Positions 1-40,737 of a stretch of DNA of 40,737 bases are shown here, piece by piece (the first letter of the stretch is position 1; each line of letters opens with the position of its first letter). This DNA is from Betaproteobacteria bacterium. Lineage in GTDB: Bacteria; Pseudomonadota; Gammaproteobacteria; Burkholderiales; Thiobacillaceae. Position numbers and translations under genes: made by a program. The notes under the pieces were generated by a model. The model saw nothing but the letters and a program-made list of their open reading frames with translations, was not told the origin of the DNA and searched no databases. The stretch lies in NCBI GenBank assembly GCA_020061585.1, contig JAGUXX010000264.1, forward strand, positions 1-40,737, given 5' to 3'.

Positions 1-382
1 GGCGGGCGTGCTGGAAGCCACCGTGGCGGCGATGCGTGTTCCGCCGGATCGCATCCTGGCCTGGATGGGCGCGGCGATCGGTCCTGACGCCTTCGAAGTC
101 GGCGACGAAGTCCGCGAGAATTTCGTCGCTCAACAGGCGCTGGCCGGCATTGCCTTCCGCCCGGCATTGCCCGGCACCTTGGACGGCGCGCCGCGCAAGT
201 GGCTGGCCGATATTTATGCCCTGGCCCGTATCCGCCTGGCGTCGGCGGGCGTGACGCGGGTTTATGGCGGCGGGCTTTGTACCTACAGCGATGCCGATCG
301 GTTTTTTTCCTATCGTCGCGCGGCGCTGCCGGACCAGTCGCCAGCCACCGGTCGCATGGCCAGTTTGATCTGGCGCGACTGA
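1..382 (+). CDS. pgeF: Peptidoglycan editing factor PgeF/YfiH (polyphenol oxidase family), C-terminal part
   Basis: The reading frame is open from base 2 and ends with TGA at 380-382, so the gene starts before the window. About 126 residues are visible, roughly the last half of a family usually near 240-260 aa. Family signatures seen are the segment AAIGPDAFEVGDEV, then a WLADIYALARIRL segment, then GLCTYSD and FFSYRR close to the end, and a final GRMASLIW. The CT...FFSYRR block contributes a conserved cysteine of the metal and nucleoside site. Family members are cytoplasmic enzymes that hydrolyse wrongly incorporated muropeptide precursors or act on purine nucleosides; older annotations call them laccases. 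In many proteobacteria the gene lies after rluD, which cannot be checked here. Confident of family, not of exact substrate. Confidence 0.9.
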   Translation, partial: AGVLEATVAAMRVPPDRILAWMGAAIGPDAFEVGDEVRENFVAQQALAGIAFRPALPGTLDGAPRKWLADIYALARIRLASAGVTRVYGGGLCTYSDADRFFSYRRAALPDQSPATGRMASLIWRD

Positions 383-411
383 CCTGACAGGTTTTACAAA
401 CCTGTCAGGTC
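381..411. repeat. Perfect 14-bp inverted repeat at the pgeF stop codon
   Basis: Arms 381-394 and 398-411 are exact reverse complements (gacctgacaggttt / aaacctgtcaggtc) around the 3-base loop tac. The left arm overlaps the last two bases of the pgeF stop. It is positioned like a transcription terminator, but no T-run follows, so it may instead be an mRNA-end hairpin or a short dispersed repeat. Confidence 0.7.
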
Positions 412-514
412 GCTGAAAGCCGGAACAAATTTGCCGTGCGATCCGCCGCCGCCCAGCTATCGATATACCCCTTGGCGGGCTAGAATCCTTCCTCCTGATG
501 CGCATACCCCCTCC

Positions 515-1309
515 ATGAACCTTCTGCCCGCCATTGTTCTCGCCAGCGCCGCCGGCGGCGTGCTGTCCGTGTTGCTGGCCAGCGTGGCGATGCGCCTGAA
601 GGTGGAGTGGGTGCCGGTGATGGTCAGTTATGCCATCGGAGCGCTGCTCGGCGCGGCTTTCCTGGAAGTCCTGCCGCACGCGATGGAGCAGGCCGACAGC
701 ATGGAAGCACTGAGCGCCACCGTGCTGGCCGGCATCATGGGCTTCTTCATCCTGGAAAAGCTGGTGCTCTGGCGGCATTGCCATACCGAGCATTGCGAGG
801 CGCATGGCTCGGACGCGTTGGCGGCGCAGCCGCAACACGATCACGGGCGTTCCGGCCTGATGATCACGGTGGGCGACACGGTGCACAACTTTGTCGATGG
901 GGTGATGATCGCCGCCGCGTTTCTGGTCGATTTCAAACTGGGCGTGGTCACCGCGTTCGCCATCGCGGCGCATGAAGTGCCGCAGGAACTGGGCGATTTC
1001 CTGATTCTGCTGCATTCCGGCTACAGCAAGCGTCAGGCGCTGATGCTCAATCTGCTGTCCAGTCTGGCGATGATGGTCGGCGCGGTACTGGGCTATTTCC
1101 TGCTGGCGCCGATCCAGTGGATTCTGCCCTACATGCTGGCGATCGCCGCTTCGGGCATGATCTACGTCGCGGTGGCGGACCTGATTCCCGGTCTGCACAA
1201 ACGCGTTGAACTGTTCCATACCGGCCAGCAGGCGTTGCTGATCGGGCTCGGCATTCTGACGGTCTGGGCGGCGGGCAGTCTGGCGCATGAATGGATGTAT
1301 GCACATTGA
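515..1309 (+). CDS. ZIP family divalent metal transporter
   Basis: A 264-aa inner-membrane protein with about eight hydrophobic segments. Two ZIP signatures are clear: HNFVDG in the fourth segment and HEVPQELGD in the fifth, which supply the His/Asp/Glu ligands of the transport site. Between segments three and four is a histidine-rich cytoplasmic loop (HCHTEHCEAHG and QHDHG), typical of zinc-binding loops in ZIP proteins. It likely imports Zn2+ or another divalent metal. The start at 515 (MNLLPA) is preferred over the upstream in-frame start at 431, because the extra N-terminus is proline and arginine rich and does not look like protein. It sits alone between pgeF and the diiron-type gene; no metal-responsive operator was recognised. 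Confidence 0.88.
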   Translation: MNLLPAIVLASAAGGVLSVLLASVAMRLKVEWVPVMVSYAIGALLGAAFLEVLPHAMEQADSMEALSATVLAGIMGFFILEKLVLWRHCHTEHCEAHGSDALAAQPQHDHGRSGLMITVGDTVHNFVDGVMIAAAFLVDFKLGVVTAFAIAAHEVPQELGDFLILLHSGYSKRQALMLNLLSSLAMMVGAVLGYFLLAPIQWILPYMLAIAASGMIYVAVADLIPGLHKRVELFHTGQQALLIGLGILTVWAAGSLAHEWMYAH

Positions 1310-1331
1310 AATGGTTTGGAGATAACTTCGC

Positions 1332-2117
1332 ATGGCAATAGAACTCTATAACGACGGCAAACACGTTTGTCTGATGTTCAACGATCTGGTCGACGACACC
1401 GGCAGCGACGCGGTGCAGGCGAACCAGTTTCTGATCGTGTCCGACGGCGAGGGCGCGCTGATCGATCCGGCCGGCAACATGACTTACAACGCGTTGATCA
1501 TGGCCATGCAGCGCTATTTTCCGTTCAAGAACCTGAAATACATTTTCGCTTCGCACCAGGACCCGGACATCGTCGCTTCACTCAACAAGTGGCTGGTGGC
1601 GACCGAGTGCACACTGTATGTCTCGGCGCTGTGGGAGCGTTTCGTGCCGCATTTCTGTACCGCCAACCGCACCGTCGGGCGGATGATCGGGATACCCGAC
1701 CACGGCATGGTGATTCCGATGCGCGATACCCGCATGGTTGCCGTGCCGGCGCATTTTCTGCACGCCGAGGGCAATTTCCAGTTCTACGACAGCAAGGCGA
1801 AGATCCTGTTCAGCGGCGACATGGGCGCTTCGCTGGTGCATCACGACAAAATCGTCGCGCCGATCACCAGCAAGGCCGAATTCAACAGTCATCTGACTTA
1901 CATGGAAGGCTTTCATCGGCGCTACATGGTGTCGAACAAGGTCTGCAAGTTCTGGGCGAACATGGTGCGCGGCATGGATGTCGACATGCTGGTGCCCCAG
2001 CACGGCCGCTGGTTCAAAGGCAAGGAAGCGATCGGCGCGTTTCTCGACTGGATCGAAAACCTGCACTGTGGTGTCGATCTGTTCAGCCAGGACAACTACA
2101 GGTTTCCGGTTAGATGA
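1332..2117 (+). CDS. Metallo-beta-lactamase-fold protein, oxygen-binding diiron (ODP/flavodiiron-like) type
   Basis: 261 aa, soluble. The metallo-beta-lactamase fold is indicated by HQDPD (residues 75-79), HFLHAEGNF (141-149), FSGDMGA (160-166) and PQHG (222-225). This resembles the metal-ligand set of flavodiiron proteins (HxExD, H, D, H), with Asp in place of the usual Glu in the first motif. There is no C-terminal flavodoxin domain, so it is the stand-alone version, members of which can bind O2 or act as redox sensors. Its TGA overlaps the ATG of rimO (ATGA), which suggests translational coupling. A modest ribosome site (tggaga) lies about 8-10 bases before the ATG at 1332. The substrate is unknown; diiron binding is inferred from the motifs. 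Confidence 0.75.
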
Positions 2118-3430
2118 CGCTGGCCATACCCAAGATCGGCTTCGTCAGTCTGGGCTGCCCGAAAAATACCTTCGACTCCGAACGCATCCTGACCCAGTTG
2201 CGCGCCGAGGGTTACCTGATCGTGCCGACCTACAAGGATGCCGATCTGGTGGTGGTGAATACCTGCGGTTTCATCGACACGGCGGTCGAGGAAAGTCTCG
2301 ACGCCATCGGCGAAGCCTTGCGCGAGAACGGCAAGGTGCTGGTCACCGGTTGTCTGGGCGCGCGCGACAACGTCATCCTGGAGGCGCATCCGCAGGTCCT
2401 GGCGGTAACCGGCCCGCACGCGGCGGCGGAGGTCATGAGTCATGTCCACGCGCATTTGCCGAAACCGCATGATCCGTTCGCCGATCTGGTACCGCCCGGC
2501 GGCCTGAAGCTGACGCCGCGCCACTACGCATATCTGAAGATTTCCGAAGGCTGCAATCACCGCTGTACCTTCTGCATCATCCCCAGCCTGCGCGGCGATC
2601 TGGTGTCGCGGCCGATAGGCGATGTGCTGCAAGAAGCTGAGGCGCTGGCCAAGGCCGGGGTCAAGGAATTGCTGATTATTTCCCAGGATACAAGCGCTTA
2701 CGGCGTTGATTTAAAGTACCGTCCAGGTTTTTACCAAGGTCGCCCGGTGAAAACCCGGATGCTGGAACTGGTGCAAGAACTGTCCAAACTGGGTATCTGG
2801 GTGCGTCTGCATTATGTGTACCCTTACCCCAGCGTCGATGACGTGTTGCCGTTGATGGCGGAAGGCAAGGTCTTGCCGTATCTGGATATTCCGTTCCAGC
2901 ACGCCAGCCGCCGTATCCTCAAGGCGATGAAGCGCCCGGCGCATGCCGAAAACACCCTGCGCCGGATCGAAAAATGGCGCGAAATCTGCCCGGAGATCGT
3001 TATCCGCAGCACCTTCATCACCGGCTTCCCGGGCGAGACCGAGGACGATTTCGGCGAGCTGATCCACTTCCTGCAAGATGCCCGGCTGGATCGCGTCGGC
3101 GCCTTCCCGTATTCCGCCGTCGACGGCGCGGTTGCCAACGATTTGCCTGATCCGGTCGATGAAGACGTAAAACACGATCGTCTGGGCCGCTTCATGGATG
3201 TGCAGGCCGACATCAGCCTGGAAAAACTGAAAGCCCGTCGCGGCAGTGAAATGACCGTGCTGATCGACGAGGCGGATGGCAAGCGCGCGGTTGGACGCAC
3301 CTACGCCGACGCGCCGGAGATCGATGGCGTGGTGCATATCGCGCAGGGCGCCGGTTTGCGGGTGGGCGATTTCGTGCAAGTCAAAATTACCCGCAGCGAC
3401 GACTATGATTTATGGGGCAAGCCGATTTGA
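2114..3430 (+). CDS. rimO: Ribosomal protein S12 methylthiotransferase RimO
   Basis: 438 aa, the normal family length. The N-terminal UPF0004 domain starts with [16 protein letters not shown], with further cysteines in VNTCGFID and TGCLGARD that bind the auxiliary cluster. The radical-SAM motif CNHRCTFC (CxxxCxxC) lies near residue 150, and a C-terminal TRAM domain ends in DYDLWGKPI. RimO adds a methylthio group to the conserved Asp of ribosomal protein S12 (beta-methylthio-Asp) using SAM. The GCPKN and CTFCIIP motifs separate it from MiaB. The ATG overlaps the stop of the upstream gene by 4 nt. No defects seen. Confidence 0.96.
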
Positions 3431-3479
3431 TGCCGGCGGGACGGAACATCGCCCTCAGGGCAGTAACCGAGTGATCTGA

Positions 3480-3947
3480 ATGACCCACGAAATCTGGAAA
3501 CCCCACGTCGTCGTCGCCGCCATCGTCGAACAGGATGGCAAGTTCCTGCTGGTCGAAGAGCAGACCGACGACGGCATACGCTTCAACCAGCCGGCCGGGC
3601 ATCTGGAGGAGGGCGAGTCGTTGATTGAAGCGGTGCGGCGCGAGGCGTTCGAGGAAACCGCGCATCACTTCGAACCCGAGGCGCTGTTGGGCATTTACCG
3701 CTGGCCGCATCCGAGCAAGCCCAGCAAAACCTATTTGCGCTTCGCCTTCACCGGCCAGATCACCGGTTTCGATCCGACCGCCGCATTGGATGCGGGTATC
3801 TTGCGGGCGGTCTGGATGACGGTCGAGGAGATCGCCGAGACCCGTCAGCGGCATCGCAGCCCGTTGTTGCAGCAGTGCGTGACGGATTATCTGGCCGGGC
3901 AGCGCTACCCCCTGGCCATGCTCACGGATTTCGCCAAATCGTTGTGA
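3480..3947 (+). CDS. nudJ: Nudix hydrolase, NudJ-like phosphatase
   Basis: 155 aa. The Nudix box runs from GHLEEGE to REAFEET, with the catalytic REXXEE core present (REAFEE). The usual glycine at the end of the box is Ala, a variation I believe also occurs in NudJ-type proteins. The N-terminus [21 protein letters not shown] and the LLGIYRW motif after the box match NudJ, a thiamine pyrophosphate/nucleoside di- and triphosphate phosphatase. It lies 10 nt before mnmA, a pairing common in beta- and gammaproteobacteria. Preceded by a 49-nt gap after rimO. Confidence 0.88.
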
Positions 3948-3957
3948 GCCGCAACGC

Positions 3958-5043
3958 ATGAGTCGCATCGTCGTCGGCCTTTCCGGCGGGGTCGATTCCG
4001 CCGTCACCGCCTGGCTGTTGAAGCAGGCCGGACATGATGTAGTCGGCGTGTTCATGAAAAACTGGGAAGCCGACGATCTGGAAGAGGACTGCCCGATCGC
4101 CCAGGATTACCGCGATGTGCTGGCCATCGCCGAGGTGCTCGGCATCGAGGTCGAATTGGTCAATTTCAGCCGCGAATATCAAGACCGGGTATTCGCCTAC
4201 TTTCTCGCCGAATACCAGGCTGGCCGCACCCCCAATCCGGATGTGCTGTGCAATGCCGAAATCAAGTTCAAGGCGTTTCTCGACCACGCCCTGAGCCGCG
4301 GCGCCGAGCAGATCGCCACCGGCCACTACGCGCGCCTCGAAGGCGCATCGCCGACCCGGCGCTTGTTGAAGGCCACCGATGCCAACAAGGATCAGAGTTA
4401 CTTTCTCTACCGCCTGAATCAGCATCAGATCCAGCGGGCGCTGTTTCCGCTGGGCGAACTGCCCAAGCCGCGGGTTCGCGAACTGGCCCGACAGGCCCAT
4501 ATTCCGGTTGCCGAGAAGAAAGACAGCACCGGCATCTGTTTCATTGGTGAACGGCCGTTTCGCGAATTCCTGCAACGCTACATGCCGATCCAGCCGGGTG
4601 ACATGGTGACGCCGGAGGGCAGGGTGATGGGGCGACATCAGGGCTTGATGTATCACACACTCGGTCAGCGTAAGGGCCTCGGCATCGGCGGCATCAAGGG
4701 CGCCCAGGAGGGTGTGCCGTGGTTCGTCGCCGGCAAGGATCTGGCGCGCAATGAACTAATTGTCGTGCAAGGGCATCAACACCCATTGCTGTTGTCCGAT
4801 TGCTTGCGCGCCACCGATCTGAGCTGGATCGGCGCACCGCCCGAAAGCGGGCGGCGTTACACCGCGAAAACCCGTTACCGGCAACAGGATGCGCCTTGTG
4901 TTATTCAGGCAATAAATGACAACACGCTGGTTGTGTGTTTCGATCAAGCGCAATGGGCGGTGACGCCCGGTCAGTCGGTAGTGTTCTACGATGGAGCCAT
5001 CTGTCTGGGCGGCGGTGTCATCCAGGACAGCGAAAATATTTGA
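3958..5043 (+). CDS. mnmA: tRNA-specific 2-thiouridylase MnmA
   Basis: 361 aa. The N-terminal PP-loop SGGVDSAV (residues 8-15) binds ATP. The two catalytic cysteines are in LCNAEIKF and TGICFIGE, and the tRNA-binding [10 protein letters not shown] and [10 protein letters not shown] segments are intact. It makes the 2-thio group of 5-methylaminomethyl-2-thiouridine at the wobble position of Lys, Glu and Gln tRNAs, taking sulfur from a Tus/TusE or IscS relay. It follows nudJ by 10 nt, so probably co-transcribed. Start at the ATG right before [10 protein letters not shown]. Confidence 0.96.
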
Positions 5044-5073
5044 TTATTTAGTTTAACTATCGGGGCCAATATC

Positions 5074-6375
5074 ATGAATAGACGTGACTTTATCTGGACA
5101 CTCCCTGGCCTAGGGGCATCAATCTGGCTGACCGGCTGCTCGGCTGACCCGGTCACCGGCAAGAAGACCCTGGTGATGATGGGCAAGGAGCAGGAGATCG
5201 CCATCGACAAGCAGCATTCGCCGCACCAGTTCTCGGAGGATTTTGGCGTAACTCAGGATGCCGCGCTGAATCGCTATGTCGCCGATGTCGGTACTCGCCT
5301 GGGCAAGGTCTCGCATCGGCCGGACATGCCGTACAACTTCCAGGCGGTGAATGCCAATTACGTCAACGCCTACGCATTTCCCGGCGGCACCATCGCCGCC
5401 ACTCGCGGCATCATGCTGGAAATGGACAACGAGGACTCGCTGGCCGCGCTGATGGGCCATGAAATCGGCCACGTCAACGCCCGCCACTTTGCCGAACGGC
5501 AAGCCAAGAGCACGCTGCTGGATGTGTTTGTCGCCGGCGCGAGCGTCGCCACCGCCGGTAAAAATCCGCAGTACGGCGAGCTGGCGCAGATGGTCGGCAG
5601 TCTCGGCAGCGGCGCGCTGTTGGCGCATTACAGCCGCGATAACGAGCGCGAGGCGGATGCGCTGGGCATGGAATACATGGCCCGCGCCGGCCTCAATCCG
5701 ACCGGCATGCCGGATCTGATGAACATGCTGAACACGCAATCGAAGAACAAACCGGGCGCCCTGGAGTTGATGTTCTCGACCCACCCGATGAGTTCGGAAC
5801 GTGTCGCCAACACCAACCGGGCTTTGCAAACCACCTATGCCGATGCCGCCAAACGCCCCCGCCAACGCGAGCGTTACATGGACAACACCAGCAGCCTGCG
5901 GGCGTTGAAACCGGCCATCGTCGAGCAGCAAAAAGGCGAGGCGATGTTGAATCAGAAAAAATTTCCGGATGCGGAAAATCATCTACGCAAGGCTTTGGAT
6001 CTGGCGCCCAACGATTACCCCGGGCTGGTGTTGATGGCCAAGACCCAGATGGCGATGAAACGTCCGCAGGCAGCGCAACCCTTTCTGGCGCAGGCCAAGG
6101 CGATCTATCCCAGCGAAGCCCAGGCCAGCCATCTGGCCGGCGTCACCCACCTGCAACTGAAGCAGCCGGACAAGGCGCTGGCGGCGTTTCAGGATTTCGA
6201 TCGACTGCTGCCAGGCAATCCGAACACCACCTTCCTGAAAGGCTATTCACTGGAACAGATGCAGAACAAACGCGGCGCCGCCGAGGAGTATTACAAGTAT
6301 CTGCAAATGACCCGCCAGGGCGGCCAGGCGCAGCACGCATTCAATCGCCTGCAAGGCTGGGGCGTGGTCAAGTAA
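5074..6375 (+). CDS. M48 family metalloprotease with C-terminal TPR region, BepA-like lipoprotein
   Basis: 433 aa. The N-terminus MNRRDFIW...WLTGCSAD combines a twin-arginine-like motif with a lipobox (LTGC, Cys near residue 22), so it may be exported as a periplasmic lipoprotein. The zinc site HEIGH lies near residue 129, and the third ligand is in the downstream EREADALGMEY segment. After about residue 260 the sequence becomes helical, repetitive TPR-like (QQKGEAMLNQKKFPDAENHL and following). Domain order M48-TPR matches BepA/YfgC, which degrades stalled LptD and BAM substrates at the outer membrane. E. coli BepA has an ordinary signal peptide, so the lipobox is a difference worth noting. 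Gap of 30 nt after mnmA. Confidence 0.88.
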   Translation: MNRRDFIWTLPGLGASIWLTGCSADPVTGKKTLVMMGKEQEIAIDKQHSPHQFSEDFGVTQDAALNRYVADVGTRLGKVSHRPDMPYNFQAVNANYVNAYAFPGGTIAATRGIMLEMDNEDSLAALMGHEIGHVNARHFAERQAKSTLLDVFVAGASVATAGKNPQYGELAQMVGSLGSGALLAHYSRDNEREADALGMEYMARAGLNPTGMPDLMNMLNTQSKNKPGALELMFSTHPMSSERVANTNRALQTTYADAAKRPRQRERYMDNTSSLRALKPAIVEQQKGEAMLNQKKFPDAENHLRKALDLAPNDYPGLVLMAKTQMAMKRPQAAQPFLAQAKAIYPSEAQASHLAGVTHLQLKQPDKALAAFQDFDRLLPGNPNTTFLKGYSLEQMQNKRGAAEEYYKYLQMTRQGGQAQHAFNRLQGWGVVK

Positions 6376-6450
6376 GCTCATGGGGCGACTTGAGGTCTAC
6401 GACAGGAATAAACGGTTTGCTGACACCCGCTCGGCAAATCCGCATTCCCA

Positions 6451-7354
6451 TCATTTCACTATTTCCATCAACTTCCCGTAGCTGTCCACCACCTCGTACT
6501 TCACTTGCTCCGAGGTGATTTTGGCAAAGAACTTGCGCGCGCATTCGATCTTGGCCTCTTCGATTTTGCGCAGGTCCATGGAGGACATGGAGCCTTTGGT
6601 TTCCGCGACGAAGAAGACGTGTTTCACCTTGCCCGACTGGAATGCGATGGCCCAATCGGGGTTGTAGTTGCCCACCGGCGTGGGGATGTAATAGCTCCTG
6701 GGCAGCTTGGCGTACACCACGACTTCCGCGCTGGCGTCGAGTTCGCCGACGAACGTGCGCTCGTTGGTCGAATCGGTGAACACCTAGTCGTAAATGTGGC
6801 GAGCCACCTTGAAGCCCTTGCTCAGGTCTTCCTTCTTCTCCTGGGTGAAGATGTCGATGGCGTCGAGCCGGTACACCTTGTTGTGCTCGGTCTTGTGGGT
6901 GGCCGAGTAGCGCAGGATCATCAGCGGGTCGAACTCCGCCAATTTCTCGACGGTCGCCTTGCCCTCCATCCTCTGCGGCTCGTCCAGGATCAAGATCGGC
7001 CGGTTCTTCTTGATGACATCGATGGGCCGGCGCGACTGGAAGTCATCCAGCTCCAGGTAGATGCGCCGGTCACGTCGCATACCGAAGTCTTCTTCAGCTC
7101 TGACGAAACGGTGAGGTTCTGCCGGCGCTGCACCCCTTGCAGGTTCTCCAGCAACTGGCCGGGCGGCAGGGCAATCCTGTCGTTGGCGAAGCCGTCACCC
7201 TCGAAGCCGCCAGGGGCAGGGTACTGCTCAACCCGGCACGGCCGGGGTCGACGGCATACTTGAAGCCTCGGCTCTTCGGCTGGCCGGCGAAGCGATCCAC
7301 CACCGACCTGACGACGTCCGTTTGGTAAGCCTGTTGTTTGAATTTCAGTTTCAT
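6451..7354 (-). pseudogene. res: Type III restriction endonuclease subunit (Res), internally deleted remnant
   Basis: Three pieces of one Res protein can be read in order on the minus strand. The N-terminus (from 7354) reads MKLKFKQQAYQTDVV and VVDRFAGQP, then shifts frame into [18 protein letters not shown]. At about 7070 it jumps, by a deletion, into [10 protein letters not shown]...[12 protein letters not shown] (helicase motif II) and LRYSATHKT (motif III). An in-frame TAG at 6784-6786 then sits where homologues, as I recall them, have Tyr (HIYD-stop-VFTDS). The C-terminal [13 protein letters not shown] and VAETKGS segments carry the endonuclease-type motif. The Walker A segment and several hundred residues are missing, since Res is normally near 900-1000 aa. 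Non-functional. Confidence 0.85.
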
Positions 7355-7407
7355 CGATGGCCTGGCAATCCATTAGTACCCTCACTATTACCCCTATATG
7401 GAGGTAA

Positions 7408-8466
7408 TTACCCCTTCTTCTTCCACACCGCTCCGGGCCCGCGCCCTTGGCACATCAACACCCCGGCCGCCTGCTGTTCGCGCAGCACGCGCCGAACCAT
7501 GTCCCGGCTCACGCCGGGGCAGGCTTGCTCCAATGCGCTGATGGCGAAGCCCTTGCCAGGCGTTGCCGTCAGACGCTCGATGTTCGCCAGCACCAACTCC
7601 CGCTTCGAACCGCGCGGCGCAACCGTTTGCCCGACCCGCTCCTCGAACTCCCGGTAGACCGACTTGAAAATGGACAGCACGTAGTTGATGAAGGGCCAGG
7701 GATCGTGCCTGCCCTCGTGCCAGCCCTGGGAGCTTTGCTCCAGGGTTTCGTAGTAGCGGTCCTTGTTCTGCTCCACCAGCCGTTCAAGACTGACATAACG
7801 GCCCACCTCATAACCGAGGTGATAGCTTTGCAGCAGCCACAGCAGGCGGGACACGCGCCCATTGCCGTCGCGGAACGGGTGAATGCAGAGAAAGTCCAGA
7901 TTGAAGGCCGCCAGCAATATCACCGGCGGCGCCCAGCGCTGCTCGATGCCGGACGCCCAATCGGAGACCAGCGCCGCCATGTGGCGCGGGGTCTCAGCCG
8001 CCGACACGGTCTTGAAGCGTATCCGCTCGCGACCATCGGCATAGCGCTCGATGATGTCGCCGTCCTTCTCTTTGTACTGCCCCGCATCCCATATCTGGCC
8101 GCGCGCCAGGGCATGCAGCTGCTTGATCGTGGCCGCCGTCATCGCGATGTCGGCAGCCTGTCCGTGAATCCAGGCCAGGGCATCCCGATAGCCGCGCACT
8201 TCCTCCTCGTCGCGGTCGCGGAACAGCGGCTTGGGCGCCACCAGCACTTCGCGGATGCGCGACGCTTCCACCGCCACGCCCTCGATGCGGTTGGATGACA
8301 CCGCGCTTTCGATCAAGGCATGCTCGCGCAAGGCCTTCAAGCGCTGCGGCGACTGGTGGGTGAAAAGCGCCTGTTTGCCGCGAAATTCGCCCAGGTCCGA
8401 CAGGTACCAGGCGGTGGTAGCCGGCACCTGCAACTGGCCGGAGGCGAATAGCCTTAAGGTATGCAT
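7408..8466 (-). CDS. Fic family protein (AMPylase-type) with winged-helix C-terminus
   Basis: 352 aa from the ATG at 8466 (MHTLRLFASGQ). A longer in-frame start at 8622 would add residues translated from a REP-like repeat and is rejected. The complete Fic motif HPFRDGNGRVSR lies at residues 196-207. An N-terminal inhibitory motif of the S/TxxxE(G/N) type is present as SNRIEG (58-63), which in class II Fic proteins blocks ATP binding in cis. The C-terminal 60 residues look like a winged helix (ISALEQACPGVSRDMVRRVL). Fic proteins transfer AMP or related groups to Ser/Thr/Tyr. It lies between decayed mod and res remnants, a position Fic genes often occupy in type III loci. The frame is intact. 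Confidence 0.88.
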   Translation of the reverse strand: MHTLRLFASGQLQVPATTAWYLSDLGEFRGKQALFTHQSPQRLKALREHALIESAVSSNRIEGVAVEASRIREVLVAPKPLFRDRDEEEVRGYRDALAWIHGQAADIAMTAATIKQLHALARGQIWDAGQYKEKDGDIIERYADGRERIRFKTVSAAETPRHMAALVSDWASGIEQRWAPPVILLAAFNLDFLCIHPFRDGNGRVSRLLWLLQSYHLGYEVGRYVSLERLVEQNKDRYYETLEQSSQGWHEGRHDPWPFINYVLSIFKSVYREFEERVGQTVAPRGSKRELVLANIERLTATPGKGFAISALEQACPGVSRDMVRRVLREQQAAGVLMCQGRGPGAVWKKKG

Positions 8467-8500
8467 GCAACACCTGCCGAGCACCATGAAAAACCTGTCA

Positions 8501-8560
8501 TCCCCGCGAAAGCGGGGATCCATGTTTTTGATTTGACGGGGTTCCCGCCTACGCGGGAAC
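8501..8560. repeat. Pair of REP-like hairpins
   Basis: Two GC-rich hairpins follow one another: tccccgc-gaaa-gcgggga (8501-8518) and gttcccgc-ctac-gcgggaac (8541-8560), separated by a 22-base AT-richer spacer. Translated, they give FPRRREP and RFRGDD, the familiar false-peptide signature of dispersed palindromic repeats in proteobacterial intergenic DNA. Just upstream of fic on the minus strand. Confidence 0.8.
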
Positions 8561-8686
8561 GACGACACAGCGTGTTTTCGAGGTGCTCTATCTCGTGCCT
8601 GTCCAATTGCCATACGCCGCATGGAATTTGTCCCGCAGCGTGTGGGACAAATCTGGCTTGAGTGTCGCGCGCCTGGGTCATTGCGC

Positions 8687-9251
8687 TTAAAGACTCTTCA
8701 CTTCGGTGAAGGGGCTGAGCAGCTTGAAGATCTGCGCCAGGTTGATCTTGGTGCTGTCGCTGTCGAAACTGCTGTCGCGGAACACGGCCCGTAGCGGCTT
8801 GCGCTTGGCCAGTTCCTTCATCAGGTCTTCGGAGATGTGGGCGTCGAAGCAGACGGACAGCGCGTTGCCGTCGACGAAAAAGACGGCGTGGGAAGTATGA
8901 ATTTTGAAGGGATTTGGGCACGTCTACTGCACGCAGCTCCAACTTTTCATCCTTCATCATTCCACCTTCAACCTTTGTTTCTATGGTTTCCTTCGTGATG
9001 GGTAAGGTCAGGTCCACGCTCCAATCCCGCAACACTTGGAACAGAAGGTCTTCGGGGGTGCGGTCGGGCTTGTTGTTTTCGGTGTGGAATGCGAGTTCGT
9101 CCTGCTTGACCACGTCGGGGGCGTAGTACACGTCGTTCATGTTGGACGTGGCCATCTTGAGGACAGGGAAGCCGGTGTCGATCTTGGCGCCTTCATTCTG
9201 GCCACGTAAGGTCATCGCCGAGGAGAAGATTGATGTTGTCGAGTATTTCAT
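8687..9251 (-). pseudogene. mod: Type III DNA methyltransferase (Mod), C-terminal remnant with frameshift
   Basis: Reading from about 9251 on the minus strand gives MTLRGQNEGAKIDTGFPVLK and SNMNDVYYAPDVVKQDEL, then RTPEDLLFQVLRDW, all typical of the C-terminal part of type III adenine methyltransferases. Near 8890-8910 the frame breaks. The continuation FFVDGNALSVCFDA, KPLRAVFRDSSFDSD and FKLLSPFTEVKSL is in another frame and ends at the TAA at 8687-8689. The SAM-binding and DPPY catalytic regions are absent. With the res remnant this shows one dead type III restriction-modification locus. The exact upstream limit is uncertain. Confidence 0.78.
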
Positions 9252-9605
9252 CGGCCAATATTCAGCTCCGTGGCGTTGTAGAAACAAACAATGGAGCGGA
9301 TGCTGCTCACAGAAATCTATCGGAATCAAACGCTGTCACCGCCTCGAACTTGCAGCCCATTTATCAATTTTGCATGTAACCCTTGGTGCAGCGTCAGCGG
9401 GCTCAATTGTATCCGATGCCATGAAACCGGCATGATCTCTGCGTTTGGTGGGGCAGTTACTGAATTTGTGCACCAAAATTCCGGTGCAAATCACGGTTGG
9501 TATTGAAGCATTGCCGAAGCGGGACTGTCATTCACTGCCCGGCATCGCGACGCTGGCTATCAGAAATGTTGCTGACGTTGCGCTTGCATCCAGTCTTGTC
9601 CCGCA
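9252..9605. other. Intergenic stretch between mod remnant and recJ, no gene seen
   Basis: About 350 bases with only short, unconvincing open frames. Two small inverted repeats are visible: atgcc...ggcat near 9416-9433 and gcacc...ggtgc near 9470-9487. It probably marks where the 5' part of the type III locus was lost. Confidence 0.5.
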
Positions 9606-11309
9606 TCACACCGCCGACCAGTGCGTCAGGTTGATCTGCAGACTCTGTTTGCCGTTCCATTCGTTCACTTCCAGGCGGTAAACCGCCTGGATTTTTTCCG
9701 GCAACGGGGTGTCCTGAAAAAACAGGATGGCGTCGGCCTGAATCGCGCCGCTCGGGGTATAGGGCTGGACCAGGCGCAGCTTCAAATGCTTGTCGCCGAC
9801 CAGGCGCTGGCTTTGCACGTTGAATTCGCCGTGAAACACCGGCGTGGGAAAGCCTTGACCCCAGACCGCGTCGGCGAGTATCCGGGCATTCTCCAGGGTG
9901 AATTCGGCGGCGCCGAGTTCGCCATCGGTTTCGATGACGCGGGTGAGATCGGCGGCGGATAGCGATTCCCGCGCAACGGCTTCGAACAAGGCCTTGAATT
10001 CGTCGAAGCGTTCGCGGCGCATCGATAAACCCGCCGCCGCCGCGTGGCCGCCGAATTTCAGGATCAGCCCCGGCGCGCGCCGGTCCACCGCATCCAGCGC
10101 ATCGCGCAGATGCAGGCCCGGAATGGCGCGTCCGGAACCCTTCAGCAAGCCATCGCCGCCGTCGGCGAAGATGATCGTCGGACGGTGATGGCGCTCCTTC
10201 AAGCGCGACGCCAGCAAACCCACCACGCCTTGATGCCAGGCTGGATCGAACAGGGTCAGACTGGCGCCGTCGGCGACCTGGATGCCGTCCAGCAGGGCCA
10301 GCGCCTGCTCCTGCATGTCGACCTCGATGTCGCGCCGGGCGCGGTTGAGTTGATCCAGTTCGCGCGCCAGCGGCAGGGCATGCGCGGCATCCTTGGCGAG
10401 CAGACATTCGATGCCGATGGTCATGTCGGACAAGCGTCCGGCGGCGTTCAGACGCGGACCGATGACAAACCCCAGATCCTCCGCGCCGGCAGTTTCCGAC
10501 TTGCGACTGGCGGCGCTGAACAGCGCCGCGATGCCTGGCCGCGCGCGGCCCTCGCGCATGCGTTTCAGGCCCTGGGCGACCAGCAGACGATTGTTGGCAT
10601 CGAGTTTCACCACATCGGCAACCGTGCCCAACGCCACCAGATCCAGCAACTCGCCCAGGTTGGGCTTGGTTTGTTCGCTGATCACGCCCCGTCCGAGCAA
10701 CTCGGCGCGCAACGCCAGCAGCACGTAGAACATCACGCCGACACCGGCCAGATGCTTGCTGGGAAATTCGCAGCCGGGCTGGTTGGGGTTGACGATCAAC
10801 GCATCCGGCAAGGTTGCGCCGGGCAGATGGTGATCGGTCACCAGCACATCGATGCCCAGTTGTCGCGCGGCATCGACGCCGGCATGCGCGGCGATGCCGT
10901 TATCCACGGTGATCAGCAGATCCGGCTGGCGCTCGGACGCCAGCGCGACGATCTCCGGCGACAGGCCGTAACCGTATTCGAAGCGGTTCGGCACCAGGTA
11001 ACCGACTGTCGCGCCCAACGCGGTCAGACCGGTCATGGCCAGGGCGCTGGCGGTGGCGCCATCGGCGTCGTAATCGCCGACGATCAGCATGCGTTCGCCG
11101 CGCGCGATGCCATCGGCAAGCCGTGTTGCCGCCGCCGCCGCGTTCTTCATTGTCGACCACGGCAACAGCTCGGCCAGGCGGCTCTTCAACTGCTGCGGGT
11201 GGGTCACGCCGCGCGCCGCATACAGACGCGCCAGCAGTGCGGGGGTGCCAGCCGCTTGCAGCGTGCGGCAGGCGGGATCGGGGACGGGGCGTATCTGGAG
11301 GTTCAGCAT
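9606..11309 (-). CDS. recJ: Single-stranded-DNA-specific exonuclease RecJ
   Basis: 567 aa, normal RecJ length. DHH phosphoesterase motifs are present: GDYDADGATASAL (motif I), ITVDNGI (motif II), VTDHHLPG (motif III with the DHH), NPNQPGCEFP and LAGVGVMFY. The DHHA1 domain follows with LKFGGHAAAAGLS near residue 440, and a C-terminal OB-like part ends in LQINLTHWSAV. RecJ degrades ssDNA 5' to 3' in RecF-pathway recombination, mismatch repair and base excision repair. It is transcribed away from the fusion gene at 11368, with 58 bp between the two starts. No defect seen. Confidence 0.96.
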   Translation of the reverse strand: MLNLQIRPVPDPACRTLQAAGTPALLARLYAARGVTHPQQLKSRLAELLPWSTMKNAAAAATRLADGIARGERMLIVGDYDADGATASALAMTGLTALGATVGYLVPNRFEYGYGLSPEIVALASERQPDLLITVDNGIAAHAGVDAARQLGIDVLVTDHHLPGATLPDALIVNPNQPGCEFPSKHLAGVGVMFYVLLALRAELLGRGVISEQTKPNLGELLDLVALGTVADVVKLDANNRLLVAQGLKRMREGRARPGIAALFSAASRKSETAGAEDLGFVIGPRLNAAGRLSDMTIGIECLLAKDAAHALPLARELDQLNRARRDIEVDMQEQALALLDGIQVADGASLTLFDPAWHQGVVGLLASRLKERHHRPTIIFADGGDGLLKGSGRAIPGLHLRDALDAVDRRAPGLILKFGGHAAAAGLSMRRERFDEFKALFEAVARESLSAADLTRVIETDGELGAAEFTLENARILADAVWGQGFPTPVFHGEFNVQSQRLVGDKHLKLRLVQPYTPSGAIQADAILFFQDTPLPEKIQAVYRLEVNEWNGKQSLQINLTHWSAV

Positions 11310-11367
11310 CTCCGAATATTACAGGCCGCTGTTTTGAACTGGGCGAATCGCCGGCTAACATTCACTC

Positions 11368-12825
11368 ATGTCGCACTATCTACCGCTTTCCCGAGTCGCC
11401 CGCCTGGTGGGCCAGCCGCGTTCGGAAATCCAACGCATGATCCATAACGACGAGCTGGCCACCTTTGACGGCATGGTCGATATGAACGAACTACTGCGGG
11501 TGTTTCCCGATGTCCAGTGGGAAGACGACGGCGAGTTCCGGCGGGTTCAGGAAATCAAGGATAAAGCCTTCGGCAAGCGGGTGTTCGAACGCGCCTTGCC
11601 GGACAAGGAGGTGCTGGCTGAACGTTTGTTCGAGCTGGGCAAGGAATTCGCCGCCGCCAAGACCCTGTTGCTGCACTACCATGAAGTTTTGCGCTTCATG
11701 GGCGACAAGCTGAGCGACGTGGCGGAAACCGGCGACGCGTCTACGCAAAATGCCGTGACCCAACTCAAGCAATGGCTGAAACGTGAACTCAACGCCGCGC
11801 CCAAGGAGGCCGAACGGGCCGAGGCTTTGCTGGCACAGGAAAGTGTGATGCGCATCATGTCGGCTCAAGTCACCATCCAACCCTCCGGTCACGAATTTTT
11901 CGTGGAGGGCAACGATACCTTGCTGGAAGCGGCGTTGCGTGCCGGTATTCCGTTGAACTACGGTTGCAGCAACGGCAACTGCGGCGAATGCAAGGCGCGT
12001 CTGGTTTCCGGCCAGGTCAGAAAAGTGCATCCGCACGATTTCGTCCTGAAAGAGGCGGAAAAAGCCAACGGCGCCATACTGCTGTGTTCCAACACCGCAA
12101 TTACCGATGTGGTGATCGAAGCGACGGTATACGGCGCCAACGACATACCGGAACAAGGCATTACCACCCGGGTAAAGGCCGTGGAAATGCTCAGCGACAA
12201 TGTCGCCGCCCTGCACCTGACCGCGCCGCGCAGCCAGCGTCTGCGGTTTCTTGCCGGACAGCATGTGACGCTGTCCATCGATGATGCCGAAGGTGAGTAC
12301 TACATCGCCAGTTGCCCGTGCGAAGACCGCCACATCGAAGTCCATGTCTGTCGCGACAATCGCGGCTTTTCACGCAAGGTGTTTGTCGATCTACGCAAGG
12401 ATGAGCCGGTACACCTGGTGGGTCCGCGCGGCGAGTTCGTCATGAAACTCGATTCGCGCCGGCCGGTGCTGTTCATTGCCTGGGAGGACGGTTTCGCGCC
12501 GATCAAAAGTCTGGTGCAACATGCCATGTCGCTGGAAATCGCCGAAGCCATGTATCTGTACTGGGCCGCTGACGCGGCGGGGCATTACCAGGACAACCTG
12601 TGTCGCGCCTGGACCGACGCCCTTGACGACTTTGTCTATCAACATATGTCGAGCGTTTCCGGCCCGCAAGGCGTTGCCGAGGCGATCCTCGCCCATCATC
12701 CCGATCTGCGCCGCGCCGACATATACGCCGCCGGGCCGGCGGCGTTTCTGGATGCCTTGCGCAATGGAGCGCTGGCGCATGGCTTGTCGCCGCTGGGCTG
12801 GCACGGGGAAGTTGTGCAACTGTAG
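11368..12825 (+). CDS. Fusion protein: HTH-like N-terminus, 2Fe-2S ferredoxin domain, degenerate FAD/NAD reductase domain
   Basis: 485 aa. Residues 1-50 (LPLSRVARLVGQPRSEIQRM, then ELATFDGMVDMNELLRVFP) look like a DNA-binding helix-turn-helix of the AlpA/MerR kind. Residues 55-165 are charged and helical, possibly coiled coil. A plant-type ferredoxin domain follows (about 166-255) with cluster cysteines C200, C205, C208 (CSNGNCGEC) and C240. Residues 265-485 follow the ferredoxin reductase fold (FLAGQHVTLSI, HLVGPRGEF, FAPIKSLVQHAM). However, the FAD motif RxYS is YYIASCPCE, and the NAD motif GGTGxAP is AWEDGFAP. The reductase part is therefore recognisable but altered, and catalysis is doubtful. 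A redox-sensing or electron-transfer role is inferred. Usual annotation would be CDP-6-deoxy-glucoseen-reductase-like. Confidence 0.7.
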   Translation: MSHYLPLSRVARLVGQPRSEIQRMIHNDELATFDGMVDMNELLRVFPDVQWEDDGEFRRVQEIKDKAFGKRVFERALPDKEVLAERLFELGKEFAAAKTLLLHYHEVLRFMGDKLSDVAETGDASTQNAVTQLKQWLKRELNAAPKEAERAEALLAQESVMRIMSAQVTIQPSGHEFFVEGNDTLLEAALRAGIPLNYGCSNGNCGECKARLVSGQVRKVHPHDFVLKEAEKANGAILLCSNTAITDVVIEATVYGANDIPEQGITTRVKAVEMLSDNVAALHLTAPRSQRLRFLAGQHVTLSIDDAEGEYYIASCPCEDRHIEVHVCRDNRGFSRKVFVDLRKDEPVHLVGPRGEFVMKLDSRRPVLFIAWEDGFAPIKSLVQHAMSLEIAEAMYLYWAADAAGHYQDNLCRAWTDALDDFVYQHMSSVSGPQGVAEAILAHHPDLRRADIYAAGPAAFLDALRNGALAHGLSPLGWHGEVVQL

Positions 12826-12901
12826 CGGCTGTCGGCGATCCGTGCGTCGCGCCGCTGGTGGTCTATATTTATATCCGACTAAATCAGTCTGGAGATGAAT
12901 C

Positions 12902-13375
12902 ATGACCCACAAAGTCGAGCAGTATCTGGACCAACATCACATTCCTTATGACATTGTCGACCACGCGCCTGTCGCCACCAGCATGCAGACGGCGCGCGCC
13001 GCGCATATCCCGGCCAAGCAACTGGTCAAGGGCGTGCTGCTGCAGGGCAACGAGAGCCTCATCGCGGCCCTGATTTCGGCCGATCAGGAGGTCCGCCTGG
13101 GGCGTTTGAATCTGGACTATGCCGAACGCATCCACTTGGCGGACGAAGCCGCGGTTCGACACACCTTCTCCGATTGCGATCCCGGCGCGGTACCCGGCTT
13201 GCCGATGGCCTGGGGCGTGGAAACGATCTGGGACGAAGATTTGCTGGCGCAGCCCGATATCTACCTGGAAGCGGGTGACCATCGCCGCCTGATCCATGTC
13301 GAGACGCGCTTTCTGAACGAAATCCTTGGTCACATGCCGCATTGCCATTTCGGCATGCCGAGAAGAACGCACTGA
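12902..13375 (+). CDS. YbaK/EbsC-type aminoacyl-tRNA deacylase domain protein
   Basis: 157 aa, a single YbaK/prolyl-tRNA-synthetase-associated domain. Recognisable parts are the N-terminal VEQYLDQHHIPYDIVDHAP, the AKQLVKGVLLQGNES strand with the conserved Lys, and GAVPGLPMAWGVETIWD. Such proteins hydrolyse mischarged aminoacyl-tRNAs in trans (for example Cys- or Ala-tRNA-Pro). This member is shorter and divergent from ProX and YbaK, so the substrate is unknown. The ATG is preceded by ctggagatga, a good ribosome site. It may share a transcript with the fusion gene 76 nt upstream. Confidence 0.82.
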   Translation: MTHKVEQYLDQHHIPYDIVDHAPVATSMQTARAAHIPAKQLVKGVLLQGNESLIAALISADQEVRLGRLNLDYAERIHLADEAAVRHTFSDCDPGAVPGLPMAWGVETIWDEDLLAQPDIYLEAGDHRRLIHVETRFLNEILGHMPHCHFGMPRRTH

Positions 13376-13432
13376 CAACCGCAACGGCGTATTACTTTGC
13401 AAATCTCAGGCGCCGGACAGGAGGAGCGTGTC

Positions 13433-13609
13433 ATGACAGATGCAAGCAATTCGCCGTCGCTTGTCGATCAAGTGACGGACAGCCAAGCGCCAAGACATAC
13501 CGGTATCGGCATCACTCAATGGCTGGCGTTTGGGCTGCTATTGTTCACACTGCTGGCGGTGATCCTGGCGGTGGTGTTCAACTTGATATTCGGCAGTCCA
13601 GGCGGTTAG
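13433..13609 (+). CDS. Small single-pass membrane protein of unknown function
   Basis: 58 aa from the ATG at 13433. This start is chosen because an excellent ribosome site (aggagg) lies 8-9 bases upstream. A hydrophilic N-terminus (MTDASNSPSLVDQVTDSQ) is followed by one strong transmembrane helix (about residues 26-53) and a short GSPGG tail. No family recognised. It meets the convergent lipoprotein gene, with a 4-nt overlap of the 3' ends. Confidence 0.6.
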   Translation: MTDASNSPSLVDQVTDSQAPRHTGIGITQWLAFGLLLFTLLAVILAVVFNLIFGSPGG

Positions 13610-14178
13610 CGCAGTGTCTCGTCGGGACAATTCGCGACGCAGCGGGTCCGCGGACTTTTCACCCCGCCGCAGCCGAGAAAGCAGGTGTCGTACTGCGCTT
13701 GGCAGCCACAGTCGTCTTGACACTCGCTACGGTGCAAGCGCTGGCGCACGCTGTCACGCGTGGGTTGGGCGAGTGGCGGGGCGGGGCTGAAAGCAAGTCC
13801 AGGCCAGAACGGGTAGGGCCAGCCAGACTGCCAGGACGAGTATCCAAAACCGCCGAAGCGGCTGGCGCCCCAGCCTGACCAAAGATCCCACTCAAGGCGT
13901 TGCAACTGGTGCTGGTAACGCCCCAGGTCGGCGGCATAGGCGTCGAGGGCCTGGGCATACTCCGTCTCCAGTCGCGGCTCGACCCGGGCGGCGCAGATTT
14001 GCCAGGCAGCTTGGCAGTCCGCGCCGCAACGCGTTCTGGCTTGTCCGCAAACCTGTACGCACGCCAGTCCCGCCGCATCACTTGGCGGCTGGTAGTCAAA
14101 GTCCGTGTGATAGCGGGGGGAGGCGCAACCCGCCAAGACCACGCCAACGGCAGCAAACAGCAGTGAGTGAATTGACAT
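13606..14178 (-). CDS. Cysteine-rich lipoprotein of unknown function
   Basis: 190 aa. The signal peptide MSIHSLLFAAVGVVLAGC ends in a lipobox (LAGC, Cys 18), so an outer- or inner-membrane lipoprotein is predicted. The mature part has twelve further cysteines in two clusters: N-terminal CX3C-X6-CX3C-X6-C and C-terminal CX3C-X1-C-X6-CX3C, followed by one more CX3C pair. Between them is a helical stretch and an aromatic, glycine- and proline-rich segment (WSGWGASRFGGFGYSSWQSG). Paired CX3C motifs are typical of disulfide-stapled helical hairpins. No named family recognised; function unknown. Likely monocistronic. Confidence 0.7.
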   Translation of the reverse strand: MSIHSLLFAAVGVVLAGCASPRYHTDFDYQPPSDAAGLACVQVCGQARTRCGADCQAAWQICAARVEPRLETEYAQALDAYAADLGRYQHQLQRLEWDLWSGWGASRFGGFGYSSWQSGWPYPFWPGLAFSPAPPLAQPTRDSVRQRLHRSECQDDCGCQAQYDTCFLGCGGVKSPRTRCVANCPDETLR

Positions 14179-14459
14179 GCGTTAGCCGGCAGTCAGGTTT
14201 CAAACATGCGTTTGGACCTTCAGGCGGGAATTAAATTCACCGTGGGGATGCTGCCGGATCACGAAAATATTTTGGTTGTCGGACAAGTTGGCCTCGATTC
14301 GTCTCCGGAATGGGCAGAACCTCAAGCATTGAAGATCAACTGTTATAAGCCACATCCTGATCGAAAGAGACCCTATTCAAGTGTTGATTGTGCAGCGCAA
14401 TAAGCGTTAAATGCATCGACCTGTTTGAAGCGCTTCGCCGCTTATGAGAGGACGCAGAC
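14179..14459. other. Intergenic region upstream of the sdh operon
   Basis: About 280 bp between the divergent lipoprotein gene and sdhC. A 65-codon open frame (14206-14403) exists but has no recognisable domain and no ribosome site, so it is not called. The 3' part holds the candidate sdhC promoter. Confidence 0.5.
14384..14412 (+). promoter_or_regulatory. Candidate sigma-70 promoter of sdhCDABE
   Basis: A -35-like ttgatt (14384-14389) and a -10-like ttaaat (14407-14412) are 17 bp apart, each matching four of six consensus bases. It would start transcription about 40 nt before sdhC. Prediction from pattern only. Confidence 0.35.
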
Positions 14460-14855
14460 ATGCATCGGCCACGCCCCTTCTTTCTCGATCTGTTCGCCAT
14501 CCGCCTGCCGATAGGCGGTGTGGTTTCGATACTGCACCGCGCCAGTGGCGCATTTCTGGCGCTGCTGATTCCGCTTCTGCTTTATGGATTGATGTTGTCG
14601 CTGCGCTCGCCGGAGGATTTCGCCCGATTACGGGCGTTTGTTGATTCCGGACCGGTTTGGTTGATCAGTCTTGGCCTGTTGTGGGCGCTGCTGCATCATC
14701 TGTTCGCCGGCCTGCGGCATTTGGGCTTCGACATCGGTTGGGGCGAGGCGCGGCAACGCGCCCGGCTAACCGCGAAACTGGCCCTGGCGGCGGCGCTGTT
14801 GCTGGTCGGGTTGGTCGCGTTGCTCGACCTGCTGAATTCCGGAGCGACGCCATGA
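14460..14855 (+). CDS. sdhC: Succinate dehydrogenase cytochrome b556 subunit SdhC
   Basis: 131 aa, three transmembrane helices. The N-terminal [31 protein letters not shown] carries the SdhC signature with the S-I-x-H-R quinone-site residues. [14 protein letters not shown] contains the conserved His that ligates haem b. It anchors the dehydrogenase in the inner membrane and forms the ubiquinone site with SdhD. The ribosome site gagagg precedes the ATG by about 8 bases. Its TGA overlaps the sdhD ATG (ATGA). Confidence 0.93.
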
Positions 14856-15205
14856 GACGCGTCGGAGGTTCGCATCGCGGTCTGGACATGTGGTTGATGC
14901 AACGTGCCAGCGCGGTCTACATGGCCCTGTTCCTGCCGTTTTTCCTGGTTTGCGCGCTGGCCGCCGGGCCGCTCGACTACGCCGCCTGGCACGGTTTGTT
15001 CGCATCGCCGGCGATGAAAGTGGCGACTTTCCTGTTTGTCGCCGCGATGCTGGCGCACGCCTGGATTGGCCTGCGAGAGATCTTCATCGACTATCTGCAC
15101 TGCGCGCGTTGCACGCTGTTGCGTCTGGCGCTGTATTTCGCGTTCGCCGTGCTGTATCTGGGCTGCCTGGTGTGGACGGTGGACATCCTCTGGAACGTAA
15201 GGTGA
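14852..15205 (+). CDS. sdhD: Succinate dehydrogenase membrane anchor SdhD
   Basis: 117 aa, three transmembrane helices. Typical features are [21 protein letters not shown] near the N-terminus and the helix containing [16 protein letters not shown], where the His and the downstream Asp-Tyr are the conserved haem and quinone residues. It starts at the ATG overlapping the sdhC stop, and the next gene sdhA begins 8 nt after its stop, so it is part of one operon. Confidence 0.93.
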
Positions 15206-15213
15206 GCAAAGCC

Positions 15214-16998
15214 ATGAATTCATCGCAGATCCCCAAGCGCACCTTCGACGCGGTCATCGTCGGCGGCGGTGGCGCCGGTTTGCGCGCCGCGTTGCAACTA
15301 TCGCAGGCCAATCTGAAAGTCGCGCTGATCTCCAAGGTGTTTCCGACTCGCTCGCATACCGTATCGGCGCAGGGCGGCATTACGGCGGCGCTGGCCAATG
15401 TGTCGGACGACAACTGGCATTGGCACATGTACGACACGGTGAAGGGGTCGGATTATCTGGGCGATCAGGACGCGATTGAATTCATGTGCCGCAACGCGGC
15501 CAGCGCGGTGTACGAACTGGAACACATGGGCCTGCCGTTCTCGCGACTGGAAAACGGCAAGATCTATCAGCGTCCGTTCGGCGGCCAGTCACAGAACTAC
15601 GGCGGCGAACAGGCAATCCGCACCTGCGCGGCGGCCGACCGCACCGGCCATGCGCTGTTGCACACGCTGTACCAGCGCAACATCGCCGCGCGCACCCAAT
15701 TTTTTGATGAATTCTTCGCGCTCGATCTGATTCGCGATGACGAAGGTACAGTACTGGGCGTGGTGGCGCTGGAAATCGAAACCGGCGAGGCCAGCCTGTT
15801 CGAGGCGCGCGCCACCTTGCTGGCCACCGGCGGCGCTTGCCGCATCTTCCGGCATTCGACCAATGCCCATATCAACACCGGCGACGGCCTCGGCATGGTG
15901 TTGCGCGCCGGTTTGCCGCTGGAGGACATGGAGTTCTGGCAGTTTCACCCGACCGGCATACCCGACGTGGGCAGCCTGATCTCCGAAGGCGTGCGCGGCG
16001 AGGGCGGTTATCTGGTCAACAAGGATGGCGAGAAGTTCATGCAGCGTTATGCGCCCAACGCCTTGGACCTGGCCTCCCGGGATGTGGTGGCGCGCGCCAT
16101 CGCCCAGGAAATCCGCGCCGGGCGCGGCTGCGGCGAGCAGGGCGATTATGTGCACTTGAAGATCGAACATCTGGGCGCCGACAAGATCATGGCGCGGCTG
16201 CCCGGCATCCGCGAACTGTCGATGCAATTCGCCGGCGCCGACCCAATTACCGATCCGATTCCGGTGACGCCGACCGCGCATTACATGATGGGCGGCATAC
16301 CGACCAATATGCACGGTCAGGTGGTTTCGCCGGTGCGTTACGGTCCGGAAGAGCCGACCCCGGGTCTGTACGCGGTCGGCGAGTGCGCCTGCGTTTCGGT
16401 GCATGGCGCCAACCGACTGGGCGGCAATTCACTGCTCGATCTGGTGGTGTTCGGCCGCGCCGCCGGCCAGCATGTGCTCGAATATCTGCGCGACAACCCT
16501 TTCCCGCGCCCGCTGCCGCAAGATCAGGTGGACAAGGCGCGCGCCCGGCTGGCGCGCTGGGACAAGCCCAAGGGTACGGAGACCGTGGCCGGCTTGCGCG
16601 ACGAGATGCAGCGCATCATGCAGGATCATTGCAGTGTCTACCGCAATGAGGCGTTGCTCAAGCAAGGTCTGGCCATGCTGGACAAGGTGCAGGCCCGCCT
16701 GCCGGATGCCGCCTTGTCCGATCACAGCCGGATGTTCAATACCGCGCGACTGGAAGCGCTGGAACTCGACAATCTGATGGCGATTTCGCGCGCCACGCTG
16801 GTGTCCGCGCTGGCCCGCACCGAGAGTCGTGGCGCGCATACGCGGGAAGATTTCCCGCTGCGCGACGATGATCGCTGGTTGCGCCACACCCTGTATTTCC
16901 AGGGTGCCGGTGAGCATCTCGATCAACTCGATTACAAGCCGGTGCGACTCAAGCCGCTGACGGTGGAGACCTTCCAGCCGAAGGAAAGGACCTACTGA
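15214..16998 (+). CDS. sdhA: Succinate dehydrogenase flavoprotein subunit SdhA
   Basis: 594 aa, full length. The FAD dinucleotide fold is [14 protein letters not shown] (residues 14-27). The covalent flavin His is H48 in [11 protein letters not shown]. Substrate and active-site segments [20 protein letters not shown] and [26 protein letters not shown] are intact. It oxidises succinate to fumarate and passes electrons to SdhB. One deviation: the normally strict GGAGR motif reads GGACR (Gly to Cys). Start at 15214 ([14 protein letters not shown]); an open frame extends further upstream but overlaps sdhD and is a shadow. Its stop overlaps the sdhB ATG by one base. Confidence 0.97.
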
Positions 16999-17696
16999 TG
17001 CGCTTCCGTATCTATCGCTACGACCCCGAATCCGGCGCCGCGCCCAGGGTTCAGGAATATGAGCTCGACTTCGATGCAAAAGGCAAGAAGGTGCTCGACG
17101 CGCTGATTGCCATCAAGGATACCCTGGATGAAACCCTGTCCTTCCGGCGTTCCTGCCGCGAGGGCGTGTGCGGTTCCGATGGCGTCAACGTCAACGGCAA
17201 CAACGTCCTGGCCTGCGTCACGCCGCTGGAAGGACTCAAGCAGCCGATCGAGATCCGACCGTTGCCGCGTCTGGGTGTGATCCGCGACCTGATCGTCGAT
17301 ATGGCGCAGTTCTATCAGCATTACCGGGCGGTCAAGCCGTATCTGATCAATCTCGATCCGGAACCGGAAAACGAGCGCCCGCAAAGCCCGCAACAGCGGG
17401 CGGAACTGGATGGCTTGTGGGAATGCATACTGTGCGGCTGCTGCACCACCTCCTGCCCGTCGTTCTGGTGGAACCCGGACAAATTCCTCGGCCCCGCCGC
17501 CTTGCTCCAGGGCTATCGCTTCATCGCCGATACGCGCGACCAGGCGACCGACGAACGCCTGGATTTCCTGGAAGATCCATATCGCCTGTTCCGCTGCCAC
17601 GGCATCATGAACTGCGTCGAAGTCTGCCCGAAAGGGTTGAACCCCACCGCCGCCATCGGCAAAATCAAGTCGCTACTCGTGAAACGGGCGTTGTAG
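16998..17696 (+). CDS. sdhB: Succinate dehydrogenase iron-sulfur subunit SdhB
   Basis: 232 aa. All three cluster motifs are present: SCREGVCGSDGVNVNGNNVLAC for the 2Fe-2S cluster, CILCGCCTTSCPSFWW for the 4Fe-4S cluster, and CHGIMNCVEVCPKGLNP completing the 3Fe-4S and 4Fe-4S sites. It carries electrons from SdhA flavin to ubiquinone at SdhC/D. The ATG overlaps the sdhA stop (tgatg). Confidence 0.97.
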   Translation: MRFRIYRYDPESGAAPRVQEYELDFDAKGKKVLDALIAIKDTLDETLSFRRSCREGVCGSDGVNVNGNNVLACVTPLEGLKQPIEIRPLPRLGVIRDLIVDMAQFYQHYRAVKPYLINLDPEPENERPQSPQQRAELDGLWECILCGCCTTSCPSFWWNPDKFLGPAALLQGYRFIADTRDQATDERLDFLEDPYRLFRCHGIMNCVEVCPKGLNPTAAIGKIKSLLVKRAL

Positions 17697-17704
17697 AAAC
17701 TTTT

Positions 17705-17956
17705 GTGGCCGGCGAACCCTCCATCAATCGTCTGCGTTGGCTGTGCCGACGCGGCATGCTGGAACTGGATGCCTGGCTGACGCGGTTCCTCGAGGTTCGT
17801 TATGCCGATTCGTCCGCCGAGCAACAGGCGGTGTTCGTCCGCTTGCTGGATCAGGACGATATGGCGCTATTCGACTGGATCACGGGAGCGCGTGCCTCAC
17901 CCACCGAGTTTCGCGAGGTGGTGGAGGCGATTAAAACAACTAGGCACACCGTTTAA
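17705..17956 (+). CDS. sdhE: Flavinylation factor SdhE (succinate dehydrogenase assembly factor 2)
   Basis: 83 aa, cytoplasmic, the usual size. The defining motif RGMLELD (RGxxE) is near residue 16, within [19 protein letters not shown], followed by [18 protein letters not shown], the second conserved block. SdhE promotes covalent FAD attachment to the SdhA His. The only plausible start that does not overlap sdhB is GTG at 17705, 8 nt after the sdhB stop; the ribosome site is weak, so coupling to sdhB translation is likely. Confidence 0.9.
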
Positions 17957-17970
17957 AGGTAACCAAGAAC

Positions 17971-19263
17971 ATGACCAAGCCAGACGCCACGCTACAGATC
18001 AACGACCAGAACATCGAATTGCCGACCATGCAGGGCACCCTGGGACCGGATGTCATCGACACCCGCAGCCTTGGCGCTCATGGTCATTTCACTTACGATC
18101 CCGGCTTTCTTTCCACCGCCAGTTGCTCGTCCAGCATTACCTACATCGATGGCGACGAGGGCTTGCTGTACTACCGCGGCTATCCCATCGAACAACTGGC
18201 CGAACAGTCGGATTTCCTGGAGGTGTCCTATCTACTGTGGCATGGCGAATTGCCCAATGCCGAGCAGAAGCGGGATTTTGACTATCTGATCAGCCACCAC
18301 AGCATGCTGCATGACCAGATGCTGTCGTTGTACAAGGGCTTCCGGCGCGATGCGCATCCGATGGCGGTGATGGTGTCGATCATCGGCGCGATGGCCGCGT
18401 TCTATCCCGAGAGCAGCGATGTCGCGAATGCCAAGCAGCGCGAAATTTCGATGTTCCGCTTGCTGGCCAAGGTGCCGACAGTGGCGGCCTGGTCCTACAA
18501 GTACAACAAGGGCGAACCGTTCATCTATCCGCAGAACCATATGGGCTATGCGGAGAATTTCCTGCACATGCTGCACGCCAATCCGTGCGAGACCTACCAG
18601 CCCAGCCCGGTATTGACGCGGGCGCTGGATCGTATCTTCATCCTGCATGCCGATCACGAGCAGAATGCCTCCACCTCCACGGTGCGCATCGCCGGTTCCA
18701 GTTATGCCAACCCGTTCGCCTGTATCGCCGCCGGTACGGCCTGTCTTTGGGGGCCGCTGCATGGCGGCGCCAACGAAGCGGTGTTGAGCATGCTGGAAGA
18801 AATGGGCGACGTGTCGCGCATCGGCGAATATGTCGAGCGCGCCAAGGACAAATCTTCCGGTTTCAGGCTGATGGGCTTCGGTCACCGGGTTTACAAAAAT
18901 ATGGACCCGCGCGCGGCGATCATGCGCCAGACCTGCCATGAAGTGCTGGATGAACTCGGTCTGCATGATGATCCGCTGTTCAAGATGGCGCTGAAGCTGG
19001 AACAGATCGCGCTGGAAGACGAGTATTTCATCGAGAAAAAACTCTATCCCAATGTCGATTTCTACTCCGGCATCGTGCTGCGCGCGCTGGGCATTCCGAC
19101 TTCGATGTTCACCGCGATCTTCGCCCTGGCGCGTACCGCCGGCTGGATCGCGCAATGGAGTGAAATGGTCGCCGCGCCCGGCCACAAGATCGCCCGCCCG
19201 CGGCAGCTTTACACCGGTCCGACCCGGCGCGAGTTCGTGCCGATCGACTTACGCGGCGACTGA
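17971..19263 (+). CDS. gltA: Citrate synthase GltA
   Basis: 430 aa, the type II (hexameric, NADH-sensitive) length. Signatures include [32 protein letters not shown] (near the N-terminus), [15 protein letters not shown] with the catalytic His, [12 protein letters not shown], and [15 protein letters not shown], then the catalytic Asp region near PNVDFYSG. It condenses oxaloacetate and acetyl-CoA. The ribosome site aaaggt lies about 10 nt before the ATG. It follows sdhE by 14 nt, so probably co-transcribed. Confidence 0.97.
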
Positions 19264-19341
19264 GCCTTCAAACAGACGCGCTTGATTGATCTCAGGCGCG
19301 TCGGCAGTGCAGTTCCTCAACCCTGATCTCACGGTGCAGAC

Positions 19342-22083
19342 ATGAAGCGCGACTCCCTTCCGGCCACGGCACTGTATTCCGGCAGCGCGGATTATCTGGA
19401 TGCTTACCTCGCCACGCATCAGGCCGAATTACCGGAGCCGCGGACATTTGCCGCGCCCGCCGCGACGCCGAGTCGCTTTATCAAGAAGGAGGCGGTCGAG
19501 ATATCCGATCTGCCGCTGCTGAAATGCGAAGCGACCCAGGTCGGCGTGCTGCAAATGATCAATGCCTATCGATTTCACGGTTTTCGCGCCGCCGATCTCG
19601 ATCCCTTGCATCGACAGACAATTCCGCATATCCCGGAACTCGACCCGGCCAACCACGGATTAACGCCCGCCGATCTGGATGAGGCCTACGAAACCGGATC
19701 ACTGGCGGGAGAGGGCGGCAAAAACGGTCGCGACACGCTGCGCAACATCATCGCGCGCGTCAAGAAAGCCTATTGCGGCACGCTGTCGATCGAATACATG
19801 CACCTTTGCAATACCCAGCAAAAGCGTTGGCTGCAAAAGCGCCTGGAGGGCAATCTTGGTGCCCCGGAGATGGACGACGATTTGCGTAGCTGGTTGTTGC
19901 GTCAATTGACGGCGGCCGAGACGCTGGAGAAAACCCTGCATACGCGATTTGTCGGTCAGAAACGGTTTTCGCTGGAAGGCGCGGAATCGCTGATCCCGCT
20001 GCTCAACGATTTGATCGAGCAAGCCGCCCGCATCGGCGTGCAGGAAATCGGTCTGGGCATGGCCCACCGCGGTCGCCTGAATGTGTTGCATAATGTGCTG
20101 GATCGTTCGGTGATCGAATTGTTCGAGCACGCGCATCATCAGGAGATCGATGTCCGGCGCAGCGGCGACGTGAAATATCACCAGGGTTTCGCCGCCGATC
20201 TGATCACCGCAGGCGGGCCGATCCGGGTCGCGCTGGCGTTCAATCCATCGCATCTGGAAATCGTCAACCCGGTGGTCGAGGGCTGGGTACGCGCGCAGCA
20301 GCAACGCCGCGGCGACCGCGACGGCAGCCAGGTCATGCCGATCCTGATTCATGGCGATGCGGCGCTGGCCGGACAGGGCGTGGTCATGGAGACGTTGAAC
20401 ATGGCCGCCACGCGCGGCTTCAAAACCGGCGGCACGATCCATATCGTGATCAACAACCAGATCGGCTTCACCACCTCCGACCCGCGCGACAGCCGGTCCA
20501 GCCTGTATTGCACCGATGTCATGAAAATGGTCGAAGCGCCGGTGTTGCATGTCAACGGCGATGATCCGGAAGCGGTGATTCGCGCGGTGCGCATCGCGCT
20601 GGAGTACCGCATGTTCTGGAAGCGCGACATCGCCATCGACCTGATCTGCTATCGACGCCTGGGGCACAACGAGCAGGACGAGCCGATGGCCACCCAACCG
20701 TTGATGTATCGGCGCATCCATGCCCTGCCCAGCACGCGAGCGCTCTACGCGGAGCGTCTGGCGGCGCTGGATGTGGTGACCCCGCGCGAAGCCGCGTCGA
20801 TGATACAGGTCTACAAGGCGCGTCTGGATGCGCCAGCCAGCCATCAGAGCGGCGCCAAGAACCCCTATACCGCCGATTGGGGGCCGTATCGCGATACCCA
20901 TTGGCGCGACCAGGCGCCGACCGCGATTCCGCTCAACCGTTTGCAGGCGCTGGCCAAACGCCTGCTCGATGTACCGCTGAATTTCACGCTGCATCCACGG
21001 GTCCAGAAGATCATGGATGATCGAAAATTGATGGGGGAGGGCGCGCAAGCCCTGGATTGGGGGATGGCCGAAAATCTCGCCTATGCCAGCCTGCTCAGCG
21101 ATGGCGTGCCGGTGCGGCTGACCGGACAGGATTCCGGTCGCGGCACGTTTTTTCACCGTCATTGCGTATTGCATGACCAGAATCGTGAACGCTGGGACGC
21201 CGGCGTATTCATTCCCTTGCAACACCTGATACCCGGGCAGGCGAATTTTCTGGTCATCGATTCGCTGCTTTCGGAAGAAGCGGTACTGGGTTTTGAATAT
21301 GGCTATGCCGGCGCGGCGCCCGATCAATTGGTGATATGGGAGGCGCAATTTGGAGATTTTGTCAACGGCGCGCAAGTCGTCATTGATCAATTCATCGCGT
21401 CTGGTGAAACCAAATGGGACCGGCTAAATGGTTTGACGCTGTTTCTGCCGCATGGTTATGAGGGACAAGGGCCGGAGCATTCTTCGGGAAGAATCGAGCG
21501 GTTTCTGCAACTGACCGCGCATGACAATATGCAAATCGTTCAGCCGAGCACACCCGCGCAGATGTTTCATTTGCTGCGCCGGCAAGTGGTGCGTCCGTAT
21601 CGCAAACCATTGATCGTGTTTACGCCAAAAAGCCTGTTACGGCACCCTGAAGCCGTTTCTCCTCTGGAGGAACTGACCAGCGGGCAGTTCAATTCGATAA
21701 TCGATGTGCCAGGAAATGACGCTGCTGAAAAAGTACGGCGTCTGGTATTTTGCAGTGGACGGATTTACTACGATCTGGCGCGCGCGATACGCGAAAGGCA
21801 ACTCGAACACATTGCCGTGATTCGCGTTGAGCAGTTATATCCAGTGCCGGATATCGAAATCAGTGAGGTCATGCAGCGCTATGAATTCGTTACCGAGATC
21901 GTCTGGGCGCAGGATGAACCGCGCAATCAGGGGGCCTGGCGGTTCATGGCGCATCAACTACGGAAACTTTCCAGCATATCGTTGAAATATGCCGGCCGAC
22001 CCGAATCTTCGGCGCCCGCCACCGGCCTTGCCAGCCAGCACAAAGCTCAGTTGGAGGCTATTCTCGACGATGCATTGGCTTGA
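19342..22083 (+). CDS. sucA: 2-oxoglutarate dehydrogenase E1 component SucA
   Basis: 913 aa, typical for E1o. The thiamine-binding region includes IGLGMAHRGRLNVL, HLEIVNPVVEGWVRA and the GDAALAGQGVVMETLN...VINNQIGFTT block. The transketolase-like half has SGRGTFFHRH, PHGYEGQGPEHSSGRIERFL and LIVFTPKSLLRHP. The C-terminal WAQDEPRNQGAW is also characteristic. It decarboxylates 2-oxoglutarate and feeds the succinyl group to E2 (SucB). The gap from gltA is 78 nt. Unusually, sucB and lpd do not follow: a strong terminator begins 9 nt after the stop, so E2 and E3 must be encoded elsewhere, if present. Confidence 0.95.
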   Translation: MKRDSLPATALYSGSADYLDAYLATHQAELPEPRTFAAPAATPSRFIKKEAVEISDLPLLKCEATQVGVLQMINAYRFHGFRAADLDPLHRQTIPHIPELDPANHGLTPADLDEAYETGSLAGEGGKNGRDTLRNIIARVKKAYCGTLSIEYMHLCNTQQKRWLQKRLEGNLGAPEMDDDLRSWLLRQLTAAETLEKTLHTRFVGQKRFSLEGAESLIPLLNDLIEQAARIGVQEIGLGMAHRGRLNVLHNVLDRSVIELFEHAHHQEIDVRRSGDVKYHQGFAADLITAGGPIRVALAFNPSHLEIVNPVVEGWVRAQQQRRGDRDGSQVMPILIHGDAALAGQGVVMETLNMAATRGFKTGGTIHIVINNQIGFTTSDPRDSRSSLYCTDVMKMVEAPVLHVNGDDPEAVIRAVRIALEYRMFWKRDIAIDLICYRRLGHNEQDEPMATQPLMYRRIHALPSTRALYAERLAALDVVTPREAASMIQVYKARLDAPASHQSGAKNPYTADWGPYRDTHWRDQAPTAIPLNRLQALAKRLLDVPLNFTLHPRVQKIMDDRKLMGEGAQALDWGMAENLAYASLLSDGVPVRLTGQDSGRGTFFHRHCVLHDQNRERWDAGVFIPLQHLIPGQANFLVIDSLLSEEAVLGFEYGYAGAAPDQLVIWEAQFGDFVNGAQVVIDQFIASGETKWDRLNGLTLFLPHGYEGQGPEHSSGRIERFLQLTAHDNMQIVQPSTPAQMFHLLRRQVVRPYRKPLIVFTPKSLLRHPEAVSPLEELTSGQFNSIIDVPGNDAAEKVRRLVFCSGRIYYDLARAIRERQLEHIAVIRVEQLYPVPDIEISEVMQRYEFVTEIVWAQDEPRNQGAWRFMAHQLRKLSSISLKYAGRPESSAPATGLASQHKAQLEAILDDALA

Positions 22084-22092
22084 CTCGCTTTC

Positions 22093-22140
22093 ATTCAGCA
22101 ATAAAAAACCCCGCCGCGGCGGGGTTTTTTATTGCTGAAT
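22093..22140. terminator. Perfect 48-bp palindrome, bidirectional intrinsic terminator
   Basis: Bases 22093-22116 and 22117-22140 are exact reverse complements with no unpaired centre. The core aaccccgccgcggcggggtt is flanked by six A on one side and six T on the other, so it is a Rho-independent terminator in both directions. It lies between convergent sucA (+) and the H-NS-like gene (-), and insulates both. Confidence 0.93.
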
Positions 22141-22149
22141 ACAGCCGAA

Positions 22150-22458
22150 TCAAACCCGGCAATCCTCAAGGCTTTTGCCAACGCCTTCGAGGTCAAGCAC
22201 CCAGCCCGGACGCCGTCCGCGACCGGTCCAGGTTTTGCCGCTGACCGGGTCGCGATATTTGGCGGCGACACTGCCGCGATTCTTGGCTTTGGCCCCGCCG
22301 GCACGTCCGGAGAAACCGAGATCATCGGCGCTGATGCCGAATTGCGCCATCAGGCGCTTGATTTCAGCAATAGCGCCGGCCATTTCCTGTTGACGGACAT
22401 CCTCGGCTTTGCGTTTGAGATCTTCGATTTGGGAAAGAATTTCCTGATAAGAAGACAT
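22150..22458 (-). CDS. H-NS family histone-like nucleoid-structuring protein
   Basis: 102 aa from the ATG at 22458 (MSSYQEILSQIEDLKRKAED); ggag lies about 9 bases upstream, and the longer frame upstream is rejected. The N-terminal half is an oligomerising coiled coil. The C-terminal DNA-binding motif reads KYRDPVSGKTWTGRGRRPGW, the AT-hook-like signature of this family. This short form is typical of betaproteobacteria. It binds AT-rich, often foreign, DNA and silences it. Ends 10 nt from the shared terminator. Confidence 0.93.
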   Translation of the reverse strand: MSSYQEILSQIEDLKRKAEDVRQQEMAGAIAEIKRLMAQFGISADDLGFSGRAGGAKAKNRGSVAAKYRDPVSGKTWTGRGRRPGWVLDLEGVGKSLEDCRV

Positions 22459-22573
22459 ATAAATTCTCCAATAATATGTTGGCCCGGAATCGTGAGCGCC
22501 GCAATGATAATTAAATCGTGCGGACAATTGCAATAATCATTGGCAAATATATTTTGCGAATGCCCAGAACGCG

Positions 22574-23164
22574 TCAGCGTCGTGTAGTGGATTGGAGTAA
22601 TACCATCACCGCGCCGCCACCGCCGTCAACGGGTCTGGCCTGAACGAAAGCCAATATCTCCTCGCGTTGCATCAACCAATGCCTGACATGAATTTTGAGC
22701 ACAGGTTCCCGATTTCTCGAACCCAGGCCCTTTCCGTGGATGATGCGTATGCAGCGGATCCCGCGACGTTTGCATTCAAACAGGAAATTGACCAATTCCA
22801 GTTTTGCATCAATTCGAGTCAGACCATGCAAATCCAGTTCGGCTTGCGCTACCCATTCTCCGCGCCGTAATCGGCGCAATAGCTGACGGGATAGACCCGG
22901 CCGAACAAATGAAAGCTCATCGCCATTTTCTGTCGCTTCATCCCAACGAATCGGGTCATGCAACGATTCATGGATGACTTCCCGCTCATCGCGCAGACGA
23001 CTGAGGGGAATGGGTGGCGGACGGGGCGGGCAGGGGACTATGCGTCCATGCGGGGTAATCGGGATGACTCCACTCAGGGAGTCGCGGAACAGTTGCTGGT
23101 CCGCCGGACTGGGAACGGGGCAATCAGGCAAAACAATCTCACCCGATTTCCCCTTCCTTTTCAT
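22574..23164 (-). CDS. Smr domain protein (SmrA-like nuclease)
   Basis: 196 aa. The C-terminal Smr domain (about residues 105-190) begins with AELDLHGLTRIDAKLELVNF and contains IHGKGLGSRN and HVRHWL, plus the GGGGAVMVLL end, all diagnostic. The N-terminal half is basic and proline rich (CPPRPPPIPLSRLRDE). Smr proteins have DNA nicking or RNA endonuclease activity, the latter shown in ribosome rescue for some members. It starts 17 nt after the trxB stop, so it is probably co-transcribed with trxB. Confidence 0.9.
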   Translation of the reverse strand: MKRKGKSGEIVLPDCPVPSPADQQLFRDSLSGVIPITPHGRIVPCPPRPPPIPLSRLRDEREVIHESLHDPIRWDEATENGDELSFVRPGLSRQLLRRLRRGEWVAQAELDLHGLTRIDAKLELVNFLFECKRRGIRCIRIIHGKGLGSRNREPVLKIHVRHWLMQREEILAFVQARPVDGGGGAVMVLLQSTTRR

Positions 23165-23181
23165 TGTGTTAAAAAAACAAT

Positions 23182-24294
<1,113 letters not shown>

Positions 24295-24415
24295 TCAAGG
24301 GACACATCATCGCAGAAAATGGCCTTCTTGCCGCGTCAAACGGCCTGCCATTCATGGTCTGATTATCGCGTCACCATGACTGCACTTAAACCGAATTGCC
24401 TGTGCCAGGCGAAAC

Positions 24416-24532
24416 CGGGCAGCTATGAACTGAAGCGTGAAATTCAGCGCCGGAGCTGCCCGCCAGGGCGTAAGCCCTGACCGTGTTTCAGCATGTCCCC
24501 TGGTTTCCCAGTCCAAGGCGCTATGCTGAAAC
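24416..24532. repeat. Three consecutive hairpins near the late end of the Mu-like element
   Basis: Read on either strand. First, arms cgggcagct (24416-24424) and agctgcccg (24454-24462) enclose an inner stem ctgaa/ttcag (24430-24434, 24443-24447). Second, cagggc-gtaa-gccctg (24464-24479). Third, gtttcagcat (24485-24494) and atgctgaaac (24523-24532) with a partly paired interior. No T-tract follows, so they are not clear intrinsic terminators. They may be a structured RNA 3' end or sites near the element end. The rest of 24233-24570 shows no gene. Confidence 0.6.
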
Positions 24533-24570
24533 TCGCTCGCGCCTTGATGATGGAAGATCAGAATTCGGTG

Positions 24571-25299
24571 CTAGGCTTGGACAAGCTGGTATGACTTAAG
24601 AACAGCCGCGTATTCGTCGCGTTCTTCCGTCATGCGTTGAACTTTGTGATCGATATCGGCAATACCCTCCTTGATTTGGGCTGCGCTCTGGGTGAGGCCG
24701 GCCTCGTCGTAATCAGGCGGAAATATGGCCTTTTCAAGCCCGCTGACAATCAAATCTTCAAAGAAATAGCACATGCCCTCATAGGTGATCGGTGCATTGC
24801 CTGCGCCAGCGCCAGCGCATAAAAAATCAATGCCAAGGCTGTTCCTCTGGTTCGCCATGATGGTTCGGTGCAGTTTTTGCACCTCGCGCCGCTTGAGCAA
24901 ATCCTCATGAACTCGCCCGGCGTCACGGATGCGCTCTCTGACAATTGCCATGTAGTCGGCTTTGGGGATGGTCAGGCGCTCCAATGCTTCGCGCTGGACA
25001 AGGAGTTCATTGATCGATGCATTCAATTCGTTGACCCGTTCCACAGCGGCGCGGGCAGAATCATGAATTTTTCCGAACAATTCCTGTATGTCGGTTTTCT
25101 GGCTTGCGGGCTTATCCTGGTCGAAAAGCCCGGCGTTCAACTCCAATTTCATCGGCACTGACTCCGGCTCGATAACGCCAACCTGGAGCAGCTGCGCGGC
25201 GTCTTCATCGTTCAAGCTGACAATTTCGCCGGCTTTGTATATGCGCTGGTCGGAATCACTGGTTCCATGAAGGATTTGTTCGATGCAACGATATCTCAT
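24571..25299 (-). CDS. Unrecognised phage-element protein, coiled-coil rich
   Basis: 242 aa from the ATG at 25299 (MRYRCIEQILHG). The first 45 residues resemble small phage proteins that carry a GEIVSLNDEDAAQLLQVGVIEP segment. Residues 75-155 are highly charged and helical with heptad character (RAAVERVNELNASINELLVQ and on to LLKRREVQKLHRTI). A glycine-alanine patch (CAGAGAGNAP) follows, and then a second helical region with a further coiled coil to the C-terminus. No function recognised. It is the last gene of the element, 31 nt after the protease-like gene, at the place where Mu has scaffold and head genes, so a scaffold-like role is possible but unproven. Confidence 0.6.
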   Translation of the reverse strand: MRYRCIEQILHGTSDSDQRIYKAGEIVSLNDEDAAQLLQVGVIEPESVPMKLELNAGLFDQDKPASQKTDIQELFGKIHDSARAAVERVNELNASINELLVQREALERLTIPKADYMAIVRERIRDAGRVHEDLLKRREVQKLHRTIMANQRNSLGIDFLCAGAGAGNAPITYEGMCYFFEDLIVSGLEKAIFPPDYDEAGLTQSAAQIKEGIADIDHKVQRMTEERDEYAAVLKSYQLVQA

Positions 25300-25330
25300 A
25301 GTCGTCTCGCTTGTTCGTTTAAAGTGGGGG

Positions 25331-25882
25331 TTATCGCGTAGCCAATGAGACAATTTCTGGGTAACTCAGTGTCGGACAAACCCGTCTGAATTCGTTGATC
25401 TTGTTCACGGTCCCGCTAATGGATGGGTAAGATGATTCGGAAAAATCAACCGGGCAGGTTGCGGCTTCGTCGTGCTGACTGGAAAACTCAAGCCGGTCCA
25501 TGTTTTTGACGGCTGGCGGATGCGCGCCAAGAAAACCGACATGGCGCAACATCCATGAACCCCTGACAGGATTCTTTGGGTGTAGAGGTCCGAGAAACGC
25601 CGCTGAAACATTCTTGTATCGCCCCTCTCGAACCATCTGCAAAAGCGTTTCAGACACCTCCGCAAAGGCAAACAACTTATCCGCTTTGGCGATCAATTTG
25701 ACAACATGGCCGTATGCCGGCAGATCGTTATCAGGGTGACCAAGAACCAGCGGCGCGGGCTTGTTTTTTTGACTGTAGGCGTATGCCGAAACGGTCAAAT
25801 CGGTATCTGAAAAGTTCAGGGTCTGCCCGCTCATGGCGGTATGAGTACCAGCCCGAAAAATCTGGAAAAGCTTGGTTTCCAT
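25331..25882 (-). CDS. Mu gpI-like phage protease, short form
   Basis: 183 aa, about half the length of Mu gpI (361 aa). The N-terminal 125 residues match the Mu-type head protease/scaffold family: FQIFRAGTHTAMSGQTLNFS, then KPAPLVLGHPDNDLPAYGHV, KNVSAAFLGP and LRHVGFLGAHPPAVK, with the conserved GHP and SAAF (nucleophile Ser) segments. The remaining 58 residues (EFSSQHDEAATCP to the end) do not resemble the family's scaffold part. In Mu the protein matures the procapsid. It begins 7 nt after mor, whereas in Mu many genes lie between, so a deletion or a deliberate reduction brought them together. Confidence 0.75.
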   Translation of the reverse strand: METKLFQIFRAGTHTAMSGQTLNFSDTDLTVSAYAYSQKNKPAPLVLGHPDNDLPAYGHVVKLIAKADKLFAFAEVSETLLQMVREGRYKNVSAAFLGPLHPKNPVRGSWMLRHVGFLGAHPPAVKNMDRLEFSSQHDEAATCPVDFSESSYPSISGTVNKINEFRRVCPTLSYPEIVSLATR

Positions 25883-25889
25883 GCCGCGA

Positions 25890-26300
25890 CTATCCTTGCC
25901 TGACCAGCGCCGAGCCGCTGCCGAGACGATCTTCCGCGCGCCGCATCGCGTTGCGAATGCTGCGCACTGTCAGGCCGTGTCTGATCGCTAGCTTTGACTG
26001 GCTATCGGTCTTGCTCTGTTGGTAAATCAACAAATCTCGGATGGCGCTGCGCCAGCCCAGCGCGCGGGGAATTTCTATCTTCTCGCCTTGATAGATTTTA
26101 CTGAGCGCCCTGCCGGCTTCCATGCCAATCAAGCCGGCTATGGCGTGGTCGGCAGTCATTTCGATTGGCACATAAAGACTTGTACCGCCCCGCGCTATGA
26201 CCAGTTTCAATGCCGCGTCCACTCCGATGATTTCCGCAATTTGGCGTAGCTCATCGGGGAGTAGTGCTAGAACTTCCTGGTCGGCGCTGTCGAGAGACAT
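25890..26300 (-). CDS. mor: Mor-family transcription activator of the Mu-like element
   Basis: 136 aa. It matches the Mor/C activator family: an N-terminal dimerisation part (LLPDELRQIAEIIGVDAALKL and the GGTSLYVP strand) and a C-terminal HTH (SKLAIRHGLTVRSIRNAMRR). In Mu, Mor switches on the middle promoter, which drives C and thence late genes. Here the only genes left downstream are the protease-like gene and the unknown gene, so those are its likely targets. Separated by 135 nt from the small ORF upstream. Confidence 0.88.
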   Translation of the reverse strand: MSLDSADQEVLALLPDELRQIAEIIGVDAALKLVIARGGTSLYVPIEMTADHAIAGLIGMEAGRALSKIYQGEKIEIPRALGWRSAIRDLLIYQQSKTDSQSKLAIRHGLTVRSIRNAMRRAEDRLGSGSALVRQG

Positions 26301-26435
26301 GTTTTCCGCTTGGGGTTGGCTTGGGGCGGATTCTTTTCCTCCCTGACCATTCCGATAAGGCGGAAAGATTTCCGCCGCACCAAAGAAAAGGGCGGGAGGG
26401 TTGCCCCTGCCCGCCCTGGTGCTGTGCGGATTCGA

Positions 26436-26642
26436 TTACAGATGACCGGCGCTTATGTCGCGTTCCACACGGTCCGCCTCTTCGCTCAATTGCGTGGCGA
26501 GGATGCTTGCACAGTCCATCAGGTCGATAACGATTTGTTCAGTAGCGCGACGATCGGCTGGGTGATAACCGCCAAGCATGCAGGCTGCGGCGGCGGCCAG
26601 GCTGGCGATTCGGGAAGCTTGCATGGGTATGGGGTCGTTCAT
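26436..26642 (-). CDS. Small protein of unknown function in the Mu-like element
   Basis: 68 aa. An alanine-rich helical middle (ASRIASLAAAAACMLGGYHP) is followed by an acidic helix (RATEQIVIDLMDCASILATQ). No family recognised. Its ATG overlaps the stop of the preceding gene by 4 nt, supporting translation. Its position between gemA and mor matches the small accessory genes of Mu. Confidence 0.55.
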   Translation of the reverse strand: MNDPIPMQASRIASLAAAAACMLGGYHPADRRATEQIVIDLMDCASILATQLSEEADRVERDISAGHL

Positions 26643-26953
26643 GCTGCGCCCCCTTGTTGTGCCAGGTGGGCGCGGTATACGTCGAAGCCGTGAGCGTTGC
26701 CGGCAAAGTAGGCATCAAACTGCGCGGAGCCGGCCTTGTACGGGCAATGGATACGCTCGCCGCGCATCTTGAACTTCAGCACGGCCAGCAGGCCGGCGCG
26801 ATATTCGGCGCTGCGCGGGTTGCCCATTGCCAGGGCGGCGGCGGTGATGCTCTCGGGGGTGTAGGCGGCGCGGTACGCCATGCCGGGGACGTGCTGAATC
26901 TTGCTCAGGGTTTCGGCAGAAAAGCCGGGGAGTGAAACGCGGGTGTCAGCCAT
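26639..26953 (-). CDS. Hypothetical protein of the Mu-like element
   Basis: 104 aa, soluble, start ATG at 26953 with an aggagcc-type ribosome site upstream. Features are GMAYRAAYTPESITAAALAM and a C-terminal FDAYFAGNAHGFDVYRAH. No domain recognised. It is the first coding gene after the structured non-coding region and its terminator, so it needs its own promoter within 26954-27112. Coupled to the next small gene by a 4-nt overlap. Confidence 0.55.
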   Translation of the reverse strand: MADTRVSLPGFSAETLSKIQHVPGMAYRAAYTPESITAAALAMGNPRSAEYRAGLLAVLKFKMRGERIHCPYKAGSAQFDAYFAGNAHGFDVYRAHLAQQGGAA

Positions 26954-27112
26954 GATGGCTCCTATCTGTTGCGGTTTGAATTCCCGCTCCCCGTCGCCAA
27001 ACGGGGGGCGGAACCGGACAGGGTTGGCGAACCGGCAACAGAAACCGGCAGACCCGAAGGTCTCCCCGCCCGGCCCGCCGTAACTGATAGGCTGGCCGTG
27101 CGCTGCGGACGT

Positions 27113-27135
27113 AAAAAAAGACGCTGTGAGCGTCT
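27113..27135 (-). terminator. Intrinsic terminator on the minus strand
   Basis: Arms agacgct (27119-27125) and agcgtct (27129-27135) with the loop gtg. On the minus strand the stem is followed directly by a seven-T tract (complement of 27113-27119). It would end the early transcript that covers B, gemA and the structured region. The stretch 26954-27112 shows no clear gene. Confidence 0.8.
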
Positions 27136-27242
27136 ATCCGCTCTGTTGTATCCAGGTCGCCAAACCCGGACGCGGGATTGACCGCGTCGGGTTGAAGAAT
27201 GCGCCGGGTGGTTTCGGGTTGTCAAGCGGTTATCATGGCTGC

Positions 27243-27355
27243 GAGTCGATGGATTGCCCCGTTGCGCTCATACCGCGAAGCCGTTCCGGACGTTAGGGGC
27301 TCGCATCGACTCACCCGAGTTTGAACTGGTTCTATCTTGCCTTCGGCCAGGATAG
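27243..27355. repeat. Long inverted repeat plus adjacent hairpin in the structured non-coding zone
   Basis: Arms gagtcgatg (27243-27251) and catcgactc (27304-27312) enclose a second stem, gcccc (27256-27260) with ggggc (27296-27300). Just beyond, ctatc (27332-27336) and gatag (27351-27355) close a hairpin with an inner gcc-ttc-ggc. No coding frame covers this region convincingly. Confidence 0.6.
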
Positions 27356-27372
27356 CCGATAGCCTGTAAATC

Positions 27373-27470
27373 GCCGTGACGAAGCATGGAAATTTTCGGA
27401 GACGCCATGCGGCCCCTCTCGTAGGAGATCAAGGGTGCAATGGAGGGACTTCCGGCCTCCCGTCACGGCC
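27373..27470. ncRNA. Cloverleaf-like structured repeat, copy A (candidate ncRNA)
   Basis: A 97-98 base unit closed by a 9-bp stem gccgtgacg/cgtcacggc (27373-27381 with 27461-27469). Inside are three hairpins. The first is gcatgg/ccatgc (27384-27389, 27405-27410). The second is a variable arm, ccc/ggg with inner tctc/gaga. The third is ggagg/cctcc (27442-27446, 27456-27460), abutting the closing stem. The conserved joining segment tgcaat precedes the last arm. The minus strand is the likely sense, as the element's early genes run that way and a minus-strand terminator lies downstream. Not a tRNA: loops and arms do not fit. Whether RNA or DNA is the active form is unknown. Confidence 0.5.
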
Positions 27471-27524
27471 CCATTCCCGCCACCAGTGTTTGCACTGGAT
27501 GGACGCCCGCTGTAGTCTCATTCC

Positions 27525-27622
27525 GGCCGTGACGAAGCATGGAAATTTTCGGAGATGCCATGCGGCTCTGCCATCGGGAACAACGGATGCAATGGAGGGA
27601 CTTCCGGCCTCCCGTCACGGCC
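27525..27622. ncRNA. Cloverleaf-like structured repeat, copy B (candidate ncRNA)
   Basis: Second copy of the unit at 27373-27470, nearly identical except in the middle arm. Closing stem ggccgtgacg/cgtcacggcc is 10 bp (27525-27534 with 27613-27622). Arms gcatgg/ccatgc (27537-27542, 27558-27563) and ggagg/cctcc (27594-27598, 27608-27612) are conserved. In the variable arm, tctg/cgga replaces the ccc/ggg pairing of copy A, so pairing is kept although bases differ. A hairpin ccagtg-tttg-cactgg (27483-27498) lies between the copies. Confidence 0.5.
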
Positions 27623-27874
27623 ACCTTTAGCAGGCTGACCGCTTTCGACAGTCTCCCCGTACCCTCTCAACGCTCAAGCAATAACCCGCCGATAGCGTCA
27701 ATTCATCGCATATCGCGTTAACTATTTTCGGGAATGCAAGGGTAGCCACACGCAACAAAAAATCGACTGTAGGGCTTCTACGGGCTTCGGGCTTGTGGAT
27801 TTCCGGCCCGTTTCACCCCGTCAGGCGGCCATTTCCGCCGACGAATCGCCCCGCAAGCCGCGCCGTTGCTGGGT
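27623..27874. other. Non-coding stretch between structured repeats and gemA
   Basis: About 250 bases downstream of gemA with no credible open frame on either strand and no strong promoter pattern noticed. Short repeated gggcttc words occur near 27773-27793. Confidence 0.45.
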
Positions 27875-28330
27875 TTAACGCGGGTTCGCCGTCTTTATCG
27901 CGGCTTTGTCGGGGTGGGTCTTGCTGGATTCGATCCAACGTTGCAGGCCCAGAATCAGCGCGCGCATGCCGGCCTTGTCCAGAAAGCGGGGGTTGTCCAC
28001 CTTGGCGACACGGCGGCAAAACGTCGCCAAGCCTGGATCGTCTAGCCCGGTGTAGCCTTTTTCCTTGGCAAGACGCCAGGCGAATTCCCATTGCTTTTCG
28101 GTCGGGCGGTCCGGCCCGCTGCCGCCGCGCGGCCTGCTGGCGACGCTGGGCTGGAAGCCATTGGCGCGCAGTTCGTCGCCCAAGCGGGAAAGTTCGGCGT
28201 CGTCGCACTCGGTACAGCTCCGCTTGCCGGTGTGCTTTTCCAGCCAAGCGCGATATGTGGCATCGTCCCAGCCCATGAAACGCTGTCCGGTCTTGATGAG
28301 CTTGATGAGGCTGGCGCGGTTCATGTTCAC
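27875..28330 (-). CDS. gemA: GemA/gp16-family regulatory protein of Mu-like phages
   Basis: 151 aa. It matches the Mu GemA/gp16 family: MNRASLIKLIKTGQRFMGWD, DDATYRAWLEKHTGKRSCTE with a Cys pair, then PTEKQWEFAWRLAKEKGYTG and the C-terminal helix LILGLQRWI. In Mu it modulates host gene expression and decatenation. It starts with GTG at 28330, overlapping the B stop (GTGA), or at the ATG two codons later. Last protein gene of the early cluster. Confidence 0.85.
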   Translation of the reverse strand: MNMNRASLIKLIKTGQRFMGWDDATYRAWLEKHTGKRSCTECDDAELSRLGDELRANGFQPSVASRPRGGSGPDRPTEKQWEFAWRLAKEKGYTGLDDPGLATFCRRVAKVDNPRFLDKAGMRALILGLQRWIESSKTHPDKAAIKTANPR

Positions 28331-29604
28331 GCCTTGCCCATCATCAAGGCGGCATCCTTCAGCCCTTTTGCGGTCAGCTTTTGACCGGGGTTCATTTTCT
28401 CGAATGCCGAAATAATCATCACGAGGGTTCTAAGCTCGCCGCTGTAGCCGGGGCGCGCGGCAATATTCCGGGCGGCCCTCTTCATGGTTTCATTATCGTA
28501 GCCGGCCCAATCCATCCAAGCGTTAACGTCTTCCTTAGTGGTCTGCATTGCGGGCATTTGGTAGGCACGATTCGCCAGGCCGGCGAAAGTCTGCTTTTTT
28601 TCGTCCCATAGCGTGCCTTTAAGGTCGCTATTGCCCTGTAAAACCATCGGCATAAGCAAGTCGTCATAAAGCGAGTGAAACACTTCGATTGCTCTACTTC
28701 CTTTATCGGTTGTGAAGTGAACCTCATCAAGAAGAAGCAAATCTTCCCGCCCGAGTGTGTCACGTATAATTTTACCGGGGTCGCCTGAAGTGGTGGCAAT
28801 CAAGCCCTGTTCGTAAAGTGCGGCGACAATGCGCCCAAGTATCGCGGCTTCGGTTGTATCGCCTTTCTTGAACCGCACATAGACGACACCAGAAGAGCGC
28901 CAAGTTTTCGGGTTCATCCGCCAGTAATGCACAGCGGCATGACTCTTGCCAATACCTACTTCGCCGATGATCGAAACAATCGATTTTGTAGCTATGGCAA
29001 GGCCGTAATAGCTCTGAAGCGTCATGAAGGTCGGGGTATGGGCGAAATTCAAACTGCCGTCTATGCCGTCTTCAATTTCCAGCCATTCAGCAATGGCGCG
29101 AACGATCTTGGCTTTTTTTGGCCGCCAACCGTTGCGCGCGTCGTCACTACAGCGGGTCAAAACCAAACTCAAGTCAAACGCTTCAATTTGAAGCAACTTT
29201 GCCAAGCTGGAGACGGTATGCGTGCCTGCCATCTTCTGTTCAGCTTGCGTGATTAAATCATCGGCCTCATCAACCCCTCGCATCCATTCCGTAAGCCGCT
29301 TAATCAAATCTTCTTTTTCTGATGCGTGTAGCAGCGATATATCCTCATCGATGCCGCTTTCTTGGCGCATAAAGATGCTGATGACGCGCCGATCTACGCC
29401 GGCTTCTTCGGCCATCGCGCGCAAGCTGACGTTGAAACGCTCCATGCGCCCCCGTACATCGGGCAGCATGCTTGCAAGATCGTCATTCAGGCGCGAATCG
29501 ATCTCCATAATTTCAGCGTGTAAATTTCTTGTTACTTCCGGCCTGGTCGGGTTTTCGAGTAGCATGGCAAACCTTTCGATTGTTGCTGTGGTGGTGGCGA
29601 TCAT
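28327..29604 (-). CDS. Mu B-like AAA ATPase, transposition target-DNA activator
   Basis: 425 aa from the ATG at 29604; another start 13 codons later has a better aaagg ribosome site. Residues 50-85 form a Cro/XRE-like HTH (FNVSLRAMAEEAGVDRRVIS), and a second helical region lies near 130-180. The AAA ATPase part has Walker A GEVGIGKS (214-221) and Walker B LLLLDEV (289-295). The C-terminal domain fits the DNA-binding end of MuB. It selects and delivers target DNA to the transposase and gives target immunity. It is longer than Mu B (312 aa), as in BcepMu-type phages. Overlaps gemA by 4 nt. Confidence 0.88.
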   Translation of the reverse strand: MIATTTATIERFAMLLENPTRPEVTRNLHAEIMEIDSRLNDDLASMLPDVRGRMERFNVSLRAMAEEAGVDRRVISIFMRQESGIDEDISLLHASEKEDLIKRLTEWMRGVDEADDLITQAEQKMAGTHTVSSLAKLLQIEAFDLSLVLTRCSDDARNGWRPKKAKIVRAIAEWLEIEDGIDGSLNFAHTPTFMTLQSYYGLAIATKSIVSIIGEVGIGKSHAAVHYWRMNPKTWRSSGVVYVRFKKGDTTEAAILGRIVAALYEQGLIATTSGDPGKIIRDTLGREDLLLLDEVHFTTDKGSRAIEVFHSLYDDLLMPMVLQGNSDLKGTLWDEKKQTFAGLANRAYQMPAMQTTKEDVNAWMDWAGYDNETMKRAARNIAARPGYSGELRTLVMIISAFEKMNPGQKLTAKGLKDAALMMGKA

Positions 29605-29620
29605 CTGGACAGGGGTTGGG

Positions 29621-31930
29621 TTAGCGGCCCGCCCCCTGTTTTTTCTTGCTGTACTGTTCTGCCACTTTCGACATTTCGGAAAAAGGGTTATGCAATGGCT
29701 TAACCTTGCCAAAATTGCGCGGCGGCACGAATCTGTCCATGAAGTGCGAAACTTCGCTGGTTTCCTTGTCCAGTTCTTCACCTGGTTGCAAAACAACCTT
29801 CTCCGGCTTCGGCGCGGGTAACGCCTTGTTTTTTTCTTCCAGCGCGTCTACCTCCGCGCCCAGACTGATTCGGCTGCTGAATTTTGTCTTTGGCGCGGGC
29901 GCGGCTGCTTTCACGCTGCGGGTGATTTCATCCACCATGTCGAGCTTTTCCGTTTCTGCCTTCATGTCGCGCAGATGTCGATTCATGATGCCCTCGCGCC
30001 GTGATTGTTCTTTTGCGCCAGCTTGGTCAAGCGGGACATATGCCTTGTTGAGCGGTATCGCCTCCAAGCCCCGCATGTCGGGGGCATTGGGCAGAAAAAT
30101 CAGCATATCCGGTGCCCACTTGGCATAGCGAACCGTTACCTTGCTTTGAATGAATGGGATCAATACATCCGCCATGTAATACGCATTGGAAAGTTCGATG
30201 CCATTGTTTTGAACCTTGATGGTTTTTTCCTCACTCATCGCACAGATCAGCGCGATTCGGTCAACTTCCGTAGCCCCCCATCCCCTCTCCATGTAGTCAG
30301 AAAATGACTGATTGGGAGTCTTGCCTTTCAGATTTCCTTGCTGCGGTAGGAGGTGATACCACTTCAGCGCCATATCAAAATCGGCCTCGAATTTAGCCGG
30401 GTCTTGGTACGGTTTCGTTTTCTTTCCAAGCTTCGGAATTCTTTGATTCATGCGATCTCCGCCGATGTAACCCGGCAACAAAGACAAGACCTTTTCAACG
30501 TTGGAAAACGCGCCCTCGATCGCTTTTGCTGCTGCGTTGTAGGGGAGGGCGCGGATAACCTCGCGGCCTTCTCGCGCGGCGTTTTCATCATCGTTTTTGT
30601 ACTGTTCTAGGTCGAGAATTTCGGCGGTAAAGCGTCGAATGCCTGACGCCAAAGCGGCCAGTTTTTTGAAGCCGTCCAGGATGGAATCGAGTATTGCCTT
30701 ACCGAACCCGCGTGAACGCTTGCCGTTGTATTCAGACCCGTTATCGAGGTAAAGATGCTCAGGCAAACCCCATTCAGACACCATCGCGGCAAAGCTCGCC
30801 CAAACATCGGCCTGTGTGATGCCTTGCCCCTTTTCAAGCAAGACCAGCGTTGGGAATAGGCGATGTGTTGCCAGGTCATACCAAGCAATCAAGCGATATG
30901 TTGCTGGGCTTCCGTCCTTTCGTTCAACCACAATATCCACCGGGTGAACGTCGCCAACAACAACTTCCATCGGCTGTATCTTGCTATGGTCAAGGCGGAT
31001 TCTTGGCTTGAACTTGTCCGCGTGTTTCTTGGCGTTTTTGTGTTTTGTGTGCAGGCGGCCAAAGGGGGCGTAACGCTCAATTGCATAGCGGCCAAGGCTG
31101 CATTCATCCATGTTGGCTGTAGGCCAACCAGACTCCCGGCAAAGTTCCTGCAATTTTGACGCGGCCAGGTTTTCAATCTTTGGCCAAAGCCCGCCCGCTT
31201 CAGCCCATAGGCTCTTGATATACGTTCCGATGGTTGCCGCGAGAAGCTGCTTTTGTTCTTCAGGCAGGGGGCATGCCATATCGAACCGGCGAGACAAGAA
31301 GACTCGCGGCTTTTCTTCTGTGCGGTGGCGGCGGATCAGGGCCGGCAATCCATATCCGGTTTCATTGGCCAACTTCTCATAGGCTGTAATCCAATTGTTG
31401 ATCGTCTTCAACGAAAACCGCTTTGTCCTGCCATCCGGAAGAACATGCGCGCGGCCTGCAATTTCCTTAATGATGCCGCCGCGCGCCAGTGTGTTTGCTC
31501 GATGTTCTAACGCGGGGATGATGAGCTTTTCCTTCCATAACGCATCATCCAGCCAAGCGACTTTTGGCGGCTCTCGAAATTCCTGCTTGCCAATTTCGTT
31601 GGCCGCCACATCTGCCAGGACGGGAAATAGGGCGGGCAACTTGATCTTGTTGACGGCTGGCAAGCTTTGCTTCGGTTGCCGTTCGTTCCAAGCTTGCCGA
31701 AGCTCATCGGGGAGGGTGAGCGGGTTGACCTGGTAGGCTTTGCCGTTGACTTTGCGAACTTCAAGAGAGAAGCCGCGCCATGTCTTGCCGGAGTGGCAGC
31801 GGGCGAGGGCGTCGCGAGCGTTCCGTTCGCTGATGCCAGCAAGAGCGGCGAATTCCGCCACGGAAAGCCATCCCCCCCCATGTGCGGGAAGACCTGTTGC
31901 GCCGGCCTCAGTCGTCAACGATGACGCCAT
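29621..31930 (-). CDS. Mu A-like DDE transposase
   Basis: 769 aa. The N-terminal winged HTH (WLSVAEFAALAGISERNARDAL, residues 21-42) is followed by RGFSLEVRKVNGKAYQV, the Mu DNA-binding domain. The catalytic core holds the DDE triad: D327 (VVVGDVHPVD), D396 (LYLDNGSEYNG) and E472 (KAIEGAFSNVEK). A C-terminal charged tail would contact the B ATPase. It cuts and joins element ends to target DNA. Overlaps the Ner-like gene by 23 nt; B starts 16 nt downstream. Intact, with no frameshift seen. Confidence 0.93.
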   Translation of the reverse strand: MASSLTTEAGATGLPAHGGGWLSVAEFAALAGISERNARDALARCHSGKTWRGFSLEVRKVNGKAYQVNPLTLPDELRQAWNERQPKQSLPAVNKIKLPALFPVLADVAANEIGKQEFREPPKVAWLDDALWKEKLIIPALEHRANTLARGGIIKEIAGRAHVLPDGRTKRFSLKTINNWITAYEKLANETGYGLPALIRRHRTEEKPRVFLSRRFDMACPLPEEQKQLLAATIGTYIKSLWAEAGGLWPKIENLAASKLQELCRESGWPTANMDECSLGRYAIERYAPFGRLHTKHKNAKKHADKFKPRIRLDHSKIQPMEVVVGDVHPVDIVVERKDGSPATYRLIAWYDLATHRLFPTLVLLEKGQGITQADVWASFAAMVSEWGLPEHLYLDNGSEYNGKRSRGFGKAILDSILDGFKKLAALASGIRRFTAEILDLEQYKNDDENAAREGREVIRALPYNAAAKAIEGAFSNVEKVLSLLPGYIGGDRMNQRIPKLGKKTKPYQDPAKFEADFDMALKWYHLLPQQGNLKGKTPNQSFSDYMERGWGATEVDRIALICAMSEEKTIKVQNNGIELSNAYYMADVLIPFIQSKVTVRYAKWAPDMLIFLPNAPDMRGLEAIPLNKAYVPLDQAGAKEQSRREGIMNRHLRDMKAETEKLDMVDEITRSVKAAAPAPKTKFSSRISLGAEVDALEEKNKALPAPKPEKVVLQPGEELDKETSEVSHFMDRFVPPRNFGKVKPLHNPFSEMSKVAEQYSKKKQGAGR

Positions 31931-32117
31931 CTTTCAGCCCCAGTAGCACTGCGATTTTGTGAGACTGCCCAGAACGGCACGCGCGTTCCTCTTTGAGAAT
32001 CGTAGCCGTCAGACGTGCATCTACGCCATTCGACCGTGCCCAGCCGGCTACGGTCTTGCCTTCACGGGCGAACCTTTCTTTAACCTCTTGATGAGATACG
32101 AGCTGGTTTTGTTGCAT
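31908..32117 (-). CDS. Ner-like/phage DNA-binding regulator
   Basis: 69 aa from the ATG at 32117, chosen over one at 32141 because aggagaccgac is right upstream. A helix-turn-helix of phage-associated type covers most of it: HQEVKERFAREGKTVAGWAR and NGVDARLTATILKEE. First gene of the leftward early operon, divergent from the repressor at 32192. By analogy with Mu Ner it would repress both early and repressor promoters at the shared operator. Confidence 0.75.
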   Translation of the reverse strand: MQQNQLVSHQEVKERFAREGKTVAGWARSNGVDARLTATILKEERACRSGQSHKIAVLLGLKDGVIVDD

Positions 32118-32152
32118 GTCGGTCTCCTGTAGCATGGTCACAAAGTCACACT

Positions 32153-32174
32153 ATAAGGAACATATGTTCTTTAT
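32153..32174. promoter_or_regulatory. Palindromic operator between repressor and Ner-like gene
   Basis: A perfect 12-bp palindrome gaacatatgttc (32158-32169) extends to a 22-bp inverted repeat with one mismatched pair (32153-32174). It lies in the 74-bp space between the divergent starts, 18 bp before the repressor ATG. A tandem gtcaca repeat sits next to it. Likely site for the repressor and/or the Ner-like protein. Confidence 0.6.
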
Positions 32175-32191
32175 ACAACTGGATTTACTAC

Positions 32192-32797
32192 ATGAAACAC
32201 GAAATAGCGGAACGATTGCGCGAAGAACGTAAAAGGCTCGGGTTGTCTCAAGAAGAAATGGCAAAACTTGGCGGCGTGACGGCACGAAGCCAGCGCAACT
32301 ATGAATCAGGCGCTCGGTTGCCTGATGCTGCTTATTTGGCCGCCATCGGTGTGCGTGATGTTGATCTTCAGTACGTGCTTAGCGGAATTCGGTATGAAGC
32401 CGAAATGTGGGCGCGGGAATACCTTCTTCATGCAATGTGCGCAGCACTCAATATCGACCATGATTTTTTACAACAGACTATCAAGAAAGCTGAAGACGTT
32501 GAGTTTTCCAGCCTAACGCCTGTCATCGGCGAAGATTTTCGGGAAAAATTAACCCGTTTTCGGGCTTTGGGTGACAGCTTGCTGAGTTCCGCACCTGGTG
32601 GCGCTGCGCTCGCATTGCACGGGATCAATCAAGAACTGCTCACGGATGTATTGGAATGCATAGAACAAGCCGGGTCCGTGTCGCGGGTTGCGGCCAGAAA
32701 GAAGGCTCAGATAGTGGCGATGATCTATCTCACAAGTCTGGCAACAGGTAAGGTGGATATTGGATTGGTGAAGTCCGCTATCAAACTTGCTGAATAA
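32192..32797 (+). CDS. XRE-family repressor of the Mu-like element
   Basis: 201 aa. The N-terminal Cro/CI-type HTH is LREERKRLGLSQEEMAKLGG followed by VTARSQRNYESGARLPDA (residues 8-45). The rest is helical, with no S24 peptidase domain, so RecA-dependent self-cleavage is not expected. The only rightward gene of the element, as for Mu c. It probably keeps the transposition operon off through the palindrome at 32153-32174. Confidence 0.85.
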   Translation: MKHEIAERLREERKRLGLSQEEMAKLGGVTARSQRNYESGARLPDAAYLAAIGVRDVDLQYVLSGIRYEAEMWAREYLLHAMCAALNIDHDFLQQTIKKAEDVEFSSLTPVIGEDFREKLTRFRALGDSLLSSAPGGAALALHGINQELLTDVLECIEQAGSVSRVAARKKAQIVAMIYLTSLATGKVDIGLVKSAIKLAE

Positions 32798-32840
32798 CTC
32801 CGTCTAATTTGCGCGATATTTGGCACAGTTTCCGGTGCGC

Positions 32841-32894
32841 GATGGGGCCGCAAGGGGCCGGCGATAGGGTCCGATGGGTCCGCAAGGGGCCGGC
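32841..32894. repeat. Two 22-bp direct repeats near the repressor end
   Basis: Bases 32841-32862 and 32873-32894 differ at one position (gatggggccgcaagg versus gatgggtccgcaagg, both continuing ggccggc), with a 32-bp period. They lie in the 300-bp non-coding stretch 32798-33097 between the repressor gene and the proposed element end. Mu A binding sites are also about 22 bp, but a match to those is not claimed. Confidence 0.6.
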
Positions 32895-32916
32895 CTGCCT
32901 CTTGATCGAAAAATAT

Positions 32917-32925
32917 TTATCCACA
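32917..32925 (+). promoter_or_regulatory. Consensus DnaA box
   Basis: ttatccaca, an exact 9-bp DnaA-box consensus, lies 22 bp after the 22-bp direct repeats in AT-rich sequence. A single exact 9-mer can arise by chance in 40 kb, so functional meaning is uncertain. Confidence 0.35.
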
Positions 32926-32952
32926 ATTCAAAATCGTTTTCTTCTCGAATCT

Positions 32953-32973
32953 GCGCGGGTTTCGCGCGTTTTT
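32953..32973 (+). terminator. Possible terminator downstream of the repressor gene
   Basis: Hairpin gcgcg-ggttt-cgcgc (32953-32967) followed by gttttt. A second hairpin, ccgcgca...tgcgtgg, lies just beyond (near 32993-33010). Located 156 nt after the repressor stop. Confidence 0.45.
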
Positions 32974-33179
32974 GCTTATTTCTTGAGCACTCCGCGCATT
33001 TTTTGCGTGGAAAAATACGAGCAGCCCCCCTACGGGGTATTAGTGGCGGATTTTAACAGTCGGCCTCGGCGTGGATGGCTTCATCTTTGATTTAACATAA
33101 TATACATTCAGCGTTTAATGGGTGAATTTCGAGATTGATAGGTGCAGCCGCATAGTGAGAAAACAAGTCATCCTTTATA

Positions 33180-35480
33180 GTGCGCGCCATGCTTGGTAAG
33201 ACCTCACGACGCGGCGCCGTCAATAAACCTCTACGCAAACCACTCGCTCCCCGCGTTTCCGCCTTGCTGCGCGAAGTCTGGTGGTTGGCGGCGGTTGGTT
33301 TGGCTTTGTATCTCGGCATGATTCTGCTGACCTATCACGCGGTCGATCCGGGTTGGTCGCGTATCGGTGGCGATCAGCCGCTGCTCAATGCCGGCGGCGC
33401 GTTCGGCGCCTGGTTGTCGGATCTGTTGCTGTATCTGTTCGGCGCTTCGGCCTGGCTTTGGGTCGCCTTGTCGCTGTATTTCGTGTGGTGGGGTTATCGG
33501 CGAATCGGTGACGCGGAGTGCGAACATCGTCAGGGACTGAGCATTACGCTGATTGGTTTCCTGTTGGTGCTGTTGAGCAGCAGCGCGCTGGAAGCGATGC
33601 GTTTTCATAGCCTGCCGTTGTCATTGCCGCTGACCGCCGGCGGCGCGCTGGGCGACAGCCTGTCGCATCTCCTCCAAGACGTGTTCGGGTTCGATGGCGG
33701 CACCGTGCTGCTGCTGCTGGCCTGGGGCGCCGGCATCAGTTTGTTTACCGGCTTGTCTTGGCTGGAACTGGCGGAGAAAGTGGGCGCCGGTCTGGAAAAG
33801 TCGATCAGGTTCCTGCTCAATTCATGGCAGGCCAAGCGCGACCGTCAAGCCGGTCTGGAAGCGACCACGGAACGTGAAGAAATTGTGCGTCAGGAGCGCA
33901 AGCGCATCCGCAAGGAACCGCCAGTCCGTATCGAAGCTCCAGTGGCGGTGATCGAAAAATCCGAACGTGTTCAGGTGGAACGCCAGGATTTGTTGTTCAG
34001 AGACCTGCCGGATACGCAGCGCCCGCCTCTGCGGCTGCTGGATGAACCCACGCAGACGGCGGCCCAGGTCGATCAAGCTGGTCTGGAGGCCACGTCTCGC
34101 ATGATCGAGCGCAAATTGCGCGAATTCGGGGTCGAAGTCAAAGTGCTGGCGGCGTATCCCGGTCCGGTGATTACGCGTTACGAAATCGAGCCGGCTTCCG
34201 GCGTCAAAGGTAGTCAGATCACCAACCTCGCGAAAGATCTGGCGCGCGCCTTGTCGCTGGTCAGCATCCGTGTCGTGGAAACGATACCGGGCAAGAATTG
34301 CATGGGGCTGGAACTGCCCAACTCGCAACGGCAGATCGTGCGCCTTTCGGAGATCCTTTCGGCCAAGGTTTACAACGACAATATTTCGCCACTGACCATG
34401 GCGATGGGCAAGGACATCAGCGGCAATCCCATCGTCGCCGACCTGGGCAAGATGCCGCATGTGCTGGTCGCCGGCGCCACCGGTTCGGGCAAATCGGTGG
34501 CGATCAACGCGATGATCCTGTCGCTGCTCTACAAGTCGACGCCGCAGGACGTGCGCCTGATCATGATCGACCCGAAGATGCTCGAACTTTCGACCTACGA
34601 GGGCATTCCGCATCTGTTGGCGCCGGTGGTGACCGACATGAAACTGGCGGCGGCGGCGCTGAACTGGTGCGTCGGCGAAATGGACAAACGCTATCGACTG
34701 ATGTCGGCGCTGGGCGTGCGCAACATCGCCGGCTTCAACCAGAAAGTGCGCGACGCGGAAAAGGCCGGACTACCCTTGAGCAACCCCTTCTCGATCACCC
34801 CGGAAAGCCCGGAACGCCTGGCCGCTCTGCCGTTCATCGTGGTGCTGATCGACGAACTCGCCGATCTGATGATGGTCGCCGGCAAAAAGGTCGAGGAACT
34901 CATTGCCCGTCTGGCGCAGAAGGCGCGCGCTTCGGGCATCCATCTGGTGCTGGCGACGCAACGGCCATCGGTGGATGTCATTACCGGCCTGATCAAGGCC
35001 AACATTCCGACCCGGGTATCGTTTCAGGTCACCAGCCGCATCGATTCGCGAACCATACTCGACCAGCAAGGCGCGGAATCCCTGCTCGGCCAGGGCGACA
35101 TGCTCTACCTGCCGCCCGGCCATGGCGTGCCGACTCGCTTGCATGGCGCTTTTGTTTCCGATGACGAAGTTCACCGGGTCACCGCATGGCTAAAGGAACT
35201 TGGGCCGCCGCAATATGACGAAAGCATACTGGAAAGCCCGGATGAGGAAGGTGATGAAGATGGCCCGGACAAGAGCGCCGAAGCCGACCCGCTGTATGAC
35301 GATGCGGTGGCTTATGTGCTGAAGAGCCGGCGCGCATCGATTTCCTCGGTCCAACGGCAACTGCGTATCGGCTATAACCGCGCGGCCAGAATCATCGAGG
35401 CCATGGAGCATGCCGGCCTCGTTTCATCCATGCAAAGCAACGGCAACCGTGAAGTGATCGCTCCCAAACATGATACGTAA
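33180..35480 (+). CDS. ftsK: DNA translocase FtsK
   Basis: 766 aa from GTG 33180; ATG at 33189 is an equally good start. Four transmembrane helices occupy about residues 35-200 ([17 protein letters not shown] first). A short linker follows, then the motor: Walker A GATGSGKS, Walker [13 protein letters not shown], and the RAS-motif region [13 protein letters not shown]. The C-terminal gamma winged helix ([20 protein letters not shown]) reads KOPS sequences. FtsK pumps DNA at the septum and activates XerCD. The linker is short compared with E. coli FtsK (1329 aa), as usual in betaproteobacteria. Overlaps lolA by 11 nt. Confidence 0.95.
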
Positions 35481-36087
35481 AACGCTGATTTCCATCTTGC
35501 TCCTCAGCCTCGCGGCACCGGTCTGGGCTTCAGCCCAGGCGCGCCTCGAAGCCTTTGTCGCCAGCACCAAAGGCCTCAAGGCCAATTTCACACAAACCGT
35601 TTATGACCGCGCTGGGCGCAAAACCCAGGAAGCCAGCGGCAACCTGTTTTTATCGCGGCCGGGGAAATTCCGCTGGGTGTATCAAAAGCCCTATGCCCAG
35701 TTGATCGTCGGCGACGGCAAGCGCGTCTGGATCCATGACGAGGACCTGGATCAGATCACCGTGCGCCAACTCGACCAGGCCTTGGGTGATAGTCCGGCCG
35801 CTCTATTGGCCGGCGACAACAACATCGACAAATTGTTCAATCTCAAGGATGGCGGCGACAAGGATGGTGTGGCATGGCTGGAAGCCACGCCCAAGAGCAA
35901 GGAAGGCAGCTTCGAGATGGTCAGGATGGGTTTCAAGGGCAACGATTTGCAGGCCATGGAATTGAAAGACAACTTCGGCCAGACCACCTTGTTGCGCTTC
36001 ACCAATTTGCAGCGCAACCCGTCGCTGGGCGCCAGTTTGTTCCGTTTTGTCCCGCCCAAGGGCGTTGATGTGATCGGTGACCGCTGA
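35470..36087 (+). CDS. lolA: Outer-membrane lipoprotein carrier LolA
   Basis: 205 aa with a cleavable signal peptide ([20 protein letters not shown]). The mature protein shows LolA features: [31 protein letters not shown], and a C-terminal [13 protein letters not shown]. It shuttles lipoproteins from LolCDE across the periplasm to LolB. Its start is inside the end of ftsK and its end overlaps rarA by 11 nt, so the three genes are translationally linked. Confidence 0.94.
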
Positions 36088-37423
36088 TCTGTTCGGCGCC
36101 ACCGCGCCAGCGGAAAGGACCGGCCTCGCCGATGCGGCCACACCGCTGGCGGAGCGTCTGCGCCCGCGCAGCCTGGAACAGGTCATCGGCCAATCGCATT
36201 TGCTCGGCCCCGGCCGGCCGCTGCGGTTGACTTTCGAATCGGGCAAGCCGCACTCGATGATTCTATGGGGCCCGCCCGGCGTCGGCAAAACCACGCTGGC
36301 GCGGCTGATGGCCAGCCATTTCGAAGCCGATTTCATCCAGATTTCCGCCGTGCTGGCCGGCGTCAAGGAAATCCGCGAAGCCGTCGAACGCGCCCGCGTC
36401 AATCGCGCCGCCGGACGTCAGACCATACTGTTCGTCGACGAAGTGCACCGTTTCAACAAGGCTCAGCAGGACGCCTTTCTGCCGCATGTCGAGTCCGGCC
36501 TGATCAATTTCATCGGCGCCACCACCGAGAACCCCTCCTTAGAAGTGGTCGGCGCCCTGCTCTCGCGCGCCCAGGTCTATGTCCTCAAGCCGCTGGATGA
36601 CGCCGATCTGGCGGCGCTGCTGGAACGCGCGCTGCGGGCCGCCGACAGTCCGGTCGAGTTGAACGATGACGCCGCTCGGATGCTGCGCGACTATGCCGAC
36701 GGCGATGGACGACGCCTGCTCAACTTGCTCGAGCAATTGCTGACCGCGGCGCAAGCCGCGCGGCGCGGCGTCATCGACAACGTGTTCGTCGGCGAAGCGC
36801 TGGCGCCTTCACGGCGCCGTTTCGACAAGGGCGGCGACGCGTTCTACGACCAGATATCCGCGCTGCATAAATCCGTGCGCGGTTCCAGCCCGGACGCGGC
36901 GCTGTACTGGCTAGGTCGCATGCTGGATGGCGGCGCCGACCCGCTCTATCTGGGTCGCCGGATCATTCGGATGGCGGTGGAAGACATTGGCTTGGCGGAT
37001 CCGCGCGCGCTGACCACGGCGCTGGACGCAGTCGCCACATTCGAGCGTCTGGGCAGCCCGGAAGGCGAACTGGCGCTGGCTCAGGCGGTGCTGTACCTGT
37101 CGACGGCGCCGAAAAGCAATGCGCTCTACATGGCCTGGAAGGCCGCGCGGGCTTTCATCGCGCAAGACGGCTCACGGCCGGTACCCGTGCATCTGCGCAA
37201 TGCGCCGACCCGATTGATGAAGGAACTCGGCTACGGCCACGCTTATCGTTACGCGCATGACGAGCCGGAAGCCTACGCGGCGGGAGAACGCTATTTCCCC
37301 GACGATCTGCCCCGCCCTCCCCGCTTCTATCAACCCACGCCGCGCGGCCTGGAGGGCAAGATCGGCGAGCGGCTGGCGTATCTGAATGGGCTTGATATCG
37401 ACGCGGCCAAACGCGGCAAATAA
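36077..37423 (+). CDS. rarA: Replication-associated recombination protein RarA (MgsA)
   Basis: 448 aa. N-terminal [20 protein letters not shown], Walker [13 protein letters not shown] (near residue 65), Walker [20 protein letters not shown], sensor [10 protein letters not shown]. The C-terminal MgsA domain contains [19 protein letters not shown] and PHLRNAPT-like residues ([17 protein letters not shown]). A clamp-loader-like AAA ATPase acting at stalled forks with SSB. It starts with GTG inside the lolA end. The gene order ftsK-lolA-rarA is conserved in proteobacteria. Confidence 0.95.
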
Positions 37424-37448
37424 CCACCACGAGCCACCCCGGTTCGCT

Positions 37449-37727
37449 CTATCGCTTGTGCAAGCCGCGCAGCAGTTGCCAACCCAGCCAGCCGCGGCGC
37501 AACCAGTTCATGGCCCGTCCTGGGCGCAATATGGCCAGGAACACAACGCCCCCGACGAACAAGGCGGGATTGCGCCTAAGCGTTTGCAATGCCGCCAAAC
37601 CCTGATCAACCCGCGCCAGCGGCGCGCGCCAGGGTTCGACAGTTTGCGCCAGGGCGGCGCGCTGGTCGGCGCACTGGGCAATCAGTCGCTGACGGCGCTC
37701 GACAAGTGAAAGCGTGGGCTTACTCAT
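37449..37727 (-). CDS. YqjK-like protein
   Basis: 92 aa. It begins MSKPTLSLVERRQRLIAQCADQR, the arginine- and glutamine-rich helix of YqjK-type proteins, with one hydrophobic segment near residues 53-66 (ALFVGGVVFLAIL). Third gene of a yqjD-yqjE-yqjK cluster; its start overlaps the end of the yqjE-like gene by 4 nt. Function unknown; the cluster is linked to stationary-phase and membrane stress in enterobacteria. Confidence 0.72.
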   Translation of the reverse strand: MSKPTLSLVERRQRLIAQCADQRAALAQTVEPWRAPLARVDQGLAALQTLRRNPALFVGGVVFLAILRPGRAMNWLRRGWLGWQLLRGLHKR

Positions 37728-38116
37728 GATCGAGTCGTCAGTTGTTGCCGGTCTTTCTGCAATTCCGCCATGCTCGCGGAAAAGAGTCGCGGCTTGGTGC
37801 GCATTTTATGCAGCGCAACGCTGCTCGCGGCCATGCCGCCGACCAAAAATAACCCGCACAGCACGCCTATGCTCAGCAAGCGGTAGCTATCCCAGAATGC
37901 CGCCACCAACAGCAGTGTCCCCAGCAAGAAGCCGACCCCGAGACAGAACAGCGCAACCAAAGCCAACAGCAACAGGGAGAGGAAATGATCCCGCTCCTCC
38001 TCCAAGTCTGAAGACAACAGGTCGAGGCGAGTGCGCGCAATGGCGGTCAGCGTTGCCGCGAACGCGGCGAGCGAATCCAGCAGGCCTTTGCTTGCTTCCA
38101 CGGTCTTCTCGGACAT
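37724..38116 (-). CDS. YqjE-like phage-holin-family membrane protein
   Basis: 130 aa from the ATG at 38116 (MSEKTVEASKGLL). A TTG start eight codons earlier would overlap the preceding gene. An amphipathic N-terminus is followed by two transmembrane helices (LLLLALVALFCLGVGFLLG and LLSIGVLCGLFLVGGMAAS), the holin-superfamily III pattern of YqjE. It lies 10 nt after the yqjD-like gene; probably one transcript. Confidence 0.82.
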   Translation of the reverse strand: MSEKTVEASKGLLDSLAAFAATLTAIARTRLDLLSSDLEEERDHFLSLLLLALVALFCLGVGFLLGTLLLVAAFWDSYRLLSIGVLCGLFLVGGMAASSVALHKMRTKPRLFSASMAELQKDRQQLTTRS

Positions 38117-38126
38117 GCCCGGGCGC

Positions 38127-38441
38127 CTAGCGTCGACCAAGCAGGTAGCCGACTATCAGACCGATGGCGGCGGCGGCTCCGACGGCGTTCCACGGGTTTT
38201 CATGGACATATTCGTCAGTGGCTCTGGCTGCCTCCTTGGTTTTCTCGATCAGCGCATCCTGCGCCAATGCCAGCTTGGCATTGACCACCCGCAGTGATTC
38301 TTCCGCTTTGGCGCGTACTTCCGCCAATTTCTCCCCCCCCTGATTGGCGGTGGCCTTCAGCAACGCTTCCGCATCCGCCACTACCACCTTGAAATCGGCA
38401 ATCAATTGTTCTTTTGAAACATCGTTGCTTGATTGATTCAT
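38127..38441 (-). CDS. YqjD/ElaB (DUF883) membrane-anchored ribosome-binding-type protein
   Basis: 104 aa from the ATG at 38441 (MNQSSNDVSKEQL) with ggagaa upstream; the longer frame to 38474 is rejected. Long amphipathic helix with coiled-coil character (VVADAEALLKATANQ and LAEVRAKAEESLRVVNAKL), then the DUF883 signature DEYVHENPWNAVG, and a C-terminal tail anchor (AAAAIGLIVGYLLGRR). In E. coli such proteins tether ribosomes to the membrane in stationary phase. First gene of the cluster. Confidence 0.88.
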   Translation of the reverse strand: MNQSSNDVSKEQLIADFKVVVADAEALLKATANQGGEKLAEVRAKAEESLRVVNAKLALAQDALIEKTKEAARATDEYVHENPWNAVGAAAAIGLIVGYLLGRR

Positions 38442-38624
38442 GATTTTCTCCGAAGTTGATATACAGGAGTTCATTGTAAGTCCTCAAGTGTTGCAGTCCA
38501 AAGTTGGCAATACACCGGGAATCTGCCTCGGCAAGCGACCCATGACCTGAAAACTTCATATGCGCATGTCCCTGCCATAAACAACAATGGCAACAAATTC
38601 AAATTCGGGACGAAAATCAGCGCC

Positions 38625-39263
38625 ATGCCAGAGCGAATTCAGTCAAGATCCGAAGAAATTGCCAACAGCCTCAGTCACGGCGTCGGCGTTGTGCTTGCGC
38701 TGTTTGCCGCGCCGCTGCTGATCATCGCGGCTGTGCGCCATGGTCAGGCGTCGTACGTGGTTGGCGCCAGTGTCTACGCGCTCACCATGTTGCTGCTGTA
38801 TCTCAGTTCGACCCTCTATCACGCGTTGCCGCCCGGGCGGGCCAAGGCTCTCTTCGCCAAGCTCGACCATGGCGCTATCTACCTGTTCATCGCCGGCACT
38901 TACACTCCGTTTTCGCTGGGCGCGCTGCAAGGCGCATGGGGATGGACATTGTTCGGCCTTATCTGGGGACTGGCCGCCATCGGGCTGGCACTCAAAGCAT
39001 TCGACAAATTGTCACATCCCGTGCTGTCAACCAGTCTCTATCTGGCAATGGGCTGGCTGGTGGTGATCGCGGCCGTGCCGATGCTGGAGCGCGTCGCCGT
39101 CGCCGGCATCCTCTGGCTGGTTGCCGGTGGCGTCGCGTACACGGCGGGTGTGGCGTTTTATCTGACCGACGCAAGATTGAAATACGGCCATTTCATCTGG
39201 CATCTCTTCGTGCTGACAGGCAGCGCCTGTCATTTCATCGCGGTCCTTGAATATTCGGCCTGA
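38625..39263 (+). CDS. Hemolysin III family (PAQR-like) membrane protein
   Basis: 212 aa, seven transmembrane helices. Family motifs: EEIANSLSHGVGVV, STLYHALPPGRAKALFAKLDH, GAIYLFIAGTYTPF and the C-terminal FIWHLFVLTGSACHFIAVLEY. The three conserved His and an Asp form a putative zinc hydrolase site as in PAQR receptors and alkaline ceramidases. The name hemolysin is historical; the role is probably membrane homeostasis. Divergent from the yqjD-type cluster, with 183 bp between starts. Confidence 0.9.
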   Translation: MPERIQSRSEEIANSLSHGVGVVLALFAAPLLIIAAVRHGQASYVVGASVYALTMLLLYLSSTLYHALPPGRAKALFAKLDHGAIYLFIAGTYTPFSLGALQGAWGWTLFGLIWGLAAIGLALKAFDKLSHPVLSTSLYLAMGWLVVIAAVPMLERVAVAGILWLVAGGVAYTAGVAFYLTDARLKYGHFIWHLFVLTGSACHFIAVLEYSA

Positions 39264-39292
39264 CAGAGGCAACCATCAGGAGTGCGGGCGGA

Positions 39293-39949
39293 TTATTCCG
39301 GTCCGCGCAGAGTATGCAATTGTTCGGATTTCCTGCTTGCCAGACTGCCACTGATGCGTTTCAGAAATGAAAAGTCGAATCTGGACCGCTTGTTGATCAA
39401 GCGTCTCGGAATGCCGTCTTGATCAAGGAGCTTTTCGATAGTACTGAAGATGGCGTAGCGAGAAATCGGTTTTTCTATGAAGCCATCCGCATCGACTCGC
39501 AACTGATGATACATTTCGATGGCTTTAGGGTTGCCGCTGATCAGGATCACCGGCACTCGGCGCGCCAAAGGGTCTCTGCGAATACGCCGGAGCACTTCGA
39601 AACCGTTCATGCCAGGCATACCGATATCCAGTATGACCAGATCGGGGTTTTCGAAACACGCTTTGGACAAACCGCGTTGCGGTTCACTCGATTTCAATGT
39701 CACATAGTCCAGCGCAGCAAAAACCTTGCCGAGCTCGGACAGCGACCTTTCGCTGTCATCAATGATCAGGACACGCGTACCCTTTCTGGCGTTCAGATGA
39801 CGATTCATCCTGCGCTCTTGCACCACAGGCAACTGATTGCCACGGTTTGACCGAACCCTGTGCATGCTGCCAACCAATGTATTCCAACGCTGCATGAGTT
39901 GCATGTAACACCCCTGTTGAGAATGATCCGCGCTCGAGATATTCAGCAT
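39293..39949 (-). CDS. Response regulator with receiver domain and unassigned flanks
   Basis: Up to 218 aa. The receiver domain (about residues 57-180) has acidic pair D64-D65 (VLIIDDSERS), phosphoacceptor D108 (LVILDIGMPGMNG), Ser at the Thr position (LISGN, S138) and K160 (FIEKPIS). There is no DNA-binding output domain; the last 35 residues are basic. The start is uncertain: ATG at 39949 lacks a ribosome site; ATG at 39904 has agggg upstream; ATG at 39808 gives the minimal receiver. Stand-alone receivers of this kind often serve chemotaxis or phosphorelays; a chemoreceptor gene lies nearby. Confidence 0.8.
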   Translation of the reverse strand: MLNISSADHSQQGCYMQLMQRWNTLVGSMHRVRSNRGNQLPVVQERRMNRHLNARKGTRVLIIDDSERSLSELGKVFAALDYVTLKSSEPQRGLSKACFENPDLVILDIGMPGMNGFEVLRRIRRDPLARRVPVILISGNPKAIEMYHQLRVDADGFIEKPISRYAIFSTIEKLLDQDGIPRRLINKRSRFDFSFLKRISGSLASRKSEQLHTLRGPE

Positions 39950-40352
39950 GACTTTATATTAGATTTTTCTAATCTTTGCACTGCCGAACTGAAAATTCAG
40001 ATTAGTGCATGAAGATCACACTGGCGAGCAATCAATGACTGCCGAGTAGCGGCTGTTGCCGGTCGATCGAACCCTGGCCGCCTCCGTATGAGCAACTAGT
40101 AGTCACGCTATCCATCCGCTATATTTGTGCCGGCAAGCGTGCAACACCACACTAGCATCCATGGCCTGAAACCTGACCCTGCCAGTTTTCTCTCAGCCCA
40201 GCTCGAATGACGATTAGACCTGATTCGAGCGCAAACCTGCTGAATAGTCCTAAAGTTATTACCCGAATCGCCGAAATGCTGTGCAGTCGCGGCTCAGGAT
40301 GAACCTGCGACACGATGTATCTTCGCTGTTGTCTTGCCTGGAGAAGCCTGAC
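39950..40352. other. Intergenic region between response regulator and chemoreceptor
   Basis: About 400 bp without a convincing gene. A small hairpin attaga-tttt-tctaat (39958-39973) lies before the response regulator start. The rest shows no terminator or strong promoter that I can support. Confidence 0.45.
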
Positions 40353-40649
40353 ATGTTGAATCTGAGAAGTCTCAAAATCCGCAGCCAACTGATCATTCTG
40401 TTGACCGCGATGACCACCCTGTTTCTGATTGCTACCGGCGTGTCTTATCAAGCGCTGAACAAGGCGAAATCAGAATTCACCAGCTTTATCGAGCAGGATC
40501 AGCGCATCCTGCTCAACTACACCGAGTTGTTGGCGAATGGTCTGCAAATGGGACAGGCGTTGCGCAACATCATCCTCGATCCGGACAATCCCAAGGCTTA
40601 TGAGAATTTCGACAAGGCCAGCAACGAGATGGACGCGATGCTAGTGTAG
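40353..40649 (+). pseudogene. Methyl-accepting chemotaxis protein, truncated N-terminus
   Basis: 98 aa from the ATG at 40353. A basic N-terminus (MLNLRSLKIRSQ) and a transmembrane helix (LIILLTAMTTLFLIATGVSY) are followed by a helical periplasmic segment of four-helix-bundle type (KAKSEFTSFIEQDQRILLNY), with GQALRNIILDPDNPKAYENF typical of MCP ligand domains. It stops at TAG 40647-40649, before a second transmembrane helix, HAMP or signalling domain (full proteins are about 530 aa). The following bases do not continue the protein in another frame as far as the window shows, so an insertion or deletion probably broke the gene. Confidence 0.65.
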
Positions 40650-40737
40650 TGCTGCACTCTTGATGGAACTTATATTCCTACAGCCAGTCGGTACCTTCAC
40701 ACGACAAAGCAATGAGGACCGACGCGTGCGAGTAGCC
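40642..40737. other. Sequence beyond the chemoreceptor break, possible insertion-element edge
   Basis: The last 95 bases lack an open frame matching a chemoreceptor. An imperfect palindrome, gtagtgctgcac, lies at the break and could be an end of an insertion sequence. Too short to identify. Confidence 0.25.

What the first reader, a model, noticed from the sequence alone, without database searches (positions are those of the whole stretch)
27373..27622. Two tandem cloverleaf-like structured units inside the Mu-like element
Two 97-nt units are nearly identical outside the middle arm. Each is closed by a 9-10 bp stem and contains three internal hairpins. The middle arm differs in sequence, yet pairing is maintained (a C:G pair becomes T:A at its base). 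No ORF explains them. They lie between gemA and a minus-strand intrinsic terminator, so they would be transcribed with the early genes. They match no structured RNA I recognise. They could be an antisense or decoy RNA, an RNA processed from the early transcript, or a DNA cruciform site used in transposition or packaging.
Basis: partly seen in the sequence, partly recalled or inferred. Interest (0 to 1): 0.78.

Follow-up and report, generated by a model that had tools for sequence, protein, structure and literature searches.

The report
tRNA-shaped RNA genes of Mu-like phages
The two folded units belong to a real, widespread family of small phage RNAs laid out like a transfer RNA but without a conserved decoding loop, found mostly in Mu-like phages at a spot where some related phages carry other tRNA-like RNAs; what they do is not yet known.

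Summary
In detail: two ~97-nt units, U1 (27373-27469) and U2 (27525-27622), lie between gemA and mor of a decayed Mu-like prophage. They belong to an RNA family matched by no Rfam 15 model. I collected 101 distinct copies in 87 loci. 29 of 35 pairs change on both sides, among them two of a 4-bp contact between the loops of arms 1 and 3. Junctions of 2, 1, 3 and 0 nt give tRNA topology, without a TTCRANY T-loop or conserved anticodon loop. 74 of 87 loci carry Mu-like genes; all 63 copies with gene F in their locus lie antisense downstream of it. Of 80 viral contigs picked by F, 10 carry the RNA there; 16 others carry a TTCRANY T-arm on the same strand. Most likely these are stand-alone tRNA mimics acting in trans, perhaps decoys for tRNA-binding or tRNA-cleaving proteins (inferred). 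It may equal a published RAGATH motif outside Rfam; I could not check.

The parts
27373..27469 (+). RNA unit U1: closing stem 27373-27381/27461-27469; arm H1 27384-27389/27405-27410; variable arm H2 ~27411-27437; arm H3 27442-27446/27456-27460
   Evidence: folding; model R1 64.1 bits, E 1.5e-15 (it is one of the rows R1 was built from)
27397..27400 (+). CGGA in the H1 loop of U1, proposed to pair with 27451-27454
   Evidence: loop-loop covariation over the family
27451..27454 (+). TCCG in the H3 loop of U1
   Evidence: loop-loop covariation over the family
27525..27622 (+). RNA unit U2: closing stem 27525-27534/27613-27622; H1 27537-27542/27558-27563; H2 variable; H3 27594-27598/27608-27612
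   Evidence: folding; model R1 59.7 bits, E 2.8e-14 (it is one of the rows R1 was built from)
27550..27553 (+). CGGA in the H1 loop of U2, proposed to pair with 27603-27606
27603..27606 (+). TCCG in the H3 loop of U2
27875..28330 (-). gemA-like gene (phrog_286, which carries no function; the name gemA is recalled)
25890..26300 (-). mor, late/middle transcription activator
   Evidence: PF08765 3.1e-13, phrog_836
28327..31930 (-). Mu-like transposition genes B (28327-29796) and A (29621-31930)
   Evidence: phrog_296 and phrog_310

Best explanation
U1 and U2 are two copies of a stand-alone small-RNA gene carried by Mu-like phages. Shown by comparison: the + strand folds into a four-way junction with tRNA topology: 9-bp acceptor-like closing stem, 2 nt, D-arm-like H1, 1 nt, variable arm H2 without a conserved anticodon loop, 3 nt, 5-bp T-arm-like H3 that abuts the closing stem. 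The H1 and H3 loops pair (CGGN with N'CCG), in the place of the tRNA elbow contact. Supported in about half of the copies: an own -10 element placed so that transcription would start at the base of the closing stem, making the folded domain itself the product. Inferred: it is a tRNA mimic that acts in trans by occupying a protein that recognises the tRNA elbow and acceptor, most likely a host tRNA-cleaving or tRNA-binding protein met during infection or induction, and so protects phage development. In this window the prophage is a remnant and no promoter match was found, so these two copies may be silent. My odds: fold and phage RNA gene 0.9; tRNA mimicry as the basis of function 0.6; decoy against tRNA-targeting proteins 0.3.
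For: Covariation: 26 of 31 pairs change on both sides in a sequence-only alignment of 54 copies, no shuffle of 500 reaches the score; 29 of 35 in 101 distinct copies, covariation score 0.557 against 0.166 shuffled. Loop-loop pair 34-137: 96 of 97 copies with letters pair, as A-U 67, C-G 20, U-G 7, G-C 2; in a set thinned to under 80% identity 69 of 70 pair, 0 of 20000 shuffles do as well. Further natural exchanges CAGC/GCTG (L250) and CGGG/CCCG (L260, L267, L279), read by eye, come from loci found through gene F, not through an RNA pattern. Junction lengths 2/1/3 in 101 of 101 model-aligned copies. -10 matches of 5 of 6 or better in 54 of 100 upstream regions against 14.6% of shuffled ones; in those 54 the median gap to the stem is 6 nt. 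Site: 63 of 63 copies with F in their locus are antisense downstream of F, 59 within 200 nt. Same site, same strand: a TTCRANY T-arm in 16 of the 67 readable F loci without this RNA, none on the other strand, against 67 of 5126 background windows; ARAGORN calls three of them tRNA genes (L273, L301, L306); one of 11 loci scanned reaches Rfam's tRNA cut-off (L273, 33.3 bits). Both kinds stand in tandem in Nitrosomonas prophages (L074, L094, L107, L144) and in L192. Two copies beside no recognised phage gene lie next to RNA-repair genes: RtcB (L100) and KptA/Tpt1 (L118).
Against: No expression data. The H3 loop is 9 nt and not TTCRANY, and H1 has 7 bp, longer than a D-stem. ARAGORN finds no tRNA in the window. 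46 of 100 upstream regions lack a good -10, no -35 stands out in the column counts, and the window has no promoter match. ARAGORN gives two of the three neighbouring-family RNAs an anticodon (Arg ccg, Arg gcg; the third undetermined), so those may not be non-decoding, and 10 of 11 such loci had no Rfam match at E up to 1. RNA-repair neighbours are few: 3 of 8 Desulfuromonadia loci without Mu-like genes (two of the eight are weak hits), two of the three apparently one syntenic island by eye, one with only a 52-aa RtcB match. 51 of the 77 readable F loci have neither RNA kind. Junction lengths come from a model-fitted alignment.
Confidence: 0.6

Rival explanations
1. A new class of self-cleaving ribozyme: the RNA cuts its own or a neighbouring transcript, as hammerhead and twister ribozymes near Mu-like genes may do.
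For: Hammerhead and twister ribozymes are enriched near Mu-like phage genes (PMC10085705, passage); small ribozymes often have loop-loop contacts and short conserved single strands, as here (recalled).
Against: Where a -10 is present the start site would be at the base of the closing stem, leaving little leader to cut; no ribozyme family matches in the window or six relatives; the same site holds RNAs with canonical T-arms in other phages.
Confidence: 0.12
2. A cis-antisense RNA: transcription opposite the late operon reduces expression of genes F and G.
For: 63 of 63 copies in loci with F lie antisense downstream of it.
Against: Nitrosomonas prophage copies lie sense upstream of mor, window copies are antisense there, and some copies lie beside no recognised phage gene. 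Loops and junction are conserved rather than stretches complementary to a target.
Confidence: 0.1
3. A Y-RNA-like scaffold or an RNA-repair partner (RtcB/KptA) rather than a defence decoy.
For: RtcB next to L100, KptA next to L118; YrlA of Salmonella has a tRNA-like domain and Y RNAs lie in an rtcBA operon there (PMC7790460, passages).
Against: The Ro60/TROVE family is absent from all 28 assemblies searched (many incomplete) that hold the RNA; no Rfam match on the units at E up to 10; RtcB or KptA in only 2 of 87 loci.
Confidence: 0.2
4. A packaging or head-assembly RNA working by loop-loop contacts between molecules, like phi29 pRNA.
For: Complementary loops within each molecule; position among head genes; tandem copies in 13 of 87 loci.
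Against: Copies also occur in the early region and beside no recognised phage gene; tRNA-like RNAs with ordinary T-arms occupy the same site. The pRNA comparison is from memory.
Confidence: 0.05

Closest known systems
Transfer RNA (Rfam RF00005)
   Same: Junction order and lengths, 5-bp T-arm-like helix abutting the closing stem, contact between loops of arms 1 and 3, similar size (median 90 nt)
   Different: 9-bp closing stem, 7-bp H1, 9-nt H3 loop without TTCRANY, no conserved anticodon loop, no conserved CCA seen in the alignments; not called by ARAGORN in the window
YrlA bacterial Y RNA (tRNA-like domain)
   Same: tRNA-like RNA, RtcB as neighbour in one host island
   Different: No Ro60 gene in 28 assemblies; mostly phage-borne
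[quoted passage not shown]
   Same: Structured RNA beside Mu-like genes, the neighbourhood in which that search looked
   Different: Cannot be compared: the published RAGATH alignments are not held here; no Rfam family matched
C4 antisense RNA and isrK
   Same: Present 180-370 nt away on the other strand in this window; C4 also in 4 of 13 related loci scanned
   Different: The units do not match these models
Hammerhead and twister self-cleaving ribozymes of Mu-like phages
   Same: Neighbourhood
   Different: No match to a ribozyme family; product appears to be the whole domain

Membership tests
tRNA | Cloverleaf order with 2-nt, 1-nt, short variable and 0-nt junctions | tested here: met
   2/1/3 nt in 101 of 101 copies, H3 abuts closing stem (model-fitted alignment)
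tRNA | T-loop TTCRANY of 7 nt | tested here: not met
   H3 loop is 9 nt in 98 of 101, consensus R-A-C-N-N-C-C-G-N
tRNA | 7-nt anticodon loop | tested here: not met
   H2 varies in length and sequence across the alignments
tRNA | Recognised by tRNA finders | tested here: not met
   ARAGORN 0 in window, no RF00005 hit
Bacterial Y RNA (YrlA) | Encoded with or bound by Ro60 (TROVE) | tested here: not met
   0 of 28 assemblies, L099 not searchable; control rings in 1 of 14 genomes, Deinobacterium chartae; binding not testable
Bacterial Y RNA (YrlA) | tRNA-like domain | tested here: met
   Topology and loop-loop pair
Self-cleaving ribozymes in Rfam | Match to a ribozyme covariance model | tested here: not met
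Self-cleaving ribozymes | Self-cleavage | not testable with these tools
   needs in vitro transcript
RAGATH motifs | Lies beside Mu-like phage genes | tested here: met
   74 of 87 loci
RAGATH motifs | Identity with a published RAGATH alignment | not testable with these tools
   alignments not held
C4 / isrK antisense RNA | Match to RF01695, RF01394 or RF03163 | tested here: not met
   these match 27001-27201 (-), not the units
phi29-like packaging RNA | Part of the packaging motor | not tested
   considered from memory only

The most novel reading that the evidence does not exclude
Mu-like phages keep, antisense just behind gene F, a slot for interchangeable tRNA-shaped RNA genes: at least three sequence families, most of them apparently unable to decode, of which this one has replaced the tRNA elbow by a 4-bp kissing contact. 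They are a class of RNA counter-defence that poses as tRNA to host proteins which cut or sense tRNA.
Probability: 0.25. Interest if true: 0.92.

Novelty: new variant of a known kind. Interest (0 to 1): 0.8.

Why it matters
Phages are known to carry whole tRNAs (general knowledge); a recurring phage slot for tRNA-shaped RNAs that seem not to decode would be a new kind of phage RNA gene. It gives a defined family with natural loop variants, present in named cultured strains (Nitrosomonas sp. Nm166, N. oligotropha Nm45, Nitrosospira sp. NpAV, Caldimonas manganoxidans ATCC BAA-369), so it can be tested directly. It also bears on the open question of why ribozymes and structured RNAs gather near Mu-like genes (PMC10085705, passage).

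Tried and rejected
Protein gene: an 84-aa frame runs through both units, no PHROG match, and paired columns covary, so rejected; the 60-aa frame over U2 was not searched. Known RNA: Rfam at gathering and at E up to 10 on 26900-27900 finds only C4, isrK, c4-a1b1 and a chance mir-3017. Host repeat: only these two copies in the assembly, other BLAST matches are 15-27 nt. Annotated phages: no BLAST match with three queries. A gemA-based viral search found no relative. The weak match elsewhere in the own genome (C112, L002) shows no unit around it. Ro60: absent. CsrA-type GGA sponge: dropped by reasoning, without a call. Intrinsic terminator behind the closing stem: a run of 4 T within 15 nt in 21 of 101, so not general; the 3' end is unexplained.

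Rows dropped before counts: of 70 pattern matches passing a stem check, 8 judged chance by eye (L105, L112, L125, L133, L135, L147, L150, L161), leaving 62, 54 of them distinct. Of later model hits, L026:12333, L195, L198, L201 and L165 (weak; L165 is the G143 match counted) and L199, L204 (cut by contig ends) were not used; near-identical records were left out of A6 (L022, L035, L057, L068, L108, L114, L120, L126, L159, L205, L207, L212, L230, L231). Selection bias: the first copies apart from the window and L011 were found by patterns that fix parts of both loops, most of those by patterns that fix parts of the H3 side; those by model, those by gene F. The F query (A8) was itself made from eight loci that carry the RNA, and 4 of its 10 hits are contigs already known, so 10 of 80 is no estimate of prevalence among Mu-like phages at large.

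Gene names: F (PF04233), mor, A, B and the window's protease rest on family matches; gpG, portal and the relatives' protease are named by resemblance and memory.

Papers: searched; no listed title describes this RNA, but I read only listings and, in PMC10085705, PMC7657543, PMC7790460, PMC8191799 and PMC11061315, passages. This does not show that it is unpublished: most subscription papers and all supplements were out of reach.

Full report
Observation. The window is one contig (C173) of an unnamed 4.6-Mb assembly. Between host genes lies a decayed Mu-like prophage: repressor-like gene (32192-32797, +), HTH gene (31908-32141, -), A (29621-31930, -), B (28327-29796, -), gemA-like (27875-28330, -), mor (25890-26300, -) and part of a head protease (25331-25882, -). 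U1 and U2 lie between gemA and mor. On the minus strand nearby, Rfam finds isrK (27114-27188), the c4-a1b1 target (27149-27201, below its cut-off) and C4 (27001-27085).

Homologues. BLAST of the unit region over 101 genomes (own and relatives) gave one informative relative, G005 of the same genus, where two tandem copies follow a remnant of a similar prophage, here on the strand of its genes. The two conserved loops gave a pattern: 79 stretches in viral contigs and, slightly changed, 71 in genome contigs. A stem check left 70 matches, and I dropped 8 as chance, leaving 62, 54 of them distinct. Two patterns fixing only the H3 side gave 62 and 20 stretches. A covariance model (R1) gave 39 matches over 53 sources, mostly these, and matches in 3 of 117 genomes of the family, one of them weak, 8 of 369 of the class and 4 of 398 of the phylum, the window's genome counted in each. 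Pooled: 101 distinct copies in 87 loci. A second model (R2) matched 9 of 244 genomes of the class of L100's genome (Desulfuromonadia by the names), L100's own among them and two weak.

Structure. On the sequence-only alignment of 54 copies 82.4% of cells pair, 26 of 31 pairs change on both sides, and slid controls fall to 38-45%. On 101 copies 88.4% pair and 29 of 35 pairs change on both sides; the main H2 helix is the weakest (70.8%). The H1-loop/H3-loop pairing has 99.2% of cells paired; its last pair takes A-U, C-G, U-G and G-C forms. L250, found through gene F, changes the second pair as well (CAGC/GCTG). Conserved outside the patterns: A at column 16 (101 of 101) and the last closing pair, G-C in 97 of 101. 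Junctions are 2, 1 and 3 nt in all 101 rows, and H3 adjoins the closing stem; this is tRNA topology. That the D-loop/T-loop contact builds the tRNA elbow, which the ribosome and other partners recognise, is from a review of which I saw only the start of the abstract (PMC4810234).

Strand and promoter. GU pairs outnumber AC mismatches on the + strand. A TATAAT-like hexamer (5 of 6 or better) stands upstream in 54 of 100 copies against 14.6% of shuffled upstream sequences; in 44 of those 54 it ends 4-9 nt (median 6) before the closing stem. No -35 stands out in the column counts; two copies show TTGACA, at 15 nt (L202) and 17 nt (L218) from the -10. In the window itself no promoter match was found, fitting a decaying prophage.

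Place in the genome. 74 of 87 loci carry genes similar to F, G, portal, protease, gemA or mor queries; the other 13 are L074, L100, L118, L121, L137, L155, L202, L219, L220, L221, L225, L228, L229. Of these L121 lies beside a gpT head gene, and L074 resembles the Nitrosomonas islands with gemA and mor. All 63 copies with F in the locus lie on the opposite strand downstream of it, 59 within 200 nt. F is PF04233. In Nitrosomonas prophages (L094, L107, L115, L144, L148) copies lie upstream of mor on its strand, with gemA further upstream in L148. 13 of 87 loci have two or three copies.

F-anchored test. To choose not by the RNA, I took the 80 best of at least 568 F relatives in viral contigs; the F query came from RNA-bearing loci. 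R2 finds the RNA in 10, all directly behind F and antisense; 6 were new. Of 77 with a readable flank, 10 have this RNA, 16 have a TTCRANY T-arm on the same antisense strand (one, L325, is probably chance; L251 and L252 are alike), none has one on the sense strand, and 51 have neither; background is 67 of 5126 windows, these included. Two such families can be aligned: one with a TTTCC..GGAAA first arm (A10, 9 sequences) and one with an ACCCC..GGGG first arm (A11, 6 sequences), whose acceptor and T stems exchange pairs by eye and whose anticodon-position arm folds with a short loop. ARAGORN, run on 46 of the 80, calls three genes, all at this site: tRNA-Arg (ccg) in L301, tRNA-Arg (gcg) in L306, undetermined in L273. 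So a decoding role is not excluded for that second family. A scan of 11 of these loci gives one Rfam tRNA match, 33.3 bits against a cut-off of 29 (L273). The first family also stands between two copies of the finding's RNA in L074, L094, L107 and L144 and just upstream of a copy in L192.

Function. tRNA mimicry by a stand-alone RNA is the reading that covers topology, loop contact, start site, company at the F site and the neighbours RtcB (L100, 474 nt downstream) and KptA (L118, 185 nt downstream). Of the other Desulfuromonadia loci without Mu-like genes, L235 has a 52-aa RtcB match and L236-L240 have neither gene within about 1.5 kb. [quoted passage not shown] A decoy for tRNA-cleaving or tRNA-binding proteins is therefore my choice, but it is an inference. 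Against Y RNA membership: TROVE is absent from 28 assemblies.

Novelty. No Rfam family matches. The family may coincide with one of the RAGATH motifs, of which 33 were said to have no known function in 2024 (PMC11061315, passage); their alignments are not held here. I therefore file it as a new variant of a known kind (tRNA-like structured RNA), with the F-site arrangement as the more novel part.

Noticed in passing
window 27001-27201 (-): C4 antisense RNA (73.3 bits), isrK (57.4 bits) and c4-a1b1 target (38.3 bits, below cut-off) upstream of mor in a Mu-like prophage; C4 also in L107, L115, L144, L148, 4 of 13 loci scanned.
   Followed up: partly
window 27243-27312 (+): Another closed structure (9-bp stem GAGTCGATG/CATCGACTC, fold z -2.79) with CTCATACCGCGAAG inside; similar stretches lie beside units in L228 and L229.
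   Followed up: partly
L107 ~1700-1815 (-), L148 ~1770-1880 (-), L142 ~1495-1600 (+): A conserved GGTAATATTC...TTTCCGGGAAACCGGG element in the same islands, in both orientations relative to the units; a variant by eye in L115.
   Followed up: no
L094:4233-4309, L255, L257, L258, L290, L251, L289, L192, L115: tRNA-like RNA with TTTCC..GGAAA first arm and a GGTTC-type T-arm, antisense behind F or beside copies of the finding's RNA.
   Followed up: partly
L273, L284, L285, L291, L301, L306 behind F (-): Second tRNA-like family; ARAGORN calls three (two as tRNA-Arg), one reaches the Rfam tRNA cut-off.
   Followed up: partly
L281, L274, L300, L311 behind F (-): Further folded ~100-nt stretches antisense behind F without T-arm and without R2 match.
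   Followed up: no
L118 3990-7702 (-): RNA copy, 191-aa ORF, RNA copy, KptA/Tpt1, IrrE-like protein in one direction in a Geobacter MAG.
   Followed up: partly
L202:2909-3002: A copy with TTGACA 15 nt before GATAAT upstream lies antisense inside a 1319-aa open frame without a Pfam match.
   Followed up: no
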